NCBI RefSeq assembly: GCF_004369205.1
Contig: NZ_QFGA01000001.1
Coordinates: 1,798,001-1,862,000, forward strand
Direction of reading: 5' to 3'
Length of the DNA: 64,000 bases
Source of the DNA: Pelotomaculum schinkii
Lineage (GTDB): Bacteria; Bacillota; Desulfotomaculia; Desulfotomaculales; Pelotomaculaceae
Position numbers and translations under genes: made by a program. The notes beneath the pieces were generated by a model. The model saw only the letters and a list, made by a program, of their open reading frames with translations, made no database searches and was not told the origin of the DNA. This document shows, one piece after another, positions 1 to 64,000 of this stretch (the stretch's first letter is position 1; each line of letters starts with the position of its first letter).

Positions 1-46
1 TAGCCTTGTTTCCGTTGTCATAAGCCACCAGAATTTTTTTAATCAC
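1..46 (-). CDS. Universal stress protein (UspA family), N-terminal 15 codons only
   Basis: The minus strand reads GTG at 46-44 and continues MIKKILVAYDNGNKA to the window edge. This is the classic first beta strand and ATP-binding aspartate of the UspA fold. A strong Shine-Dalgarno AAGGAGGAG lies about 9 nt upstream (near 57-65). The rest of the gene is outside the window. UspA proteins are cytoplasmic nucleotide-binding stress proteins. The identification rests on 15 residues plus the ribosome binding site, so it is good but not certain. Confidence 0.6.
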   Translation of the reverse strand, partial: MIKKILVAYDNGNKA

Positions 47-299
47 AATTTCCCAACTCCTCCTTGTTATAGCCATAAAAGCCTTACTTCACTAGTCAGG
101 TATTTATTCCTCCAAAATTGCGACATTTTTCTTGACCATCATCAGGTTCCTGTGTTAAGGTTTAAAATGTGAATTGTATAGCCCTTAACTGTGTTGGACG
201 GACATCATGTTCGTTTTCAAGGAACCGGAAGGCTTCTGGGGTGGGGAGTCGGAATTTTTCGACTTTGCCATCCCTTTTTTATTTCTATTTTTTTTAATA

Positions 300-403
300 A
301 TATACCAAAACCATGACGCTGACAAGGCGCCGGCAGGGAATGAACCCTTTGTCGTACCCACCTTTTAAAGACAGCCCGAAAACGTTGTTTTCGGGGCGGT
401 TTT
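300..403 (+). promoter_or_regulatory. Structured leader with terminator-like hairpin before the NhaD/ArsB transporter
   Basis: The 130 nt before the transporter start are GC-rich and hairpin-prone in contrast to the AT-rich DNA further upstream. GACAAGG (320-326) can pair with CCTTTGTC (346-353), and GCCCGAAAAC/GTTTTCGGGGC (374-397) forms a stem ending in a short T run (400-403). An upstream fold followed by an intrinsic-terminator-like hairpin and then a transporter gene is the layout of an ion-responsive riboswitch. I do not recognise the class. Confidence 0.35.
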
Positions 404-440
404 AAATATATCTGCCAAATTTTTATAAGAGGTGAGCACA

Positions 441-1838
441 ATGACAGGGCAGTACCAGGTAATAGTAGCCATAGCAGTGTTTCTAATAACTTACGCGATC
501 ATCGTTTCCGAAAAAATTCACCGGACGGTGGCAGCCCTGGCGGGGGCGGCAGTGGTGGTATTAACGGGGATAATCTTCTCGGAGAAAGCGCTGCATGCCA
601 TTGACTTCAACACCATCGGCCTGTTGGTAGGCATGATGATTATTGTCGGCGTCACCAGGAAAACCGGTGTTTTTGAATACCTGGCAATCAAAGCGGCCAA
701 AGCGTCCGGGGGCGAACCGCTTAAGATTATTGCCGCTCTCTCCCTGGTCACAGCAGTCCTGTCGGCGCTGTTGGACAACGTGACAACCGTGCTCTTAATA
801 GTGCCGGTCACCTTCGCCATCGCCAAGCAGCTCAAGATCAACCCGCTGCCGTTCCTGTTCGCCGAAATTATCTCGTCCAACGTCGGCGGGACCGCGACAC
901 TGATCGGGGATCCGCCCAACATTATGATCGGGAGCGCCACCGGGCTCGGCTTCATGGACTTTGCTTTGACCCTGACCCCGGTCGTTGTGGTAATATACGT
1001 GATAACGATTTTCTGGCTCCGGCTCCTCTACCGCGGCCAACTTGCCGCGCGTGAAGAGATGCGGACAAGCATCATGCAGTTGGACAAAAACGAGCAGATC
1101 AAGGACGTCGCGCTCCTTAAAAAGAGCCTTTTGGTCCTGGGGCTGACCATTTTGGGCTTTGTCCTGCACCAGTATGTCCACCTTGAATCGTCGGTAATCG
1201 CCCTGTCGGGCGCCAGCCTCCTCCTGCTGATTACCGGCGAGGACGTTGAACACGCCCTGCAGGTTGTGGAATGGCCGGTAATCTTCTTTTTTATGGGTCT
1301 ATTTGTGGTGGTCGGCGCGCTGGAAGAAGTGGGCGTCATCGAAATGGTGGCCCGGTGGGCGCTGGAGGCGACCGGGGGCGACATGCTGCCGACCGGCATG
1401 TTGATCCTCTGGCTGTCGGCTATTGCCTCGGCCTTTGTCGATAATATCCCCTTCGTCGCCACCATGATCCCGCTCATCCAGGATATGGGCCGCCTCGGAG
1501 GCATTGCGGACCTGAACCTGCTCTGGTGGTCACTGTCGCTGGGCGCCTGCCTGGGCGGCAACGGGACCATCATCGGCGCCTCCGCCAACGTGGTGGTCGT
1601 AGGCATGGCGGAAAAGAGAGGCGTTCGCATCAGCTTTATAGATTTTCTAAAAACAGCCTTCCCCTTGATGCTGATGTCCATCGTGATCTCCACCGGCTAC
1701 CTGCTGTTCTGGCACCTGTACGGACACCTGCCGGCGGCATTGGCAACGCTGGGCATCGGCATTGTTCTGGCCGTGATATCGAAGCCCCTGACCACGATGC
1801 TGCTCGGGAAAGCGCCAAAAGAGGAAGTACAGTCTTAA
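441..1838 (+). CDS. ArsB/NhaD-type ion transporter (citrate transporter-like superfamily)
   Basis: A polytopic membrane protein of about 465 residues with the two-fold repeat of the IT superfamily. The repeats carry the paired LDNVTTVLL and VDNIPFVATM motifs and the two loop motifs NVGGTATLIGDPPNIM and GGNGTIIGASANVV. These define the ArsB/NhaD/YbiR group, which exports cations (Na+/H+ antiport) or arsenite; the sequence does not settle the substrate. The ATG at 441 is preceded by AAGAGGTGAG, so a GTG at 432 inside that Shine-Dalgarno is rejected. A strong terminator follows at 1893. There is no arsenic regulator nearby, and a structured leader precedes the gene, which fits ion homeostasis better than arsenic resistance. 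Confidence 0.85.
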   Translation: MTGQYQVIVAIAVFLITYAIIVSEKIHRTVAALAGAAVVVLTGIIFSEKALHAIDFNTIGLLVGMMIIVGVTRKTGVFEYLAIKAAKASGGEPLKIIAALSLVTAVLSALLDNVTTVLLIVPVTFAIAKQLKINPLPFLFAEIISSNVGGTATLIGDPPNIMIGSATGLGFMDFALTLTPVVVVIYVITIFWLRLLYRGQLAAREEMRTSIMQLDKNEQIKDVALLKKSLLVLGLTILGFVLHQYVHLESSVIALSGASLLLLITGEDVEHALQVVEWPVIFFFMGLFVVVGALEEVGVIEMVARWALEATGGDMLPTGMLILWLSAIASAFVDNIPFVATMIPLIQDMGRLGGIADLNLLWWSLSLGACLGGNGTIIGASANVVVVGMAEKRGVRISFIDFLKTAFPLMLMSIVISTGYLLFWHLYGHLPAALATLGIGIVLAVISKPLTTMLLGKAPKEEVQS

Positions 1839-1892
1839 ACAGCCATGGGGACGGTTCCCGAAGGGGCCAAACCGGAAGTTTTGCAAAAAAAG

Positions 1893-1927
1893 CACACCCG
1901 GCGGGTATCAGCTGCCGGGTGTGTTTT
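1893..1927 (+). terminator. Rho-independent terminator of the ArsB/NhaD transporter gene
   Basis: CACACCCGGC (1893-1902) pairs with GCCGGGTGTG (1914-1923), giving a 10-bp stem followed by TTTT, 55 nt after the transporter stop codon. Confidence 0.85.
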
Positions 1928-2092
1928 AAGCCGCCCGTTCCTGATGGAACTAAACCTATGCGGGTACAATTTCCACGCACTTATACTGCGAAGCAGTTCT
2001 ACAAGCCGCTATCACGGCGCCACGTATCATGGGAAATGTATTCCTAGCAGCCCGCCGCTATGATCGTATCAGTAGAGAATGAGCTTAAGCAG

Positions 2093-2131
2093 TGTAGGTG
2101 CGATTTCAATCGCACACGGCGCGTCAGCGCC
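2093..2131. repeat. GTGCGA-type palindromic repeat
   Basis: Carries GTAGGTGCGATTTCAATCGC followed by ACACGGCGC and a second short palindrome, CGGCGCGTCAGCGCCG. It is one of a family found near 4490, 11262, 15090-15300, 22415, 30416-30512 and 55208. The gap 1928-2234 holds no convincing gene. Confidence 0.7.
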
Positions 2132-2234
2132 GGATTTGCAGGATAACGCTCTTATTTGAACAGAGCAGTTTTAGGGAGCCTATACTAATCTTCGCATACA
2201 AGCATTCCTCCGGGGTCATGTACGAATGAACCGG

Positions 2235-3638
2235 CTATGCCAGAGGCAGGCGGACGGTAAAGGTACTGCCCTCTCCCAGCCTGCTTTCCACATTGATAGC
2301 TCCTCCGTGCTGGGCAACAATCCACCTGGCGATGGCCAGGCCGAGACCTGTGCCGGAGCTCTGTCTGCACTTGTCCGCGCGGTAAAAGCGGTCGAAAATC
2401 TTCGGCAGGTCCTCTTCGGCAATACCGCTCCCGCTGTCGCACACTGCCACCTCGGCCCAGCCGTCCTGCTGTCTGCCCTCTATCCTAACGACGCCACCGG
2501 GTCCGGTGTACAGGAAAGCATTATCCAACAGGATCAGGAACAGCTGTTTCAGATAGTCGGTGTTGCCGTTTACCAGGGTACCCTGCAGGGCGGCCGCACC
2601 GTCCGCTGCAAACTCCACGTCCCCTGCCAGGATACCTGCCTGCCGGGAGATTTCCTCAAGCAGCGCCCCCAGGTCCACCGGGCCCATAGCCGGTGTAAAA
2701 CCGGCGTCGGCCCTGGCCAGGGCCAACAGGTCCGCAACCAGCCTGGACATCCTCTCCGCCTCGCCCGCTATGTCGCCCAGGGCTTCGGCGCGGGTCTCGG
2801 GATCGGTGTCCCCCATTTTTTTCAACAGTTCAACGTTGCCCCGGATGGTGGTCAGCGGGGTACGCAGTTCGTGGGAGGCGTCCGATACGAAGCGCCGCTG
2901 GACCGCCCCGGCTTCCTCCAGTTCCCGGTAGGCCCGGTGCAGCCGCTCCAGCATACGGTTGAACGTTTCGGCCAGGCGGCCCACCTCGTCACGCGGGCCG
3001 ATGTAGCTGATCCGCCTGGTCAAGTCCCGGGCCTGCTGGATGGCCGCCGCCGCCTCAGTGATGCGGTCGATGGGCTTCAAGGCCTGACCGGCCATAAACC
3101 AGCTGAGCGTGGCGGTGCACAGCAGGGTTATCCCGCTCCCGAAAAGCAGCAGGAACCTCAGTCTGGTTAAAGCAGAATAGATCGGCCCGAGCGAACGCCC
3201 CACCTGCAGCACCCCGATCACCTGGTTGTCCAGAATCAAGGGCTGGTTATAGATGCGGAGGCTCTGGCTGCCGGACATCACCGTCTCATAAAAGCCGACG
3301 CCCCTGGCTACCTGGCGCAGGGTCTCTTCGCTCAAAGGCATGCTCTGGCCGCCCAGGTTCACGGACTGGCCTGCCACAAGGCCGTGCCGGTCCACTACCT
3401 GGATGTAGGTATTGGGCGTGGCAAAAACGTCGACGTTGGGCAGCACAATCTGGCGCAATGACAGGGTCTCCACAATTTTTGTGTTACGGAGCAGGTCCTC
3501 GGCAATTCTCACCACCGCGCGGTCTGTTTCAGCAGCCAGGTTGCGCTCCAGGAAGAAGTAAACCAGACTGCCGAAAACCAGGAGGATCAGCGCCAGGACC
3601 CCGGTGTATAAAAAGGTCAGCTTCAGGTGCAGGGACAT
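2235..3638 (-). CDS. Membrane sensor histidine kinase (HAMP-HisKA-HATPase)
   Basis: A classical two-component sensor of 467 residues. An N-terminal membrane helix is followed by a roughly 130-residue extracytoplasmic domain, a second membrane helix (FLLLFGSGITLL), a HAMP linker, the HisKA phosphoacceptor box SDASHELRTPLTTIRGN, and an HATPase_c domain with N box (LLDNAFLYT), G1 (CDSGSGIAEEDL), F box and G2 (GTGLGLAIA). It follows the response regulator gene after a few bases and is clearly cotranscribed. The ATG at 3638 has AGGGTGAGG just upstream; a TTG at 3656 would add six residues. Its place beside an htrA gene suggests that it senses envelope protein stress, as CssS does in Bacillus. That role is inference from context. 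Confidence 0.9.
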   Translation of the reverse strand: MSLHLKLTFLYTGVLALILLVFGSLVYFFLERNLAAETDRAVVRIAEDLLRNTKIVETLSLRQIVLPNVDVFATPNTYIQVVDRHGLVAGQSVNLGGQSMPLSEETLRQVARGVGFYETVMSGSQSLRIYNQPLILDNQVIGVLQVGRSLGPIYSALTRLRFLLLFGSGITLLCTATLSWFMAGQALKPIDRITEAAAAIQQARDLTRRISYIGPRDEVGRLAETFNRMLERLHRAYRELEEAGAVQRRFVSDASHELRTPLTTIRGNVELLKKMGDTDPETRAEALGDIAGEAERMSRLVADLLALARADAGFTPAMGPVDLGALLEEISRQAGILAGDVEFAADGAAALQGTLVNGNTDYLKQLFLILLDNAFLYTGPGGVVRIEGRQQDGWAEVAVCDSGSGIAEEDLPKIFDRFYRADKCRQSSGTGLGLAIARWIVAQHGGAINVESRLGEGSTFTVRLPLA

Positions 3639-3660
3639 GGCCCTCACCCTGTCCAAACAG

Positions 3661-4338
3661 CTACTTAAAGACGTAACCGACCCCCCTAACCGTGTGGATC
3701 AGCCTCGGCTCGCCGCCCTCCTCCAGCTTTTGCCTGAGCATGCCGATATACACCTCCAGGACGTTGGATTCACCGCTGAAGTCAAACCCCCACACCCGCT
3801 CCATAATCAAGTCCCTGGTCAGGACCTGGCGAGGGTGCTCCATAAAAAGCGACAGCAGCTCAAATTCCTTGACGGTAAGCTGAATATCCCGCTGCCCGCG
3901 CCTCACCTCGCGCGTGGTATGGTCAAGAGTCAAATTCTCAAAAACCAGGGCCTGAACAGATGCTTCCTCGCGCCCTTTGCGCCGCAACAGGGCCCTGACG
4001 CGGGCCATCAGTTCTTCCAGGGCAAAAGGCTTGACCAGGTAATCGTCGGCGCCCAGGTCCAGCCCTTTTACCCGGTCGGCTACCTCATCCCGCGCGGTCA
4101 GCATCAGGACGGGCAACCCCGGACCTGCGCCGCGCAGCCTGCGGCATACTTCCCAGCCGTCCATGCCGGGCATCAGCACATCTAAAAGGACCAGGTCGGG
4201 CTGCCACGACGCGGCCAGCCTCAAGCCCTCCTCGCCACTCCCCGCCACCTGGACGTCATAGCCTTCAAAAACCAGGGAGCGACGCAGGAACGCGGTAATT
4301 TTTTTATCGTCGTCAATAACCAGCACCTTCGCAGCCAT
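3661..4338 (-). CDS. OmpR/PhoB-family response regulator
   Basis: A 225-residue DNA-binding response regulator. The receiver domain starts KVLVIDDDKKI (acidic pair), has the phosphoacceptor aspartate in LVLLDVLMPGMDG, the conserved Thr in MLTARD and the Lys in DDYLVKPF. The C-terminal winged helix ends RLIHTVRGVGYVFK, typical of OmpR/PhoB. The start is the ATG at 4338 with GGGGGTGG upstream; the open frame extends further upstream only through repeat DNA and is not coding there. The gene lies between htrA (upstream, same strand) and the kinase gene (downstream), so the probable target is envelope stress genes including htrA. Confidence 0.92.
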   Translation of the reverse strand: MAAKVLVIDDDKKITAFLRRSLVFEGYDVQVAGSGEEGLRLAASWQPDLVLLDVLMPGMDGWEVCRRLRGAGPGLPVLMLTARDEVADRVKGLDLGADDYLVKPFALEELMARVRALLRRKGREEASVQALVFENLTLDHTTREVRRGQRDIQLTVKEFELLSLFMEHPRQVLTRDLIMERVWGFDFSGESNVLEVYIGMLRQKLEEGGEPRLIHTVRGVGYVFK

Positions 4339-4485
4339 GATACCACCCCCAAATGAAGCGTCTGGTATTAGGATTCTCCCTGCCGAGAAAAAAAACCTGC
4401 TGTTGGGCAGGCAAAGCGCAGGGCACTGGGCATAGGGAGTAGGGCATAGGGCCGTAGGTATATGCTGTATTTCTATAGGGTCTTT

Positions 4486-4553
4486 GTGCGAATGAATTTG
4501 CACCTGCATTTTTTGGGTAGTTTCACACGCCGCTATCGCGGCGCCGCGTATCA
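4486..4553. repeat. GTGCGAAT repeat with adjoining CGCCGCTATCGCGGCG palindrome
   Basis: TGTGCGAATGAATTTGCACC (4487-4506) is followed by a spacer and CACACGCCGCTATCGCGGCG, then abuts the GGAAGCAGGGGGACGG palindrome. The same two modules recur together near 15190-15300. Together with the palindrome it fills the roughly 300 bp between the response regulator gene and htrA. Confidence 0.6.
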
Positions 4554-4624
4554 GGAAGCAGGGGGACGGTTCTTTTGCTTCCTTTTTTCGAAAAAGGAAG
4601 CAAAAGAACCGTCCCCCTGCTTCC
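4554..4624. repeat. 70-bp GGGGACGGTTC palindrome, copy A
   Basis: Near-perfect inverted repeat: GGAAGCAGGGGGACGGTTCT ... AGAACCGTCCCCCTGCTTCC with roughly 33-bp arms and a small TCGA centre. It ends 19 bp from the htrA stop codon. It lacks a T tract, so it resembles a REP-type element more than an intrinsic terminator. Confidence 0.9.
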
Positions 4625-4643
4625 CCGCTGCTTGCTTCAGCTA

Positions 4644-5792
4644 TCAATTGCTGCTTTTGGCTTCAATGGTAACCACCACGCTCTGGGTTTGCCCGTCCCG
4701 GATAAAGCGGATTTCAACCTGGCTTCCCACCGGTGTCGCGGTGACCTGGTCTGTGAGACTATTGGGGTTGGTTATATCGACGCCATTGTACTGAGTGATT
4801 ACATCACCACGCTGCAGACCCGCCTTGCTGGCCGGACCGCCGCTGACCGTTGAGGCGACAACGGCACCGGTTTGTTCGCCCAGCCCATAATACTGGGCGA
4901 TGTCCTTGGTAACAGACTGCAGGTAGACACCCAGCCAGGGGTGCGTCACCCCTCCCTTGCTGACCAATTCGTCATAGACATCCTTGACGGTGTTGCTTGG
5001 GATGGCAAAGCCGATGCCCTGCGCTTCAGCGTTAATGGCCGTGTTGATACCAATTACTTCGCCGTTGAGGTTAAGCAGGGGACCGCCGCTATTGCCGGGG
5101 TTAATCGACGCGTCAGTCTGCAGGAGGTTCCGGTACTGGCGGTCCTCAACCGTGATGGGGCGCCCTTTGGCGCTGATCACACCCACCGTGACCGTGTGGT
5201 CCAAACCGTAGGGGTTGCCGATAGCGATGGCCCAGTCCCCCACCCTGATACTGTCGGAATCACCCAGCGCTATGGTTGGAAGGTTGCCGTCAGGCTCAAT
5301 TTTCAACACCGCCAGGTCAAGATCGTGGTCGGACCCCACCAGCTTGGCCGGATATGATTTTTCGCGGGTGGATACCGTCACCTCGATGCTGCTAGCCCCG
5401 CTGATAACGTGCTCGTTGGTGAGGATATAGCCGTCCGCGGATATGATGAACCCTGAACCCATACCCTGGCTCTCCTGTGGCTGGGACGGAGTACGGAACT
5501 GGTCGCCGAAGAACTGTCTAAAGAACGGATCGTTGAAGAACGGGTCGGATCGGCTGCTGCTTTGTACGGTAGTGGTATCAACCCGGACTACCGCCGGGCT
5601 GGTGTTTGCCGCTATATCCGGGATGGTATCGGTTCCCGGCGTTCCAGCCGACGCCTGGCCCGCTTTTTCCGGCCAGGTGACCTGCGGGAAACCGTACCAA
5701 CTGCCGGCGAAAAACACCGTCACTACCACCAGGGCGGCTATCAGGAAAGCGCCCAATACCTTCACCCTGGGGTGAGCAAAAAATTCTTTCAT
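4644..5792 (-). CDS. htrA: HtrA/DegP-like serine protease with one PDZ domain
   Basis: A 382-residue membrane-anchored S1C protease. It has a short cytoplasmic N-terminus, one membrane helix (FLIAALVVVTVFFAGSWYGF), then a low-complexity linker and a trypsin-like domain with His in ILTNEHVISG, Asp in HDLDLAVLKI and Ser in NPGNSGGPLLN. A single C-terminal PDZ domain follows (SKAGLQRGDVITQYNG). The family degrades or refolds misfolded proteins on the outer face of the membrane. The ATG at 5792 with GGGAGGG upstream is the start. A two-component pair follows on the same strand, an arrangement like the CssRS-HtrA envelope stress circuit, although about 300 bp of repeat DNA separates htrA from the regulator. 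Confidence 0.93.
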   Translation of the reverse strand: MKEFFAHPRVKVLGAFLIAALVVVTVFFAGSWYGFPQVTWPEKAGQASAGTPGTDTIPDIAANTSPAVVRVDTTTVQSSSRSDPFFNDPFFRQFFGDQFRTPSQPQESQGMGSGFIISADGYILTNEHVISGASSIEVTVSTREKSYPAKLVGSDHDLDLAVLKIEPDGNLPTIALGDSDSIRVGDWAIAIGNPYGLDHTVTVGVISAKGRPITVEDRQYRNLLQTDASINPGNSGGPLLNLNGEVIGINTAINAEAQGIGFAIPSNTVKDVYDELVSKGGVTHPWLGVYLQSVTKDIAQYYGLGEQTGAVVASTVSGGPASKAGLQRGDVITQYNGVDITNPNSLTDQVTATPVGSQVEIRFIRDGQTQSVVVTIEAKSSN

Positions 5793-5906
5793 CAATATCC
5801 CTCCCTGCAAGAGATTTTAGCAGAAATTTTTTTCTACGTCCATATTGCCTCAGGAGGCTGAAAATAAGCTGAAAAGAGTTTTAAAGTTAACTTAAAAATA
5901 AGGGAA

Positions 5907-5977
5907 GGAAGCAGGGGGACGGTTCTTTTGCTTCCTTTTTTGAAAAAAGGAAGCAAAAGAACCGTCCCCCTGCTTCC
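5907..5977. repeat. 70-bp GGGGACGGTTC palindrome, copy B
   Basis: Same arms as copy A with a TTTTTGAAAAAA centre. It lies 14 bp beyond the ytaF stop codon and 115 bp upstream of the htrA start. Confidence 0.9.
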
Positions 5978-5991
5978 CTGTTTCCCCTCAA

Positions 5992-6678
5992 TTAAGCTAA
6001 AAGTTCGTAGACGCCTATGGCAATCAGAGCCAGGCCGGCGATAACGGCGGATCTCTCGCCGATCCACCTGGAGAGACAAGTTTGGCCTAACTTAAGGCCG
6101 GTTACAAAGAACAGGAGGCTGGTCACCAGGGCTAAAAGCGCGGTAAGCCCAGGGTTGAGGCCGATCATACCGCCTCCCAGGCCTCCGGCCAGGTTGTTTA
6201 AAGTCAGCGCAAGGCCCAGGACACAGGCCTCCCTGAAGTCGATGGCGCCGGAACAGTCTTTGTCTACAGCGACCGGCTCCTTCAGGATCCGGATCAGCAA
6301 ACCAAGGGCCTTGATTTCAAAAGTTACCAGCGGGACACATTCACTTTCTCCGGGAAGCAGGGGGACGGTTCTCTCGCTTCCCTCGCCGGAGGAAGCAAGA
6401 GAACCGTCCCCCTGCTTCCCCCTGGACTGGAGGATAATCCAAACCCCCGCTCCGGCCATCACGCCTGAACTGATATATGACGCCCATACCGGGGGTATTA
6501 GAGTGAAGATACAGGCGCCGGCTTTCATTGCCCCAAAGGTGCCCAGGCCGGTCAAAAACGCAATCAGGAAGTTTGACGACCACGGCAGCCTGATCTTCCG
6601 CAAGCCGTAGACAATTCCGACCGCAAGACTGTCCAGGCTGGTGGACAGCGCCAGCAGCACGATCGACAGTATATGCAA
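5992..6678 (-). CDS. ytaF: Sporulation membrane protein YtaF, carrying an in-frame palindrome insertion
   Basis: A polytopic membrane protein of about 228 residues related to MntP-like exporters. The N-terminal half reads ALSTSLDSLAVGIVYGLRKI and the C-terminal half ALTLNNLAGGLGGGMIGL, matching the two SLDSxxVG / NNxxxG repeats of YtaF. Between the halves, 23 codons (6352-6420) are supplied by a copy of the GGGGACGG palindrome, giving the hydrophilic stretch GKQGDGSLASSGEGSERT and a few more residues. The open frame is preserved. TTG at 6678 is preferred over GTG at 6687 because AGGTGA sits at the right distance. YtaF is a sporulation-associated membrane protein of uncertain transport role. 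The insertion falls in the cytoplasmic central loop, so function may survive. Confidence 0.85.
   Translation of the reverse strand: MHILSIVLLALSTSLDSLAVGIVYGLRKIRLPWSSNFLIAFLTGLGTFGAMKAGACIFTLIPPVWASYISSGVMAGAGVWIILQSRGKQGDGSLASSGEGSERTVPLLPGESECVPLVTFEIKALGLLIRILKEPVAVDKDCSGAIDFREACVLGLALTLNNLAGGLGGGMIGLNPGLTALLALVTSLLFFVTGLKLGQTCLSRWIGERSAVIAGLALIAIGVYELLA
6353..6419. repeat. GGGGACGGTTC palindrome, copy C, inside ytaF
   Basis: Same outer arms as the intergenic copies, but the inner part has diverged (TTCTCTCGCTTCCCTCGCCGGAGG), with compensating changes in both arms (TCTCGCTTCC against GGAAGCAAGA). Including the flanking GGG/CCC it spans 69 bp, an exact 23 codons, so it keeps the host frame. 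Confidence 0.9.
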
Positions 6679-6755
6679 ACAATTCACCTCACCCGGAAGT
6701 TATTCCTGAGAGAGTATTATATGTTTGCAACCGGAAGATGGTGCCTGGCTTTGAC

Positions 6756-6827
6756 GGAAGCAGGGGGACGGTTCTTTTGCTTCCTTTTTTCAAAAAAAGG
6801 AAGCAAAAGAACCGTCCCCCTGCTTCC
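6756..6827. repeat. 70-bp GGGGACGGTTC palindrome, copy D
   Basis: Intact inverted repeat with a TTTTTTCAAAAAAA centre, 12 bp beyond the stop codon of the Nramp-related transporter gene and about 80 bp upstream of ytaF. Confidence 0.9.
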
Positions 6828-6839
6828 TCCCTTGCTTCC

Positions 6840-8087
6840 TTATTGGAAAAGGCCCTGGTAGATGGAGACGCCCACCAGCAGCGCGGTCAGGACAATCATG
6901 ATTACGGTGATAAGCCAGGAGATTGCATTGAAAAACTTTGAATTGACGTGTTCGCCCATCAGGTCCGGATCGTTGATCAGGTCCAGCATGAAGATCAGCA
7001 CGAGCGGCAGCAGTATGCCGTTGATGACCTGCGACCAGAGCATGATCGGGATCAAGGGCACATTGGGAAGCAGGATAACTCCGGCGCCTATGACAACCAG
7101 GAAAGTGTACAGGCCATAGAACACCGGCGCCTCCCCCCAGGTCTTGTCCACCCCGGCCTCAAAGCCCAGGGCCTCGCAGATAAGGTAGGCCGTGGAAAGC
7201 GGCAGGATGGAAGCAGCAAACAGGGAAGCGTTGAAGAGGCCAAAGGCAAACAGCTCGGAGGCCCAGCTGCCGGCCAGGGGCGCCAGGGCGCTGGCCGCGT
7301 CCTGGGCGGTCTCGATGGCGACGCCGTTCTTGTGCAGTGTCGCTGCGCAGGCCACCACGATGAAGGCCGCCACCACGTTGACCATGACCACCCCAACCGC
7401 CACGTCCAGGCGTGAAAGCCGGTACTCCTTCACGGTAATGCCTTTTTCCACCACGGCCGACTGGATATAAAACTGCATCCACGGCGCGATGGTGGTACCG
7501 ACCAGGCCGATCAGCATAGCCATGTAGCCGCTTTCAAACTGAAAGTGGGGAGTAACCATTTCAGCGGCCACAGTGCCCCAGGGCGGTTCCGCCAGCACAC
7601 CGGAAATGATATAGGAAAAATAAAGCAATGACGCCACCAGGAAAATCTTCTCCACCCGCTGGTAGGTCCCCTTGACCACCAACCACCACACGGCCAGCGC
7701 GGAAACCGGCACGGAGATGTATTTGCTCACACCAAATATCTCCACACTGGCAGCCACACCGGCGAACTCGGCCACCGTGTTGCCCAACGCCGACAGGATA
7801 AGGCCCAGCATGGCAAAGAGGATCAGGCGGACACCGTACTTCTCCCGGATCAGGTCGGCCAGTCCTTTGCCTGTAACCGCCCCCATGCGCACGCCCATTT
7901 CCTGGACAACAAAAAGGGCCACCACCATCGGGATAAAAACCCACAGCATCTGGTAGCCAAAGGTAGCGCCGGCCACAGAATAGGTGGTGATACCCCCGGC
8001 GTCATTGTCGACATTGGCGGTAATTATACCGGGCCCCAGGATCGCGAAAAACATTATGATGCTTCTTTTCAAGTTGGTCAGTTTCAT
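6840..8087 (-). CDS. Nramp-related divalent metal transporter, probably Mg2+ (NRMT type)
   Basis: A 415-residue membrane protein with the Nramp fold (about 11 helices). In helix 1 the canonical DPGN motif is DNDAGG (GIITANVDNDAGGITTYSV). In helix 6 the canonical MPH metal site is APW (VGTTIAPWMQFYIQSAVVEK), so the metal-binding methionine that favours Mn/Fe is missing. This substitution marks the Nramp-related Mg2+ transporters first described in Clostridium. The gene lies downstream of a channel-less MgtE_N-CBS gene whose transcript starts with an M-box riboswitch, which independently points to magnesium. ATG at 8087 with AGGTGAATTCG upstream is chosen over GTG at 8096. Confidence 0.88.
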   Translation of the reverse strand: MKLTNLKRSIIMFFAILGPGIITANVDNDAGGITTYSVAGATFGYQMLWVFIPMVVALFVVQEMGVRMGAVTGKGLADLIREKYGVRLILFAMLGLILSALGNTVAEFAGVAASVEIFGVSKYISVPVSALAVWWLVVKGTYQRVEKIFLVASLLYFSYIISGVLAEPPWGTVAAEMVTPHFQFESGYMAMLIGLVGTTIAPWMQFYIQSAVVEKGITVKEYRLSRLDVAVGVVMVNVVAAFIVVACAATLHKNGVAIETAQDAASALAPLAGSWASELFAFGLFNASLFAASILPLSTAYLICEALGFEAGVDKTWGEAPVFYGLYTFLVVIGAGVILLPNVPLIPIMLWSQVINGILLPLVLIFMLDLINDPDLMGEHVNSKFFNAISWLITVIMIVLTALLVGVSIYQGLFQ

Positions 8088-8128
8088 CGAATTCACCTAC
8101 CCTGAAAATAAGGGAACAGCGCACGAAG

Positions 8129-8198
8129 GGAAGCAGGGGGACGGTTCTTTTGCTTCCTTTTTCGAAAAAGGAAGCAAAAGAACCGTCCCCCTGCTTCC
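8129..8198. repeat. 70-bp GGGGACGGTTC palindrome, copy E
   Basis: Intact copy centred on TTCGAA. It lies only 5 bp beyond the stop codon of the MgtE_N-CBS gene, between two genes that are probably cotranscribed. Confidence 0.9.
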
Positions 8199-8203
8199 CT
8201 TCT

Positions 8204-9499
8204 TTAGCGTCTGTTGCGGCCGAAGGCTTTGCGCATTATAAAATAGGAGAAACTCTCCAGGCTTTTGCGGTCCGGGATGATGGAATCCATGGCGTCGTCC
8301 ACGGTCACGATGCCCACCATGCGGCCGGTCTTGTTGGTGACCGGGACGGCAATCAGGTCATACTTCATGATCGCTTCCAGGATATCACGAGGGTCGTCAC
8401 CAGTCATGACGCTGATAACCCGGTCCTGCATGATCTCACCCAGGGGGGTGGGCGGCCTGGCGATAATCAGGTCGCGCAGCGATACCACGCCCAAGAGCTT
8501 CTCATCATCGTCCAGGACATACATATAATAGATAATCTCGGCTGAGGGCGCCACTTCCCGCAGCTTGTCGATAGCTTCCTGAGCGGTCATGTTGAACTGA
8601 AAGGCGATAAACTCGGTCGTCATGAGGGCGCCGGCGGTGCCGTCCTCGTATTCCATAAGTTCCCGGACGTCTTCCGCTTCCTCCGGCTCCATCAGGTTTA
8701 AGAGTTCGTCCGACTTTTCCCGGGTCAGTTCGCCCAACAGGTCGGCTGCCTCGTCCGGCGCCATTTCCTCCAGGATCCTCGACGCCCGTTCGCTGTCCAT
8801 GGTTTCAATAATGTCGACCTGGGTTTCCAGATCCACTTCGCCCAAAGCCTCGGCGGCGGTCTGGTCGTCCAGGGTATTGATGAAGTCCGGACGTTCGTAT
8901 TGGTCCAGGTCCTCAATGATTTCGGCAATATCGGCCGGGTGCAGCTTGCTGAATTTATCGTTGGCCTTCGCCAGTTTGATATTGGCGGTACGGGATCGGA
9001 TCGGTTCCAGGTACTGCCAGCCGACCAGGTTGGAGGGAATCCGCTCCGTCTTGGGCTCCAAACCGGTGATCCTGCGGATCAGGCCGCGCACGCCGACGTC
9101 CACCGCAGTCAGCATCAGCGCGATGTCTACCTTGTGCTGGACCCAGGACAGCTTGATATCGTTGATCCGGACCAGTTTCGAACCCTTCATGTCGACGATC
9201 TGCTTGTCAAGGAGCCACTTTTTGACCAGGATTTCGTCTTCCTGCAGGGTGTGCAGGGTGTTCTCGCCAAACGGAGCCTTTAAGGTCAGCCCTTTGCTGC
9301 TGATCTCGGCGACATCGGAGACGCGAATGAGCTCCTGGATACCCTTGCCGTACTTGATCCCGGTAACCCGGGGACAGACCGCGTCCCAACGCACCGCCAG
9401 GTCCCGCACAGTCCCCACCTTGTGGCCGGTGACGTCAGAAATCTTCCGGCCCAGGATCGAACTTATAAAAAACTCTCCCAGTATGGTGATATCGCTCAT
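8204..9499 (-). CDS. PRC-barrel / MgtE_N / CBS-pair protein without a channel domain (Mg2+ sensor)
   Basis: A soluble 431-residue protein. Residues about 10-80 resemble a PRC barrel (LGRKISDVTGHKVGTVRDL) and about 90-150 a second PRC-like segment. Residues about 185-285 are the acidic helical MgtE_N superhelix (LHPADIAEIIEDLD, MAPDEAADLLGEL). About 290-410 are two CBS motifs (GALMTTEFIAF, GEIMQDRVISVMTGD). The five-helix MgtE channel domain is absent. In MgtE the N and CBS domains sense cytoplasmic Mg2+ and gate transport. Here the partner is probably the Nramp-related transporter encoded next, which would be regulated in trans (inference). The ATG at 9499 follows GAGGGGGTGACC. An M-box riboswitch and terminator occupy the leader. 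Confidence 0.88.
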   Translation of the reverse strand: MSDITILGEFFISSILGRKISDVTGHKVGTVRDLAVRWDAVCPRVTGIKYGKGIQELIRVSDVAEISSKGLTLKAPFGENTLHTLQEDEILVKKWLLDKQIVDMKGSKLVRINDIKLSWVQHKVDIALMLTAVDVGVRGLIRRITGLEPKTERIPSNLVGWQYLEPIRSRTANIKLAKANDKFSKLHPADIAEIIEDLDQYERPDFINTLDDQTAAEALGEVDLETQVDIIETMDSERASRILEEMAPDEAADLLGELTREKSDELLNLMEPEEAEDVRELMEYEDGTAGALMTTEFIAFQFNMTAQEAIDKLREVAPSAEIIYYMYVLDDDEKLLGVVSLRDLIIARPPTPLGEIMQDRVISVMTGDDPRDILEAIMKYDLIAVPVTNKTGRMVGIVTVDDAMDSIIPDRKSLESFSYFIMRKAFGRNRR

Positions 9500-9551
9500 T
9501 CACGGTCACCCCCTCATCATATATTACCCAGATTTCCTGAAATGAGTGTTT

Positions 9552-9588
9552 ACAAAAAGCAAACTTCCCCGCGAGTAGGGAAGTTTTT
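9552..9588 (-). terminator. Intrinsic terminator, expression platform of the M-box
   Basis: On the minus strand AACTTCCC pairs with GGGAAGTT (9585-9578 and 9569-9562), followed by GCTTTTTG. It sits between the M-box aptamer and the start codon at 9499, the expected place for a transcription-attenuating platform. Confidence 0.8.
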
Positions 9589-9609
9589 GTCATAAAATAA
9601 AAAGACCCA

Positions 9610-9780
9610 TATTGTCCCCACCCGTTTGAGCTTTGGCACGTACATAGCTAGAGGAACCACCCTCAGCCACATTAAGTAAAGCCTTAATCCGGCAGTACCT
9701 GTTAACCCGTAGGCGTCTCTCGACATTTCCGGGCAGTGGCGTGTGATCTATGCAGAAGCCTCACCTAACGAGGAATATTC
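9610..9780 (-). promoter_or_regulatory. M-box (ykoK leader) magnesium riboswitch
   Basis: The minus strand contains the conserved M-box blocks in order: CGTTAGGTGAGGCT (9770-9757), CACTGCCCGGAAATGTCGAG with AGACGCC (about 9739-9712), GGGTTAACAGGTACTGCCGG (9710-9691), AAGGCTTTACTTAATGTGGC and CTGAGG (about 9685-9660), and AAAGCTCAAACGG (9634-9622). The M-box folds when cytoplasmic Mg2+ is high and then lets the downstream terminator form, so the genes should be on when Mg2+ is low. It fronts the MgtE_N-CBS gene and, through it, the Nramp-related transporter gene. Confidence 0.93.
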
Positions 9781-9789
9781 TTTGTATAC

Positions 9790-9819
9790 AGTATAAATCC
9801 ACAAAGCATGTGGAGTCAA
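9790..9819 (-). promoter_or_regulatory. Sigma-A promoter of the magnesium operon
   Basis: On the minus strand TTGACT (9819-9814), an 18-bp spacer and TATACT (9795-9790) lie about 10-15 bp upstream of the M-box 5' end, the correct geometry for transcripts that begin with the riboswitch. Confidence 0.75.
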
Positions 9820-10054
9820 CCCGACAGTGGAAAAAGTTTACCCTTTAAGGCTAACTCCTCTTAAAACCTGGAGCTAACACACCATACTTGCATGTTTCCA
9901 TTCTTTGCTGCGCTGCTTTAACGAATGAATTTTAACTTCTATGATGATTAATAAGAAATATTTCCTTTCTCGTACAGGATTACTTCAATTTACCTCGAAT
10001 AACATCATAATGACAGTATTAAGGAATTCAACTGAATTGACTTGGAGCAAATTT

Positions 10055-10082
10055 TTGCATTTTAATTTATATTTGTTAAAAT
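10055..10082 (+). promoter_or_regulatory. Candidate promoter of the nitronate monooxygenase gene
   Basis: TTGCAT (10055-10060), a 16-bp spacer and TAAAAT (10077-10082) lie 58 bp before the start codon in AT-rich DNA. TTGACT at 10037 is an alternative -35. The stretch 9840-10030 shows no gene. Confidence 0.4.
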
Positions 10083-10139
10083 AAATATGTATTATGGTTC
10101 TAAGCACTAATCAGGACTACAAAGGGAGTAGGCATAAAC

Positions 10140-11090
10140 ATGAAATTTCCACAGCTAAAAATCGGCAACCTGATTCCACGCTATCCTATTATACAAGGCG
10201 GCATGGCCATACGGGTCTCCACGGCCCCCCTGGCGGCGGCAGTTGCCAACGCCGGCGGGATCGGGATCATAGCAGCGACCGGGATGTCGGTGGCGGAATT
10301 AAAAAACGAAATCAGGCAGGCCAGGCGGCTGACCAAGGGTATTATCGGGATCAACATCATGTTTGCCGTCCGGCAATTTGCGACTCTGGTGCATGAAGCC
10401 ATAGATGAAAAAATAGACCTTATCATAACCGGCGCAGGCTTCTCGCGCGATATTTTCAAATGGGGCGCGGACGCCGGAGTGCCGATTGTATCGATAGTTT
10501 CTTCCAGCAAGCTGGCTAAAATAGCCGAAAAGTCCGGGGCCTCGGCGGTGGTGGCCGAAGGAGCCGAGGCCGGCGGTCACCTGGGCACCGACCGCTCCAT
10601 CTTTGAAATCCTGCCGGAAATTGTCGCCAACGTGAAGCTTCCGGTGATTGCCGCCGGCGGTATTATAGACGGCAGCGGCATTGCCAGGGTCATGCGGATG
10701 GGCGCCAGCGGTGTCCAAATGGCCACGCGCTTCGTCTTGAGCCTGGAATGCGCGGTGTCGGACGCGTTTAAACAAATGTACCTGAAGGCCCACCCGGAAG
10801 ATGTAATGATTATCCGGAGCCCGGTCGGCATGCCAGGCCGGGCGTTGCGCAATCCCTTTGTGAGCGATGTGATGGGCGGCTGCCCCGCCCCGATCCAGGG
10901 ATGTGAACTGTGCCTGAAGGATTGTTCCAGGGAGTACTGCATTATCCAGGCGCTGGAGAACGCGCGACTGGGCATGATTGACAAAGGCGTGGTCTTCGCC
11001 GGCAAAAACGTGAGCCAGATCAAAGATATCCTGCCGGTGCAGAGGATATTCGATAATCTAATAACGCAGTACGAGGCTGAGCCCGATTAA
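10140..11090 (+). CDS. Nitronate monooxygenase / FMN-dependent 2-nitropropane dioxygenase-like protein
   Basis: A 316-residue TIM-barrel flavoprotein. The N-terminus (YPIIQGGMAIRVSTAPLAAA, then NAGGIGIIAATGM) and the phosphate-binding barrel end (PVIAAGGIIDGSGIARVMRM, then GASGVQMATRF) are typical of the NMO/FabK group. VVAEGAEAGGHLG supplies the conserved His of the active site region. The C-terminal part has a cysteine cluster (GCPAPIQGCELCLKDCSREY) found in clostridial members and absent from classical FabK, so a metal or redox role there is possible. The family oxidises nitronates, but the substrate in anaerobes is unknown. Start ATG at 10140 after AAAGGGAGTAGG. It is monocistronic with a strong terminator. 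Confidence 0.85.
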   Translation: MKFPQLKIGNLIPRYPIIQGGMAIRVSTAPLAAAVANAGGIGIIAATGMSVAELKNEIRQARRLTKGIIGINIMFAVRQFATLVHEAIDEKIDLIITGAGFSRDIFKWGADAGVPIVSIVSSSKLAKIAEKSGASAVVAEGAEAGGHLGTDRSIFEILPEIVANVKLPVIAAGGIIDGSGIARVMRMGASGVQMATRFVLSLECAVSDAFKQMYLKAHPEDVMIIRSPVGMPGRALRNPFVSDVMGGCPAPIQGCELCLKDCSREYCIIQALENARLGMIDKGVVFAGKNVSQIKDILPVQRIFDNLITQYEAEPD

Positions 11091-11121
11091 GGGAGCGCCG
11101 CATTAAGTTGCGCAAAGGCAA

Positions 11122-11150
11122 GGCCGGCTGTTCAGCAGCCGGCCGTTTTG
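11122..11150 (+). terminator. Rho-independent terminator after the nitronate monooxygenase gene
   Basis: GGCCGGCTG and CAGCCGGCC flank a short loop (11122-11144), followed by GTTTTG, 31 nt after the stop codon. Confidence 0.88.
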
Positions 11151-11261
11151 TTGTATAACGAAAACCACCTGCTGGCAGGTGCTCATGATTTGAAAAAGAG
11201 GGCCACGGGCGCCGGTTTATCAACAAGGTTAAAGACTTCATCAACTCCTCATCCCTAAATG

Positions 11262-11293
11262 CGGGTGCGAATTTATTCGCACCTGATTTGAGC
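11262..11293. repeat. GTGCGAATTTATTCGCAC repeat
   Basis: GGGTGCGAATTTATTCGCAC flanked by AAATGC and CTGATTT, another member of the GTGCGA family. Together with the terminator it accounts for most of the 11.09-11.42 kb gap. Confidence 0.65.
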
Positions 11294-11416
11294 AACATTG
11301 TAGCGGCCGAAATGTTTTCAGGGTGAAGCCAAATTACCGGATTTTTTAATCTTCCTCGACATTTTTACAAGAAATTCAACCTGCGCCCGTGTATAATTAG
11401 GTGGGGTGATCATCAG

Positions 11417-11752
11417 TTGCAGGAGTTTTACAGGAAACACTTGAACGCTATTATTAATATCGGCTTATTCATCACCACCCTGTTGATCGCTGTAATTGCC
11501 TTTAAACTGGTTATCCCCTATTTGCTCCCGTTTCTTCTGGGCCTTATTCTCGCCGTGATTATGGAGCCATTGGTAAACCTGTTATTGCGGCTGAAGTTGC
11601 CGCGCTGGGCGGCCACGGCTATAGCCATGCTGGTCACGGTCGGTTCTCTTGTGACTGTCACCACCCTGGCCATTGCCAAAATAGTAGTTGAGTTGACCAA
11701 GTTTCTGTACAACTTACCCCGAGTTATAGAGAGAGGGGCACAGGTTTGTTAA
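11417..11752 (+). pseudogene. Truncated sporulation membrane protein YtvI (AI-2E transporter family)
   Basis: 111 residues matching only the N-terminal third of YtvI/AI-2E family permeases: two hydrophobic segments, PYLLPFLLGLILAVIMEPLV and WAATAIAMLVTVGSLVTVTT, then an amphipathic stretch. Family members are usually about 340-370 residues, so about two thirds is missing. The start is TTG at 11417 after GTGGGGTGAT. The frame ends in TAA directly within the start region of the next gene, as expected if a deletion joined the 5' part of ytvI to a downstream transporter. A short functional product is possible but unlikely. Confidence 0.65.
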
Positions 11753-12645
11753 TATCTAAAGAATGGCGCGGCTTGCTTTTGATAGTCCTGGCGGCGTCCC
11801 TGTGGGGCGTCTCTGGTTCGGTCGCCAAGCACATCTTCAACCAGCAGGTTAGTCCTTTTGATCTTACCGCAATCAGGCTTTTCTTTTCCTTTGTCCTTTT
11901 ATTTCTCTACCTAGCCGCGACAAACCGCTCCCTGCTGCGGATATCACTGTCGGATATTCCCTACTTCCTTACTTTCGGGTGTTTCGGCGTGGCTCTGGTA
12001 CAGTTTGCTTATCTTTTCACCATCAGCCAGACCAACGTGGCCACCGCGGTATTTCTCGAATACCTGGCCCCGGTCCTGGCTGCCCTGTACGGTATGGTCT
12101 TTTTGAAGGAACGGCCCCACTTTTTTAAGGTCCTCGCCCTCTTCCTGGCCGTCTGCGGCGGTATGTTTATTGTAAACGGAAGCCCGGGCGGCGGCCTGAC
12201 GGTCAACCGGGCCGGGCTCATCAGCGGTTTGGTCTCGGCTTGCGGCTTCGCCTTTTACAGCATCTACAGCAAAAAAGGTCTGGCCCGCCACAACTCCTGG
12301 ACAGTCTTGACCTACGGGTCGGCGGCAGGGTCCCTGTTGTGGAGCTTTTACCTGCCCGCCTGGCAGGCTATGGCCGGGCATTCCATTACAAACTGGTTGT
12401 TTTTTCTGTACATCGTCGTTTTTGCCACCATCCTGCCTTACGGCTTTTTCATCCTCGGTTTAAAATACCTGGACCCCGTCAAGGCCGGCATCATCAGCAC
12501 GCTGGAGCCGGTCATCGCAGCGGTGGTAGCCTGGCTTTTCCTGCGCGAGGCCCTCTTTCCCCTGCAGGTGCTGGGCGGCGCGCTGGTATGCGCCGCCGTA
12601 ATCATGGTCCAGGCGGCAGGGACGGTTGATAGAGTTCCACAATGA
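11746..12645 (+). CDS. EamA/DMT-superfamily permease (10-TM drug/metabolite exporter)
   Basis: A 299-residue protein with ten hydrophobic helices forming two EamA repeats. Signature stretches are LLIVLAASLWGVSGSVAKHI at the first helix, LEYLAPVLAALYGMVFLKER at the end of the first repeat, and STLEPVIAAVVAWLFLREAL at the end of the second. Such proteins export amino acids or other metabolites; the substrate is unknown. The start is a TTG at 11746 with GAGAGGGG 7 nt upstream, overlapping the last codons of the ytvI fragment, so translation is probably coupled. Its last 44 bp overlap the 3' end of the convergent coiled-coil gene. Confidence 0.85.
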   Translation: MLISKEWRGLLLIVLAASLWGVSGSVAKHIFNQQVSPFDLTAIRLFFSFVLLFLYLAATNRSLLRISLSDIPYFLTFGCFGVALVQFAYLFTISQTNVATAVFLEYLAPVLAALYGMVFLKERPHFFKVLALFLAVCGGMFIVNGSPGGGLTVNRAGLISGLVSACGFAFYSIYSKKGLARHNSWTVLTYGSAAGSLLWSFYLPAWQAMAGHSITNWLFFLYIVVFATILPYGFFILGLKYLDPVKAGIISTLEPVIAAVVAWLFLREALFPLQVLGGALVCAAVIMVQAAGTVDRVPQ

Positions 12646-13759
12646 GCTTGCCTTCTTCGGAACGGATATCTGTGAGGCGGTAGCCCCGCGTGCGATCACC
12701 CAGGTCAACGGACAGGCTCTGCTCTGAAGCTATATATTTCAGCACTTCACTGGTTACCGGCAGTCCCGCGAGCAGCACGCGAGCCGGCTGAAAGCGGACC
12801 TTACCGTCCCCGTCCAGCACAAAGGCGCCTTCCATCCTGAAATCGGTACCAGCGGCTTCAGCGCGGCCGGAGATGGCAAACAACCCACTGGAAGAGCGCA
12901 CGGAAAGCGAAGCCAGGTTCGGGTCATCCTGTCCAAAAAAAACCTTATTTATTTCCTGGTCCGCGAACTCTATCCGCAGACCTCTCCCGCTCAGCGAAAA
13001 TTTTTCCGGAGACAAGCTGTTCCAGGGCAGCGAGTTCAGGTGAGACAGCAGGTAGCGCAGAGAAGTAATTGACTGATAAAGGACAGTTTCAGACTGGAGC
13101 ACCTCGTCGGCCAAGCCCGTGGACTGCTGCCTGAGATCCGCCAGAAAAGCTTCCCGCCCGGCCCGGTCACGGTCCATTTCGACAAGCTTTTGAGACAGGG
13201 CCGTGATTTTGGCCGTAAGTCCGGCCTGCGCCTGCCGCAGGGTTTCCGCCTGCTCCTCCTGGTGGCGCTGCAGGTCCCTGACCTCTTCGAGCAACCTTAC
13301 CTGACCGATAATGATGGTCTTTACTGATTCCGCCCTTGCTACAAAATCGTTAAAATCCACCGCACTCAGGATCACCTCCAGGTAGGCAACGGGACCGTAG
13401 CGGTACAGAAAGTTGACCCACTGGCCAAGCCTGTCCCGGCCCGCGCGCAACTGCTCGCGGGTCACTTGCAAACCGGCCTCGGAATCCGCCAGGGCCTGCC
13501 GCACCACCGGGATTTCACCGGTGAGCCGCTCGTGTTCCTGCCGCGCGGCCTCTATCCTGACATCCCAATCCAGGAGTTCCGCTACCAGCGCTCTTTCTTG
13601 CTCATTCAGCCCCGCCAGCCTGTTTACGGCCTCATTGCGCCCTTCCAGCGCCGCAGGTCCAGCAACCGGGTTAGCTGCCCGGCTGCCGTCAAAGGCGGCC
13701 AGGAGACCGACCGCGATGGTTAATACAACAAAAAGGCCGCGCCTCACTGCCCTGTTCAC
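12602..13759 (-). CDS. Secreted coiled-coil protein (CwlO/EnvC-like N-terminal type)
   Basis: 385 residues with a signal peptide (RRGLFVVLTIAVGLLAAFDG, cut near SRAA) and long heptad-rich helices at about 40-130 and 150-220. A C-terminal globular part (about 235-385) has no catalytic motif I recognise. The coiled-coil resembles the N-terminal domain of CwlO/EnvC-type peptidoglycan hydrolase regulators (LNFLYRYGPVAYLEVILSAV-like block), but there is no NlpC/P60 or LytM domain. Its ATG overlaps the galE stop codon by four bases (ATGA), so the two are cotranscribed and translationally coupled. A role in cell envelope assembly is inference. Confidence 0.7.
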   Translation of the reverse strand: MNRAVRRGLFVVLTIAVGLLAAFDGSRAANPVAGPAALEGRNEAVNRLAGLNEQERALVAELLDWDVRIEAARQEHERLTGEIPVVRQALADSEAGLQVTREQLRAGRDRLGQWVNFLYRYGPVAYLEVILSAVDFNDFVARAESVKTIIIGQVRLLEEVRDLQRHQEEQAETLRQAQAGLTAKITALSQKLVEMDRDRAGREAFLADLRQQSTGLADEVLQSETVLYQSITSLRYLLSHLNSLPWNSLSPEKFSLSGRGLRIEFADQEINKVFFGQDDPNLASLSVRSSSGLFAISGRAEAAGTDFRMEGAFVLDGDGKVRFQPARVLLAGLPVTSEVLKYIASEQSLSVDLGDRTRGYRLTDIRSEEGKLIVELYQPSLPPGP

Positions 13760-14742
13760 TTTTCAAAGCCCTGGGGGTGACTGAGATGCCAGCGCCAGGC
13801 AGTTTCAATTATGTCTTTCAGTCGTGGATATAGAGGCTGCCAGCCCAGTTCGCTCTTAATCTTGTCCGATCCGGCCACCAGCATGGCCGGGTCACCGGGC
13901 CGCCTGGCCGTAAATTTGACAGGCAGGGTCCTGCCCACCACTTCCCCGGCTGTCCTGATAACGTCCAGGACCGTATAGCCGTTGCCGTTGCCCAGGTTGT
14001 AAGCGCTGGAAGGGGCTCCGCCGGCCAGCGCGTCCAGGGCCAGGATATGGGCCTGGGCCAGGTCGTTGACGTGGATATAGTCGCGCACGCAGGTACCGTC
14101 GGGCGTGGGGTAATCATTACCGTAAACCTCGAGGTGGGGCATCTGCCCCAGGGCAACCTTAAGCACCAGCGGAATCAGGTGCGTCTCGGGCGTGTGGTCT
14201 TCCCCGATATCTCCCTCCGGATCGGCGCCCGCAGCGTTGAAATAGCGCAGAGAGGCCCAGCGCAGGCCGTAGGCGTCGCCGTACCAGCGCATAGCGCCCT
14301 CCAGCGCCAGCTTGGTTGCCCCGTAGGGGTTGGTAGGGTTGGCGGGATGGGACTCCGGTATGGGGACCTCCCGCGGTTCCCCGTAAACCGCCGCCGTAGA
14401 GGAGAAAACCAGATAGCGGACCTCCGACTCAACCATAGCGTCCAGAAGGTTCAGGCCTTTGACCACGTTGTTGTGGTAGTAGTCCGACGGAAGCCGGACC
14501 GACTCGCCGACCTGGCTGCTGGCCGCGAAATGCATGACGGCATCCACCTCGAACTCCGCAAAGAGCTGCTTCAAAAGAGCTCTGTCGGAAGTGTCCCCTT
14601 TTACCAGGAATCCTTCCTTTACGGCAGCCTGGTGTCCCCTGGTGAGGTTGTCCAACACTACCACCTGGTGACCCCTGTTAACAAGCTCGCGAACGGTGTG
14701 ACTGCCGATATAGCCGGCCCCCCCGGTAACCAGTATATTCAT
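13756..14742 (-). CDS. galE: UDP-glucose 4-epimerase
   Basis: A 328-residue extended short-chain dehydrogenase. It has the NAD-binding TGGAGYIGSHTVRE at the N-terminus, the catalytic Ser/Thr block FSSTAAVYGEP, and YxxxK in NPYGATKLALE. Substrate-loop motifs RYFNAAGADPEGDIGEDH and LIPLVLKVALG are diagnostic of GalE rather than other epimerases. It interconverts UDP-glucose and UDP-galactose for envelope polysaccharide synthesis. The start is ATG at 14742 with AAAAGGAG seven bases upstream; the ATG at 14760 would place the Shine-Dalgarno inside the gene. It is first gene of an operon with the coiled-coil envelope protein. Confidence 0.95.
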   Translation of the reverse strand: MNILVTGGAGYIGSHTVRELVNRGHQVVVLDNLTRGHQAAVKEGFLVKGDTSDRALLKQLFAEFEVDAVMHFAASSQVGESVRLPSDYYHNNVVKGLNLLDAMVESEVRYLVFSSTAAVYGEPREVPIPESHPANPTNPYGATKLALEGAMRWYGDAYGLRWASLRYFNAAGADPEGDIGEDHTPETHLIPLVLKVALGQMPHLEVYGNDYPTPDGTCVRDYIHVNDLAQAHILALDALAGGAPSSAYNLGNGNGYTVLDVIRTAGEVVGRTLPVKFTARRPGDPAMLVAGSDKIKSELGWQPLYPRLKDIIETAWRWHLSHPQGFEK

Positions 14743-15059
14743 TGTTCTACTCCTTTTCATTGTTATAAAATTATTTCATGCGAAACATCACTTTTCCGGG
14801 ATAACAAATCCCTGATTGGAAGAATAAGGATTACTCTGATGTTGTGCTCAAATTATACCATACGCTTCCTGGCCGGACAATTTTACATTTAATGGAAAAT
14901 ATGACCGGGATCGCTATGATCCTCCAACCGTAGGGCGGCCTCGACTTTCTATGAAAGGGGGCCGCCGCCCTTAACGCTGTAAACGCGCGGCTTATCCCCC
15001 GGCGGGACAGGCTAAAAACAACAAAAAAAACGAGTCCTACCCTGAAAATAACTGTACCG

Positions 15060-15310
15060 CTGTTCAGCTCACAGAGCGAATCCCCCAAAATGTAGGTGCG
15101 AATTCATTCGCACAAATGTTACATCAGCTACAACAAGTTCGGCGCCGGCGCGCCGTGTGCGATTGAAATCGCACCTACATCGGCTGGTATTTTCATGATA
15201 CGTGGCGCCGCGATAGCGGCGTGTGGAACGACTCTGAAAACAAGAGTCAGACATACGAACCGATCCCCCAAAATGCAGGTGCGAATTTATTCGCACAAAG
15301 GTTACCTTAG
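15060..15310. repeat. Cluster of GTGCGA repeats and CGCCGCGATAGCGGCG palindrome
   Basis: Three GTGCGA palindromes lie here: GTAGGTGCGAATTCATTCGC (15093), TGTGCGATTGAAATCGCACC (about 15157) and GCAGGTGCGAATTTATTCGC (15276). A GGCGCCGCGATAGCGGCG palindrome lies near 15201. The segment TCCCCCAAAATGxAGGTGCG occurs twice (15081 and 15262), so the unit is tandemly duplicated. The remaining intergenic DNA from 14.76 to 15.43 kb shows no gene. Confidence 0.7.
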
Positions 15311-15366
15311 ATCACCAAGTGCGGCGCGACGCGCTTTTGTGCGATGGTTGACAGGCCATGCAGACG

Positions 15367-15402
15367 CAGAGCCGCTGTCCCTTACCGGAGACAGCGGCTC
15401 TG
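15367..15402. terminator. Hairpin downstream of the PAS kinase gene
   Basis: AGAGCCGCTGTC pairs with GACAGCGGCTCT around a TCCGGTAAGG-type loop, a 12-bp perfect stem 33 bp beyond the kinase stop. T residues are weak on either side, so its efficiency as a terminator is uncertain. Confidence 0.55.
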
Positions 15403-15434
15403 TTCTTCATCATGCTCATGCGGCTGCTTGCGTG

Positions 15435-17201
15435 TTAATTCATTTGAGGCGCTACCGGGCTCTTCCTTTGAAACCGCACAACAAAAATTGATCCCCCGGA
15501 GTCGGTTTTCACCTCAATCTTGGCCTTGTGTCTGGTCGCAATACTGTAACACACCGCCAGCCCCAGGCCTGTGCCTTTATCCTTGGTGGTAAAGAAGGGC
15601 GTCCCAAGTTTTTTAAGCGCGTCAGGGGCGATACCCTGTCCCTTGTCCTGCACCTCCAAAACGACCTTGTCGGCGTCGCTATACGTCCTGATTGTGAGAG
15701 TGCCGCCGGACGCCATGGCTTCCAGCCCATTGCGGGCAAGGTTTAAGATCAATTGCCGGATCTCTTTTTCATCCAGGGGTAAAGCCGGTATATCCCCCAA
15801 CACCAATGCGACATATTTGTCGGCCAGCATGGCGTCGGCCTGTATGATCGGGAATAAGCTTTTCACGATAAAATTAAGGTTTTGCTCCTTAAGCTCGATG
15901 TTTTTGTTTTTGGCCAGGGACAGGTATTCCGTGATAATGGCGTTCGCCCTGTCCAGTTCTTCAATCATCAGGTCAAAAAAGTCCTTATACCCGGCGCACG
16001 CCTTCTTAGCCCCCAGAAACTGCAGAAAACCCCGCACGGTGGTCATCGGGTTCCTGATTTCATGTCCGATGCCGGCCGCCATTTCGCCGATCAGGTTCAG
16101 TCGGTCCAGCCGCAGCATCTCTTCCTTCAACTGCTTGAGTTCGGAAATATCGATAGACATAGTTAAAGCCAGCGGAGTCCCGTCAATATCATGAATGGGA
16201 TACCCGTATAACTGGTAGGGGCGGCCGTTATGGACCTGCTCCCATTTACATGAAACCCGTTCCTGAAAAATCTTATCTATCCGGCAGGCCTCACACGGTG
16301 TTTCTCTCCCATAAAGAGCCTCATAACAGTACTTGCCGGAGGAATCACCAAAACTCTCACAGAAGCAGTTGTTGGCAAAACGGACGGAATAGTCCTGTTC
16401 TACAAGCGCAATGTTGGCAGGCAGATTGTGCAGGACGGTAAACAACCTCCGGCGTTCTACTTCTATAGCCGCTTCCGCCCGTTTTTGTTCAGTAATGTCA
16501 TTGATCGCTACAAACATGCAAGGCTCACTGTTCAGTTCAATTACCTCCGCCGACACGAGCCCGATGCGGACTTCACCTGTTTTCGTCAAGAAACGGCCCT
16601 CGAGATTATGCACCGTTTCCTTTCCCTGCAGCAGGCCGGTTATACTGTTGCGAGTATTTTTTTCTTCCACCCAAAACGGTAAATCTGTAACCGTACGCCC
16701 TACGAACTCTGCGCGGCTATACCCGGCAGCCTCTAAAAGGCTGTTATTCGCGTCAACAAACCTGTCATCCGCAAGCCTGTATATAGCCATCATGCTTGGG
16801 CTGGCATTAAAGGCTTTGGAGAACCTTTCCGCAGACAACTGCAGCGCTTTTTCAGCCTTTTTTCTGCCGGTGACGTCAGAAAGAGTAGCTATATATCCCA
16901 GGACTCTGTGGTCTTCGGCCAGAAAGGGCGCAATTTGTCCGATCACCCAGACTACTTCACCATCCTTGCGCAACAACCGGAAACTAGTTCCAAGAGTGTC
17001 CCGGTTGGCATTGCACTTTTTCCATTTGGCAACAACTCTATGCCGATCTTCCGGGTGGATGGCCTTCACCCACCCCATACCCAGCATTTCCTCTGAAGAA
17101 TAGCCCGTAATACTGCTGGTCTGTTCATTTGAATATACACATAACCCTGCCGGGCTGATCTGGCAAAAGCCACTCATAATGCTCAATCCAGATCCCACCA
17201 T
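15435..17201 (-). CDS. Soluble multi-PAS sensor histidine kinase
   Basis: 588 residues, no membrane helix. Three PAS domains occupy about 10-115, 125-240 and 255-360, separated by the coiled linkers TGRKKAEKAL and ITEQKRAEAAIEVERR. A HisKA box follows (GIGHEIRNPMTTVRGFLQ) and an HATPase domain (LNLARNGLEAM, QDKGQGIAPDAL, KGTGLGLAVC). The third PAS has a cysteine group (GKYCYEALYGRETPCEACRI) that could bind a cofactor or act as a redox switch. Cytosolic PAS kinases of this shape feed the Spo0 phosphorelay in spore formers, and no response regulator is adjacent, which fits an orphan sporulation kinase. That assignment is inference. The start at 17201 has AGAAAGG very close, so it may lie some codons further in. 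Confidence 0.88.
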   Translation of the reverse strand: MVGSGLSIMSGFCQISPAGLCVYSNEQTSSITGYSSEEMLGMGWVKAIHPEDRHRVVAKWKKCNANRDTLGTSFRLLRKDGEVVWVIGQIAPFLAEDHRVLGYIATLSDVTGRKKAEKALQLSAERFSKAFNASPSMMAIYRLADDRFVDANNSLLEAAGYSRAEFVGRTVTDLPFWVEEKNTRNSITGLLQGKETVHNLEGRFLTKTGEVRIGLVSAEVIELNSEPCMFVAINDITEQKRAEAAIEVERRRLFTVLHNLPANIALVEQDYSVRFANNCFCESFGDSSGKYCYEALYGRETPCEACRIDKIFQERVSCKWEQVHNGRPYQLYGYPIHDIDGTPLALTMSIDISELKQLKEEMLRLDRLNLIGEMAAGIGHEIRNPMTTVRGFLQFLGAKKACAGYKDFFDLMIEELDRANAIITEYLSLAKNKNIELKEQNLNFIVKSLFPIIQADAMLADKYVALVLGDIPALPLDEKEIRQLILNLARNGLEAMASGGTLTIRTYSDADKVVLEVQDKGQGIAPDALKKLGTPFFTTKDKGTGLGLAVCYSIATRHKAKIEVKTDSGGSIFVVRFQRKSPVAPQMN

Positions 17202-17459
17202 GCCTTTCTGCCGCTATCGACGTTATACTGCTTTAAATAACAAATTATTTATTTCACAAGCAGGCCATAAATTCCTTCCTAATGCTAATACAAAATATTC
17301 TACAAAATACTACAAAATACATCAATTATTTTAATTTACAATTAACCTGTATGGGACGGCTCGTTTTTCTTGCCTTTTTTCTATAATCTTTCTTTAAATA
17401 TGACGGAAATAAGCCATAATTATAGTATAGATAGACATCCCCTAATTGCCGGAGGGTAT

Positions 17460-20162
17460 ATGGAAGATAAGAAGTGGTATTTCCTTGAGGCTCAAGAAGC
17501 CTGCGATGCGCTCGGGACCAACCCCGGACAAGGGCTTTCGGCCATCGAAGCTGCTGAACGTTTGCGGGTCCACGGACCCAATGCCCTGAAAAAAAAGCCT
17601 CCCCGCGGCCTGTTATCCATGTTTGCCGCCCAGATGAAGGAGATCCTGGTGTTGATCCTGCTCGCCGCGGCAGTCATCTCGGGCGTCCTCGGCGAATGGG
17701 AGGACGCCGTCGTAATCCTGATCATCGTCATCCTTAACGCCATCATCGGCGTCATTCAGGAAAACAAAGCCGAACATGCCCTCAAAGCGTTGAAGGACTT
17801 GACCAAGCCGTCCACCAAAGTGGTGCGGGACGGCAAGGTTATCCAGATGAACGCCGAGGAATTGGTCCCAGGTGATTTGGTATTACTGGACGCGGGTGAT
17901 TCGGTCCCGGCCGACTTGCGGCTGATCGAGGCCGCCTCCCTGCGCGCCAACGAATCAGCCCTGACCGGAGAGTCCGTGCCGGTGGAAAAAGATCCGGAAG
18001 TTATTAAGGCCGGGCAGGTCTCCTTAGGGGACCGGAAGAACATGCTGTTCATGGGCGCCACCATAACCGGCGGGCGGGCCAAAGCGGTTGCAGTGGAAAC
18101 AGGCATGAAGACCCAGCTGGGACGGATCGCCCGGCTGCTTGACGAGGCGGAGATAGAACCAACTCCTTTGCAGCAGCGTTTGGCCAAGCTGGGTAAAATA
18201 TTGGGGCTTGCCGCGGGGGCTATCGTGGTGATGGTATTCTCGATCGGGCTTTGGCGCGGCGAAAATTTGCTGGAAATGTTTATGGTGGCCATCAGCCTCG
18301 CCGTAGCGGCAGTCCCCGAGGGGCTGCCCGCGGTCGTAACCATTGTGCTGGCCCTGGGTGTGACCAGGATGAGCCGCCAGAGGGCGATTATCAGAAAGCT
18401 CCCCGCTGTCGAGACCCTGGGCACGGCGACCGTGATTTGCTCCGACAAAACCGGTACCCTGACGAAAAATGAAATGACTGTTACCTCTGTCTACGCGGAC
18501 GGCAGGATGTTTCAAATAACCGGAACCGGCTACGCGCCTGAAGGGGAGCTGCTGGACCAGGACGGCTCCGGGGTCTCGCCCGCGGCCGGCGGCAGCCTGA
18601 ATTTGGCCCTGCTTGGCGGCCTTTTAAACAGTGACGCCCAAGTAGAGGCTACGGAAAAAGGTTATCAGGTAATTGGAGATCCCACCGAAGGGGCGCTGGT
18701 GGTAGCCGCGGCTAAAGCAGGCTTGACCAGAGCGGCGTCGCGTCAAACAAGCCCCCGGGTCGCCGAGATCCCCTTTGATTCGGACCGCAAGATGATGACG
18801 ACCTTCCACCGCATGGAGGGGTTTATCCGGTCCTTTACCAAAGGGGCGCCGGATGTGGTTATCCAACGCTGCACGCACGTGCTGCTGCGGGAGGACACTA
18901 TCGTACTTGATGAGGGAAAACGCAGGGAGCTTTTAGAAATCAATTCCCGGTTGGCCTCACAGGGGCGGCGTGTACTGGCGCTCGCCACCCGGCGGTGGCA
19001 GGAAGTCCCCTGGAGCCTGGCGCCGGAAAATGCGGAGCGGGAGTTGACTCTCATCGGCTTCTTCGCCCTGCAGGACCCCCCTCGCCCTGAAGCCAAAGAA
19101 GCGGTGGCGAGGTGCCGCAGGGCAGGCATCCGCACGATCATGATCACCGGCGACCACAGGGATACAGCCGCGGCCATCGCCGCAGAACTGGGGATGCTGC
19201 AGCCGGGTCACGGCAGCCTGACCGGCGACCAACTGGAACAAATGAATGAAGAACAATTAAAAGGAGCGGTAAACCGGGTTGCAGTCTTCGCCAGGGTATC
19301 CCCCGAACACAAGCTGCGTATCGTGGAGGCGTTGAAATACCACGGCCATGTTGTAGCGATGACCGGCGACGGGGTCAACGACGCCCCGGCGCTAAAAAGG
19401 GCCGATATCGGCGCCGCCATGGGGATCAGCGGCACTGAGGTGGCCAAGGAAGCCTCGGACATAGTCCTGCAGGACGATAATTTTGCCACTATTGTACAGG
19501 CTGTGGAGGAAGGCCGGACCATCTATAACAATATCCGCGGTTCCATACAGTACCTGCTTTCCTGCAATACCGGAGAAATCGCCGCCATTTTTGCGAGCCT
19601 GCTGCTTGGTTTGGGGAGCCCTTTAAGCCCGATCCAGATCCTCTGGCTGAACCTGGTTACCGATGGGCCTCCCGCCCTCGCCCTTGGTCTGGAACCGCCC
19701 CAAAAGGGGATCATGGAGAGGCCTCCCCGGAATCCCAAAGAGGGTATATTTTCCGGGGGTGTAGGCGCCATGATCTTATGGCAGGGCCTTATGATCGGGG
19801 TCCTCTCCCTGGCGGCTTACTGGCTCGCTCTGCGCTGGGGCCGGACCCTGCAGGAAGCGCACACCATGGCCTTTGTTACCATGGCCATGTCGCAGCTGGC
19901 GCATTCCTTTAACGTCCGGAGTGCGGAGCAGTCTCTGTTTACCTTAGGGTTAGGCAGCAACCGCAGTATGATCTATGCGTTCGTGGTATCAGCCGCGGCG
20001 CTGTTCATCGTGATCCTGACACCGTTTCTGAGAAGCGTATTTGACACCGCCATGCTCCGGCCCTCCGACTGGGCGTTTGTCCTTGGCTTAAGTTTAATCC
20101 CGCTGGTCCTCGTTGAAATAAGCAAGCTGCGGCTCAGGCGCACCACCGTACCCGGGGCCTGA
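17460..20162 (+). CDS. P-type (P2A) calcium-transporting ATPase
   Basis: A 900-residue SERCA/PMR1-like pump. Domain order: N-terminal cation ATPase domain, actuator with ALTGESVPVEKD, helix 4 AVPEGLPAVVTIVLALGV (Ca site), phosphorylation motif CSDKTGTLTKNEMTVTSV, nucleotide domain with FTKGAPDVV, hinge MTGDGVNDAPALKRADIGAA, and six C-terminal helices including NLVTDGPPALALGLEPP. The length is typical for bacterial Ca2+ ATPases. It uses ATP to expel Ca2+ and may help load Ca in sporulation. The ATG at 17460 is preceded by GGAGGG; upstream in-frame codons from 17370 are not credible. It stands alone, divergent from the PAS kinase gene. Confidence 0.93.
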   Translation: MEDKKWYFLEAQEACDALGTNPGQGLSAIEAAERLRVHGPNALKKKPPRGLLSMFAAQMKEILVLILLAAAVISGVLGEWEDAVVILIIVILNAIIGVIQENKAEHALKALKDLTKPSTKVVRDGKVIQMNAEELVPGDLVLLDAGDSVPADLRLIEAASLRANESALTGESVPVEKDPEVIKAGQVSLGDRKNMLFMGATITGGRAKAVAVETGMKTQLGRIARLLDEAEIEPTPLQQRLAKLGKILGLAAGAIVVMVFSIGLWRGENLLEMFMVAISLAVAAVPEGLPAVVTIVLALGVTRMSRQRAIIRKLPAVETLGTATVICSDKTGTLTKNEMTVTSVYADGRMFQITGTGYAPEGELLDQDGSGVSPAAGGSLNLALLGGLLNSDAQVEATEKGYQVIGDPTEGALVVAAAKAGLTRAASRQTSPRVAEIPFDSDRKMMTTFHRMEGFIRSFTKGAPDVVIQRCTHVLLREDTIVLDEGKRRELLEINSRLASQGRRVLALATRRWQEVPWSLAPENAERELTLIGFFALQDPPRPEAKEAVARCRRAGIRTIMITGDHRDTAAAIAAELGMLQPGHGSLTGDQLEQMNEEQLKGAVNRVAVFARVSPEHKLRIVEALKYHGHVVAMTGDGVNDAPALKRADIGAAMGISGTEVAKEASDIVLQDDNFATIVQAVEEGRTIYNNIRGSIQYLLSCNTGEIAAIFASLLLGLGSPLSPIQILWLNLVTDGPPALALGLEPPQKGIMERPPRNPKEGIFSGGVGAMILWQGLMIGVLSLAAYWLALRWGRTLQEAHTMAFVTMAMSQLAHSFNVRSAEQSLFTLGLGSNRSMIYAFVVSAAALFIVILTPFLRSVFDTAMLRPSDWAFVLGLSLIPLVLVEISKLRLRRTTVPGA

Positions 20163-20215
20163 GTTATCAGGGCAAAAAAAGATCCCACCCCAAAAGGCAG
20201 GAGGAAAGAGAATAA

Positions 20216-20290
20216 ATGGCAAAAACATTACTGCATTATCATATTATCGCAAACAGGCAAACATTTCTATTGACGCAAACTCATAAATAA
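20216..20290 (+). CDS. Possible 24-residue small ORF
   Basis: AGGAGGAAAGAGAATAA precedes ATG at 20216, which opens MAKTLLHYHIIANRQTFLLT and ends TAA at 20288. A near-perfect ribosome binding site is the only support. It could be a leaderless remnant or chance. It sits between the ATPase gene and the 3' end of the GGDEF gene. Confidence 0.25.
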   Translation: MAKTLLHYHIIANRQTFLLTQTHK

Positions 20291-20338
20291 ATAATGTTTT
20301 TGTGCATTATTTTATACATACTACACAAACCTCATTTG

Positions 20339-22015
20339 TCATTCCGCAGACACCACACAGTTTCGCCCGTTTGCCTTGGAATCATAAAGCGCCCGGTCCG
20401 TCCGCGCCAGCAGCTCTTCCAAAAAGTCCTCAGGGCTGCCGAATATCCCGGCGCCGGCCTTGACGCTGACAAGGCCGACGCTGACAGTTACGCGCAAATC
20501 CCCTCTGGAGGAACTGATCCATTGGTTCTCTATGGCGCTTCTCACTTTTTCGGCAAGGATAACAGCGCCCTTCCTATCCGTGTTCGGCACATATATGATA
20601 AATTCATCCCCTCCGAACCTGGCCAGAATATCCGAACGGCGGAGCTTGCTTTTTATAGCCTCAACGACACTGCGCAGGACATTATCTCCGATCAGGTGTC
20701 CGTACGCGTCGTTGATAAGCTTAAAATTATCTACATCTATAAGCAAGATTGAAAATGGAATATTATAACGCTGAGAAACCAAAATCTCGTACGCCACCTG
20801 CTGCATCAAGTATCGCTTGTTGTAACAATCAGTCAAATCGTCTGTTATCGTAGCCTTTTCAAGTTTCTGATTAACGTCGTAAAGCTCTTCCTGGATCCGC
20901 AATAATTCCTCGTTTTGCTGCCGGAGGATCGCATTATTTTCATTATTCTGCTCGAGCAAACTACGCAATTCGGTAACGTCATTCAAAGTTATGATCCGTC
21001 CCAAAAGATTTTTTTTGCCGTCAAGCACCGGAGACACATGGATGGATACATGCACAGTTTGCTCACCTATGATTTTCACTTCGGCTTGCAGACTTTTTAA
21101 TTTGTTGGTATTATACTCCTCCAAAAAAATACTATCGGGGCCGTCTGCTTCAGAAAGCTGTAAGAGGCCCTTCATCTCGAAATTCCGGCCTGCCTGCGTC
21201 TTTAAAAATCTCGTTGCGCTCTTGTTAAGATCAAGAATTATTCCGTCTTTATCTATGACGAACATGCCTATAGCCATGCTGTCTATAACCTCACGCTGGG
21301 CGATGTTTACAATCCGGAACAAGTCGTACCTATTGATTGCGATTACAAAACAAACGGCCGACAATACAATCCCGCAGGAAGTCAAACCGGGGACAACCCC
21401 GAAAAGCGGGAAAAACGCCACGTTGAAAAGAATATCCAATTGAGAAAATATTATTAAGATTACAACGCCCCACATGCAAAGAGATACCTGCTTTTTCATG
21501 TTGCCTTCAGCCGCATTTACAGCAGTCTTAAATATCAAGACGGTGGAAACTAATAAATAGCCCAAACCGGAGATAAAAAAGAACCAGAATAAAGAGCCGT
21601 ATGTACGGACCGCCCATCCGCCGCCGCTTGATTGCGTAAACATGAAATGCCATGGGTTGGTTGTCGCCAGTATTGAGCACAGGACGGCAGGCGCTGCCGA
21701 CAGGTAAAAAAAGGACCTTTTCAAACCGTAAAATTTCCTGGTCAACACCAAAGAGAACATCAGCCAGCCGAAGCCCAAAAAACTAAGGCCAATGAACGCC
21801 ACATTCAGAAAAAACCACTGCAGCTGCTGATCAGGGGTTATGTTAATGATGAAATTACAGCTCGGCCACAGCATCATCAAAGAGTGAAAGGCTAAATATG
21901 CTTTGTGCAGGGTTGTGATGTTGTTTACCGTTAGCGCATAAATGAAAAGCGCCAACAATATGCAGAAAAGATAAAAATCCATCCACACAGGCAGCATCTG
22001 GTTCACTTCTTTCAC
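20339..22015 (-). CDS. Membrane diguanylate cyclase (7TM-PAS-GGDEF)
   Basis: 558 residues. About 1-215 form seven membrane helices of the histidine-kinase 7TM type. About 220-325 is a PAS domain (FVIDKDGIILDLNKSATRFL), followed by a coiled coil (about 330-375) and a GGDEF domain with the intact active site RFGGDEFIIYVPN. The inhibitory site RxxD (RRSD) lies exactly five residues before GGDEF, so product feedback is likely. The enzyme makes cyclic di-GMP from two GTP. No EAL domain is present. Three cyclic-di-GMP-I riboswitches lie 9-12 kb away on the same strand, so this protein is a plausible source of their ligand. GTG at 22015 is the listed start; ATG at 21997 is a close alternative. Confidence 0.92.
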   Translation of the reverse strand: MKEVNQMLPVWMDFYLFCILLALFIYALTVNNITTLHKAYLAFHSLMMLWPSCNFIINITPDQQLQWFFLNVAFIGLSFLGFGWLMFSLVLTRKFYGLKRSFFYLSAAPAVLCSILATTNPWHFMFTQSSGGGWAVRTYGSLFWFFFISGLGYLLVSTVLIFKTAVNAAEGNMKKQVSLCMWGVVILIIFSQLDILFNVAFFPLFGVVPGLTSCGIVLSAVCFVIAINRYDLFRIVNIAQREVIDSMAIGMFVIDKDGIILDLNKSATRFLKTQAGRNFEMKGLLQLSEADGPDSIFLEEYNTNKLKSLQAEVKIIGEQTVHVSIHVSPVLDGKKNLLGRIITLNDVTELRSLLEQNNENNAILRQQNEELLRIQEELYDVNQKLEKATITDDLTDCYNKRYLMQQVAYEILVSQRYNIPFSILLIDVDNFKLINDAYGHLIGDNVLRSVVEAIKSKLRRSDILARFGGDEFIIYVPNTDRKGAVILAEKVRSAIENQWISSSRGDLRVTVSVGLVSVKAGAGIFGSPEDFLEELLARTDRALYDSKANGRNCVVSAE

Positions 22016-22414
22016 TGTTTTGGTATGGCCCTGAGCCTGTCGTTAATTTTTGCAGAAAATGAGCGTGAAAGGACTGGAAAGCATATAAAACATTGTTTTT
22101 TTTGTCGATAGATAAGTTCTTTGTAAAACACACTAATTGTTTATTCAATATGCCAGATAAATTATCCTTTTTTGGCGGATTGACTAAAATATGATACATC
22201 CAGCTTAATATCGACAAAGTTTTTGAATTTGCCATACTAAAGAATAATACCTTGAAAAAAATTTTAGGGCAGGTAAAATGTTTAAAACACTTTGTCCCTG
22301 CCCCCAAACAAATATTTGCGGTCCATACAACCTTTTATTTTTAGATACGAACAGGCAGCCGTCTTTGCAGGTGTCAAAAGTATGCTAAAATATGAATATG
22401 TGAATCCGATTAAA

Positions 22415-22468
22415 CTGGCGCCTGCATCGGCTGGTGTTTTCATGATACGCGGCGCCGCGACAGCGCGT
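22415..22468. repeat. Degenerate copy of the GCGCC / GTGCGA composite repeat
   Basis: CGCCTGCATCGGCTGGTGTT and TCATGATACGCGGCGCCGCG match the 15170-15215 segment almost exactly. It sits just upstream of a secreted-protein gene and could supply part of its leader. Confidence 0.5.
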
Positions 22469-22502
22469 GGCAACTACCTTGAAAAGAATTGAGGGCTTCT
22501 TG

Positions 22503-23090
22503 ATGATGAAAAGAAAACTGCTGATCACGGTCCTTATCTTGATTACCGCTGCCTCTCTAGGCGCCGCAGTGTTTTTTTACAACCAGGCGAAGCACCAGCA
22601 GCAAAGCCCTCCCGGCACGCAGACATCCGCTCCGGGCGGAAGCGGAACAAGCGACGGCGGGGACCCGGCGTCCTCAACAGGCGGAGCTTCCGGCGGCAGC
22701 GAGGGCGGGGAAACGTCCGGACCACAGACTTCCCCTGCGCAAAATCCCCTGCAGGCCCAAATCGAACAGAAATACACAGCAAGGCTGCAGTCCACCGGCT
22801 CCAGCTACGAAAGCAGGTTAAACAGCCTGCTCGCGTCCGCCGCCGGCGATTACCAGGCGGCCAAAAAAGCCGACCCCAATGCCGGTATCACACCGCTGAC
22901 CAACAAGTATTACGCCGCCGGCCAAGCCCTCGAGGCCGAGTGTGACGCAAAGATGTACGCCATCCTGGACGCCTTCGAGAACGAGCTGCGGGCAAACTCC
23001 TTGCCGGTGGACGCGGCCGTCAGGGCCAGAGCCGCATATGACGCCGCAAAGAGCGACCGTGCCGGCCAAATCCTCTCCGCCAAGCCCTGA
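22503..23090 (+). CDS. Signal-anchored protein with Gly/Ser/Pro linker, function unknown
   Basis: 195 residues. MMKRKLLITVLILITAASLG begins an N-terminal membrane anchor or signal peptide. Residues about 35-85 are a low-complexity Gly/Ser/Thr/Pro linker. The C-terminal 110 residues are an alpha-helical domain rich in Ala, Lys and Glu with no recognised family. The start ATG at 22503 has GAGGG about ten bases upstream. It converges with the GLUG surface-protein gene, with a palindrome between. The architecture suggests a helical domain held away from the membrane at the cell surface. Confidence 0.65.
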   Translation: MMKRKLLITVLILITAASLGAAVFFYNQAKHQQQSPPGTQTSAPGGSGTSDGGDPASSTGGASGGSEGGETSGPQTSPAQNPLQAQIEQKYTARLQSTGSSYESRLNSLLASAAGDYQAAKKADPNAGITPLTNKYYAAGQALEAECDAKMYAILDAFENELRANSLPVDAAVRARAAYDAAKSDRAGQILSAKP

Positions 23091-23102
23091 TTTCCGAAGG
23101 AG

Positions 23103-23176
23103 GGAAGCAGGGGGACGGTTCTTTTGCTTCCTTTTTTCGAGAAAAAAGGAAGCAAAAGAACCGTCCCCCTGCTTCC
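23103..23176. repeat. 70-bp GGGGACGGTTC palindrome, copy F
   Basis: Intact inverted repeat with a TTTTTTCGAGAAAAAA centre, placed between two convergent stop codons (13 bp and 11 bp away). It may serve as a bidirectional 3'-end structure. Confidence 0.9.
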
Positions 23177-23186
23177 TCTTTCTCTT

Positions 23187-26048
23187 TTACTTAATAATTA
23201 CGCTTTCTGCGGACTGCGCTCTCGGGGCGGCATTATTGTCGTAGAGTGTCAGCACAAAGCGGTAGGTCCCGTTTTCGCAGCCGGCGGGGACGGTCAGGGT
23301 GGCGCCGCCGCCGGTTATGCTCACCGGCAGGTCCGTCTGGCCGGCCATATTGACATAAGACGCTCCGTATTTGCGCTGCAGGGTCGACTTTACAGCGCCG
23401 GAACCCAGCGTCTCTATGTTAAAAACGACCGGGACGGCGGCAGCCGATTTGTCAAAGACTCTTGCCGCGGCCCTTGCTCTTATGGCGTATTGGCCGGGCG
23501 CCGCCACCGCCAGGGTGGTCCCGCCGCCTGCCAGCAGATAGCCGTCGCGGGGAGTCGCAGCAGCTGTACAGGCATAGGCCTTCATCCGGAGATCATAGCT
23601 CCCCGGGGCAAACGGAGCCGCACAACCAGACATATCAATGGAAACGTTATTATCGCCAAACGCCGCCGCCGTAAAGACATAAGGCAGGGTTGAGGTAACG
23701 GCGGCTCCATTGATCTTCGCGCCTATAGGAAAGGGCACCGTTACTCCGCCCCGTTCCAACTGTAATTCACAAGCGTAACTCTTCCCGTCGGTCTTATAGT
23801 CATAGCCTTCAACCGGCGTCCTGGAAAGGTTGATATGAACCGAGCCGTTTTCCCCGCTTGCGGTGAGCGAATAGGCGTTGACGCCCGCCACCGTGACAGA
23901 CGGCATAGCGCCCGCAGAAGTACCGGCGGCGGTCAGGAGCTCCACTTTGTAGGCGCCGGAGGCGATGCCAGGCGCTGTTTTTGAAAAATCAAAGATAAAC
24001 AGGTATTCCTTTTCAGTTCCAGCCGGTACCGGTTCTGCAGGCGCATAGTTTTCCGTTGCGCTGCCCATCTTTATAAATTCACCCAGCGCCAGCCTTGTTC
24101 CCAATTCCGCCGCAAGGTTTTTATAATAGTACACACCGTCAACCAGCATAATAATCGAGGTATTGGCCGGCAGCGGGACCACCGTCCCTTCATTTGCCAG
24201 GCCAATGGTTTGGGTTTCCAGGTGATAGGTTTCGTTATAACGCATGCTGAAGGCCGCCGTAAAAACACTGTCCGAAGTGACGGCCGCCGACGTGCCGGTT
24301 CCCAGCAGCGCGGCGGTATAATGCCTGCCTTCTTTTATGTTTGCGTTTACAATTTCCACCGCATCGTGCGGCACAAATATTCCGGGCACCGGGATACCGT
24401 TCTCATCCTCCGACCATACGTCATCGCCCGCAGGGTTGTTACTGTTCAACCGATCGACAACTTCTTCCCAGGACATATCACCGATGGGAACCGCGCCGTC
24501 CTCTTCCGGGACATCGCCGCCTCCTGTTCCAGCCGGAGCGTTGATGTAATAGTTGTTCCAGGCGTCATCGGGATCTAAGGGCGCCTGCGAGGAGCCGACT
24601 ATCCCCCCCACATTGGTGCTGCCTGTCACACTGCCCGTACTTAAATTGTTGTGTATGGTGGATTCATCGCCGGTCCAGTTCCCGGCTCCCGCTATTCCGC
24701 CTATTGAGTCACGTCCGGCTACCGCCCCTTCATTAAAGCAATTGCTCACGGTGTTGCTGCTGTCCGCGTATCCGACCACGCCGCCTATGTAGCCCTCAAT
24801 CCCTGTCACCGCGCCACTGTTGACGCAAACCGTGATCAGGCCGTCTGTGTAGCCCGCCACGCCGCCTATGAAATACCTTCCCGATACGGTTCCGGAAGCG
24901 TAGGAGTTGCTCACTTCGCTGTCCGTGTCGGCATACCCCGCCACGCCGCCTATGTAATTCTCAATCCCCGTCACCGTGCAATCGCTGCTGCACCCCGTTA
25001 CAGTCTCATCCGTCCTGCCGGCCACGCCGCCCACATAATATCTGCCCGATACGGAGCCTGAAGCAGAGGAGTCACTCACTACACTCTGGTCGGCGGCATA
25101 TCCGGCCACGCCTCCCGCGTAATTCTCCTGTGCTTTCACCGTGCCGCCGACGCTGCATCCTGTTATATCTCCTCCCTCTATGCGGCCAACCACGCCTCCG
25201 ACATAATATCTTCCCTGGACAGTTCCTGAAACAGTGCAGTTAGTTATTTCATTATCAGCGCCGGCAGCATATCCGGCTATGCCCCCCGCATAATTCTCCA
25301 ATGCCGTCACTGTACCGTCCACGGTACAGTCCGTTATACTCACATCTGTCCGGCCGGCCACACCGCCAACATAATATCTTCCCTGCACGGTTCCTGAAAC
25401 GGTGCAGTCGGTTATTTCGCTGTTAACCGCGGCATATCCGGCGATACCCCCCGCATAGCTCTCTCCGCCGGTCACCGCGGCATTGACGGCGCACCCGGCA
25501 ATCACTCCGTTGGTGTAGCCGGCCACACCTCCCGTATAATTTCTCCCTTTTACACTTCCCGATATACTTACGTTCCGGATCACGCTTCCGTCGCCGGCAT
25601 AGCCAAACAGCCCCCAGTAGTCGGGCCAGGATTCGTTGACATACAGACCGGTTACTTCGTTGCCGTACCCGTCAAAATAGCCCTGAAAACGCTTGTTCGA
25701 GGTCCCGATACTCTGGAATTTTTTTGGCTTCTTGGACACAAAGGAGCCGTCGGCGTTCATCTCGTTTAAGAGAATATCCTGGGTAAGCCTGATATATTGG
25801 CCGGCATAGGTTGTACCGCTATTGACGCATTGCGAAAAATAGGCAAGCTGCGCGCCGTCGCTGATTAAATAGGGGTCCGCCTCGGTTCCCGTCCCGCCGG
25901 CGAAGCTTGTAGCAACAGTCCCGTCCCATAAAGGGCCGGCGGCCAGGGCGGTCATATTTTTATACACCGGAACAGGCGTCACGGGCGAAAGAAGCCAGAC
26001 GCAGCACAAAAGGACAGCCATTATTTTGTTCTTCAGTTTTTTATTCAT
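23187..26048 (-). CDS. Secreted GLUG-repeat surface protein
   Basis: 953 residues. A signal peptide (KIMAVLLCCVWLLSPVTPV) is followed by an entry region (about 40-140; GTVATSFAGGTGTEADPYLI). About a dozen 30-36-residue GLUG-type repeats occupy 150-480; alternating versions read YAGGIAGYAAVNSEITDCTV and YYVGGVAGRTDVSITDCTV. The C-terminal 450 residues are beta-rich and Ala/Gly-rich, without an LPXTG motif or S-layer homology domain. GLUG repeats form beta-helical solenoids in adhesins and proteases of Gram-positives. It is the last gene of the SipW/TasA-like locus, starting three bases after the previous stop, so it is probably coexpressed as an extracellular matrix or adhesion partner. Confidence 0.85.
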   Translation of the reverse strand: MNKKLKNKIMAVLLCCVWLLSPVTPVPVYKNMTALAAGPLWDGTVATSFAGGTGTEADPYLISDGAQLAYFSQCVNSGTTYAGQYIRLTQDILLNEMNADGSFVSKKPKKFQSIGTSNKRFQGYFDGYGNEVTGLYVNESWPDYWGLFGYAGDGSVIRNVSISGSVKGRNYTGGVAGYTNGVIAGCAVNAAVTGGESYAGGIAGYAAVNSEITDCTVSGTVQGRYYVGGVAGRTDVSITDCTVDGTVTALENYAGGIAGYAAGADNEITNCTVSGTVQGRYYVGGVVGRIEGGDITGCSVGGTVKAQENYAGGVAGYAADQSVVSDSSASGSVSGRYYVGGVAGRTDETVTGCSSDCTVTGIENYIGGVAGYADTDSEVSNSYASGTVSGRYFIGGVAGYTDGLITVCVNSGAVTGIEGYIGGVVGYADSSNTVSNCFNEGAVAGRDSIGGIAGAGNWTGDESTIHNNLSTGSVTGSTNVGGIVGSSQAPLDPDDAWNNYYINAPAGTGGGDVPEEDGAVPIGDMSWEEVVDRLNSNNPAGDDVWSEDENGIPVPGIFVPHDAVEIVNANIKEGRHYTAALLGTGTSAAVTSDSVFTAAFSMRYNETYHLETQTIGLANEGTVVPLPANTSIIMLVDGVYYYKNLAAELGTRLALGEFIKMGSATENYAPAEPVPAGTEKEYLFIFDFSKTAPGIASGAYKVELLTAAGTSAGAMPSVTVAGVNAYSLTASGENGSVHINLSRTPVEGYDYKTDGKSYACELQLERGGVTVPFPIGAKINGAAVTSTLPYVFTAAAFGDNNVSIDMSGCAAPFAPGSYDLRMKAYACTAAATPRDGYLLAGGGTTLAVAAPGQYAIRARAAARVFDKSAAAVPVVFNIETLGSGAVKSTLQRKYGASYVNMAGQTDLPVSITGGGATLTVPAGCENGTYRFVLTLYDNNAAPRAQSAESVIIK

Positions 26049-26050
26049 AG

Positions 26051-26842
26051 TTATACTCCTGTCGCCGTTACACCGGTATAATTGTCCTCCGCGCTGTCCT
26101 TAAAAAAAACCAGTTCATAGAGCGCCGCCGTATTGAGAGAAGTCGTAAGAGTTTTATTTGCCAAATCGATACTTGTGGCGTTGAGCACGATGGGGTTGGT
26201 CATGTCGGGAGCGGCGCCGTCCTGCCAGGTAATGGTTACCGCCCGGGCCTGCTGCGCGCTTTGGGCCAGTGTAATTTTCAGGGCGGCCACAGGCGAGCCT
26301 GTGTTTTCCGCCACAGTATAGGAAACCGCAGGGGAGATGATAAACCTGCCTCGCAGCGTTTTGGCATAGGGATAAGACGAGGCTGCGGTCACCAGCACTT
26401 CCAGGGGCGCGCCCGTGTTGGCCGGCGCAGGCACAGTCAGGCTGACTGCCTGGCTCTGTCCCACCGCACCGGCCGGGTCAATTGCGCCGTTAACACTGCT
26501 GCCCGACGGCGCCGCCGCGGCGATATATGTGATCTGTCGATCCGAAACATTGAGCTGATTTTCATAATTCCTGAGCTCAAAGCTGATCGTCGCCGCCGTA
26601 TGCCAGTCGTGCGTGATATGATACACCGGTACGTCCGCCGCGTCTGTCAAAAGGTCGCTGGTGAAATAAAAGTCGCCCTCGGTGGTGGCGATATATGTTT
26701 TCATAACGGCCGAGTAAATATAGCTCGCCCACGAAATCGTGTAAAAGGAACCGATCAACAAAGCCGCGGCGATGGCAACAACCGTTAATTTCAGCTTTTT
26801 TGCCCGGTAAACCTTTGCCGGATCAAATCGCTTGCTGCGCAT
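26051..26842 (-). CDS. Membrane-anchored exported protein of the SipW locus, unknown fold
   Basis: 263 residues with a basic N-terminus (RSKRFDPAKVYRAKKLKL), one hydrophobic helix (TVVAIAAALLIGSFYTISWA) and a beta-rich exported remainder with repeated AxxYxY / TVPAPANTG-like segments. No family recognised. It starts 16 bp after the upstream gene and ends three bases before the GLUG gene, so it is embedded in the operon. The type-II membrane topology suggests a tether or assembly factor for the exported fibre-like proteins, which is inference. Confidence 0.7.
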   Translation of the reverse strand: MRSKRFDPAKVYRAKKLKLTVVAIAAALLIGSFYTISWASYIYSAVMKTYIATTEGDFYFTSDLLTDAADVPVYHITHDWHTAATISFELRNYENQLNVSDRQITYIAAAAPSGSSVNGAIDPAGAVGQSQAVSLTVPAPANTGAPLEVLVTAASSYPYAKTLRGRFIISPAVSYTVAENTGSPVAALKITLAQSAQQARAVTITWQDGAAPDMTNPIVLNATSIDLANKTLTTSLNTAALYELVFFKDSAEDNYTGVTATGV

Positions 26843-26858
26843 GATTTATCCACCTTTT

Positions 26859-27437
26859 TTATGCCTGCACGGCTGTAAGCTTCAGTACGATATAATCTAT
26901 CTCGTTTCTGTACCGGTAATGATTGCTCCCGCCCGGCCAGGAGACCGTCAGTACATAAGCCTTTGTTTCTTCCACGTTGGCCGTGAACGACTGGCTCTCA
27001 CTGACATAACGGTTGCCGAGACGGTTGAAGGCAACGGCGGCTCCCCCCTCTTTTTGCAGCGTGTAGTTTAAAGGAAGGTTGCCGGTGGTTTTCAGTTCCA
27101 GGGTAACGTCCTGGTTATAGCCGCTGACCGTTCCGGAGCTGTTCTTGTTGCTTATCCATATCGCAATAGTTTTTGTATCTCCGGGCGCCATGTCGTTGAA
27201 ATAAAACGTGGCGGCTTCATAATCGATGGCCCATGTTGAAAACTCAATATCCGGCGTCGTCGAACCCGAACCCGGATCACTGCTGTTTTCAGCGCCTGTA
27301 TTGTTTATCACCGAGCTGAAGCGTGAAAATGAAACACCTGTAACCACAAGCGACACGATAAACAGGTATATAAAACAGTAATACAACTGCTTTAACCTTA
27401 TATTCAGCTTCAGTCTCTTTTCCCGCTTTGCTCTCAT
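26859..27437 (-). CDS. TasA/camelysin-like exported protein
   Basis: 192 residues. A basic start (MRAKREKRLKLNIRLKQL), one hydrophobic helix and VSFSRFSSVINNTG after it place the mature protein outside. The mature part contains IEFSTWAIDYEAATFYFNDM, APGDTKTIAIWISN and a C-terminal beta strand (NEIDYIVLKLTAVQA) that echoes the C-termini of its neighbours (YSLMIKVTAQAG and YKLTITVKATQINP). ATG at 27437 is preferred; a TTG at 27455 is less likely. The shared ending and position in an operon with two SipW-type peptidases indicate a TasA/camelysin-type jelly-roll subunit. Confidence in the fold is moderate. Confidence 0.65.
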   Translation of the reverse strand: MRAKREKRLKLNIRLKQLYYCFIYLFIVSLVVTGVSFSRFSSVINNTGAENSSDPGSGSTTPDIEFSTWAIDYEAATFYFNDMAPGDTKTIAIWISNKNSSGTVSGYNQDVTLELKTTGNLPLNYTLQKEGGAAVAFNRLGNRYVSESQSFTANVEETKAYVLTVSWPGGSNHYRYRNEIDYIVLKLTAVQA

Positions 27438-27484
27438 TTCCGGCGCGCCTTTCAATTATCTAATTATCTATCATGGGTGGTTTG

Positions 27485-28546
27485 TTATTGAGGCGCTACT
27501 TGCTCCCCGCTGACGCGGAACAGCACCTTAACCGATTCCCTGGCCTGCAGGGCGTTGACGGCAAAAGTATCGTAATCGTCATAGGCTGCCAAAAGCGAGG
27601 TCTGGCAGGCGGTCAAAGCCTCGTTGGCAGCCAGAATCAGCCCATGGTATTGCGCAAAGTGCTCGGCATCCGACAGGGTGCAGGGCGTATCCGCAGCAAT
27701 ATCATGCGGGGGCCAGGTCCCGTCGGCGTTCGGGCTTCCGTGGACCGCCAAATAGTCTTCGACCGCGTTTGCCGCGGCATTGTACCGGTCCAGCAGGCCT
27801 CCCGGGCCGTAATATTCATCATATGCATCCTGATAGTAGGGCAGATATCTGCCGGCAATCTCCGTGGAAGGATCCGCCGGCACCACATGGGGCGCCGTCA
27901 CTGCGGCAATATTTGTATCATTGATATAATAGGACGTGTTCCACTGCCAGTAAACAGTGATTGTAACCTCGTCGTTGCTGCCCGCGGAAAAGTTGGGCGT
28001 TCCCGAAAAAATACTGAAATATCCGTCCTCATCGGCAGTGACGTCCTTTGGCCTGAACCAACCCGTGCCATAATATGGAGACGAGCCGGTATATGGAGAA
28101 AACACAGTGGGCACAGTGTCGGTCGCGCCGTCGCTTATTTCAGCCGTAATTTTGAAAATAAAGGGCGCGAAGACATCCTGGCCTGCTTCGGTGGCGATAG
28201 TAGCTTTGGTCTCCGCGGTAGTCAGCTGCATCAAGTCGGCCGCGTTCATTTTCACATCATAAGTCATGGCGACATCGGAGCCGCCGCCTCTGAAGGTAAA
28301 AGATTTTTCACCGAAATCCATCGGTTTAATACTTTGTCCATTAAATAAATCAAAGGTAAACCCCTTGTTGTAGAACTCGCCGTCAATATCATCTTCGCCT
28401 CTTGCTCCGAGATTCCATTTGGCAATCAGCGCCGCATCGCCGCCGGAATACACATCGGTATATCTTGCCATGGTCGATGATACTATATTTGAAGACGTAA
28501 TTACTACAGCCACCAAAAGCGCCATCAGTATTTTACTGATCTTCAT
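27485..28546 (-). CDS. SipW-dependent exported protein, TasA/camelysin-like (large form)
   Basis: 353 residues. The signal peptide ends STMARYTDVYSGGDAALIAK, matching the SipW-type junction of TasA-class proteins, and the following WNL is shared with the 234-residue paralogue upstream (KYTSEYDGEDMALIANWTL). The mature protein has a beta-rich N-terminal domain and an insertion (about 245-330) rich in Tyr, Ala and Asp that is predicted helical. It ends VKVLFRVSGEQ. It starts 11 bp after the second signal peptidase gene, its likely processing enzyme. TasA relatives polymerise into extracellular fibres of biofilms; that role here is inference. Confidence 0.78.
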   Translation of the reverse strand: MKISKILMALLVAVVITSSNIVSSTMARYTDVYSGGDAALIAKWNLGARGEDDIDGEFYNKGFTFDLFNGQSIKPMDFGEKSFTFRGGGSDVAMTYDVKMNAADLMQLTTAETKATIATEAGQDVFAPFIFKITAEISDGATDTVPTVFSPYTGSSPYYGTGWFRPKDVTADEDGYFSIFSGTPNFSAGSNDEVTITVYWQWNTSYYINDTNIAAVTAPHVVPADPSTEIAGRYLPYYQDAYDEYYGPGGLLDRYNAAANAVEDYLAVHGSPNADGTWPPHDIAADTPCTLSDAEHFAQYHGLILAANEALTACQTSLLAAYDDYDTFAVNALQARESVKVLFRVSGEQVAPQ

Positions 28547-28557
28547 ATATCATCACC

Positions 28558-29085
28558 TCATTTTTGTTGCATTCTTACCCGGGCTTTTCGATACAAGTCC
28601 CCGCCATAAACGCCAAGGACCAAAAGCAAAACCAGCGCCGCCATGCCTGCCGGTTTTTTGGAGACGACAACGGCCAGGCCGATTTTGGGGATCCGCAAGA
28701 CCATTTTACCCGCAAACTTATCTGCTGTTAAAAATTCATCGGCGGCATTGTTGTTATCGCCTTTCAAGGTAAACACGCCGTTTTCCTCGCTGACAATGCG
28801 GTGGGTAAAAGCGTTTGTCCCGTGTAAATAGGTGACGACATCGCCGACCTTGTATTGATCGGCAGCCTGCTCGCGGATAACTATGACATCGCCGGGATAT
28901 ATGGCTGGCTCCATGGAGCCGGATAAAACAACAAGTTGCGAAAAGCCAAAAATCTTCGGCGCCGGAGCATGGGTTACGGCTTTATTGACACCCAGGCAGA
29001 GGTTTATCAGGATCAGCAGCGCCAATAACCCGAGCGGCAGATACTTTACACAGTTAACCAACATCTCTTTGTGCTTTGGTCTCAA
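28558..29085 (-). CDS. sipW: Signal peptidase I, SipW (ER-type, S26B)
   Basis: 175 residues with N- and C-terminal membrane helices. The catalytic serine lies in VVLSGSMEPAIYPGDVIVI, and the second catalytic position is histidine in GTNAFTHRIVSEENGV where classical bacterial enzymes have lysine. KGDNNNAAD is the box D/E region. This Ser-His arrangement marks SipW and eukaryotic/archaeal-type peptidases, which in Bacillus process TasA and TapA. It lies directly between two of the exported proteins of the operon, 17 bp after one and 11 bp before the other. Confidence 0.92.
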   Translation of the reverse strand: MRPKHKEMLVNCVKYLPLGLLALLILINLCLGVNKAVTHAPAPKIFGFSQLVVLSGSMEPAIYPGDVIVIREQAADQYKVGDVVTYLHGTNAFTHRIVSEENGVFTLKGDNNNAADEFLTADKFAGKMVLRIPKIGLAVVVSKKPAGMAALVLLLVLGVYGGDLYRKARVRMQQK

Positions 29086-29102
29086 TAAGTTTAGGCCTCC
29101 TG

Positions 29103-30347
29103 TTACCCGGCTTGCGCTGTGACTTTGATCATAAGGCTGTAAGAATAGGCCGGATTGCCGCCATAGGCGGCATAATCGTTATCATTAGGGCCATCCGGCC
29201 AATTCCATTCCAGCGTGTATTTCACATTCCTGCCGCCCGCCACGGCCGTGTCCTGATAAAGCTCTTCCGGCGCACACCATGCCGTCTCATTTCCGGCGAC
29301 GTATACGTCGCCTGCTTTCAGGCGAAAGCGCATGGGGATTTTGTGCGCCGCGGGAAGCGTGTCGGCCGCTGTAAAGGTTAGATCATAAAAGGTTGCGTAC
29401 CTGTTGCCCGTGTTATCCACCGTGAACTTATAGCTGCCGCTCATGCCGGGGGCTATGCGCTTGTTGGCGCCGAATATATTGACGCTTACCGCGCCGGCCG
29501 TACCGTATGAGGCGGTCGTAGCCGTGTCCAAAACGTCAAAATCGAAAGGTGAAGGCGTCGATCCGCCACCACCGCCATCTCCACCACTGCCACCGCCGCC
29601 GGCAGGAACAGGGGTGTCCGGTTGCACAGGCGGGTTGACAGGATTGTAAGGATTGACTTGATTGACTGGATTCTCAAGATCGGCTGGGTTGGCCGGGTTG
29701 ATTGACTGCGGCGTTCCCGCGGGAGCAGCTCCCAGCTCGATCCGGTCAATACCTGTGACCTTTCCGTCCTCCCCCTTTTTAAGATAAATGGTGATCTCCA
29801 GCACCTTGACATGCACCGCCACTTGAAAGACAATGGTACCGTCGGGGAGACGGACGAGTTCCGCGTCCTCGGTCCCGGCCGTCCTTTCAATATCGACCTT
29901 GCAGCTTGCAAGCACGTTGCCGGCTTCGTCAAGGACGCTGATGGTATGGGAACCCTCGTCGACGTCAATAAAGATGAAGTAGCCCTGGCTGTCTGTCCTG
30001 GTATAGCGCGGGTCGCTGCGGAACTCAATGAGCCCGTAGGCAAAGGGTGTCCCGTCGGTGTAGACGACCCGGCCCATTAAATCAATGCGCTGCTCAACAG
30101 GGACCGTAACCTCCTCCTGCGGGGAAAAAAAGTGATACAGCCTGCCGATAAACCCCAGGACGGGGCGTTTCACCTGCACATCGGGCAGGTTTGATCTCAA
30201 AACAAAAACATGCCCGCCCGTGCTGATGTCACGGATGATCCCGTAGGTCGGCACGGCGGCGTACACCACGATGATGGTGATGATGACCGCCAGGATGAAG
30301 TTTTTGCGCCTTCGCTCCGCATTCTCGCTATTCATCGCCTGATCCAC
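29103..30347 (-). CDS. Membrane-anchored modular protein: carnitine/CarboxypepD-like domain, NP repeats, TasA-like C-terminus
   Basis: 414 residues. A basic N-terminus and one membrane helix (FILAVIITIIVVYAAVPTYG) are followed by a carboxypeptidase-regulatory-like beta sandwich (about 85-150; GRVVYTDGTPFAYGLIEFRS, TDSQGYFIFIDV). A Pro/Asn repeat stretch (about 215-250; NPANPADLENPVNQVNPYNP) and a Gly/Ser linker come next, then a C-terminal domain (about 275-414) ending YSLMIKVTAQAG like the TasA-type neighbours. GTG at 30347 has GGGGTGAT upstream. The tether-plus-subunit architecture suggests an anchor or minor fibre component analogous to TapA (inference). Confidence 0.75.
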   Translation of the reverse strand: MDQAMNSENAERRRKNFILAVIITIIVVYAAVPTYGIIRDISTGGHVFVLRSNLPDVQVKRPVLGFIGRLYHFFSPQEEVTVPVEQRIDLMGRVVYTDGTPFAYGLIEFRSDPRYTRTDSQGYFIFIDVDEGSHTISVLDEAGNVLASCKVDIERTAGTEDAELVRLPDGTIVFQVAVHVKVLEITIYLKKGEDGKVTGIDRIELGAAPAGTPQSINPANPADLENPVNQVNPYNPVNPPVQPDTPVPAGGGGSGGDGGGGGSTPSPFDFDVLDTATTASYGTAGAVSVNIFGANKRIAPGMSGSYKFTVDNTGNRYATFYDLTFTAADTLPAAHKIPMRFRLKAGDVYVAGNETAWCAPEELYQDTAVAGGRNVKYTLEWNWPDGPNDNDYAAYGGNPAYSYSLMIKVTAQAG

Positions 30348-30415
30348 GATATCACCCCGGTTTCCGGTGCAGAGTTAAGGCTGGCAGAATTAATCTTATA
30401 TGACTCCCTTCCGGA

Positions 30416-30512
30416 AGAAATGCAGGTGCGGATTCATTCGCACTCTTTTAGCGCAGATCCATACAAGTCCGGCGCTGCCGCGCCGTGTGCGATTGAAATC
30501 GCACCTACATGG
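30416..30512. repeat. Pair of GTGCGA repeats in the SipW locus
   Basis: GCAGGTGCGGATTCATTCGC (30421) and TGTGCGATTGAAATCGCACC (30485) flank a GGCGCTGCCGCGCC-type palindrome. This is the same composite as at 15.1 kb. It splits the operon between the first TasA-like gene and the modular protein gene. Confidence 0.65.
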
Positions 30513-30557
30513 CCGGTTCCTGTTGCAGAGTTAGGCTGCAGCGCTATGCTCATATAA

Positions 30558-30621
30558 CTCTCTTGCGGAAGACGCAAATGCGCGCGCTTTGCGTCTTCCG
30601 CAAGAGAGCCGAAGGCTCTCC
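30558..30621. repeat. Long perfect inverted repeat plus second hairpin
   Basis: Two 21-bp perfect arms, beginning CTCTCTTGCGGAAGACGC and ending the mirror image, flank a nine-base loop TGCGCGCGC (30558-30608). A second hairpin GAGAGCCGAAGGCTCTC overlaps its right edge (30605-30621). It lies 24 bp after the TasA-like stop codon. No T tract follows on the minus strand (AGAGAGTTATATG), so it may be an mRNA-stabilising structure or recombination scar rather than a terminator. Confidence 0.75.
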
Positions 30622-30644
30622 TTATAGGTGGATAGGTGTATCTA

Positions 30645-31349
30645 CTAAAGATTAGGATTAATTTGTGTTGCTTTCACGGTAATAGTTAGTTTGTATTCTG
30701 TACGGTCATCTATGGCAGAATTAGTGCCCAGAGTGGTGTCATTTACATCTGTAGAATCAGTATATACAGTCGTGGAGGCTTCATACGGCCATCTCCAATA
30801 CACTGTCGCTTTCGCCTTGCCATTTGTTTGGGGTACATTACTCATCGGGCTAAAACCTTCTCCTGCTGAAGCTGCATTTTTAAGTCTGTCTTTAAGATCA
30901 TATAGATTGCACCAGTCATCATTCCCTGTTAGAGAATACTCAATAGGAGGAACATCTGCAATTGTTATCTCATTATCAGTAACTGAAACGTCATTAACCG
31001 CAAAATCGAAAGTCATCTCAGCTGCGACATCACCTGTGTTTGCAATGTTGAGAACAAAATCGCCATCAACGCCGGGTGCGATGATAGGGTGTCCATCTTC
31101 CCTCAGCATATGATTCTTTGTGTGGGAAAATAAATCAAGGTCAGCGTCACCGAGGTCGTATGTTATTGTATTTTCTCCTGCTCCTCTGATCACAGTGGGT
31201 GTCAGTGTCCAGTTGGCAATCAGAGCCATATCCTCCCCATCATACTCACTGGTATACTTGGCGAAGGTGCCGCCCATCATTGCTGTGGAAATCATGCAGA
31301 GCACCAGCAGCAGTACGGCGGCTCTGACGGTTTTGCCCGGGTTTTTCAT
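30645..31349 (-). CDS. TasA/camelysin-like major exported subunit (SipW-type signal)
   Basis: 234 residues. The signal region (AAVLLLVLCMISTAMMGG) leads to TFAKYTSEYDGEDMALIANW; the junction FA-KYTS has the SipW-type motif. The mature chain is beta-rich (DFVLNIANTGDVAAEMTFDF, KAKATVYWRWPYEAST) and ends with the strand YKLTITVKATQINPNL common to the family. Start ATG at 31349; the longer frame to 31427 has no ribosome binding site. A cyclic-di-GMP-I riboswitch with its own terminator lies immediately upstream (31499-31605), giving the gene independent control and marking it as the likely main fibre subunit. TasA homology is by signal and architecture, not by alignment. Confidence 0.75.
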   Translation of the reverse strand: MKNPGKTVRAAVLLLVLCMISTAMMGGTFAKYTSEYDGEDMALIANWTLTPTVIRGAGENTITYDLGDADLDLFSHTKNHMLREDGHPIIAPGVDGDFVLNIANTGDVAAEMTFDFAVNDVSVTDNEITIADVPPIEYSLTGNDDWCNLYDLKDRLKNAASAGEGFSPMSNVPQTNGKAKATVYWRWPYEASTTVYTDSTDVNDTTLGTNSAIDDRTEYKLTITVKATQINPNL

Positions 31350-31498
31350 TGGTTTATCATTCCTTCCCTCATTTATTTTTTTAGGCCGTTTCTTTGGATA
31401 AATTCCTTCCGTGCTAGATGAGTGCATTTTGCCGCTTTGACCTTGGCGCCGCTCATCACTCCTCTCAATTCATCAATTAATTAAATTTTTAGTGTATT

Positions 31499-31605
31499 TA
31501 AAAAAACGGCCGGGTTGCTACATTTCAGCAACCCGGCCGCCATAGCTGATTTGCTTTAGGCCCGTCGGTTTTGCGCCCCCGCCTTTCGGCGGGTTAGCCC
31601 TTAAA
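31499..31605 (-). promoter_or_regulatory. Cyclic-di-GMP-I (GEMM) riboswitch with terminator, copy 1
   Basis: The minus strand reads AGGGCTAACCC, then the GAAA-capped stem CCGCCGAAAGGCGG, the invariant GGGGCGCAAA, then GGGCCTAAAGC, and CGGCCGGGTTGCTG, i.e. all conserved GEMM-I blocks in order. The last block is also the 5' arm of a terminator (CGGCCGGGTTGCT pairs with AGCAACCCGGCCG, then seven T). Aptamer and terminator therefore share a strand and compete. It controls the TasA-like gene 150 bp downstream. The direction of the response is not decided by sequence. Confidence 0.9.
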
Positions 31606-31628
31606 AATAAATAGGGGTTAACATTTTA

Positions 31629-32267
31629 CTATAATTCAATTTTTTTATCTCCGCCCTTTGCCGCCCGCAGCGCCGCCAGTTCCGCTTCCAGCTGAGCTTC
31701 GCGATCCGCTTTTTTCCTGTTGCGCCTGTTGCGCGACGTTATATCGTAAACGATAAACAAGCAGAGAGGTGTTATAACAAAAAGCAGCATTCCGAGAGGC
31801 GTCTGCAGGAACATGGCAAACCTGCCGACCCCGGCGGCGCGCCAGAGGTAGATGCCCTCCAGGTCCGCCACGCTCACCGCCTTGGCGTCAGCGCCGGTGT
31901 TAGCGTCGCCCTTGGTGAGAAAGGTTAAACCGTCCTCAGTCCGGACGTCGGTCACTCTGTGGGTAACGACCGTGTTCTGCGCGGCGCGGAAGGCGATAAT
32001 ATCGTCTTTGACAATTTGCTCCGGCGCTACTACCTTGGTCACAATAAGGTCTCCCGCCAGAATTGTCGGCTCCATGGAACCGGAGAGGACGATAAAGGGC
32101 TTATACCCAAAAAAATCAGGGACCTTATCCGGATATATGTATGACCTTACAATAAACGTTACATTAACGATCAAAACCAACACAAGAAATGCACAAACAG
32201 TGACGCCAATAACGGATATTGCTTTCCCCAAAGCTGTTTTCGGCACCTTTTCCTCTCCCACTGCCAA
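31629..32267 (-). CDS. sipW: Signal peptidase I, SipW (ER-type, S26B), first gene of the locus
   Basis: 212 residues. One N-terminal helix (SVIGVTVCAFLVLVLIVNVT), the catalytic serine motif PFIVLSGSMEPTILAGDLIV, histidine in NTVVTHRVTDVRTEDGLTFL replacing the lysine of ordinary SPase I, and TKGDANTGAD as the last conserved box. A C-terminal helix is followed by a Lys/Ala/Glu-rich cytoplasmic tail (AQLEAELAALRAAKG) not seen in the second paralogue. The leader carries two tandem cyclic-di-GMP-I riboswitches. The enzyme should process the SipW-type exported proteins encoded downstream. Confidence 0.92.
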   Translation of the reverse strand: MAVGEEKVPKTALGKAISVIGVTVCAFLVLVLIVNVTFIVRSYIYPDKVPDFFGYKPFIVLSGSMEPTILAGDLIVTKVVAPEQIVKDDIIAFRAAQNTVVTHRVTDVRTEDGLTFLTKGDANTGADAKAVSVADLEGIYLWRAAGVGRFAMFLQTPLGMLLFVITPLCLFIVYDITSRNRRNRKKADREAQLEAELAALRAAKGGDKKIEL

Positions 32268-32344
32268 TGACCCCCTGTTAATATTTTAGATTGTAAATTA
32301 TTTTATCATAATTATCCATCTCCTACATAAAATGTTTTTCTTTT

Positions 32345-32455
32345 CAACAATAAAAAGCCGGATTGCAAAATGATTATCAGCAACCCGGCCGCCTTAGCTC
32401 GCATGCTTTAGGCCCGTCGGCTTTGCGCCCCCGCCTTTCGGCGGGTTAGCCCTAT
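32345..32455 (-). promoter_or_regulatory. Cyclic-di-GMP-I (GEMM) riboswitch with terminator, copy 2 (proximal of tandem pair)
   Basis: The minus strand carries AGGGCTAACCC, CCGCCGAAAGGCGG, GGGCGCAAAGCC, GGGCCTAAAGCATGCGAGCT and GGCCGGGTTGCTG, then a terminator stem ending GCAATCCGGC and TTTTTATTG. It differs from copy 1 at a few loop positions and preserves the pairings. It lies about 80 bp upstream of the sipW start at 32267. Confidence 0.9.
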
Positions 32456-32510
32456 TATTAGTTTATGTATATTATTTATGAAAAAGGCTTCTTTTTCTGG
32501 CTCACTGGTC

Positions 32511-32622
32511 AAATAAAAACGGCTAAGTTGCTGCAACCTTTATTAGCAACCCAGCCACCCTAGCTTCCATGCTTTAGGTCCGTTGGCTTTGCGCCCCCAC
32601 CTTTCGGTGGGTTAGCCCTGCA
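32511..32622 (-). promoter_or_regulatory. Cyclic-di-GMP-I (GEMM) riboswitch with terminator, copy 3 (distal of tandem pair)
   Basis: The minus strand carries CAGGGCTAACCC, the stem CCACCGAAAGGTGG (G-C pairs of copy 2 replaced by A-T with both sides changed), GGGCGCAAAGCC, CGGACCTAAAGCATGG and GGGTTGCT. A terminator follows: GGCTGGGTTGCT pairing with AGCAACTTAGCC, then GTTTTTATTT. The compensatory changes support a functional fold. Two complete switches in series precede the same gene. Confidence 0.88.
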
Positions 32623-32725
32623 AAAAAATATACTGCTATATTGCCGATGTCATTTTACTATAATCATCCTCATTATGCAATATTTTTTTACTAAAAAAAT
32701 ATATCAAAAAACAGTAAAAAAGCAC

Positions 32726-33397
32726 TTAGCTAACCAGGCTGCCGTCCACCAAGCGCAGAACCCTGCCGCAGGCGTCCGCCACCCGCTGGTCGTGGCTGGC
32801 CACCAGCACCGTCTTCCCCGTTTCATGCAAACTTTTCAGCAGTTCGATGATGCCGGCGCCGTTGGCCGAGTCCAGGTTCCCCGTGGGCTCGTCCGCCAGG
32901 ATCAGCTCCGGGTCCAACAGCAGCGCCCTGGCGATGGCCACCCGCTGCTGTTCACCGCCGGAGAGCTCGCCTGGCAGGCGCTTTTCGGCGCCATTCAGGC
33001 CCACCCGGCGCAGGAGCTCCCGCGCGCGGTCGCGTGCGCGACGGCCGTATCCTTCAGGTATTGACGGGGCCAGCACATTCGAAAGCGCGCTCAAGGTGGG
33101 CAGCAGGCAGTAGGATTGAAAAACAAACCCCACCTTTTCCCGCCGGTAGCGGCAGAGCGCCGCCTCGCCCAGACCCGCGATATCCTTGCCGGCGACCATG
33201 ACGCGGCCGCGGCTGGGCCGGTCCAACGCCCCCAGCAAATTTAACAAGGTAGTCTTGCCGCCCCCGGACGGGCCGGTCACGGCCACAAAGTCTCCCCGGT
33301 CAATATCCAGCCGGTCTACAGACAGCGCCCTGACCGCGGAAGATCCCCGCCCGTAAATACGCTCCACATTTCTAAGCGATATCAATATATCCGCCAT
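32726..33397 (-). CDS. ABC transporter ATP-binding protein (MacB/LolD type)
   Basis: 223 residues with Walker [20 protein letters not shown]-loop [17 protein letters not shown], signature [20 protein letters not shown], Walker [13 protein letters not shown] and the H-loop [11 protein letters not shown]. The sequence GALDRPSRG and the short length are typical of the ATPases that pair with FtsX-fold permeases (lipoprotein release or macrolide/peptide export). The permease gene lies upstream on the same strand, 36 bp away. The substrate is unknown. Confidence 0.9.
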
Positions 33398-33433
33398 CGA
33401 AAGACTCCTCCCGTCTAAAAGCCGTCCCCATGG

Positions 33434-34612
33434 TCACCCGCGCAGGATTTCCGCCGGGGCGGCGCGGTTAGCCCGCCAGGCCGGGTAAAGGCCACCCGCC
33501 GCGCCGACCAGAACGCCGCAGGCGCAAACCAGCGCGGCCACCCTTAAGCCCGGCGCGCCGATGTCGATGGCCAGGTACTCCTTGACCGCAATCAGTCCGC
33601 CGTACCCCAGGGCAACCCCGATCCCCGCGCCGAGCAGGCTTAAAGTTATGGACTCCACCAACACCATGCAGGCTATGTCCCACGGAGTCCAGCCGAGGGC
33701 CTTGAGAATGCCGAACTCGCGCCTGCGCTCGACCACCGACAGCAGCATCACCACCATAATCGTAAGGCTGCCGGCCGCCACCGCCACAGAAGAAACCGCC
33801 AGGAAAAACTGCTTCAGGACGCGGAGCACGTTGTTAAGCGGGAGCAGCAGTTCCCGCGGCGCCACGACCTGCACCTCCGGCTTTTTCCCGCTCAGGCGCT
33901 CTTCAATCTCCCGGGCGGCCTCCTCGACGTATTCCATGCTCCCGACCTGGGCGCTGATGGCCGATAAACTGCCGGGCTTCAGGCCGCCGATATCCCGGGC
34001 CAGTTGCTCCGTGCCGCTGAAACCGCCGTCCAGCAGTTCGTTGCCGGTACGGTAAACGCCGACGACCTTAAGGTTCAGGTTGTCCGCTTCCTTACCGGGG
34101 ATCTCAAACGTATAAACTCCGCCGATTTGATAGGTAACGTTTAAGAACGCAAGATACTCCAACAGGCTCTTGCCGATTACCACTTCATCGTCACGGGCAG
34201 GCGCAGTCCCTTCTATAATTCTCTGAAAAGGACCGATCTCCGTCCTCGTTTCATTCACTCCGTACCCGAACAGCGGCAGAACCATCGTTGCCCCTGCCGG
34301 TCGCAGGATGTTTGTAACCTGCCCCGTCACATTATTTACATTGGGCACGTCCTTAATAATATCAATGTAGGAAACCGGAATAGAGGAGGAGCCGATACCC
34401 TGCAGCAGGCCGCCGAACATAGAACCCTTTTGGGTAATCGTGATCTGGCCCGCCAGGTTGGAAAACGTCGTTTCCACCCGTTTCTCCATCCCGGTCGTCA
34501 CGGAAAAGAGGAAGGTCATCAGGGCGCAGCCAAAGGCCACCCCGAGTACCGCCAGGGCGGCCACAGCTTTTTTGCGAAAAGCGTTGCGGATGGAAAACAG
34601 CAGCAGGGACAA
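33434..34612 (-). CDS. ABC transporter permease (FtsX/MacB-like)
   Basis: About 392 residues. N-terminal helix (KKAVAALAVLGVAFGCALMT), then a MacB periplasmic-core-like domain (about 45-250, GSMFGGLLQGIGSSSIPVSY) and three C-terminal helices with the FtsX signature (VVERRREFGILKALGWT, LLGAGIGVALGYGGLIA). It forms a mechanotransmission-type transporter with the ATPase encoded downstream. Several TTG codons follow AGGAG; the one at 34612 has the best spacing (nine bases), the one at 34621 is too close. A membrane-fusion partner gene is not adjacent. Confidence 0.87.
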   Translation of the reverse strand: MSLLLFSIRNAFRKKAVAALAVLGVAFGCALMTFLFSVTTGMEKRVETTFSNLAGQITITQKGSMFGGLLQGIGSSSIPVSYIDIIKDVPNVNNVTGQVTNILRPAGATMVLPLFGYGVNETRTEIGPFQRIIEGTAPARDDEVVIGKSLLEYLAFLNVTYQIGGVYTFEIPGKEADNLNLKVVGVYRTGNELLDGGFSGTEQLARDIGGLKPGSLSAISAQVGSMEYVEEAAREIEERLSGKKPEVQVVAPRELLLPLNNVLRVLKQFFLAVSSVAVAAGSLTIMVVMLLSVVERRREFGILKALGWTPWDIACMVLVESITLSLLGAGIGVALGYGGLIAVKEYLAIDIGAPGLRVAALVCACGVLVGAAGGLYPAWRANRAAPAEILRG

Positions 34613-34725
34613 AGGCAACAACTCCTAAAATTTCTTTCTTCTCCGGTTTTTCGGGCAGGATCCGACTGTGAAAACAAGAATATACATTTTCAATAATTTA
34701 CTGAAACGGATGCTACTATTTTATC

Positions 34726-34878
34726 ATGATCCGCAAAAAGAAAAAGAAAAATCTCTATAGAAGGGCAAAAACGAGGATCAATAATTTCCTGTATAAAAAC
34801 CGCCTTAACCTCAACGTGGCTTTTGCCTGCCTGCTGATTTTGGCGGCAATTGCTTTCGTGCTGGAAATGATGAATTAA
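34726..34878 (+). CDS. Possible 50-residue single-helix membrane protein
   Basis: ATG at 34726 opens a basic N-terminus (MIRKKKKKNLYRRAKTRINN) followed by one hydrophobic helix (LNVAFACLLILAAIAFVLEM) and TAA at 34876. The basic-plus-helix layout is protein-like, but no Shine-Dalgarno is visible, so support is moderate. It diverges from the ABC permease gene. Confidence 0.4.
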   Translation: MIRKKKKKNLYRRAKTRINNFLYKNRLNLNVAFACLLILAAIAFVLEMMN

Positions 34879-34905
34879 AAAAGCCCTTCAATCACAAAGG
34901 GCGTT
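34877..34905 (-). terminator. Terminator overlapping the stop of the 73-residue gene
   Basis: GCCCTT/AAGGGC stem (34902-34897 with 34888-34883) followed on the minus strand by TTTTTTAA. It can also serve the plus-strand small ORF in the opposite direction. Confidence 0.65.
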
Positions 34906-35125
34906 AATCTTCTTTCAGCAGGGTTTCAAGTTGTGTGGCCCAGCTTCTGTACTTTTGCAGCGCCTTTTGTTCAGCCTGCAAAGGGTCCATTGAGCCTACT
35001 TCTATAAAATAATTAAACTGCAGCAGCCAATCGTCCATTATCTCTTTAAAGAGTTTTTTTATTTCAACCTTAACCTCATTATTCATCTTAGTTTGATCAC
35101 CATTTAGAAGGTTTTTTATCATCAT
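34904..35125 (-). CDS. Small helical protein, unknown
   Basis: Up to 73 residues, mostly helix (EVKVEIKKLFKEIMDDWLLQ, then DPLQAEQKALQKYRSWATQL), no recognised family. An inner ATG at 35086 (MNNEVK) has only a distant GGTGAT; the outer ATG at 35125 has a weak GGATG. A terminator overlaps the stop codon, which supports a real transcript. Confidence 0.45.
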   Translation of the reverse strand: MMIKNLLNGDQTKMNNEVKVEIKKLFKEIMDDWLLQFNYFIEVGSMDPLQAEQKALQKYRSWATQLETLLKED

Positions 35126-35337
35126 CCAAGATCTTCTTATTCCATATTTATATTGTCGCTATCACACATTATTCCCCACAAGAAAAAATTGACCCGGTTT
35201 ATTGGGAGTTATAAACCGGATCGAGTTTTGAGAGGAGCTCAAAACAAAAACCTGAAAAACAAATAATTCGCCTGGTATGAGTACGGTACAATAGAAGGCA
35301 CTACGTCCACGGGCCAGCCATCGCCTTGACCAACCCC

Positions 35338-35490
35338 TTGAATGGACTAAAGCGGAAAAATGGAGTCGATTATAAGTTAGCAATATTAAAGCTGATTGTC
35401 TATGCTTATTGTCAAAAAATAGTAGAATCGCGTCTAACTATTACAAAATCTTGTCTGGATTTTCCATTGACTAAAAGTAAGCGTTTTTAG
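35338..35490 (+). pseudogene. Transposase fragment (IS1182-like N-terminal region)
   Basis: The frame from 35338 reads NGLKRKNGVDYKLAILKLIV and YAYCQKIVESRLTITKSC, resembling the start of IS1182-type DDE transposases (YHPKxxLKLLVYAYxxxIxSSR). It runs only about 50 codons to a TAG and has no start. The family call is tentative. The surrounding 35.13-35.53 kb has no intact gene. Confidence 0.35.
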
Positions 35491-35535
35491 TACTGCGTTC
35501 TGACCCTAAAAGAAGAACAGTCGCTTCAACAATGA

Positions 35536-35802
35536 TTAGCACAGGAATTAACTTCGGAGGAGGTGCGGAAGATAATGGAAATCACAACATCCTGGCACGA
35601 AAAAGGTAGACAGGAAGGTAGGTTGGAAGGACGACAAGAAATATTTGTAAAGTTAGCCGAAAAACGTTTTGGCGCTTTGCCACATGATATTTTAGGAAGA
35701 ATAAAAGAACTTTCGGTTGACCAAATTGATATACTGGCAGAACATCTCCTCGATGTCGCATCGCTGGATGAACTACGTCATGAAGTCACTTCACTGAACT
35801 AA
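35536..35802 (+). pseudogene. C-terminal remnant of an Rpn-family recombination-promoting nuclease (DUF4351 tail)
   Basis: The frame opens straight after a TGA and reads LAQELTSEEVRKIMEITTSW, then HEKGRQEGRLEGRQEIFVKL and the tail FGALPHDILGRIKELSVDQI. The RQEGRLEGRQE helix and DUF4351-like ending are typical of the last quarter of Rpn/PD-(D/E)XK transposase-like proteins. The catalytic domain is missing. A ribosome binding site-like GGAGGAGG within the old coding sequence could let a 75-residue product be made. Confidence 0.6.
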
Positions 35803-35805
35803 ACA

Positions 35806-35842
35806 CGAAAGGGCGGTCAAAGTAACCGCCCTTAAATTGTCT
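35806..35842 (+). terminator. Hairpin after the Rpn remnant
   Basis: AAGGGCGGT and ACCGCCCTT flank CAAAGTA (35810-35834) and are followed by AAATTGT, a weak T tract. Confidence 0.55.
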
Positions 35843-36005
35843 TAAGGGGAAAAATGAAGAGAGTGAATTCGCATGATGCATGAGAAGAGAAACCCTCTTC
35901 TACATTCTTTCGGCAGCTCATCCTGAGCTTTGCCCCGCTAAAATAGACGGAGGCTCCGTCAGCTTTAACAGCGAGAACCGTTCCCATTGTCATATCTATT
36001 AACTT

Positions 36006-36031
36006 ATGACAACAACTCCGTCCCCTTGACA
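36006..36031. repeat. GTCAACAACCCCGTCCCC-type short dispersed repeat (variant)
   Basis: TGACAACAACTCCGTCCCCT then TGACAG. One of six similar sites in the window (see 39248, 44281, 45401, 47353, 59071). Confidence 0.55.
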
Positions 36032-36112
36032 GCCCCTGATACATAGCAACAGGAACAAATTCGATATATTAACATATTATGTAATTAACCATGTATCAGG
36101 GAGTGAACTCAG

Positions 36113-37711
36113 ATGAGCGAAGATTTTTCAAATATTAATGAGGGGAGCAGCAGAGGAAAGGCCGTGGATTTGAACATTAATATGCTGGCATCATGCGAAA
36201 TTGGGCCGGCCTCCGCACGGCAGCGCCAGCAAGAGGCGTTTCAAGTCCGCCAGGAAGCGGCCCTTTTTCAAAAGGACCTTCCCCTCCCGGGCCATCCATG
36301 CAACGGTGATGAAATTGTTTTTCCAAACAAAATCGGCAACTATTCCAAGGGGTTGCCGCACAATCAGTTGGGTGAGGTTAACCTCAATGCCTATCAGGAC
36401 TTCATCAGGGCTTTAAGCACCGGTAACCCGGACGATTTTGAATTTATACCCCTGGGAGGCGTTGTCAAGCTCACCAACCCCCAGGCCGCTTATGCCTTTG
36501 AGATGGCGGGACCTGATTCCCACCATTTGGGTATGATTGCGCCGCCGGCCTTCAGCAGCGCCTGGCTTGCAGGTGAAATGGCCGAACTTTACTGGCAGGC
36601 GCTAACCCGGGATGTGCCTTTCAATGCTTACGACACCGATCCGCTCACTATCGCGGCTGCTACTGATCTATCGAAATTCTCGGATTTTCGCGGGCCTAAA
36701 ATCAATGGCGCCGTTACCACGGGGACCTTGTTCCGCGGGAATACGCCCGGTGACCTGGTGGGGCCCTATATTTCCCAGTTCCTGTGGAAGGACTTTGTCC
36801 TGGGGTCTACGCCCTTCGTCCAGCGGTATCGCACTACGGTGGCCGGCGATGACCACCTGACCGGGTATGAGGAATGGTTGAACATCCAGAACGGACTTGC
36901 TCCGGCAACTATGAATCAATTCGACCCCAGGCCCCGCTACATCCGCAACGGCCGCGATCTGGGCGAATATGTACACCGGGATTTTCCCTTCCAGAGTACT
37001 CTCGTCGCTTGTTTGATCCTGCTCGGCCTTGGACAGGTCGCCCTGGCCCAAACCAACCCCTATCTACGTTCGGCAACCCAGATTGGTTTTGTCACCTTCG
37101 GCGCCCCAAATATTCTGGATTTTGTGGCCCGGGCAGGGCGGGCATCCCAGGTGGCGGCCTGGTTCCAGAAATTCCTGGTCCATCGCCGGCTGCGTCCCGA
37201 GGAGTTCGGAGGGCGCGTCCAAAACCGTCTGACGGGCGCCGCCAACTACCCGATTAATCCGGAGCTGCTCAATTCGCAAGCGGTTTCCGAAATCTTCGAC
37301 AAGTTTGGCTCCTACCTGCTGCCCCAGGCCTATGCGGAAGGCTGCCCGACTCATCCGGCCTATCCCGCCGGTCACGCCTGCTTTGCCGGAGCCGGGATCA
37401 CGATGTTGAAGGCGTTCTTCAAAGAATCCTTTATTATCCCCAACCCGGTTGTGGCCAGTGATGATGGTCTCACACTGTTGCCTTACGCAGGGCCGCCTTT
37501 GACGGTAGGCGGGGAATTGAACAAACTGGCCGCCAATATCGCCATTGGCCGCGATACCGCAGGCATCCACTGGCGTTCTGACGCCAGTGAAGGCCTCAAA
37601 CTAGGTGAAGCGGTGGCTATCGGGATCCTGCAGGATTACAGAAGGACCTTCAATGAGGATTTTAGCGGCTTCTCCTTCACCAAGTTTGACGGCGCCACCG
37701 TAATCATCTAA
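36113..37711 (+). CDS. Vanadium-dependent haloperoxidase / PAP2-fold protein
   Basis: 532 residues, no signal peptide. The C-terminal half contains the vanadate/phosphate site: KFLVHRRLRPEE (KxxxxxxRP), YPAGHACFAGAG (the PSGH box with Ala for Ser) and GRDTAGIHWRSD (RxxxxxH). The N-terminal half carries substrate-pocket motifs typical of long bacterial haloperoxidases (PQAAYAFEMAGPDSHHLGM, PPAFSSAWLAGEMAELYWQA). Such enzymes oxidise halides with peroxide; some relatives are phosphatases. Start ATG at 36113 after GGGAGTGAAC, single-gene unit with a hairpin behind. Presence in an apparent anaerobe is curious. Enzyme class secure, activity not. Confidence 0.88.
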   Translation: MSEDFSNINEGSSRGKAVDLNINMLASCEIGPASARQRQQEAFQVRQEAALFQKDLPLPGHPCNGDEIVFPNKIGNYSKGLPHNQLGEVNLNAYQDFIRALSTGNPDDFEFIPLGGVVKLTNPQAAYAFEMAGPDSHHLGMIAPPAFSSAWLAGEMAELYWQALTRDVPFNAYDTDPLTIAAATDLSKFSDFRGPKINGAVTTGTLFRGNTPGDLVGPYISQFLWKDFVLGSTPFVQRYRTTVAGDDHLTGYEEWLNIQNGLAPATMNQFDPRPRYIRNGRDLGEYVHRDFPFQSTLVACLILLGLGQVALAQTNPYLRSATQIGFVTFGAPNILDFVARAGRASQVAAWFQKFLVHRRLRPEEFGGRVQNRLTGAANYPINPELLNSQAVSEIFDKFGSYLLPQAYAEGCPTHPAYPAGHACFAGAGITMLKAFFKESFIIPNPVVASDDGLTLLPYAGPPLTVGGELNKLAANIAIGRDTAGIHWRSDASEGLKLGEAVAIGILQDYRRTFNEDFSGFSFTKFDGATVII

Positions 37712-37717
37712 GTCCAA

Positions 37718-37753
37718 GGGGTCAGGCTTGAACAAAGTATAGCCTGACCCCCA
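37718..37753 (+). terminator. Hairpin after the haloperoxidase gene
   Basis: GGGGTCAGGCT (37718-37728) and AGCCTGACCCC (37741-37751) flank a 12-base loop, starting six bases after the stop codon. There is no T run, so it may be a mobile palindrome like those elsewhere. Confidence 0.6.
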
Positions 37754-37816
37754 TTCCTAAAGAGCGTATTTGCGTGTTATGAGACAACCCATTTGCTAAA
37801 CGTGGCGGCACGAATT

Positions 37817-38344
37817 TTAGTTCGAGTTCATACTGTTTTGCCTTTTTTGGAGTTCTATGAGGCCAAGCACTTTTAAAGCCTGATACTCTTCCGGGGTTAA
37901 ACGTGACATTAAAGCAGATTTTATTTGGTTCTTTTCTGCGGTGGTAACGCCCCCGTCAGCCATCTTAATAAAACCATTCAGTTCAGACATGGAAAATTTA
38001 GTCAATAAAAATTTTAAAGCTTCTTCTGGCGTAGCAAAAACAAGCTGACTATTTGTGCCGGTTTGGGGAAGGTTGCTCGCATCGGGAGCATTGGGAACAG
38101 CATCGGGAACAGTACCGTTGTTGGACTGTTCCTTCCTCAAATTTTGCAGGGCTCCGGCTCCCAATTGCTCCTCAATGGTTTTTTGGACTTTGGGGTCTTC
38201 AATCAATTGATCTATCTCGTCCTTCGACAACACCTGATTGGCTATCTTATCAATTACTACTTCCGAGCCATACTGCATGCCAATCTTATACACTCCTGCA
38301 ATCACAATAAGAATTATGATTAACGCAAACAATAACTTTTTCAT
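37817..38344 (-). CDS. Membrane-anchored helical protein, unknown
   Basis: 175 residues. [20 protein letters not shown] is a membrane anchor or signal; the rest is helical with a Pro/Asn/Thr-rich linker ([20 protein letters not shown]) and a C-terminal helical unit ([36 protein letters not shown]). The latter recalls small clostridial proteins of unknown function that carry an LTPEEYQ motif. ATG at 38344 has a G-rich ribosome binding site; 38353 is an alternative. No neighbour suggests a role. Confidence 0.65.
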
Positions 38345-38385
38345 GACATTCATCCCCCCAGTCTCTATCATACCCTGGTTTTTTT

Positions 38386-38430
38386 ATGTTCGCTTTTCAG
38401 TTTACCCGTACTCTGTTTCTGATAAAGTAT
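38386..38430 (-). pseudogene. Fragment of a VanZ 3' end
   Basis: TTTTTTATGTTCGCTTTTCA and GTTTACCCGTACTCTGTT match 54629-54668, the 3' end of the intact VanZ gene. Only about 40 bp is preserved. Confidence 0.55.
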
Positions 38431-38496
38431 TACTGCGAGTCTCCTCGCATTGCTAATTAGGTTATTTTATCATGTGCAAGGAAGTCCTGTATAGAG

Positions 38497-38583
38497 AAAA
38501 TAAAAATTGCAGAGAACGTGCCATTGCAGCAGCAGAGCGGTTTAACGCTGCCGGACATGATTCTGAAACTGTATATGCGCTGT
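38497..38583 (+). pseudogene. Fragment of a DUF5615-type (PIN-like) toxin gene
   Basis: AAAATAAAAATTGCAGAGAA opens the protein start KIKIAENVP, and after a one-base deletion the frame continues AAAERFNAAGHDSETVYA. This matches the broken copy at 46392-46514. Both are degraded DUF5615 genes, normally partners of DUF433. Confidence 0.6.
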
Positions 38584-38757
38584 CGTTGATACCATATATT
38601 GGTCGTTCATGCACAGAGTATACTAAAGCCGGTTTCATTCTGATATAGTAATTTTATGGAGCTTCTCCACGGAAAAATCCGCTACGATAATACTATAGCA
38701 GTTTGATGGGCTTCTCCGGAGCGGGAAACTCCGCATACTAAAAAAAGGAGTGAGGAT
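38577..38757 (+). promoter_or_regulatory. Duplicated, structured leader of the cystatin-like gene
   Basis: Homologous to 53907-54035, including GCACAGAGTATACTAAAGCC and TCATTCTGATATAGTA. The 3' part holds two related units: ATAGTAATTTTATGGAGCTT (about 38646) and ATAGCAGTTTGATGGGCTTC (about 38693). Each has short GGAG/CTCC and CGGA/TCCG-type hairpins, and ATAGTA pairs with TACTAT. The second locus keeps a single merged unit with a TAGTAG/CTACTA closing stem. The structured part ends at the Shine-Dalgarno AAAGGAGTGAGG. It may be a regulatory RNA; no known class is recognised. Confidence 0.5.
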
Positions 38758-39054
38758 ATGGCACTCACAGGCGGCTGGAAAATTCTCGATATCAAGGCAT
38801 GCGATCTGCCCGAAAAGGTGGCATCGGGATTCAGCGAGGTATTCGGTGGAATGGTCGGCGCGACCTACATTCCTGTTGTGTATTGCGCAACCCAGGTGGT
38901 AGCCGGCATCAACCACATGATCCTCTGCAAGCAGACCCTGGCGACCAAGGATGCCAGCGAGGCGATTGTCAAGGTCATTCTCCACGAGCAGCTTCCCGTC
39001 GACGGCGGCAAGTTCTCCCTGCTAAACATCGAGAATATTGTAAAAGGATATTAA
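38758..39054 (+). CDS. Cystatin/stefin-like small cytoplasmic protein
   Basis: 98 residues without a signal peptide. The order is N-terminal MALTGGWKILD, a helix (ACDLPEKVASGFSEVFGGMV), the strand-hairpin motif CATQVVAGINHMILCKQ, a second strand pair (ASEAIVKVILHEQL) and a final hairpin (PVDGGKFSLLNIENIV). QVVAG is the exact protease-binding hairpin of cystatins (QxVxG), and its spacing after the helix matches stefins, where length is also about 98 residues. Stefins inhibit papain-like proteases. Start ATG at 38758 with AAAGGAGTGAGGAT. Notably, a YiiX-like cysteine hydrolase gene lies 315 bp downstream on the other strand. The homology is my reading of the motif and order. Confidence 0.65.
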   Translation: MALTGGWKILDIKACDLPEKVASGFSEVFGGMVGATYIPVVYCATQVVAGINHMILCKQTLATKDASEAIVKVILHEQLPVDGGKFSLLNIENIVKGY

Positions 39055-39127
39055 TCCACGGTGGAATTCACGGTTGGGTGTAACAAAAGGTTAATGGCAG
39101 CATACATAATCCCATAATGACAAAAAA

Positions 39128-39170
39128 GTATCCCGTATCACTATCAAAATTGGTACGGGATTGTTATTTG
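39128..39170 (+). terminator. Rho-independent terminator after the cystatin-like gene
   Basis: TATCCCGTA and TACGGGAT flank a 15-base loop (39129-39162) followed by TGTTATTTG, 75 nt after the stop codon. Confidence 0.65.
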
Positions 39171-39247
39171 CATCATTGTTTTGGAGTCATTGCGGGGTAA
39201 ATAAATCTTAAAAAAATTTATGTCTATTAACCTGTGCCGCAACGCGT

Positions 39248-39270
39248 GTCAACAACCCCGTCCCCCTTAC
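39248..39270. repeat. GTCAACAACCCCGTCCCC-type short dispersed repeat
   Basis: GTCAACAACCCCGTCCCCCT then TAC. A half copy of the longer palindrome (GCGAACCGTCCCCCTGCG) follows at about 39350-39367, just at the hydrolase gene's 3' end. Confidence 0.55.
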
Positions 39271-39369
39271 ATTTCCGTAAAAACCGCAAAATCGTCAATG
39301 CATATTTTTTCAAAAGAAAATATACTGAAGGCGTATGCAATATGCGCAGGCGAACCGTCCCCCTGCGCG

Positions 39370-40269
39370 TCAATCTCTTGTTATGTAGGCTGTTTCCACA
39401 ACACGCAGGTTTTTTGCATGATGCAGAAGATCGTCAGGGGTAACGAACAGAGCATTGATAGGAATATCCTGTTCTGTCTCCCGCAGGATTTGTTCCACAA
39501 GTTCAAGAAATTTTTGGACAACGGGCAGCAGCGCACGCATATCTGCGCCGGCGGGCATTTCATTGGGGTCGGATTCGGTCAACGCGGCGTACAGCTCTCG
39601 GGCCAATTGCTGGGGATCCGAACAAATGCCGCTTTCTTCCGGGCTGTGCATATCCACAAGGTTTGTATTGATGGGACCGGATTGCTCCAGCAGATCAATC
39701 AGGCGGATATTTTCATTGGTATCCCCCATATTCATGCCGTTTTGCAAATCGCCTCCCTGCAAGTGAATTTGATAATCCTCGCCGCAATCACGGTAGCACT
39801 GGTATACAAACTGGGAGCAAACCATTACCTTTTGCGCATGGCCGCGCTGTCGCAGCCTGTTAATGAACACGTCGAGTCCCTTGCAAACAGACCGCAGCAC
39901 AAGATCTGTGAGTTGCTGCAGCTTTGGAGTGGGGCGTATGGCGCGGTAGATAAGAAGGCCTGCCAGCAAAAACAAAGCGGGGAAGTCGAAAGCAACCCCT
40001 TCCCGCAGGTAGGCTTCCGCTGCCTGCAGCAATGGCTGGGCCGGACGGCCGGGCTCCAGCCGCAGCAGGTAAACCTTTCTGCCTTTTTCATCTGCGTGTA
40101 CGCCCGGGGACACAATCCCATGCGGCCCCATTTCCACAATCCGAAATTCCTCTAAAGCCATTGCCGAGTGACTGACGGTGGATTTGGTCAGAAATGCGAT
40201 GCTCTTGCCGATCCAGTCGTCCCCGGCTTCGAAAACTAAGACATCTCCCGGTTGCATATTTAACTTCAT
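39370..40269 (-). CDS. YiiX/YebB-like NlpC/P60-family cysteine hydrolase
   Basis: 299 residues. An N-terminal permuted papain-like domain reads QPGDVLVFEAGDDWIGKSIA, the His motif in TVSHSAMALEE, and the catalytic cysteine in MVCSQFVYQCYRDCGEDY. The Cys-after-His order is the circularly permuted NlpC/P60 (LRAT-like) fold. A hydrophobic segment (FDFPALFLLAGLLIYRAI) lies between the two halves. The C-terminal 120 residues are helical. Such enzymes hydrolyse peptides or acyl groups on lipids. Start ATG at 40269 with GGAGGATCGAC. It is divergent from a GHKL sensor kinase gene and convergent with the cystatin-like gene. Confidence 0.8.
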   Translation of the reverse strand: MKLNMQPGDVLVFEAGDDWIGKSIAFLTKSTVSHSAMALEEFRIVEMGPHGIVSPGVHADEKGRKVYLLRLEPGRPAQPLLQAAEAYLREGVAFDFPALFLLAGLLIYRAIRPTPKLQQLTDLVLRSVCKGLDVFINRLRQRGHAQKVMVCSQFVYQCYRDCGEDYQIHLQGGDLQNGMNMGDTNENIRLIDLLEQSGPINTNLVDMHSPEESGICSDPQQLARELYAALTESDPNEMPAGADMRALLPVVQKFLELVEQILRETEQDIPINALFVTPDDLLHHAKNLRVVETAYITRD

Positions 40270-40370
40270 GTCGATCCTCCTTTCTTTTGGTTATATTATG
40301 CTATAATCATAGTATAATTGTAAATACTTGCCATGGTCAGTGTTACCTACGTTTTTCAGGAGACATCGCC

Positions 40371-42224
40371 TTGCTGAACTACAAACAGAAGACAAACGAT
40401 CACAGATTACCCGCCGCAATCCTTGCGCAAACCCTTCTGGCGCTAATAGCCGCATGTATAGTTTTGCTCTATTTGAGTCAATATGCCCGGCCCTATAGGA
40501 CGGACAATATTTTCTTGCTGAGCGAAGGATGGCAATTACAAAAAGGTCCCGGCAGTATTTGGAGCAATTTGGAGCATTACCCGGCGGACATTTCTCTAAA
40601 AGCAGATGAAGCGCTGCAAATACGCCGCACGCTTTCGGAGAAGCACGCGGTGCGAGACGGCGCGCTGATGCTTGTAAGCATTCACCAGCGCATACAGGTG
40701 TTCCTGGATGAGACGCTGCTGTTTGATAATCTGGACCGGCCCCTTGAGACCGATCCGGGGGTAAGCCTGCATTTCGTGGCGTTGCCGGAGCAAGCCGCGG
40801 GGAAAAACCTGCTAATCAAAATCTGGTCGCCTTATGCTATTTTCGCCAGTTCTCTGCAGCCTGTTTATTTGGGAAACTTGTCGTCACTGCATGTGTTTGC
40901 CGTAAAGAAGTCCATATTGTACATGTTTCTTTCATTGGTATGCGTTTTAGGAGGATTCGTTTGTGCGGTATTTTCCGCGCTGCCGATGCGCTCCTATGTA
41001 AACCGCCGGGCAAATTTATTTTTCGGCCTATTCTGCATCCTGTGGGGGATTTACAGTGTTGGCCGGACTTATATTGCCTATCTGCTGTTTCCGCCTGACA
41101 TCAATTCTTTTATGCGCAGTTTTACCTACACATTATATCCTGTTTTTATTATTGCGTATTTGCGCATTCGGATGGTTCACTACAAGCGGGCGACCGATCT
41201 GGTGCTGGGCGGATTTCTGGCAACAGCCTTTCTCGCGCTGGTGCTGCCGCCGGCTTTTCACCTGGATTATTACAGGTTGCTTTCCGTCATAAATCCGCTT
41301 TACCAGCTTCTGTTTTTGATTATGGTTGTCCTGCTGCTATTGGAGCTGCGGCGCGGCAATGTATTTCTGCGCTTTATTTCACCCTGTGTCGCAGCTGCGA
41401 GTATCGCCTGCTTGTGTACGATTATCGCTCAAACAATGAGATACGACGTGCTCTATAATGTGTATGTAGTTTCATTTTTCGGCATAATTTTAACCATATG
41501 GTTTTATAACCTCTACGAATTCCTGCAACAGCGCGCAAAGGATCAGGAGGAAATCCGGATCATGAAGCTTAAAAACGCGTTGACTCTGGAATATTGCGAA
41601 GCCACGGTAGAAAACTTACAACAAATCAAACTGCTGCGCCATGAAATCAACAACCATGCCTCGGCCTTGCAAATCCTTTGCGAGGAAGGCGATGTAGATA
41701 AAATATCCGCATATGTGCAGGGAATTTCCCGGTGGGAGGCCATCACTTCCCCTGTGGTGTATTCGAACCATTTTCTTCTCAACTGTATTCTTACCAACCG
41801 GTTTGCCCGGGCATATAAGCAGGGCATTAGAATAGACTACGAGGTAATGGTTCCCAAGGATGTGCCTATCCCCGACAACGATCTGAGCAGTCTGTTTTTA
41901 AACTTGCTTAACAATGCCATTGAAGCCTGTATGGGTGTGCCGGAAAACAAAAGGTGGATCCAACTGTATGTTAAAATGAAAAACGACTTTTTGCTCATTC
42001 GATGCAGCAATTCGAAAGAAAATGCGCTGACTGAAAACGGCGCAGGCTTTCTCACCACCAAGCAGGAAAAAGGCGCCCACGGCTACGGCATTCTGGTAAT
42101 AAAGGCCATCGTGGAAAAATACGGCAGCCTTCTTGATATCTCCTACGACGACCGCAGCTTCACGCTCAAAACCATGCTGCCGGTTCCGCCCGGCGCCGCA
42201 AATGCTCCCCCAAAACAGGCTTAG
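40371..42224 (+). CDS. Membrane sensor histidine kinase, GHKL (AgrC/LytS-like) type
   Basis: 617 residues from TTG at 40371 (AGGAG eight bases upstream). A first helix (AILAQTLLALIAACIVLLYL) and an extracytoplasmic beta-rich domain (about 40-180, ball-like 7TMR-DISM) come first. Seven helices (about 180-400) follow, then a dimerisation helix with phosphoacceptor LLRHEINNHASALQ and a GHKL ATPase with SLFLNLLNNAIEACMGV. The last part has GAGFLTTKQEKGAHGYGILV. This type partners LytTR regulators. The LytTR gene is convergent and ends only six bases from this gene. Peptide or glycan sensing is possible but not shown. Confidence 0.87.
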   Translation: MLNYKQKTNDHRLPAAILAQTLLALIAACIVLLYLSQYARPYRTDNIFLLSEGWQLQKGPGSIWSNLEHYPADISLKADEALQIRRTLSEKHAVRDGALMLVSIHQRIQVFLDETLLFDNLDRPLETDPGVSLHFVALPEQAAGKNLLIKIWSPYAIFASSLQPVYLGNLSSLHVFAVKKSILYMFLSLVCVLGGFVCAVFSALPMRSYVNRRANLFFGLFCILWGIYSVGRTYIAYLLFPPDINSFMRSFTYTLYPVFIIAYLRIRMVHYKRATDLVLGGFLATAFLALVLPPAFHLDYYRLLSVINPLYQLLFLIMVVLLLLELRRGNVFLRFISPCVAAASIACLCTIIAQTMRYDVLYNVYVVSFFGIILTIWFYNLYEFLQQRAKDQEEIRIMKLKNALTLEYCEATVENLQQIKLLRHEINNHASALQILCEEGDVDKISAYVQGISRWEAITSPVVYSNHFLLNCILTNRFARAYKQGIRIDYEVMVPKDVPIPDNDLSSLFLNLLNNAIEACMGVPENKRWIQLYVKMKNDFLLIRCSNSKENALTENGAGFLTTKQEKGAHGYGILVIKAIVEKYGSLLDISYDDRSFTLKTMLPVPPGAANAPPKQA

Positions 42225-42230
42225 GATGTC

Positions 42231-42947
42231 TCAGCCGCCATGAAAATGCGCGATCATCTTCTGCAGTGATTCCTGCCGGTAGGCCCTTCCGATGGGGACG
42301 GTGACTCCCGATAACAGGCGGAACCCGTCAGGAGACAATCCCTGAATTTTATTGATGTTAACGGCAAAACTTTTGTGGCAGCGCAAAAACACGCCCTGCG
42401 GAAGGCGCGGTTCCAGCCTTTTCAGCGTTCCGGGAATCGAAACATCGCCCTTTGCCAGGTGAAAAATAACGGTTCTGTTGAGCAGTTCGATATAGTGAAT
42501 ATCGTCCGCCAAAAGGATTTGGCAGCCTCCGCTCAGGGGCAGAACAATCTTTTTCGCGCGGAAATTTTGCCGGTAATCCTTTATGAGCACCTCGGCCAGC
42601 TGCTTTTTTTGCACCGGCTTGGTCAGATAATGGATGGGGAAAACGCTGTAGCCTTCCAATGAATACTCTTTGGCGCTTGTTACAAAAACGATGCCGACCT
42701 CGTGATGGCCTTTTCCGCGAAGTTCTTTGGCAAATTGCACCCCGTTCTGGTCCATCAGTATGTCCAGCAGCAGAATTTGATAGCGCGAAGGGTCGGCATC
42801 CAGTGTCTGCATCAGTGCTTTTGCGGTTGAAAACGTGTCAATTTGAAATTCGATGCCAAGCTCATTAAAAATTTCCTGTACCAGGTTTTGCATTTTGGCC
42901 AGAAAGATCTCTTCATCATCACAAATTGCAACACGATACAACACCAT
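42231..42947 (-). CDS. LytTR-family response regulator
   Basis: 238 residues. Receiver domain: VAICDDEEIFLAKMQNLV, phosphoacceptor in YQILLLDILMDQNGVQFAKE, and FPIHYLTKPVQKKQL. The C-terminal LytTR DNA-binding domain: DIHYIELLNRTVIFHLAKGD, LKRLEPRLPQGVFLRCHKSF, and VNINKIQGLSPDGFRLLSGV. ATG at 42947 is preferred to GTG at 42959. It is the natural partner of the GHKL kinase on the opposite strand; the two genes meet tail to tail six bases apart, unlike the usual operon. Targets are unknown. Confidence 0.9.
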   Translation of the reverse strand: MVLYRVAICDDEEIFLAKMQNLVQEIFNELGIEFQIDTFSTAKALMQTLDADPSRYQILLLDILMDQNGVQFAKELRGKGHHEVGIVFVTSAKEYSLEGYSVFPIHYLTKPVQKKQLAEVLIKDYRQNFRAKKIVLPLSGGCQILLADDIHYIELLNRTVIFHLAKGDVSIPGTLKRLEPRLPQGVFLRCHKSFAVNINKIQGLSPDGFRLLSGVTVPIGRAYRQESLQKMIAHFHGG

Positions 42948-43057
42948 CCCGCCCTTCACCTGTCGCTATAAATTAGTATAGCACAAATAAAAAAACGTCC
43001 AGACGCGTAAACGAAGTCGTTTAGGCGTATTTTTGGTTGTTTGCGCATAAATCATTT

Positions 43058-43225
43058 TCAAAAAGAAACTGCTGAAAGAAGCCCCGCTTTCCTCATCTCA
43101 TCTACGGCTTCCAAATATTGATGTTCTTCGATGAGTTTTGAGGTTGATTTTGTCCTGGCATATTGCGCCGGACGGGAGTATAATACCTTTGTCATGTAGA
43201 GGGAATTTTGGGTTGCGGATTGCAT
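43058..43225 (-). CDS. Short chimeric ORF built from a SIR2-gene fragment
   Basis: 55 codons with an ideal Shine-Dalgarno AAGGAGGTATCCCT before ATG at 43225. The first half (MQSATQNSLYMTKVLYSRPA) is unrelated to anything I know; the second (SKLIEEHQYLEAVDEMRKAG) is nearly identical to residues 62-81 of the SIR2 protein encoded at 49561-52785. The shared DNA covers about 65 bp (43080-43144, and 52543-52604). It is probably a recombination product. Confidence 0.5.
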   Translation of the reverse strand: MQSATQNSLYMTKVLYSRPAQYARTKSTSKLIEEHQYLEAVDEMRKAGLLSAVSF

Positions 43226-43256
43226 AGGGATACCTCCTTGGTAATAGGATATATAT

Positions 43257-43289
43257 AAAACCGCCAGATGTGCGCAATCTGGCGGTTTT
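43257..43289. terminator. Bidirectional intrinsic terminator hairpin
   Basis: AAAACCGCCAGAT and ATCTGGCGGTTTTA flank GTGCGCA, a 13-bp perfect stem with A and T runs on both sides. It lies just upstream of the chimeric ORF. Confidence 0.8.
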
Positions 43290-43385
43290 AGTAGGAAAAG
43301 GACTTCGTTTGCAGGGTGATAAGTCATTCCATTTCATGCTACTGTGTGTTATTATTAATATGGAAAGATGTGGCAAAGGAAGTGA

Positions 43386-44114
43386 TTGCAATTGGAACGA
43401 ATAACAGTTCTTGAAAACGACATGCCACAAATCGGTCTGTTTACAAGAACCATAACACAAGGTGATGAATATGAACTTGTAAAACAGTTTGTTGAGTATT
43501 ATTGTCATCAATTTCAACGCAATAATAAAAAATTAAATCTCGCAGTATTTATAGAACCTCGGGTTTCATCTGGATTCCCAGATATTGTGCTTGCATCATA
43601 CCTTCCATCAATAGTAAACAACTGGTCGGATGAACGAAAAAACCTTACAGTAAACGACTTAAAGATACTTTCTCACTTGCTGTTGACCCGTGGTGTGAAC
43701 GGCTCCCATTTGATTTCAAGCTTGAAGTTGCCGGAAAAACAAACATTAACCTCGCTTGAAAAATTGCTTGATGCCAAGTTGATTTCGTATAGAAACAAAT
43801 GCTGGCGTCCACGTGAGTTGCGTGATGTTTTTAGCATAATCAAGCTTATTTCAGTCGAAGCAAAAATCAACAATATTAACCGAGTTGTGGAGCAATCTTT
43901 AATTAATACATGGTTTGCGTCACATTCTTATGCACTTACAAATGTTTCAAAGCCACAAAATGAAACATTGAAAGCGTTTTCTCAACATGGTATTGGCCTT
44001 TACTGTAAGAAAAAGAGTTTTCAAAAAATCCTCGAAGCTAAACAAATAACCTTGCCATCCAGCTATCAATCACTACAGTTTAATGAGTGGATTGGCAATA
44101 ATCTTGCCGTATGA
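43386..44114 (+). CDS. PD-(D/E)XK-like protein with winged-helix insertion, unknown
   Basis: 242 residues. N-terminal IEPRVSSGFPDIVLASYLPS contains a PD, followed by a helix-turn-helix-like block (LTVNDLKILSHLLLTRGVNG). Then comes FSIIKLISVEAKINNINRVV, where EAK spaced after PD matches the nuclease motif PD...ExK. The order (PD, wHTH insertion, ExK, helical tail) fits a restriction-like nuclease. TTG at 43386 has AAGGAAGTGA upstream. A second ORF starts eleven bases after its stop. I cannot name the family; the nuclease assignment is inference from three motifs. Confidence 0.5.
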   Translation: MQLERITVLENDMPQIGLFTRTITQGDEYELVKQFVEYYCHQFQRNNKKLNLAVFIEPRVSSGFPDIVLASYLPSIVNNWSDERKNLTVNDLKILSHLLLTRGVNGSHLISSLKLPEKQTLTSLEKLLDAKLISYRNKCWRPRELRDVFSIIKLISVEAKINNINRVVEQSLINTWFASHSYALTNVSKPQNETLKAFSQHGIGLYCKKKSFQKILEAKQITLPSSYQSLQFNEWIGNNLAV

Positions 44115-44125
44115 GGGAGAATTGT

Positions 44126-44278
44126 ATGAAAAGCTTTGATAAATTACGAGCTCCCTTTACAAATGTCTCTTTACTTGCAAGAGGTGTTGGTGAGATTATC
44201 GATGTAAATTGGGCTGCAATTGCCGCTCATGACATGGCATATCAGTACCCACTTTCACAAGAATGGGGTTCATTATAA
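44126..44278 (+). CDS. Short ORF downstream of the nuclease-like gene, probably truncated
   Basis: 50 residues, starting MKSFDKLRAPFTNVSLLARG with GAGGGAGAATTGT upstream of ATG 44126. It ends at a TAA two bases before a GTCAACAACCCCGTCCCC-type repeat, after which transposase remnants begin. It looks like the N-terminal part of a longer second gene cut by recombination. No family recognised. Confidence 0.5.
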   Translation: MKSFDKLRAPFTNVSLLARGVGEIIDVNWAAIAAHDMAYQYPLSQEWGSL

Positions 44279-44280
44279 TG

Positions 44281-44306
44281 TTGTCAACAAACCCGTCCTT
44301 CTGACA
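44281..44306. repeat. GTCAACAACCCCGTCCCC-type short dispersed repeat
   Basis: TTGTCAACAAACCCGTCCTT then CTGACA. It marks the breakpoint between the nuclease-like pair and an IS21 fragment. Confidence 0.55.
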
Positions 44307-44344
44307 CCTTCTTTATTGTATCATTTTTCTCTCAAATTCTGGAG

Positions 44345-44585
44345 GGCTCCGGCTCGTCACAAGGTTGAGCAACAAGGCTACAAGGCTTGCATGGCACTTT
44401 TGAAACTAGCCGACAAGTATTCCATTGAGCGACTGGACGCTGCTTGCGCCAAAGCGTTATCTTATACAGAACAGGCAATACTTAAATCAGGCCGGGATAA
44501 GATTCAAGAAGAATCCTATGTATTTCCTTCCTCCTCCGAATATGGTCTTACTCGTGGAGCCGACTACTTCAGCAAGAGGATGCGT
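44345..44585 (+). pseudogene. C-terminal fragment of IS21-family transposase IstA
   Basis: The frame reads HKVEQQGYKACMALLKLADK then YSIERLDAACAKALSYTEQA, the conserved C-terminal block of IstA proteins, and continues to SSSEYGLTRGADYFSKR. No N-terminal half or istB is present, so the element is dead. It overlaps the 3' end of the RelE gene by a base. Confidence 0.7.
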
Positions 44586-44902
44586 TATTCTCCGATATCC
44601 CCGAATAGTATGCGAAGGTAATCCTGCCTTCCATTGATGATTCGGGCTACGGAGATATATCCGTTCTCAACGCGGTAAAAAGCCAGATGTTTTTCGCATA
44701 CAAGAAAGCGCAGGTCTGTTTTGCAGCCCGTCTTCACCTGAACAGAAGGTCCCAAAAAAGGTTGCTCCTTAAGGCGGCCACAAGAATCAAGAATACTTTT
44801 TTTGATCCTTGCCGCCGCCTGTGGATTATAAAGAACGTTTGAGATGTAGTCGCTCATCTCCTGCAAATCGTTCAACGCCTCGGGGGTATACCTGACCTTC
44901 AT
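44585..44902 (-). CDS. RelE/ParE-family toxin
   Basis: 105 residues: VRYTPEALNDLQEMSDYISN, an internal LGPSVQVKTGCKTDLRFLVC, then LAFYRVENGYISVARIINGR and QDYLRILF. This is the ParE/RelE fold with the YRV...VARIxNGRQDYLRILF ending. It overlaps the antitoxin stop by four bases (ATGA), in the usual antitoxin-toxin order. Its 3' end abuts the IstA remnant. Confidence 0.88.
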   Translation of the reverse strand: MKVRYTPEALNDLQEMSDYISNVLYNPQAAARIKKSILDSCGRLKEQPFLGPSVQVKTGCKTDLRFLVCEKHLAFYRVENGYISVARIINGRQDYLRILFGDIGE

Positions 44903-45228
44903 TTTTCAACTCCCAAACGGCTGTACATATCATCCTCCGGGATCCAGTCGGCATCGGTCTTAACGGACTGCCACCCCTTTTCAACCTCACTTACAAGCTG
45001 CTTCATCGCTTTTGCCTTAAGGTATTCGGCGTTTTCTTGCGAGACAAGGAACGGAAGACCCCCGGCATTGAGTGATTGTTGGATAAATATATTGACGGCG
45101 TTTGTCAGCGTCAGGCCATATTTTGCAAAAATCATCTCCGCTTTCTGCTTGATCTCGGGATTAATCCGCATTTGGAAGCTGGAGGTCTTGGCCGCATTCG
45201 TCACGTTAGGGGTGTTATATTCGCTCAT
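44899..45228 (-). CDS. RelB/DinJ-family antitoxin
   Basis: 109 residues from ATG at 45228 (AAGGAGCTGATAGAT upstream). The ribbon-helix-helix is SSFQMRINPEIKQKAEMIFA, with KYGLTLTNAVNIFIQQSLNA as the RelB/DinJ signature. The acidic C-terminal tail binds the toxin. The upstream frame to 45261 has no start signal. It should repress its own operon. Confidence 0.88.
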   Translation of the reverse strand: MSEYNTPNVTNAAKTSSFQMRINPEIKQKAEMIFAKYGLTLTNAVNIFIQQSLNAGGLPFLVSQENAEYLKAKAMKQLVSEVEKGWQSVKTDADWIPEDDMYSRLGVEK

Positions 45229-45400
45229 ATCTATCAGCTCCTTCATCTCTATTATACCCAAACCAGGGCCAATGTAAATACATTATCACTACATATCAGC
45301 CGGATGATCAATAAATGCCTATACACAGCCGAACGCATTGCACTCTCTCCGCGCTGCTTCACGTATTCTGTCAAGTCCGCTCAATGCTTTACCGGCGCTT

Positions 45401-45422
45401 TCACCCCGTCCCCCTGACACGT
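45401..45422. repeat. GTCAACAACCCCGTCCCC-type short dispersed repeat (partial)
   Basis: TCACCCCGTCCCCCTGACAC, preceded by ACCGGCGCTT, which also occurs before GAACCGTCCCTC at 53872-53895. It lies between two toxin-antitoxin modules. Confidence 0.45.
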
Positions 45423-45507
45423 CCCAATATTCCGGCTAAAGAGTTGATATTGCAATGCAATTAGCATATAATATATATGCATTGAATTGCGAAAGGAGTT
45501 GATTACC

Positions 45508-45783
45508 GTGGCCAATACAACAAATTTCAGCGTCCGTATGGACAGCGACGTTAAAAAACAGTGCGAGATGCTTTACGGAGAGCTTGGCATGAACCTAACG
45601 ACGGCCATTAATGTGTTTTTAAGACAGTCGCTTCGGGTCGGTGGTTTCCCGTTTGAGGTAAAACTGGGCACGCCGAACAACGCTACCGTCGCCGCCATGA
45701 AGGAAGCCGAACGCATTGCCGTCGCCCCCGACGCAAAACGATACAGCGATGTAGAGGAAGCGCTGAGGGAGCTTAAAGTATGA
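45508..45783 (+). CDS. RelB/DinJ-family antitoxin
   Basis: 91 residues from GTG at 45508 with AAGGAGTTGATTACC upstream. NFSVRMDSDVKKQCEMLYGE and LGMNLTTAINVFLRQSLRVG form the RHH and DinJ block. The frame ends in ATGA shared with the start of the YafQ-like frame at 45780. Confidence 0.88.
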   Translation: MANTTNFSVRMDSDVKKQCEMLYGELGMNLTTAINVFLRQSLRVGGFPFEVKLGTPNNATVAAMKEAERIAVAPDAKRYSDVEEALRELKV

Positions 45784-46059
45784 CACTGGACATTGTTTAC
45801 GACACAATTCAAGCAGGACTACAAGCTGGCGATGAAACGTGGGCTTGATATCGAATTGCTGGATAACATCATCCGACTGCTCGCCAGGGGAGAACCACTG
45901 CCGGAAAAGAACCGTGACCATGCGCTGACCGGGAATTGGGCAGGGCACCGGGAATGCCACGTTCAAAGCGACTGGCTGCTAGTGTACCGCGCCGATAACG
46001 GCGTTCTTGTTCTGACACTGACGCGTACGGGCTCTCATAGCGATTTATTCGGTAAGTAA
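45780..46059 (+). pseudogene. YafQ-like toxin disrupted by a 2-bp frameshift near its start
   Basis: The natural start is ATG at 45780, coupled to the antitoxin stop. It reads MTLDIVY and then leaves frame; the body TTQFKQDYKLAMKRGLDIEL and ECHVQSDWLLVYRADNG continues in another frame, consistent with loss of an AC dinucleotide in a TACACGACA-like stretch near 45800. The rest (NRDHALTGNWAGHRECHV) retains the conserved His residues of YafQ. Only a TTG at 45793 without a ribosome binding site could start the intact body. Either a true inactivation or a sequence error. Confidence 0.6.
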
Positions 46060-46141
46060 AGTACGTGCACTCCCCGGCAGCTATAAACCGGCTGCTTTCA
46101 GTTTAAACCTGGAGTTTCTTCTTTATGATAAACTGAACTAA

Positions 46142-46378
<237 letters not shown>

Positions 46379-46391
46379 CCGGAGATAAGTC

Positions 46392-46514
46392 ATGAAAATA
46401 AAAATTGACTAGAACCTCCCCATTGCAGCAGCTGAGCGGTTTAACGCTGCAGGACATGATTCTGAAACGGTATATTCTGAAGGAATAGAAAGCTGCTCTG
46501 AACTGTCGATTTAA
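46392..46514 (+). pseudogene. DUF5615 PIN-like toxin, inactivated by an early stop and truncation
   Basis: ATG at 46392 follows GGAGATAAGTC and reads MKIKID, then TAG in place of the conserved Glu codon, then NLPIAAAERFNAAGHDSETV. It stops after about 40 codons, while intact relatives have about 110. A second fragment of the same gene is at 38497. Confidence 0.75.
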
Positions 46515-46639
46515 ATTCCAGGTGCAAAATGTGGTGAATGATCTAATTGCATGTATTATATTTTCTAAAATTAGCATACTATGTATTGACATTGTAAGTG
46601 ATTTATCTTACAATATAAAGTCAGAAAGGAGCTGATACT

Positions 46640-46912
46640 ATGGCAACTACAAGTGTAACAATCCGTATGGACGAAAACCTTAAAAAGCAGGCCGAAACAC
46701 TTTTTGATGAAATGGGCTTGAACATGACCACAGCTATAAATATTTTTGCAAAAGCCGTTGTCAGGCAAGGTAAAATACCTTTTGAAATCGCCGCAGACCC
46801 GTTTTTGAGCGAGGTCAACCAAGCGCGTATAAGAGAAAGCCTTGAGCAGTTGAAAAGTGGGCAGGTGATGGTCAAGACAATGGAAGAATTAGAGACTATG
46901 GCCGATGAGTAA
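46640..46912 (+). CDS. RelB/DinJ-family antitoxin (YoeB partner)
   Basis: 90 residues from ATG at 46640 after AGAAAGGAGCTG. ATTSVTIRMDENLKKQAETL and FDEMGLNMTTAINIFAKAVV form the N-terminal RHH. The C-terminal VKTMEELETMADE is the toxin-neutralising tail. It overlaps the toxin start by eight bases. Confidence 0.9.
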   Translation: MATTSVTIRMDENLKKQAETLFDEMGLNMTTAINIFAKAVVRQGKIPFEIAADPFLSEVNQARIRESLEQLKSGQVMVKTMEELETMADE

Positions 46913-47174
46913 ATCATTGACTTTTGCACAGAACGCATGGGAGGACTATTTATATTGGCAAACGCAGGACAAGAAAACGTTACGCCGTATCAACCAGTTG
47001 TTGCAAGATATCCAGCGCAATAACTTTGAGGGAATAGGCAAGCCGGAACCGCTCAAAGGCGATAAAACGGGATTATGGAGCCGCCGAATTGACGAAACTA
47101 ACCGAATTTTATACCGCGTTACCGACACCACAATTGAGATTGTACAATGCCACACCCATTACGGCGACAAATGA
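46905..47174 (+). CDS. Txe/YoeB-family mRNA interferase toxin
   Basis: 89 residues. LTFAQNAWEDYLYWQTQDKK, INQLLQDIQRNNFEGIGKPE, PLKGDKTGLWSRRIDETNRI and the ending QCHTHYGDK are the canonical YoeB blocks, with catalytic Glu, Arg and His/Tyr in place. It cleaves mRNA at the ribosome in the family. The operon with its antitoxin looks intact. Confidence 0.93.
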   Translation: MSKSLTFAQNAWEDYLYWQTQDKKTLRRINQLLQDIQRNNFEGIGKPEPLKGDKTGLWSRRIDETNRILYRVTDTTIEIVQCHTHYGDK

Positions 47175-47352
47175 CGCACAAGGCATGCTCAACCTGATCA
47201 GCCTGTCGGGAGCGATAATGTCATAACCAATTTCAGGTACGGGATAACTTGGAAATAGCTCAACCCTACGTGCTGGATCCGGCGCTGTACTGGACACCTA
47301 CACCTGAATCTGGATGGCTGTCAGAAAACTTCTAATATCTATATTGGAAATG

Positions 47353-47378
47353 TTGTCAACAACCCCGTCCCCGTGACC
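47353..47378. repeat. GTCAACAACCCCGTCCCC-type short dispersed repeat
   Basis: TTGTCAACAACCCCGTCCCC then GTGACC. It lies in the 220-bp gap between YoeB and the YwgA-like gene. Confidence 0.6.
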
Positions 47379-47398
47379 GACGTGACCGACCGATGTAA

Positions 47399-47914
47399 TT
47401 AGCTCAAATAATGATTTTCCTTTAATATTTCCAGATATTGAGATAATTGCGAGTTATTAAATTTTGTGCCTTTAATCCTTTTAACACCGTTAATTATATC
47501 AATATCACTTTTTCCTTCGCTACCAACCAAGTTGCATGCAACATAATCTAAAGTTGCAATTCCCTCTAATTCAAAGGCTGTCTTATTGCCAAATCTACTT
47601 ATCACATACTCAACAGTTTTCTTGTCCTCAGAAGAAAGCTCTTCCCCCTCACACCTAGAGGAATCCATAACACTAATAGTATGGGTTCGCCCTGTAGTAT
47701 CTATTTCTATTACCTCATCACTTTCCAATCTATGCAAAATATTATCAAGCTTAGCGCTATAAGGTCCAAAAAAGTGTATATTATACCCTAAATCAAACTC
47801 GACGCCTTTTCTCTCAATTAAGTACATTAATTTCTGGACTGCCTTTTTACCAAGTTTCCTATCTTCGCAGATACTTTCCAAAGTTTTAATATAACGCCTC
47901 AGATTATTCACCAT
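47399..47914 (-). CDS. YwgA-like protein (Panacea-like fold)
   Basis: 171 residues from ATG at 47914 with GAGGGGGAAT upstream. KKAVQKLMYLIERKGVEFDL and HFFGPYSAKLDNILHRLESD match the helix-strand core shared by YwgA and Panacea (DUF4065) domains. The C-terminal half is helical. YwgA is encoded next to the HD protein YwfO in Bacillus, and here too it follows an HD gene by 20 bp. Panacea domains often serve as antitoxins, so an HD-toxin/YwgA-antitoxin pairing is possible, but this is inference. Confidence 0.72.
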   Translation of the reverse strand: MVNNLRRYIKTLESICEDRKLGKKAVQKLMYLIERKGVEFDLGYNIHFFGPYSAKLDNILHRLESDEVIEIDTTGRTHTISVMDSSRCEGEELSSEDKKTVEYVISRFGNKTAFELEGIATLDYVACNLVGSEGKSDIDIINGVKRIKGTKFNNSQLSQYLEILKENHYLS

Positions 47915-47934
47915 ATTCCCCCTCTCAAAGAGTT

Positions 47935-49203
47935 TCAATTAATACTTTTTAAATATTCGATTGCATCATTACCTTTTTCCTCGCACACATAAAGTCTTTC
48001 TATATTTATTTTTTCGGTCAAATTTGAAATAATATGCGACTCATCAGAAATCGTACTTGGCTGATCAATTTTCTTGTTTACTATCACAATAGCCTTTTCG
48101 TTTTCTATGTCAACTTTCATTGGAATTTTATGCGGCATCTTATCGGCAGAATAATCCTCAATAAAAAATTCAGCGCCAAATTCTTTGAACAACAGCTTTT
48201 TCTGACTTTCAAAATACCGCTTATCTCCCGATTGAGGATGAGGCTTTGTTTCTAATATAGCAGGAAAAACTGACCGCTGGATTATTCTCTTGCAATCAAC
48301 AACATCATTAAAATGTTCCTTCATTAGTTGAAAGACTCTACTGTCATCCCATTTAATATATTCGTCAACAGAATCAGGATATGTACCATTAGGTAGTATT
48401 TGTTCTAATGCACGCGCAAAAATAATATCAAAAAATCTTCTGGTTCTATGAAAATATACTTGCACAAACATAAAGTATCTTGCTAAAACGAATTCCTCAA
48501 ACGCTTGAACTCCACCATGTTCAATCGCCAAACGTGGAATTCCTTCCTGCAAAAAAACCGTTAAACAAGAAACCAATCGCTCGACATCAAATTTGCCGTA
48601 ATTAACCCCACAATACAATGAATCTCTTAACAAATAATCCATTTTGTCACAATCCAATTCACTGTCCATAAAGCTATTTAAAAATACAAACTCTGAGTTT
48701 TCGCCAGCATCTCTACCATTATATATGCCACAAATTAGTTCTGGAGTAATATCATATTTTTCTCCATACTGTTGAGCATATTCTTTTCCGATCTCCCGAA
48801 TATAATCTGCTATACATGTTTCTTTAATTATTTTTTCTGTGAAATCCTCATGTTTTAATTTACCAGGAAAGACCACTTCAGATGCATGTGAGAATGGTGC
48901 ATGCCCCAAATCATGAGTCAATGCAATGACCCTTAATATTTGTTCATACCAAGCTATCTTTTCCTTCGATAAAAAATCTGGATTTTTACTTACAACCGAG
49001 CGAAACGCTTTCGTTACTAAATGCATTACTCCCAAAGAATGACCAAAACGAGTATGCTCAGCTCCATGGTAAACTAAGTTGGTTAAAGCAAGTTGCTTAA
49101 TATTTCTTAATCTTTGAAATGGAGCAGAATCAATTATTTTATTTTCAAGAGGTTTTACCTCAATAAATGCATGCACCGGGTCTCTATATCTACTAAGGCT
49201 CAA
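47935..49203 (-). CDS. HD-domain phosphohydrolase (YwfO/dGTPase-like)
   Basis: 422 residues from TTG at 49203 with GGAGGTGG upstream (the longer frame upstream lacks a start signal). Early SRYRDPVHAFIEVKPLENKI and PFQRLRNIKQLAL are typical of the dGTPase/YwfO group. The metal-binding HD set is GAEHTRFGHSLGVMH, ALTHDLGHAPFSH and an Asp further on (FMDSELDCDKMDYLLRDS). Enzymes of this type hydrolyse dNTPs or phosphate esters and, in defence systems, deplete nucleotides. It is the first of a two-gene unit with the YwgA-like gene. Confidence 0.88.
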   Translation of the reverse strand: MSLSRYRDPVHAFIEVKPLENKIIDSAPFQRLRNIKQLALTNLVYHGAEHTRFGHSLGVMHLVTKAFRSVVSKNPDFLSKEKIAWYEQILRVIALTHDLGHAPFSHASEVVFPGKLKHEDFTEKIIKETCIADYIREIGKEYAQQYGEKYDITPELICGIYNGRDAGENSEFVFLNSFMDSELDCDKMDYLLRDSLYCGVNYGKFDVERLVSCLTVFLQEGIPRLAIEHGGVQAFEEFVLARYFMFVQVYFHRTRRFFDIIFARALEQILPNGTYPDSVDEYIKWDDSRVFQLMKEHFNDVVDCKRIIQRSVFPAILETKPHPQSGDKRYFESQKKLLFKEFGAEFFIEDYSADKMPHKIPMKVDIENEKAIVIVNKKIDQPSTISDESHIISNLTEKINIERLYVCEEKGNDAIEYLKSIN

Positions 49204-49264
49204 AAAACCACCTCCGCGTTCGCATACATACGCTTTAATTATAACACATGACGTTGCAAAAAGG

Positions 49265-49560
49265 TTATTTAATCCAACAGAAAGAGGGCCTGCTGTTAGA
49301 AATTTGGAGCACCTCAAGATCCTTGCATATGTCAGTCAAGCTCTTCATCCCCCTGGCGGCGCTTTGCGCTGCGGCGTTTTGCGCCAATAGTCCCAGCACA
49401 AGAAACACCACCCCGTGCATGTACGCGCGGGCCACGGAGTTGATGCGCTCGATCAGCTCCAGCTTCTCCGGTTCCGTGATTTTCGCTTTGGTAAGCTTTA
49501 TACAGCTTATGCTGAGCATCCGGCATGGTGAGTACGGGAGAGTTTTCGATCAAAGGCAGA
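49265..49560 (-). pseudogene. Chimeric remnant: VanZ fragment fused to an epimerase fragment
   Basis: 49290-49500 matches the middle of VanZ (KAKITEPEKLELIERINSVA and AYMHGVVFLVLGLLAQNAAA). 49500-49560 matches the UDP-glucuronate epimerase gene near 61914-61970 (IENSPVLTMPDA). The join keeps neither frame complete. It abuts the 3' end of the SIR2 gene. Confidence 0.7.
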
Positions 49561-52500
49561 TTAACAATTTCCTGTATAAATCAAAATCCTGTTATTAACT
49601 ATTTTGATTGTCTTAACCCCTTCAGGCAGCAGCGCAGGTAATGCGTTTTGCTGAAAAGCAAATGACCATTGGTAAGCTGTAACAAAGGGATTTCCCCTTT
49701 GAATCGTCAGGTTAAAGCTGTCATAAAAATCCTGACCCAGATTAGAAAAATTTTTTCTGCTATACATTATACTTTCCATGGAAGGTGAAGTAATGTGGAC
49801 ATTTTTTGCCCTTCTTATATATTCGGTAATCTTAAATATTAATTCATCTCCGCAGTCACAGTACACATTATGGAGCAGTCCAACCGTTGTAAACACAATA
49901 AGAATCTCTGGAATATCTTCTAACAATCGCTCTTTGCCAAGATGAAACAGAGCATATATAGCTGGCGCATCAATAACAATCGATTCATTTTTAGGGATAA
50001 GAATTTCTGTGTTTTTACTTATTGCTTCGAGTGCAATATTTTTAATATGATTTGTTTTGACGTTGCCATTAACTTCAGTTCTCTTCTGAAGAATATCTAG
50101 TTTTCCCTCCACCTTTTGCACTAAGATATTGGATTGCTGATCCACGTGTCCGTTAGCCTTATACAAATTTAGATAATATCTAGCTTTTTCTAAATCATTA
50201 TAATGGAGATATGCAACAGAGGCATAATATGCGTATATTGTTTCACCATAATAACGATATTTTTCATATATATCCAGCGCACTCCCTATAATTCCACTGA
50301 AATCATTTAGTCTTACCTTTAAATCAACTTCTATAACCTTACGAATATCCGATCCGCACTTGTATTTTACCTTATTTGAATATAGCCAATATGCTCTATC
50401 AATGTTATTAATTTTCATCAAATAATCATGGTAAGCAAGATAAAAGCTATCCGGATCTTGATTCACAAGTTCCGGCTTGTCCTTAAGGACTTCCTCATAT
50501 ATATTGCCTATAGAATGAACTTGCCCTGTCCTCCGATAAAAGGTTATCAAGATATTGTAGTTTATAACCGATGGCTCTTGGTTAATGATATCCCGGATCG
50601 TCTTTTCTGCTTCTGCGTATTCTCCATTCACTTCATAATAAAAGCTTTTAATTATCTGCATCTTATCGCTATGGTTCCAATATTCTGAATACTTCACAAA
50701 ATAATCATTAAACCGATCCTTTGCTTTAGCATTCAAAAGAGTGGCTAGAAATTGAATAAGAATATCCTCATTATCTTTATAGATTTTATCCACAACTGGT
50801 TTCAAAGCCTGAATTGCATGCTCAGTCATACCACGCATGTTGTAAAACTCGCTGGAAATTAAAGCTTTATCCGTTTCATTTAGCATATTGATATCATTGA
50901 CACTACTCTTATTCAATTGAATATTATTAATTGCCTTCATCCGGCTTATTTCATATAAGTCATCGCCACAATACTCTATGAGTTGATCGTACATCCGATC
51001 AAAATCCATGGTTCTCCTCAAGTAAAACAAACTTCTCAAATAAGGGATTGCAACTCTTGAATGGATTCCCCGCCGTACACTTCCTTTGGCTCTGGCAAAT
51101 CCAGCTTCAAAATATTCTACTGCTTTACTTAAATCATTTAGATTGACGGCATTTATCTTAATCGTAATACCGTCATCCGCTTCTCCAATAGCCTTAAAGT
51201 AGGTTGCTATTCCCAGGTCCTCAATATTAAAAATATTATCATCAATTTCATATGCTCTTCGCAGTAGCCGAAGCGCATCGCCATACATTTTGTAATGCAG
51301 CGCAATTTCTCCAGTCAAACGGTAAATAAACTGACGTTGATCGTCGTCTTCAGTATTAACAATCAAATCCATATCCTCATTCAAAAGCATATCAAAAGCT
51401 CTTTCATAAGGAATTTCAGTACAAATGTTTTCAGTATAAACCTTTAAGCCAAGGAGCAGGGGATCCTCAGGAGCCATTTCATACCACTCATTAGCCGTTT
51501 TATAAGCCGATTCAAAATCACCAATATTAAATTGATAATCAACGATGCAGGATAGAAGATCTATATCATCTTTGCATTTTGGCAATTTCATGGCAGATTC
51601 AACCAAAGAAGCCGCAGAAGGGTAATCCCGAATCAGGATATAACAATAAAGCATCCCCTTTATAAGCATCTTCTTATCCTCAGTTGAGAGAGGTTCAAAA
51701 ATACTCCCCTGCAGAATTCGGTTGTATTCAGCAATTGCTTCGTCTATCTGACCATTTTTCTGCAGCTTTTTGATCTCTTTTACTTTATCGTATATAGTAG
51801 AATCCTTGGAAGGAAGAGATTCAGTTGGATCTACAAGTGTCAGACACTCAGTTTTCACACTCATCATACTTTGAGGCTGATAAATTGTTCTCTGATCACT
51901 GCCTTTCAAAATCTGACTTTGTGCTTCTTGCTCATCTATTTGATCACTTACACTTATAATCTCATTGAGTATTTCACGAATACCTTTTATGTGGTCCCCG
52001 TTATCAGTGGAATATCTTAAGATCTTTACATCATATCGCTTCTCCATTTCAAGGCGTTTTTCCACCGATATATTAGCTAGTAGTATAAAATGTCTAGCTC
52101 TCAATCTTTCACTGCTTACTTCTAACACTTGCTGTATATATTCATCGTCCAAAGAGACCCCAATAAAAAGCAATACGTATCTTTCTCTAAAATGCTCAAG
52201 CACCGTTTGAAACTCTATGCTATTCTGATATAAATTATTATACGATTCCCTGGAAAGAACAATCGTTGAAGGCTTCGTATAATCTCCGTGCAGATTATAT
52301 ACAGCCCCATCGTGAATCACATCGTCCCACTCGTTGCTGAATTCTTTGAATAAATGTGAAATATCACTGGGACCTTTACCAACATACTCGGATAAATAGT
52401 TGTCATAGTTTGTAGTCAGATACTTGGTGCAGTTCATTTTAGCCAAATCCTTATAGATATTATCAGGCGGTTCTTCAACCTCTTTTTGTCTTTTGCGCTG

Positions 52501-52785
52501 GATTGCTCCGCAAATTGAGGCCTTCAAATCCTCTTCCCCGATGCCCGCTTTCCTCATCTCATCTACGGCTTCCAAATATCGATGTTCTTCGATGAGTTTT
52601 GAAATTTCTTCTCTATGCTCAGTAAGGAATTCATAATCAAATTTTCCACAAACATCATCAAGAAGTGTACCCCATCCGGGCATTTCGAAAGGAAACGACA
52701 AACCAGCTCCGACAAATGGTACGAGCTGATGCCTTCTATAAGCTTGTTTTAGTATATTCATATACTCTTTTGCCGGATGGGCCAT
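49561..52785 (-). CDS. Large SIR2-like NADase protein with TPR-type helical region and C-terminal PIN-like domain
   Basis: 1074 residues. SIR2 domain (about 10-290): LVPFVGAGLS (24-30), TTNYD (124-128) and YNLHGD with the likely catalytic His166, followed by FIGVSLDDEYIQQVL. About 320-930 is a helical TPR-like superhelix (GEIALHYKMYGDALRLLRRA, GLQGYAE-like pairs such as ASVAYLHYNDLEKARYYLNL). The last 120 residues contain IVIDAPAIYALFHLG and may be a PIN-like domain. SIR2-TPR proteins are antiphage NADases that deplete NAD on infection. ATG at 52785 with AAGGAAGTGGTG. An XRE regulator gene is 180 bp upstream. Antiphage role is inference. Confidence 0.82.
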   Translation of the reverse strand: MAHPAKEYMNILKQAYRRHQLVPFVGAGLSFPFEMPGWGTLLDDVCGKFDYEFLTEHREEISKLIEEHRYLEAVDEMRKAGIGEEDLKASICGAIQRKRQKEVEEPPDNIYKDLAKMNCTKYLTTNYDNYLSEYVGKGPSDISHLFKEFSNEWDDVIHDGAVYNLHGDYTKPSTIVLSRESYNNLYQNSIEFQTVLEHFRERYVLLFIGVSLDDEYIQQVLEVSSERLRARHFILLANISVEKRLEMEKRYDVKILRYSTDNGDHIKGIREILNEIISVSDQIDEQEAQSQILKGSDQRTIYQPQSMMSVKTECLTLVDPTESLPSKDSTIYDKVKEIKKLQKNGQIDEAIAEYNRILQGSIFEPLSTEDKKMLIKGMLYCYILIRDYPSAASLVESAMKLPKCKDDIDLLSCIVDYQFNIGDFESAYKTANEWYEMAPEDPLLLGLKVYTENICTEIPYERAFDMLLNEDMDLIVNTEDDDQRQFIYRLTGEIALHYKMYGDALRLLRRAYEIDDNIFNIEDLGIATYFKAIGEADDGITIKINAVNLNDLSKAVEYFEAGFARAKGSVRRGIHSRVAIPYLRSLFYLRRTMDFDRMYDQLIEYCGDDLYEISRMKAINNIQLNKSSVNDINMLNETDKALISSEFYNMRGMTEHAIQALKPVVDKIYKDNEDILIQFLATLLNAKAKDRFNDYFVKYSEYWNHSDKMQIIKSFYYEVNGEYAEAEKTIRDIINQEPSVINYNILITFYRRTGQVHSIGNIYEEVLKDKPELVNQDPDSFYLAYHDYLMKINNIDRAYWLYSNKVKYKCGSDIRKVIEVDLKVRLNDFSGIIGSALDIYEKYRYYGETIYAYYASVAYLHYNDLEKARYYLNLYKANGHVDQQSNILVQKVEGKLDILQKRTEVNGNVKTNHIKNIALEAISKNTEILIPKNESIVIDAPAIYALFHLGKERLLEDIPEILIVFTTVGLLHNVYCDCGDELIFKITEYIRRAKNVHITSPSMESIMYSRKNFSNLGQDFYDSFNLTIQRGNPFVTAYQWSFAFQQNALPALLPEGVKTIKIVNNRILIYTGNC

Positions 52786-52961
52786 TTCACCACTTCCTTA
52801 GATAATCGCATAATGAGAAATTTGTTGGACGGGTATGTAAGACCGGTGTCTACAAGAGCCGCATAGCTCCCACCCTTGACCTCCGGTAATCTGTGAAAAC
52901 AGTTCACATGCTGGGCTCCACGCATGGATGGGCTGCCTATCACAGCCTTTATCTCTGATTT

Positions 52962-53285
52962 CTATTTACTGTGTTTGAAAATAGTCCTGCCAACTTCAAT
53001 GATCATTTTGATTTCGTTCTGTGTCCTTCCTCTAAACGCAGCAGCCAGTTCATCTAAAGCAGAATCATATTTTGCCCGGGGATCACTCTGTAAAAGATAG
53101 TCAAAACTGGCCCCCAAGATGTTCCCAATTTGTACTAAAGTCTCAACACTTAATTTTCTTTCGCCCCGTTCAATTTGGCCAATATATGAGGGTGTTAAAT
53201 TGGTTTTTTCCGCTAAGGCTTCTTGCGTTAACCCTTTATTCCGGCGTAGTCTTTTAATCTTTTCTCCCAACAACCGGTAATTCAC
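52962..53285 (-). CDS. XRE-family transcriptional regulator
   Basis: 107 residues. The helix-turn-helix is LGEKIKRLRRNKGLTQEALA, KTNLTPSYIGQIERGERKLS and VETLVQIGNILGASFDYLL; the C-terminal 35 residues are a helical dimerisation tail. It lies 176 bp upstream of the SIR2 gene on the same strand, so it may control that gene. The gap 52786-52961 contains no recognised gene. The start is the ATG at 53285 (a leader AACTCCTTTACAGTTAAC with GGAGTT reads on the minus strand). Confidence 0.9.
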   Translation of the reverse strand: MNYRLLGEKIKRLRRNKGLTQEALAEKTNLTPSYIGQIERGERKLSVETLVQIGNILGASFDYLLQSDPRAKYDSALDELAAAFRGRTQNEIKMIIEVGRTIFKHSK

Positions 53286-53475
53286 AGCCTCAACTCCTTT
53301 ACAGTTAACTATAAAGGCTGACAGCGGCCAATATAATATGCCATAAGCTTAGTTAGGTATTGCCATAAGCTCAGTAATGACTTAAAATATAGTGTATCAG
53401 AGCATTTCGGATAGACCCTGCCTGTTTATATACAGATTTAATCAAACATTACATTAGTAAAGAGGTAGTATCTGA

Positions 53476-53673
53476 ATGGCTAATAAAATGGAATGCCATA
53501 TTGTTTATGCCAAGACTCGTGCAGAGGCCGATATCATAGCCGTATACTTTAATCACCAAGGGATTCCAACAGAAGTAAAGAAGGACAATATCTTTGGTTA
53601 TACAATTCTTACAAACAAAGAACATCAATTCAAAGCTCAACTGATATATCTTTCACGTTTAAACGCTAAATAA
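53476..53673 (+). CDS. Small protein of 65 residues, unknown
   Basis: ATG at 53476 is preceded by AGAGGTAGTATCTGA. The sequence MANKMECHIVYAKTRAEADI, IAVYFNHQGIPTEVKKDN and GYTILTNKEHQFKAQLIYLS suggests a compact alpha/beta (ferredoxin-like, DUF2007-type) fold. It is divergent from the XRE gene. A GC stem with TTTTCC follows. Confidence 0.55.
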   Translation: MANKMECHIVYAKTRAEADIIAVYFNHQGIPTEVKKDNIFGYTILTNKEHQFKAQLIYLSRLNAK

Positions 53674-53906
53674 TCCAGGAAAAAACCTCCGGTACGGTTA
53701 AGTATCAGAGGCTTTTCCTTTTGTTCAGTGAGCGTGCCGGTATTTATGTTTTACAGGATTCCAGCTTATATTCGCTAGCCTGCCTGGCCATTGACAACAT
53801 GTGTCGCACCAAAAATTAGCATAGGAATTACTCCGGAGATGGTACATCTCCTACTTTATGCCCGGTTTATCCCGGCGCTTTCGAACCGTCCCTCTGTGCC
53901 TTCCGC

Positions 53907-54035
53907 TGTCGTTTATACCATATATCGGTCATTCATGCACAGAGTATCCTAAAGCCGGTTTCATTCTGATATAGTAGTTTCATGGAGCTTGTCCGGGAGC
54001 GGGAAACTCCACTACTAAAAAGGGGTGAGGCATAT
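53907..54035 (+). promoter_or_regulatory. Second copy of the structured leader (compare 38577-38757)
   Basis: GCACAGAGTATCCTAAAGCC, TTCATTCTGATATAGTAG and GGGAGCGGGAAACTCC match the leader of the cystatin-like gene, with one merged structural unit whose ends TAGTAG and CTACTA pair. It ends in AAAGGGGTGAGGCATATATG, but the following coding sequence is not the cystatin-like gene. Confidence 0.55.
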
Positions 54036-54094
54036 ATGCGTTGGAAAATCTCTTGTGGCCGCGGCCGGCGGCGCTTAATCACTTCATAACTATG

Positions 54095-54365
54095 AAAATT
54101 ATTGAAGAATGCAAATGTGCAATTCAAACGGCAAATGGATGTTTTCTCACTGCTGTAAACAAAGGTGGGATGGATGAACCTGCCAATCGACTCCCCATTC
54201 ACACAGACGCAACAAAGATTGACATCTGGGAAATGTTTGAGGTCAGGGAACTACATAACGGCAGTTAACAACGGCGGAATGTCTGACAGTTCTGGAAAAT
54301 CCGCTATATGCACAGATTCAACAACAGTAGGTGAGAATGAGAAATTCAAACTGATTTTCTTCTGA
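54095..54365 (+). pseudogene. Frameshifted beta-trefoil (fascin-like) fragment
   Basis: One frame reads ECKCAIQTANGCFLTAVNKG and IHTDATKIDIWEMFEVRE; a second, shifted by one, continues NYITAVNNGGMSDSSGKSAI and TTVGENEKFKLIFF. These are two successive trefoil/fascin repeats (IQTANGxFLTAVNxGG, WExF). The change of frame near 54250 and lack of a full domain indicate a degraded gene. Confidence 0.6.
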
Positions 54366-54417
54366 TCCTCAACTTCAAAACAGCAAGCCGGAGGTTGGCC
54401 TCCGGTTTAATTTTTCT

Positions 54418-54598
54418 ACACCATGGTGTCGACCGCGCGGGTCGCGATGCCTTTGCTGCTGGCATTGGAAAAGCCGGCCAGCTGCGCGGAAAGCATATAT
54501 ATGGCCTAAATAGTGCTGCCAAACTTCCCCGCCGGCATGGATGCCACCCCGGCTTATGCTGCCTTACCGGCCAAAGAAGAACATTTAGCCCTTTGACC
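54418..54598. pseudogene. Composite remnant: VanZ N-terminal and DUF433 C-terminal fragments
   Basis: 54418-54510 matches the VanZ N-terminal coding region (CATGGTGTCGACCGCGCGGG, reverse strand). 54532-54598 matches the end of the DUF433 gene (GATGCCACCCCGGCTTATGC, then GAAGAACATTTAGCCCTTTG). Neither is complete. Confidence 0.7.
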
Positions 54599-54646
54599 GC
54601 CCTTCCCCCAGTCTCCGTGATATACTGCTTTTTTTATGTTCGCTTT

Positions 54647-55138
54647 TCAGTTTACCCGTACTCTGTTCCTTATTCTGTTTCTTATACAGTATACGAGCCC
54701 GATGCCCATCATGCTGCCAACAGCATCCATGGCGATATCGCTGACTTGAAAAGCCCTGCCGGGCACATAGAGCTGGTGGATTTCATCGGTTACGGCATAG
54801 GCGACACATATGGCCAGGGAGATCGCAATCGCTTTCATCCCCCTGGCGCCGCTTTGCGCTGCAGCGTTTTGCGCCAACAGTCCCAGCACAAGAAACACCA
54901 CCCCGTGCATGTACTCGCGGGCCACGGAGTTGATGCGCTCGATCAGTTCCAGCTTCTGCGGTTCCGTGATTTTCGCTTTGGTAAGCTTTACCGTGGTGTC
55001 GACCACGCGGGTTACGATGCCCTTGCTGTTGGCATTGGATAAGCCGGCCGGCTGCGCGGAAAGGAGATAGATGGCCAGCATCCAGAGAAGCACGGCGAGC
55101 CAGGACAGGGTTTGTATAAGCGGGCGGTTTATATTCAT
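54647..55138 (-). CDS. VanZ-family membrane protein
   Basis: 163 residues with four hydrophobic helices. LSWLAVLLWMLAIYLLSAQP, FLVLGLLAQNAAAQSGARGM, and AISLAICVAYAVTDEIHQLY with VPGRAFQVSDIAMDAVGSMM form the VanZ signature (DEIHQ...R..D...D..G). ATG at 55138 after AAAGGATGAGTAA. VanZ proteins relate to teicoplanin resistance or are of unknown function. This is the only full-length copy; fragments occur at 38386, 49265, 54418 and 58323. Confidence 0.88.
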   Translation of the reverse strand: MNINRPLIQTLSWLAVLLWMLAIYLLSAQPAGLSNANSKGIVTRVVDTTVKLTKAKITEPQKLELIERINSVAREYMHGVVFLVLGLLAQNAAAQSGARGMKAIAISLAICVAYAVTDEIHQLYVPGRAFQVSDIAMDAVGSMMGIGLVYCIRNRIRNRVRVN

Positions 55139-55207
55139 TTACTCATCCTTTGTGATAGTTTCCGGACAATGTCGCTTCCCGCGACACCATCGGCATTTGC
55201 AACAACC

Positions 55208-55245
55208 CAATGTAGGTGCGATTTCAATCGCACACGGCGCCCCGG
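55208..55245. repeat. GTGCGA-type palindromic repeat
   Basis: AATGTAGGTGCGATTTCAAT then CGCACACGGCGCC, nearly identical to the 2093 copy. Confidence 0.65.
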
Positions 55246-55291
55246 TGACGGACTTATTCATAAGTCTAGCTATTTGCCTGTCCCTTACTTA

Positions 55292-55774
55292 TCATTTCAC
55301 ATCACCTTTTGCTTCAAGAAAGCAAGAGAATTCATCTATTTCCTTTTTTAAACGATTAAATACTTTCGGCAACTTATTTACTAATGGCGCCATTTTGGCA
55401 CTAGATAGCTGAAAACTATATATATTTCTTACAATATGGCGAAAACCCCTGTATTCATCTAAATAGTTTCTTGTTTCCCTTGAAATAACGGAAGGCCTTA
55501 TCAGCTCAATTTCAGTAGCCATTTGGCGTAATAGTTCTTGGTGCCAGTTTTCTCCTTTTGGTCTTGTTTGATCTACGTTTGCAGAAACCAACTCAAAGAT
55601 TCTTTCAAGTGCTGTATAAAAACTATGGAGGTTTAAAGCCACGCTATCCAGATAAAATTCATCTCCTGTTCGCTTTACACGTTCCCAACCAGCCTGCGTG
55701 CGGTCAACAATTTGCTTAAGCTCATTGATTTCTTCACGAACCCTGCTCGCAAGAGTTAAATATTCTTTGTTCAT
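55292..55774 (-). CDS. HepT-like toxin (HEPN family)
   Basis: 160 residues, all helical. RVREEINELKQIVDRTQAGW, SVALNLHSFYTALERIFELV and the HEPN catalytic motif in YRGFRHIVRNIYSFQLS (R-x4-6-H). It overlaps the MNT gene stop by four bases (ATGA). HepT toxins are RNases or targets of AMPylation by their MNT partner. The unit looks intact. Confidence 0.86.
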   Translation of the reverse strand: MNKEYLTLASRVREEINELKQIVDRTQAGWERVKRTGDEFYLDSVALNLHSFYTALERIFELVSANVDQTRPKGENWHQELLRQMATEIELIRPSVISRETRNYLDEYRGFRHIVRNIYSFQLSSAKMAPLVNKLPKVFNRLKKEIDEFSCFLEAKGDVK

Positions 55775-56154
55775 ACTTCAATTCCCTCGGCTTCAATGGC
55801 TCTACGCAAGGTATCACGGCAGGTTTGAGCATCAACTAAATCAACCTTGAAATCTGTAGTTAGGCCAGTTGCTACACCCACCGCTGCATAAAATTGTTCA
55901 TCAGGGATGCCCCATGCAGCCAAATCAACATCGGACCAGCGTGTAAATAATGAACGTTTGGCTAAAGAACCAAACACCACTACCTTTTTGGCCCCAAAAC
56001 TTTCTTTTAAAAGGGATGCGGCTCTCCTGGCCAATAGCCATGCTTCATCATAACGTTTTGATAAAGCTACATCAGCTACAGAAGTATCTTCTGTAATAGT
56101 TAAAGAATATTTATAAGTTGAGTAAGAAATCAAGTCATCGGGTTTTGTACTCAT
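55771..56154 (-). CDS. Minimal nucleotidyltransferase antitoxin (MntA/MNT)
   Basis: 127 residues. The pol-beta NTase motif is VVVFGSLAKRSLFTRWSDVD with L after it (GSx10DxD, the catalytic pair DVDLAAWG), and the third acid is in FKVDLVDAQTC. The first 35 residues are an extra helical region. ATG at 56154 with GAGGGGAATTG. MNT neutralises HepT by polyAMPylation. Confidence 0.86.
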   Translation of the reverse strand: MSTKPDDLISYSTYKYSLTITEDTSVADVALSKRYDEAWLLARRAASLLKESFGAKKVVVFGSLAKRSLFTRWSDVDLAAWGIPDEQFYAAVGVATGLTTDFKVDLVDAQTCRDTLRRAIEAEGIEV

Positions 56155-56174
56155 TTCAATTCCCCTCGTATAAT
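56145..56174 (+). promoter_or_regulatory. Sigma-A-like promoter overlapping the MNT start
   Basis: TTGTAC (56145-56150), an 18-bp spacer and TATAAT (56169-56174) read away from the MNT gene, 45 bp before a small ORF with a good ribosome binding site. Confidence 0.5.
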
Positions 56175-56218
56175 AGTATTAGAACCACCGGACAACCAAA
56201 ATTCCAATTGAGGGAAAT

Positions 56219-56353
56219 ATGGGTAATCCAGATAGGTTCGGGAACCGGTTCCCAAAGTACGGGTACCGAGACCAACAAAAATCATTTGCCTATTCCACAG
56301 CGGGTATGGTCCTGGTACCGGTCAGTCGCGCGACTACTGTATTGTGGAAATAG
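56219..56353 (+). CDS. Possible 44-residue small ORF
   Basis: ATG at 56219 after GAGGGAAAT reads MGNPDRFGNRFPKYGYRDQQ and KSFAYSTAGMVLVPVSRATT. It has a plausible promoter. Another frame beginning about 56344 (VEIAIEVVGQQYLKYGGDTK) runs to 56499, also without a match. Neither is recognised; both could be remnants of a broken gene. Confidence 0.3.
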   Translation: MGNPDRFGNRFPKYGYRDQQKSFAYSTAGMVLVPVSRATTVLWK

Positions 56354-56589
56354 CCATTGAAGTGGTTGGTCAACAGTACCTGAAATATGGTGGTGATACT
56401 AAGACATTAAATAATCATACAATATCAACAATCCAAGCTCTGAACGCCATTGTGCGAATGGGCAGTGAAGTCCTCTTAGATGGGTATGGGTTGTTATGAT
56501 GATAATAGCTTTTATGCCGGCCCCCCAGGTCACTGTTTAGCAGCTACCTTGGCCGGGCCGGTTTTCTGTTACCTTTTTTAGTGCATTGT

Positions 56590-56979
56590 TTTTCAAAATA
56601 ATGATAAAATCCATCTTTGCGCGAAGGATGCGTAGCATCCGTAGAGCGCACGAATTAGTTTCGGTTATTTGTCAAGCAGTGTCTGGACATGGGCGCCTTT
56701 TTACGGGACAATGTGACCAACAAGTTGGTATGGGGATATTTCTTCTTCCCCTCGTGGAGCCTTTAGGGTTACTACTTCGTGAAGCCTGTTACCCTTGGTC
56801 CGCCGTCCTTTTCTAACCGCTGGTTGTACCCCCGGCTTTATGGTGATGGGATTTTGCAGCTTCCCATTCATGCACCCACCTGACCGGGTGAGTACTTATT
56901 ACGAGGCTGAGTAAGGCGGTTCCCAAGGGCGCCCAGGTCCTGTACCTTGCTTGATTTCTTTTGGAGTGGAGGTGATCTT
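56590..56979 (+). mobile_element. Left noncoding end of the IS110 element (probable bridge-RNA region)
   Basis: About 390 bp upstream of the transposase have no ORF but are GC-rich and can form stems, as in the IS110 left ends that encode the bridge RNA guiding target and donor choice. The exact left boundary is not visible because IS110 has no clear terminal inverted repeats. Confidence 0.5.
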
Positions 56980-58212
56980 TTGAGCAAACTTTTTGTCGGT
57001 ATTGATGTTAGCCTGCGCAAAAACAATGTTCGCTGTATTAACAGCAATGGTGATACTGTACGTAAGTTTAACGTGCCCAATACTTTATCTGGAGCCCAAG
57101 CGCTGGTAGATCATGTTGCACAGGCTGCAGTACTCAACTCCTCGCAAGAGGTGGTGCTGGGCTTGGAGGCCACCTCCAATTATGGCTACCACCTGGCCTC
57201 TTTCTTTAAAAGCTCGGATAAGATGGCCCCGTTTTCACCACAGGTCCATGTGCTAAATGCCCGTGTCGTACATCAGTTCAAGAAGTCTTATAACGACCTC
57301 CCAAAAAACGACGACGTGGATGCCTGGGTTATTGCGGATAAGTTGCGCTTTGGTCGCCTCCCACAGGAGGTCTTTATGGATGAGCGTTTCCTTGCTTTAC
57401 AACGGTTAACCCGTTCTAGATTTCACCTGGCGATGATGATTTCACGGGAGAAGACTTATTTTCTTAATAACCTTTTCTTGAAGTTCAGCTCTTTACGCCA
57501 GGAGAAAATTTTTTCTGACCAGTTTGGCGCTACGGCTATAGCAGTCGTGCAGGAATTTTTATCCCCGGATGAACTCGCCGCTATGCCACTGGAGAAACTG
57601 GTGTCCTTTCTGGAAGAGAAGAGCAAAAACCGTCTGGTAGACTCGGAAGGAGTAGCCAAGGCCCTGCAAAAGGCGGCCCGATCTTCCTACCGTCTGAGCA
57701 AGTCTTTAGCTGACCCGGTAAATGCTTCTCTGGCCACCAGTATCAGTGTAATCAAGGCCATGCAGTCTGAGCTTAAAAAGTTGGACAAGCTGATTGCCAA
57801 ACATCTGGAGGCGCTTCCTCAAACATTGAATTCCATCAAGGGTATCGGCCCAGTTTATGCCGCCGGTATCCTGGCTGAAGTTGGCGATATCAAACGCTTT
57901 AAAAATCATAAGTCCCTGGCCAAATTTGCCGGGCTGGTATGGAATGAACAACAGTCGGGTGAGTGGAAGGCCGAGGATATCCGGCGTGTCCGCTCTGGCA
58001 ACAAGTACTTGCGCTATTATCTTGTAGAGGCCGCTAACCTGATTCGGTTGCATGATCAGGAATATGGCTGTTTCTACCGGGTCAAGTACGATGAAGCCCA
58101 TACTCATAAACATAAAAGAGCCCTCGTCCTTACCGCAAGAAAATTGGTCCGGCTGGTTTATGCTTTGCTGCGCACGAACCAGCTTTATACTCCCAGAAAG
58201 AGGGGTGATTAA
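56980..58212 (+). CDS. IS110-family transposase (DEDD-type)
   Basis: 410 residues from TTG at 56980 with GGAGTGGAGGTGAT. N-terminal RuvC-like DEDD domain: LFVGIDVSLRKNNVRC, EVVLGLEATSNYGYHLASFF and LPKNDDVDAWVIADKLRFG. A helical region follows, then the C-terminal Tnp_20 domain with LNSIKGIGPVYAAGILAEVG and FKNHKSLAKFAGLVWNEQQS, where the nucleophilic serine is expected. Length is normal and no frameshift is seen, so the element may be active. It is inserted 100 bp from a truncated VanZ copy. Confidence 0.93.
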   Translation: MSKLFVGIDVSLRKNNVRCINSNGDTVRKFNVPNTLSGAQALVDHVAQAAVLNSSQEVVLGLEATSNYGYHLASFFKSSDKMAPFSPQVHVLNARVVHQFKKSYNDLPKNDDVDAWVIADKLRFGRLPQEVFMDERFLALQRLTRSRFHLAMMISREKTYFLNNLFLKFSSLRQEKIFSDQFGATAIAVVQEFLSPDELAAMPLEKLVSFLEEKSKNRLVDSEGVAKALQKAARSSYRLSKSLADPVNASLATSISVIKAMQSELKKLDKLIAKHLEALPQTLNSIKGIGPVYAAGILAEVGDIKRFKNHKSLAKFAGLVWNEQQSGEWKAEDIRRVRSGNKYLRYYLVEAANLIRLHDQEYGCFYRVKYDEAHTHKHKRALVLTARKLVRLVYALLRTNQLYTPRKRGD

Positions 58213-58322
58213 TCGCCTCCCTTAGCTGGACCACCCTCTCAGACCCAGATATTGTAATTTTCTGGGCTTAGTTTGTTATATTCTTTTGTCTCGCATAATG
58301 AAATATTTTTTCCAATTCTTTT

Positions 58323-58559
58323 TTAAAGTGGGCTTGACATTTTACCGCTGGGCTTTTCAGTTGCGCCATAGGCGACACATATGGCCAGGGAGATCGCATT
58401 GGTAAGCTTTACCGTGGTGTCGACCACGCGGGTTACGATGCCTTTGCTATTGGCCTTGGAAAAGCCGGCCGGCTGCGCGGAAAGAAGATATATCGCCAGC
58501 ATGCAGAAAAGCACGGCAAGCCAGGACAGGGTTTGTACGAGCGAGTGGTTTATATTCAT
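58323..58559 (-). pseudogene. VanZ copy with internal deletion
   Basis: 78 residues: LSWLAVLFCMLAIYLLSAQP, GIVTRVVDTTVKLTNAISLA and ICVAYGATE. Relative to the intact protein about 60 internal residues (KAKITEP to ARGMKAI) and the end are lost. It sits next to the IS110 right flank. Confidence 0.75.
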
Positions 58560-58679
58560 TTATTCATGATCCTTTATACGACAAAACTTCCGATTGATCC
58601 CTTTGAGAACTGTCCCCGTGGCAGTCACAGAAAGGCCGGGGCTTATACACTTCCCGGTCTCTCTTGGTGAGCGTTAACT

Positions 58680-58727
58680 TTCTTTTTCTTGCCAATCGTT
58701 TATAGAAATACTGCTTATCGGTTTCAT
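58680..58727 (-). pseudogene. Truncated HicA toxin start
   Basis: ATG at 58727 overlaps the HicB stop (ATGA) and reads MKPISSINDWQEKES then stop. The first residues resemble HicA (MKPIS...), and the remainder is lost at the junction with the VanZ remnant, so the toxin is missing. Confidence 0.4.
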
Positions 58728-58972
58728 ACTTCAGCCACCACTGCATTAAGGTCAATCTTACCAACTTTGGGAAGAGGATCGCGGTCGAGAAGTTTTAAAA
58801 TAAGCCATTCTTCAAGGACTTCTCGCAATACTTCCCTACAACTCTCCAGCGTTTCTTTATTAGCCCACACGCCCGGGCAGGACTGTATTTCCCCCCAAAA
58901 AGTACCGTCCTCAAGAATTTTATATTTAGCTTCATGCATTGCTGCTTCTGTAAAAGCAGTTAAGATAGGCAT
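58724..58972 (-). CDS. HicB-like antitoxin
   Basis: 82 residues from ATG at 58972 with GGGGTGAT upstream (58984 is too close). KYKILEDGTFWGEIQSCPGV, WANKETLESCREVLREVLEE and WLILKLLDRDPLPKVGKIDL are the HicB fold: beta strands with SCPGVWA and the helical segment. It appears to have lost its HicA partner. Confidence 0.85.
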   Translation of the reverse strand: MPILTAFTEAAMHEAKYKILEDGTFWGEIQSCPGVWANKETLESCREVLREVLEEWLILKLLDRDPLPKVGKIDLNAVVAEV

Positions 58973-59070
58973 AATAATTATCACCCCTGACGATATTATA
59001 CCCCAGGGGCAGGGAATCTTTCCAGCGGAACTTCCTCAATGCTAGAATTATGCGTTGCCGTCTCAGCTTA

Positions 59071-59096
59071 TGTCAAGAACCCCGTCCCCGTGACAC
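59071..59096. repeat. GTCAACAACCCCGTCCCC-type short dispersed repeat
   Basis: TGTCAAGAACCCCGTCCCCG then TGACAC, four bases beyond the stop codon of the LRR gene. Confidence 0.55.
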
Positions 59097-59099
59097 ACC

Positions 59100-61622
59100 C
59101 TAGTTAGCATTGTCGCGCTGCTCATCACTTGTCACCTGCACATTTTTGGCAGTCAATTGATCGATTGCAGCCGTTGCCGGTGAGCCCTCGCTGAGATCAA
59201 GCAGGTTGCCGGACAAGTTGAGAGAATCCCCCTCGCCGAGACCGCCGTTTTGGCTGTTTTGAACCAGTGGCGCGATATCTTCGATATTATTGTTGCTCAG
59301 GTTGAGATAGGTCAGGTCCGTAAGCCCCGCCAGCGGAGCTATATCCTTGATCTGGTTGTTATTCAAAGTAAGTTTCTGCAGATTGACCCGTTCAGCCAGC
59401 CCAGCCAGATCCGTGATTTTATTGCCGCCCAGGTTCAGTTCCCGGAGGTAGCTCAGCTCAGGCAAAAAGTCCATGCCGGAAAGCCGGCTGCCGGCCAAAG
59501 ACAGCTTCTGCAGCCCGCCCAGCTGCTCCAGGATGGAAAAGTCATCGCTTTTGTTGGCGCCCATATTCAATTCCTGCAGGCCCGTCAGGCCCGCAAGAGG
59601 AGCAAAGCTGGTGATCTCATTGTTGTTAATGGAGAGTTTGAGCAGCTTTGTCATATTCCCCAAGACCTTTATATCAGAAATCTTATTGACGCCAAGGTTC
59701 AAGTCCTGCAGGTCATCCATGCCGGCCAGCACGGCAATGTCCGCAACCTGGTTGCTGTTGATATACAATTTCTGCAGCCTTTTTAAACCCGCAAGCAGCG
59801 AAATGTCCGTAACCTTATTGCCGCCCAGGTTCAACTCCTGCAGTCCGGTCAGTCCGGAAAGCGCCGAAATGTCTGCTATTTGATTGCTGTTAACCGCCAG
59901 CTTCTGCAGCTTGCCAAACTGGCCCAGGAGGGATATATCCGTAATCTTGTTGCCGCCAAGATACAGCTCCTGCAGATCCCCCAGGCCGCCAAGCGCGGCG
60001 ATATCCGTAATCAGGTTACCGGTAAGATAGAGTTTTTGCAGCTTGGCAAGTCCCGCCAGGGCCGATATGCCGGCAATCTTGTTGGCTCCCAGATTCAGCT
60101 CCTGCAGGTCCGTCAGACCACCCAGCACGGCAATGTCCTCGATCTGGTTGTTGTTGAGGGTGAGCCTTTGCAGCTTGTCCAGCTTTTCCAGCGCGGCCAG
60201 ATCGGTAATATTGTTGCCGCCCAGATTCAAATTCTGCAGGTTGCCAAGCCCGCCAAGAACGGTGATATCCGCGACCTGGTTATTGTTTAGATACAGTGTT
60301 TGCAGTCCGGTGAGCATTTTCAGGAAAGAGAGGTCGCTTATTTTGTTGCCGCCCATGCTCAAGCTTTTCAAATTTACAGCATACTGAAGGCCTTCCGGGT
60401 CGGAGATGCCCAGGTTGGTTAAAGTAAGGCTGGTCAGGGAAGTCATACCTTTCACCGTAACCGGTCCTTCTGACCGTTTTAAAGCCTTGCGCACGGCTGA
60501 TTCGAGGTTGGCGTCATGAAAAGAAACCGTATCGTCCATTGTTAAACCATCAGGGACCTGATCGGCTGTGAAGGTGTATCTCATAGTCTCTTTTCTGCCG
60601 ACCTTGTCTAATCTTGCAGCTGTAGTTATTGAGTCGACACTGTTGCGGGTAATGTCCAACTGCTGCAGTGACGTCAAGGTCGAGAGAACACCCGCGTCAT
60701 AAATAACATTATAACTGAGGTTCAATTTTTGCAAATCCTGCATACCTTTCAGGCTTTTTATATTATAAATATGGTTTTTGCTGAGGTTGAGTTCCAGCAG
60801 CGATTTCAGATTGGACAAAGCGTCTATATCTGAAATATGGTTGCTGTTGAGTAAAAGCTTCTGCAGATTGACGAGCCCCGACAGAGCGTCAAGATCGCTT
60901 ACCTGGTTGCCGCCCAAATTTAATTCGATCAGCCCGGTCATGCCCCTGATGGACGAAATGTCAGAAATCTGGTTATTGCTGAGATAGAGCTTCTGCAGGC
61001 CCGTTAACCTGGAAAGAGCTGCGACGTCCCTAATTGCGTTGTCGCTAAGGTTTAGCTCCTTCAGGCCGGTCATTCCCGCCAGCGGGGCAATGTCTCTAAT
61101 TTGATTCTTGTTGAGGTGCAATTTTTGGAGCTTGACAAGCTTGTCCAAAGCCTTGATATTATCAAGCTTATTGTTGGTGAGGGTCAGCTCCTGCAGGTCA
61201 CCGAGTTTGCCCAGGCTGGAAATACTGCTGACCATATTGTTGTTGAGATACAGCTTCTGAAGTGTGGTTATACCGGCCAGTGTCGCAATGCTGGTAATAT
61301 TGTTGTCGTTTAGGTTTAGACTTCTGAGGTTGGCGGCGGCTGCGAGGCCGTCAAGACTGCTGATACCGAGACCGCGCAGGTCAAGGGTGGTCAATTGGGC
61401 CATATCCGCCCCGGTTATGGAACCGGAGGGCTTTTGCAGGGCTGCCCTGACAGCGCTTTCAAGTTTACTGTCCTTAAAGCTTATTGTATTACCTGAAGCC
61501 TCTGCCGCCAGACCTTCCTTCACGCCGGGGACAAAGAAAAATGTTGGTACGAGCAGGACAACCATCATCATTATCGCCGTTAAACGCACTGCGTCAAATC
61601 CGCCATTTCTTTTTTTAAGCAC
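59100..61622 (-). CDS. Secreted leucine-rich-repeat (internalin-like) protein
   Basis: 840 residues from GTG at 61622 with AAAGGAGTGGG upstream. A signal peptide (AVRLTAIMMMVVLLVPTFFF) is followed by an N-cap, about 12 LRR units, a linker (about 320-375) and a second cap plus about 18 LRR units. Each unit is about 22 residues (LQKLYLNNNQVADITVLGGL, LQELNLGGNKITDISLLGQF). The cap LESAVRxALxxxxGxxT occurs twice (FKDSKLESAVRAALQKPSGS and FHDANLESAVRKALKRSEGP), showing internal duplication. No LPXTG or TM anchor at the C-terminus. It acts outside the cell, probably in binding; the partner is unknown. It follows epimerase and Ugd genes. Confidence 0.88.
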   Translation of the reverse strand: MLKKRNGGFDAVRLTAIMMMVVLLVPTFFFVPGVKEGLAAEASGNTISFKDSKLESAVRAALQKPSGSITGADMAQLTTLDLRGLGISSLDGLAAAANLRSLNLNDNNITSIATLAGITTLQKLYLNNNMVSSISSLGKLGDLQELTLTNNKLDNIKALDKLVKLQKLHLNKNQIRDIAPLAGMTGLKELNLSDNAIRDVAALSRLTGLQKLYLSNNQISDISSIRGMTGLIELNLGGNQVSDLDALSGLVNLQKLLLNSNHISDIDALSNLKSLLELNLSKNHIYNIKSLKGMQDLQKLNLSYNVIYDAGVLSTLTSLQQLDITRNSVDSITTAARLDKVGRKETMRYTFTADQVPDGLTMDDTVSFHDANLESAVRKALKRSEGPVTVKGMTSLTSLTLTNLGISDPEGLQYAVNLKSLSMGGNKISDLSFLKMLTGLQTLYLNNNQVADITVLGGLGNLQNLNLGGNNITDLAALEKLDKLQRLTLNNNQIEDIAVLGGLTDLQELNLGANKIAGISALAGLAKLQKLYLTGNLITDIAALGGLGDLQELYLGGNKITDISLLGQFGKLQKLAVNSNQIADISALSGLTGLQELNLGGNKVTDISLLAGLKRLQKLYINSNQVADIAVLAGMDDLQDLNLGVNKISDIKVLGNMTKLLKLSINNNEITSFAPLAGLTGLQELNMGANKSDDFSILEQLGGLQKLSLAGSRLSGMDFLPELSYLRELNLGGNKITDLAGLAERVNLQKLTLNNNQIKDIAPLAGLTDLTYLNLSNNNIEDIAPLVQNSQNGGLGEGDSLNLSGNLLDLSEGSPATAAIDQLTAKNVQVTSDEQRDNAN

Positions 61623-61677
61623 GCTTAAACCCACTCCTTTTGTTTTTTTTCGAGTGTACACCTCATTAGCTTTTTCC

Positions 61678-62682
61678 CTATGTATGGTAAAATTCTTTAT
61701 ACCACGCCACAAACCTGCCGATGCCTTCATAGATACTGGTGCTTGGCTTAAAACCGACGTCCCTCACTAAATCCGTCACGTCAGCGTAGGTTTGATACAC
61801 ATCGCCCGGCTGCATGGGGTAAAACTCCTTGACCGCCTTTTTGCCCACGGCGTTTTCAATGGCCCCGATGAAATCCATCAGTTTCTCCGGCTTGTTGTTG
61901 CCGATGTTATACAGCTTATACGGGGCATCCGGCATGGTGAGCACGGGGGAGTTCTCGATCAAAGGCAGGATCCCGCCGACAACGTCGTCGATATAGGTAA
62001 AATCCCTGTACATGTCACCGTTGTTAAACACCCGGATCGGCCTATCCTCCAGGATCGCTTTGGTAAACGAAAAATACGCCATGTCCGGCCTGCCGTACGG
62101 CCCGTAGACGGTGAAAAACCGCAGGCCCGTGGCGGGTATCCGGTAGAGGTGGCTGTAGGTGTAGGCCATCAGCTCATTGGATTTCTTGGTGGCCGCGTAG
62201 AGGCTGACCGGGTTATCAACGGGATCGTCCGTGGCAAAAGGGACTTTTTTGTTGTTGCCGTAGACAGAGCTGGACGACGCGTACAAAAGATGCCGCACCG
62301 GGTGGCGCCTGCAGCATTCCAGGATATTAAAAAACCCCACGATGTTGGACCGGATGTAGGCTTGCGGGTGTTCAATGCTGTATCGCACGCCGGCCTGCGC
62401 CGCCAGGTTGATGACCACGTCGATGCTGTTCTCAGTGAACAGGGTCTCAAGAGTGTCCTTTTCAGACAGATCTATTTTGTAAAAGGTGAATTGATTATAC
62501 TGCTTGAGAATATCCAACCTGGCATATTTCAGCCGGACGTCGTAATAGTCATTCAAATTATCCAGGCCGATGACGGCGCAGCCCAGCTCCAAAAGCCTTT
62601 GCGAGAGATGCATACCGATAAACCCGGCCACTCCCGTCACCAAGTATGTCTTTTTATCATCTACTGATTTTAGCTTCTTCAT
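61678..62682 (-). CDS. UDP-glucuronate 4-epimerase-like NAD-dependent epimerase
   Basis: 334 residues. NAD binding: YLVTGVAGFIGMHLSQRLLE. Substrate side: GLDNLNDYYDVRLKYARLDI, the catalytic YxxxK in YAATKKSNELMAYTYSHLYR, and TGLRFFTVYGPYGRPDMAYF. These match UDP-glucuronate 4-epimerases (CapI/Gae type). Its ATG overlaps the Ugd stop (TAATG). Making UDP-galacturonate from UDP-glucuronate fits with the upstream dehydrogenase and an envelope polysaccharide. Confidence 0.9.
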   Translation of the reverse strand: MKKLKSVDDKKTYLVTGVAGFIGMHLSQRLLELGCAVIGLDNLNDYYDVRLKYARLDILKQYNQFTFYKIDLSEKDTLETLFTENSIDVVINLAAQAGVRYSIEHPQAYIRSNIVGFFNILECCRRHPVRHLLYASSSSVYGNNKKVPFATDDPVDNPVSLYAATKKSNELMAYTYSHLYRIPATGLRFFTVYGPYGRPDMAYFSFTKAILEDRPIRVFNNGDMYRDFTYIDDVVGGILPLIENSPVLTMPDAPYKLYNIGNNKPEKLMDFIGAIENAVGKKAVKEFYPMQPGDVYQTYADVTDLVRDVGFKPSTSIYEGIGRFVAWYKEFYHT

Positions 62683-64000
62683 TAAACACCTACGCCATAG
62701 TATTTGAAGCCCTTTTCGACCATGCTCTTTTTATCATAAATATTCCTCAAATCAAAGAAATAGTCGCCGGCGCCGATTTCCTTAAATTTATCAAAATCTA
62801 GGTTCCTGAATTCATTCCACTCGGTCAGGATCACCGTGGCGTCAGTATGCGCCAGGGCTTCATAAGCATTGTCACACCAGGTGAGGCTGTCCTTGATCCC
62901 TGCAAAACGCCAGTTCCCCTCTTTACGGCCCGCAGGGTCATACACCTTGAGCTTTGCGCCGCGTTTTACCAGTTCCGGCAGGATCACCAGCGACGGCGCC
63001 TCCCGCATGTCGTCCGTGTTCGGCTTGAAGGTCACGCCGAGCACGGCCAGGGTTTTATCGTTCAGCTCCCCCAAAGCTCCTGCAATTTTATCCACCATTT
63101 TCAGCTTCTGGCGGTCATTGGCAGCGACTGTCGCTTCCACGAGGGATATGGACTCCCCGCAGTCCCGGGCTATTTTCACCAGAGCCCTGGTGTCTTTGGG
63201 AAAGCAGCTCCCGCCGAAACCGGGGCCGGCGTGCAGGAACTTCGGGGAAATGCGCCCGTCCCGCCCCATCGCCTTGGCTACCTTCTGCACGTCCGCGCCG
63301 ACCTTTTCACAGACGTTGGCTACTTCATTGATGAACGTGATCTTCATGGCCAGGAAGGCGTTTGACGCGTACTTGATCATCTCCGCGGTTTCGATGTTGG
63401 TCTCAACAAAGGGGGTTTCGTTGAGATAAAGGACCCGGTAAACTTCCTTCATGACGCTGATGGCCCGGTCGCTTTCAGCGCCGAGGATAACCCGGTCGGG
63501 ATGCATGAAGTCCTGGACAGCGGAGCCTTCCCGCAGGAATTCAGGATTGGACACCACATCAAAGGCATAGTCTACCCTTCTTTCAGTAAGGATAGCCTGC
63601 ACCGCCGCCTTGACCTTTTGGCCGGCGCCCACCGGCACGGTGGACTTGTTCACGATGACCTTGTAGCCGTCCATATGGGTGGCAATGTCTTTTGCCACAG
63701 CGAGCACATACTGCAAGTCCGCGCTGCCGTCGTCCGCCGGGGGAGTGCCGACGGCGATGAAAATAACGTCGTTGTTCTGGACGGCGGACTGGATGTCCGT
63801 GGTAAAGTCAAGGCGTTTGTAGTAGTAGTTGTTCTTGACTATGCGCTCAAGCCCCGGCTCAAAGATGGGGATGACGCCTTCTTTTAGGCCGTTGATCTTA
63901 TTTTCGTCGACGTCTACGCAGGTTACATTGTGGCCGAAGTCGGAGAGGATTGCGCCGGAGACGAGGCCGACGTAGCCGGCGCCGATTACCGCTATTTGGG
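62682..64000 (-). CDS. ugd: UDP-glucose 6-dehydrogenase, partial (N-terminus outside window)
   Basis: At least 439 residues visible; the frame is open to the window edge and begins QIAVIGAGYVGLVSGAILSD (the Rossmann motif near residue 2-20), so only a few codons are missing. IFIAVGTPPADDGSADLQYV, STVPVGAGQ and the catalytic Cys in GPGFGGSCFPKDTRALVKI, plus the C-terminal TFKPNTDDMREAPSLVI, identify UDP-glucose 6-dehydrogenase. It makes UDP-glucuronate, the substrate of the epimerase encoded next. Confidence 0.94.
   Translation of the reverse strand, partial: QIAVIGAGYVGLVSGAILSDFGHNVTCVDVDENKINGLKEGVIPIFEPGLERIVKNNYYYKRLDFTTDIQSAVQNNDVIFIAVGTPPADDGSADLQYVLAVAKDIATHMDGYKVIVNKSTVPVGAGQKVKAAVQAILTERRVDYAFDVVSNPEFLREGSAVQDFMHPDRVILGAESDRAISVMKEVYRVLYLNETPFVETNIETAEMIKYASNAFLAMKITFINEVANVCEKVGADVQKVAKAMGRDGRISPKFLHAGPGFGGSCFPKDTRALVKIARDCGESISLVEATVAANDRQKLKMVDKIAGALGELNDKTLAVLGVTFKPNTDDMREAPSLVILPELVKRGAKLKVYDPAGRKEGNWRFAGIKDSLTWCDNAYEALAHTDATVILTEWNEFRNLDFDKFKEIGAGDYFFDLRNIYDKKSMVEKGFKYYGVGV

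Follow-up and report, generated by a model that had tools for sequence, protein, structure and literature searches.

The window, by which we mean the whole 64,000-nucleotide stretch of the Pelotomaculum schinkii genome that was analysed, carries on its minus strand an operon in the order W1, W2, SipW1, W3, SUB1, CPREG, SipW2, SUB2, SUB3, SUB4 and a GLUG-repeat protein, in which W1, W2 and W3 are c-di-GMP-I riboswitch aptamers. The features are listed below.

32651–32664, minus: 14-nt direct repeat 5′ of W1, identical to 31622–31635
32542–32627, minus: W1, first aptamer of the tandem (RF01051, 63.8 bits, E 3.7e-10)
32515–32556, minus: W1 terminator, its 5′ arm being the 3′ strand of W1 P3 (fold of aptamer plus tail)
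32376–32461, minus: W2, second aptamer of the tandem (RF01051, 68.9 bits, E 2.1e-11)
32352–32389, minus: W2 terminator, overlapping the 3′ end of W2 (fold with tail)
31629–32267, minus: SipW1, SipW/archaeal-type signal peptidase, 212 aa, TTG start (TIGR02228, 86.4 bits)
31622–31635, minus: 14-nt direct repeat 5′ of W3, identical to 32651–32664
31524–31609, minus: W3, single aptamer 5′ of the first exported subunit gene (RF01051, 71.6 bits, E 4.5e-12)
31500–31541, minus: W3 terminator, 16 pairs, overlapping the aptamer 3′ end (fold and pattern scan)
30645–31349, minus: SUB1, exported, SipW-type signal, 234 aa from the preferred start (ORF to 31427)
29103–30347, minus: CPREG (PF13620, 24.8 bits, below the cut-off of 32.3)
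28558–29085, minus: SipW2, second signal peptidase, 175 aa (TIGR02228, 88.4 bits)
27485–28546, minus: SUB2, exported subunit, 353 aa (phmmer to SUB1, 6.8e-6)
26859–27455, minus: SUB3, small exported protein, conserved in the operon of relatives
26051–26842, minus: SUB4, exported protein, conserved in the operon of relatives
23187–26048, minus: large exported GLUG-repeat protein, 953 aa, end of the operon (PF07581, 109.9 bits)

The aptamers were detected by an Rfam scan of the entire window, in which RF01051 (c-di-GMP-I, GEMM-I) has a cut-off of 35 bits and each of the three matches is full length (model positions 1–87). The original prediction had placed the GEMM-I sequence blocks three times on the minus strand, and the covariance scan, at 63.8–71.6 bits against 35, confirms this. 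P2 with its GAAA loop, P3 and the conserved core are all present in W1–W3, all 20 of 20 pairs are formed in each copy and the GAAA loop is invariant. The starts of W1 and W2 lie 166 nt apart and those of W2 and W3 852 nt apart; among themselves the three share 80–84% of their bases, compared to a mean of 56% and a maximum of 67% with the other seven c-di-GMP-I copies of the same genome. At the alignment column that we take to be nucleotide 20 of GEMM aptamers, all three have G. The stem differences between copies had also been described as compensatory; changes on both sides of a pair do occur, but in only 2 of 20 pairs, a number equalled by 51 of 500 shuffles, and we therefore dropped them as strong proof. 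W1–W3 are, as predicted from sequence, ordinary members of a known riboswitch class. Two further riboswitches lie elsewhere in the window, an M-box at 9610–9779 (minus strand, 137.8 bits) and a Na+ riboswitch at 192–250 (plus strand, 42.9 bits).

When each aptamer is folded together with its tail, the most favourable structure of all three copies pairs the 3′ strand of P3 with a downstream arm that is followed by U, displacing 6 P3 pairs in W1, 6 in W2 and 9 in W3 (minimum-energy folds), which agrees with the earlier claim of an intrinsic terminator sharing its 5′ arm with the aptamer 3′ end. By folding, each of W1, W2 and W3 has a separate expression platform with its own terminator; the W3 terminator, placed there at 31541–31505, stands at the top of the pattern-scan list, from which those of W1 and W2 are absent. 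Since the 5′ arm of the terminator is the P3 strand of the aptamer, the two structures are mutually exclusive. Enforcing the aptamer fold costs 13.3 (W1), 15.1 (W2) and 20.6 kcal/mol (W3) at equilibrium, and because the terminator is favoured by 13.3–20.6 kcal/mol, the decision between the two would have to fall during transcription; with an advantage of 20.6 kcal/mol for its terminator, W3 could be a near-constitutive terminator.

The open reading frames agree with the predicted layout of two switches 5′ of a signal peptidase gene (31629–32267) and one 5′ of an exported subunit gene (the ORF with the motif GGTFAKY). Both peptidases pass TIGR02228 (cut-off 51.85 bits) at 86.4 and 88.4 bits, but neither reaches NF046067, the Bacillus SipW equivalog (93.1 bits for SipW1 and 76.7 for SipW2, against a cut-off of 190), so that the label SipW-like holds for the broader family and fails for the Bacillus equivalog. 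Ser64 and His103 of SipW1, presumably the catalytic residues, are invariant in 10 aligned sequences, SipW1 included. The signal motifs of SUB1 (GGTFAKY) and SUB2 (SSTMARY) are similar to each other, and CPREG combines an N-terminal membrane segment, a CarboxypepD_reg-like domain, a proline-rich linker and a SUB1-like C-terminal part, a layout that would make it a possible anchor.

The description of the subunits as TasA-like finds no support at the level of sequence families, as none takes SUB1 or SUB2 over its cut-off. Searches of NCBIfam and Pfam gave nothing over cut-off for SUB1–SUB4 or CPREG; the TasA model NF046066 did not match SUB1 at E ≤ 1 or SUB2 at E ≤ 0.1, and the BsaA model TIGR04090 did not match SUB1. 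When 22 SUB1-type members were scanned singly, only scattered matches appeared: TapA (TIGR04087) in four, best E 0.021, and BsaA (TIGR04090; E 0.015), PF14905 (2.2e-5) and NF033893 (3.8e-4) in one each. Compared to solved structures, the SUB1 sequence gave a single match with an E of 1.2. An AlphaFold2 model of SUB1 built from 22 sequences is of medium quality (pLDDT 66.5, pTM 0.59); with this model, Foldseek returned the Escherichia coli common pilus subunit EcpA as the sole match below 1e-3 and a TasA fibre at E 0.15; the EcpA match was not used as proof of a fibre. By VIA, the same medium-confidence model placed TasA (5of2) first, with 136 aligned at 4.3 Å and a Z of 5.6, although a Z below 8 may reflect no more than a shared arrangement. 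EcpA and a fimbrial protein join TasA in the range Z 5.0–5.6, and virus capsids come next at Z 4.8.

A SUB2 search over 113 genomes of the order found the operon in eight, seven of which carry a c-di-GMP-I switch in or at the operon, at differing places. One switch stands 5′ of SipW1 in Formimonas and in G021, where SipW1 and the rest are on different contigs; G015 and G008 (two contigs) have one switch 5′ of SipW1 together with a tandem between SUB2 and SUB3, a place where G024 also has a tandem; G014 has a tandem 5′ of SUB1, with no SipW1 between; and G019 has one switch after SUB2, at a contig end. The operon of G016 is present with no switch in it, and upstream of it we read an apparent response regulator and sensor gene. 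If switches were placed uniformly at random, 40 kb being allowed for each genome and the genome of the window excluded, six of seven genomes of the order with class I would have a probability of 2e-7, by our own counts and with relatedness ignored.

In a tree of 24 aptamers, W1–W3 cluster with the copies that G021 and G014 have in the operon (support 0.950), and a second cluster holds the operon copies of G008, G015, G019, G024 and Formimonas (support 0.948); the copy of the named record L019 is in neither. Branching order within the first cluster is poorly supported, W1 joining G021 and G014 at 0.578. The best reading of this short alignment would be that switches were copied inside the operon on two or more occasions and came to stand at different places. 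Behind the tandems of G008 and G024 we also noticed an apparent partial c-di-GMP-I copy, its 3′ half followed by a terminator (L122, just below 16106, and L134, just below 3161), and in G008 another c-di-GMP-I switch (L122:7707–7790) stands 5′ of GGDEF-like genes oriented towards the fibre operon.

Recurrence of the arrangement extends beyond the order. An alignment of SipW1 searched against 398 genomes of the phylum found nine at E ≤ 1e-40, the genome of the window included, and seven of these nine have a class I or class II c-di-GMP switch at the locus. From the fetched surroundings, c-di-GMP-I lies near the locus in G142, G183, G383, G459 and G480 besides the window, that is, in five of the eight other genomes, and G230 has c-di-GMP-II directly 5′ of the peptidase. 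The remaining two, G374 and G458, have neither class at the locus and no match to either anywhere in their genomes. With uniform placement over 40 kb per genome and the genome of the window excluded, five of eight with class I has a probability of 3e-6, and six of eight with class I or II of 8e-8 (own counts, relatedness ignored). The family search gave no match in any of 14 well-known control genomes.

As within the order, the positions vary. Three switches of G183 share a contig and stand 5′ of SipW1, of a second SUB1-type gene and of CPREG, respectively; two more lie on a different contig, between SUB1-type genes. The switches of G142, in a stretch chosen by its CPREG match, stand 5′ of the SUB1–CPREG–SipW2 part, about 21 kb from the SipW1 match. 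All c-di-GMP-I copies of G183 (five), G142 (two) and G383 (one) stand at these loci. G459 has a class II switch (75.8 bits) directly 5′ of the peptidase and a class I tandem further on; in G480 a class I tandem scores 91.2 and 83.9 bits, two class II matches are just below cut-off or weak (51.2 and 35.6 bits), and both of the exported proteins tested pass the SipW-signal model TIGR04088.

Of the nine best SipW1 relatives in named records (L011–L019), all but one carry a switch of class I or II at this locus, in one case weak; L014, L016 and L018 are contigs of G015, G008 and G021, so this sample overlaps that of the order. Class I lies at most 120 nt upstream of the SipW1 ORF in L013, L014, L016 and L018, and at another operon gene in L019. 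Class II lies at most 60 nt upstream of it in L015, in L012, with a second copy in tandem, and in L011, the weak case; in these three it takes the place that class I occupies in the other four. The class II matches of L012 and L015 (47.5, 39.6 and 35.2 bits) are below the Rfam cut-off, and both records were used to build our class II model; L011, which was not among the building sequences, scores 35.6 bits with that model and 23.7 bits in Rfam, against a cut-off of 53.5. No class I or II switch was found at the L017 locus.

Class I was found in none of the other 71 loci, which are mostly distant, and class II in three of them. L027 has a class II tandem between SUB2 and a SUB1-type gene, L046 (Eubacterium multiforme) has three class II copies in tandem, and L052 (Clostridium moniliforme) has two. 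The tandems of L046 and L052 precede an exported protein, then SipW and then a second exported protein. Against the BsaA model, whose cut-off is 60 bits, this second protein scores 99.0 in L046 and 105.9 in L052; the first exported protein passes in L046 (71.5 bits) and is below cut-off in L052 (55.3). In these two predicted arrangements, c-di-GMP riboswitches are tied directly to a curated family of SipW-dependent matrix proteins. A class II match in L065 was not counted, being weak, on the other strand and about 2 kb from the peptidase. SUB1-, CPREG-, SipW- and SUB3-type genes recur in many of the loci L020–L059, mostly of uncultured Clostridia, 10 of which were scanned and gave no Rfam match. 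Class II switches or candidates were additionally seen at SipW-type peptidase operons in L147, L148 and L149.

The overlap of aptamer and terminator recurs among the operon copies: of 17 class I operon copies folded, 16, including W1–W3, have a terminator arm that uses at least three P3 residues, and the seventeenth (G019) is cut by a contig end. Elsewhere in the genome of the window, the tail displaces at least three P3 pairs in three of the seven other class I copies. In the phylum sample, eight of 12 further class I copies have a P3 terminator and four lack a convincing one: the two of G459 have weak hairpins only (−7.5 and −8.9 kcal/mol), and the folding scan found no hairpin reaching into the aptamer in the two of G480. 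With P3 hairpins weak or absent, these four were not counted as ON switches. For class II, a terminator with a 5′ arm beginning within the 3′ end of the aptamer, mostly 11–12 nt before that end, is present in 15 of 18 copies, and the scan found no terminator in the other three. ON logic would appear, from these folds, to be common across copies but not universal.

The aptamers, their terminators and the overlap between them, together with gene order, conservation and recurrence, make it very likely in our view that W1–W3 are c-di-GMP-I transcriptional ON switches for an operon that exports a SipW-dependent surface fibre. In the absence of ligand, the 3′ strand of P3 would pair with the downstream arm, the terminator would form and the polymerase would stop; c-di-GMP, the ligand that we infer, would bind the nascent aptamer and hold the strand in P3, allowing read-through. 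If one transcript passes all three gates, W1 and W2 would act as a two-gate series 5′ of sipW1 and W3 as an extra gate 5′ of the subunit genes, so that at low c-di-GMP there would be very little leak and the subunits would be the most strictly gated. In a product model with 5% leak per gate, one, two and three gates give fold ranges of 20, 398 and 7952 and effective Hill coefficients of 1.00, 1.16 and 1.24. Serial gates would, on this model, mainly gain tightness and little steepness: the control had been predicted to be sharp or graded, and sharp switching is rejected, the effective Hill coefficient reaching only 1.24 at three gates, whereas the multiplied fold range stands as the main gain. 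A series of 1.2, 1.8 and 3.4 fold reported in PMC4759541 runs in the same direction as the gate model.

Equilibrium folding strongly prefers the terminators, and Cd1, which has a highly similar aptamer type, is an OFF switch (PMC9262584), both of which would suit a reading of W1–W3 as OFF switches or simple attenuators. In Cd1, however, as that report describes it in the portion available, aptamer and terminator can coexist, whereas in W1–W3 the terminator arm is the P3 strand and the two are exclusive. Overlap of the terminator with P3 is the layout of the ON switches pilM (PMC9262584) and Bc3-5 (PMC4759541), and we consider an OFF response very unlikely. As for the ligand, we regard it as highly improbable that one or more of W1–W3 sense another cyclic dinucleotide such as 3′,3′-cGAMP. 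All three have G in the column equated with nucleotide 20, although two other copies in the genome of the window, at G000:C1:159755–159839 (L003) and C1:2001371–2001465 (L002), have A there, which would favour cGAMP. GEMM-Ib aptamers are close relatives, and A or G at nucleotide 20 sets their selectivity for cGAMP or c-di-GMP (PMC6456294, as far as its accessible part goes).

A single transcript through three gates has a stronger competitor, in which W1 and W2 gate sipW1 from one promoter, the subunit genes are gated by W3 from a separate promoter directly 5′ of it, and the three gates do not act in series; we treat such a pair of transcription units as a live possibility, though not the one we expect. 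The 14-nt string is identical at its two places, with 12 nt between its end and the W3 aptamer and 23 nt between its end and the W1 aptamer, and by our own reading the switches of G021 and G014 have similar strings 5′ of them. The repeat may be part of a promoter that was carried along with the switch copies; in other genomes, moreover, switches precede internal operon genes. A two-copy 14-nt repeat can nevertheless arise by chance, upstream of W3 we read no good −35 box at a normal distance, the promoter scan listed no promoter-like site there, and the gap from the sipW1 stop codon to the W3 aptamer is only 19 nt. The nature of the exported product is a separate matter. No curated fibre family takes the exported proteins of the window, and GLUG repeats are found in the last protein of the operon, features that would fit an S-layer or a set of monomeric adhesins as well. 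Against this stand the SipW-type peptidases accompanied by several small proteins with similar signals, the TasA, EcpA and fimbrial protein matches that head the VIA list for the SUB1 model, capsids being close behind, and the curated BsaA-family matrix proteins encoded at related loci with class II switches. A product other than a fibre seems rather unlikely to us, and the operon genes probably export surface fibres.

We compared the locus with known systems. The tapA-sipW-tasA operon of Bacillus subtilis is under the repressor protein SinR. The window resembles it in that one operon encodes both a SipW-type peptidase and small exported subunits, and differs in having riboswitches in place of a repressor protein. 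In Clostridium perfringens, SipW-dependent exported BsaA subunits polymerise outside the cell, and expression of BsaA/SipW needs the two-component system BsaRS (PMC7395162, in part), whereas the window has riboswitches and its SUB1 does not match the BsaA model. Among riboswitches, the closest counterpart is Bc3-5, a triple-tandem c-di-GMP-I riboswitch of Bacillus thuringiensis that controls cspABCDE and is proposed to be ON and more stringent in series (PMC4759541, in the sections available); there, as here, several complete switches each have a terminator that uses part of the P3 stem, but all copies of Bc3-5 stand in one 5′ leader, unlike the two before sipW1 and one inside the operon of the window. 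A tandem of GEMM-Ib switches in Geobacter likewise acts ON serially in vivo, deletion of the cyclase leaving no detectable RNA by the second switch, although these switches sense cGAMP and control cytochrome and other genes (PMC6456294, same part).

The tandem c-di-GMP-I form itself is already known, with 347 doublets and 12 triplets that were explained by binary lifestyle changes (PMC9481103); the accessible part of that survey does not tie tandems to SipW-type loci or to repeated copies within one operon. In the open-licence literature searched, mostly titles and the starts of abstracts and with older GEMM surveys outside its scope, we found no link between c-di-GMP riboswitches and SipW loci. 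As far as checked, what is new is the target, a SipW operon that has two peptidases and whose subunits fall in no curated family; the spread of switch copies inside one operon; and the apparent recurrence of c-di-GMP control of SipW loci via two unrelated aptamer classes. The original prediction covered one locus; similar wiring is seen elsewhere in the phylum, and a second class of riboswitch also takes part in it, so that linking SipW-type fibre loci to c-di-GMP looks like a repeated evolutionary choice. More broadly, and in a proposal that we advance tentatively as falling somewhat short of an even bet, SipW-type fibre loci of Bacillota outside Bacillus may be a standing target of c-di-GMP riboswitches, with two unrelated classes recruited or exchanged at the same place 5′ of sipW under the same ON logic, copies multiplied inside the operon and each module behind one or more gates.

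If this proposal is true, c-di-GMP would set whether, and in what proportion, the peptidase, the subunits and the later parts are made, and in anaerobic Bacillota the messenger of sessile life would control a matrix fibre without an intervening protein receptor. The use of two unrelated RNA sensors in one and the same position would be a natural case of convergent regulatory wiring, testable with RNA alone, and the internal copies would offer a testable model of serial riboswitches setting operon stoichiometry.

A GGDEF gene had been noted 9–12 kb away. It is present, at 20339–22015, but as the genome has 13 GGDEF matches its distance says little, and its role as a dedicated cyclase is unsupported. 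The c-di-GMP-I copies of the same genome at G000:C2:270426 (L008) and C2:377748 (L010) are 5′ of genes including apparent CBS-plus-GGDEF proteins, an arrangement that suggests feedback of c-di-GMP on its own enzymes. The copy at G000:C3:414006 (L009) precedes apparent flgB, flgC and fliE, and the L003 copy at C1:159755–159839 lies, by our own reading, 5′ of a GspF/PilC-like gene. Other tandem c-di-GMP-I pairs of the family, in L129 and L137, stand 5′ of operons that we read as type IV pilin-like.
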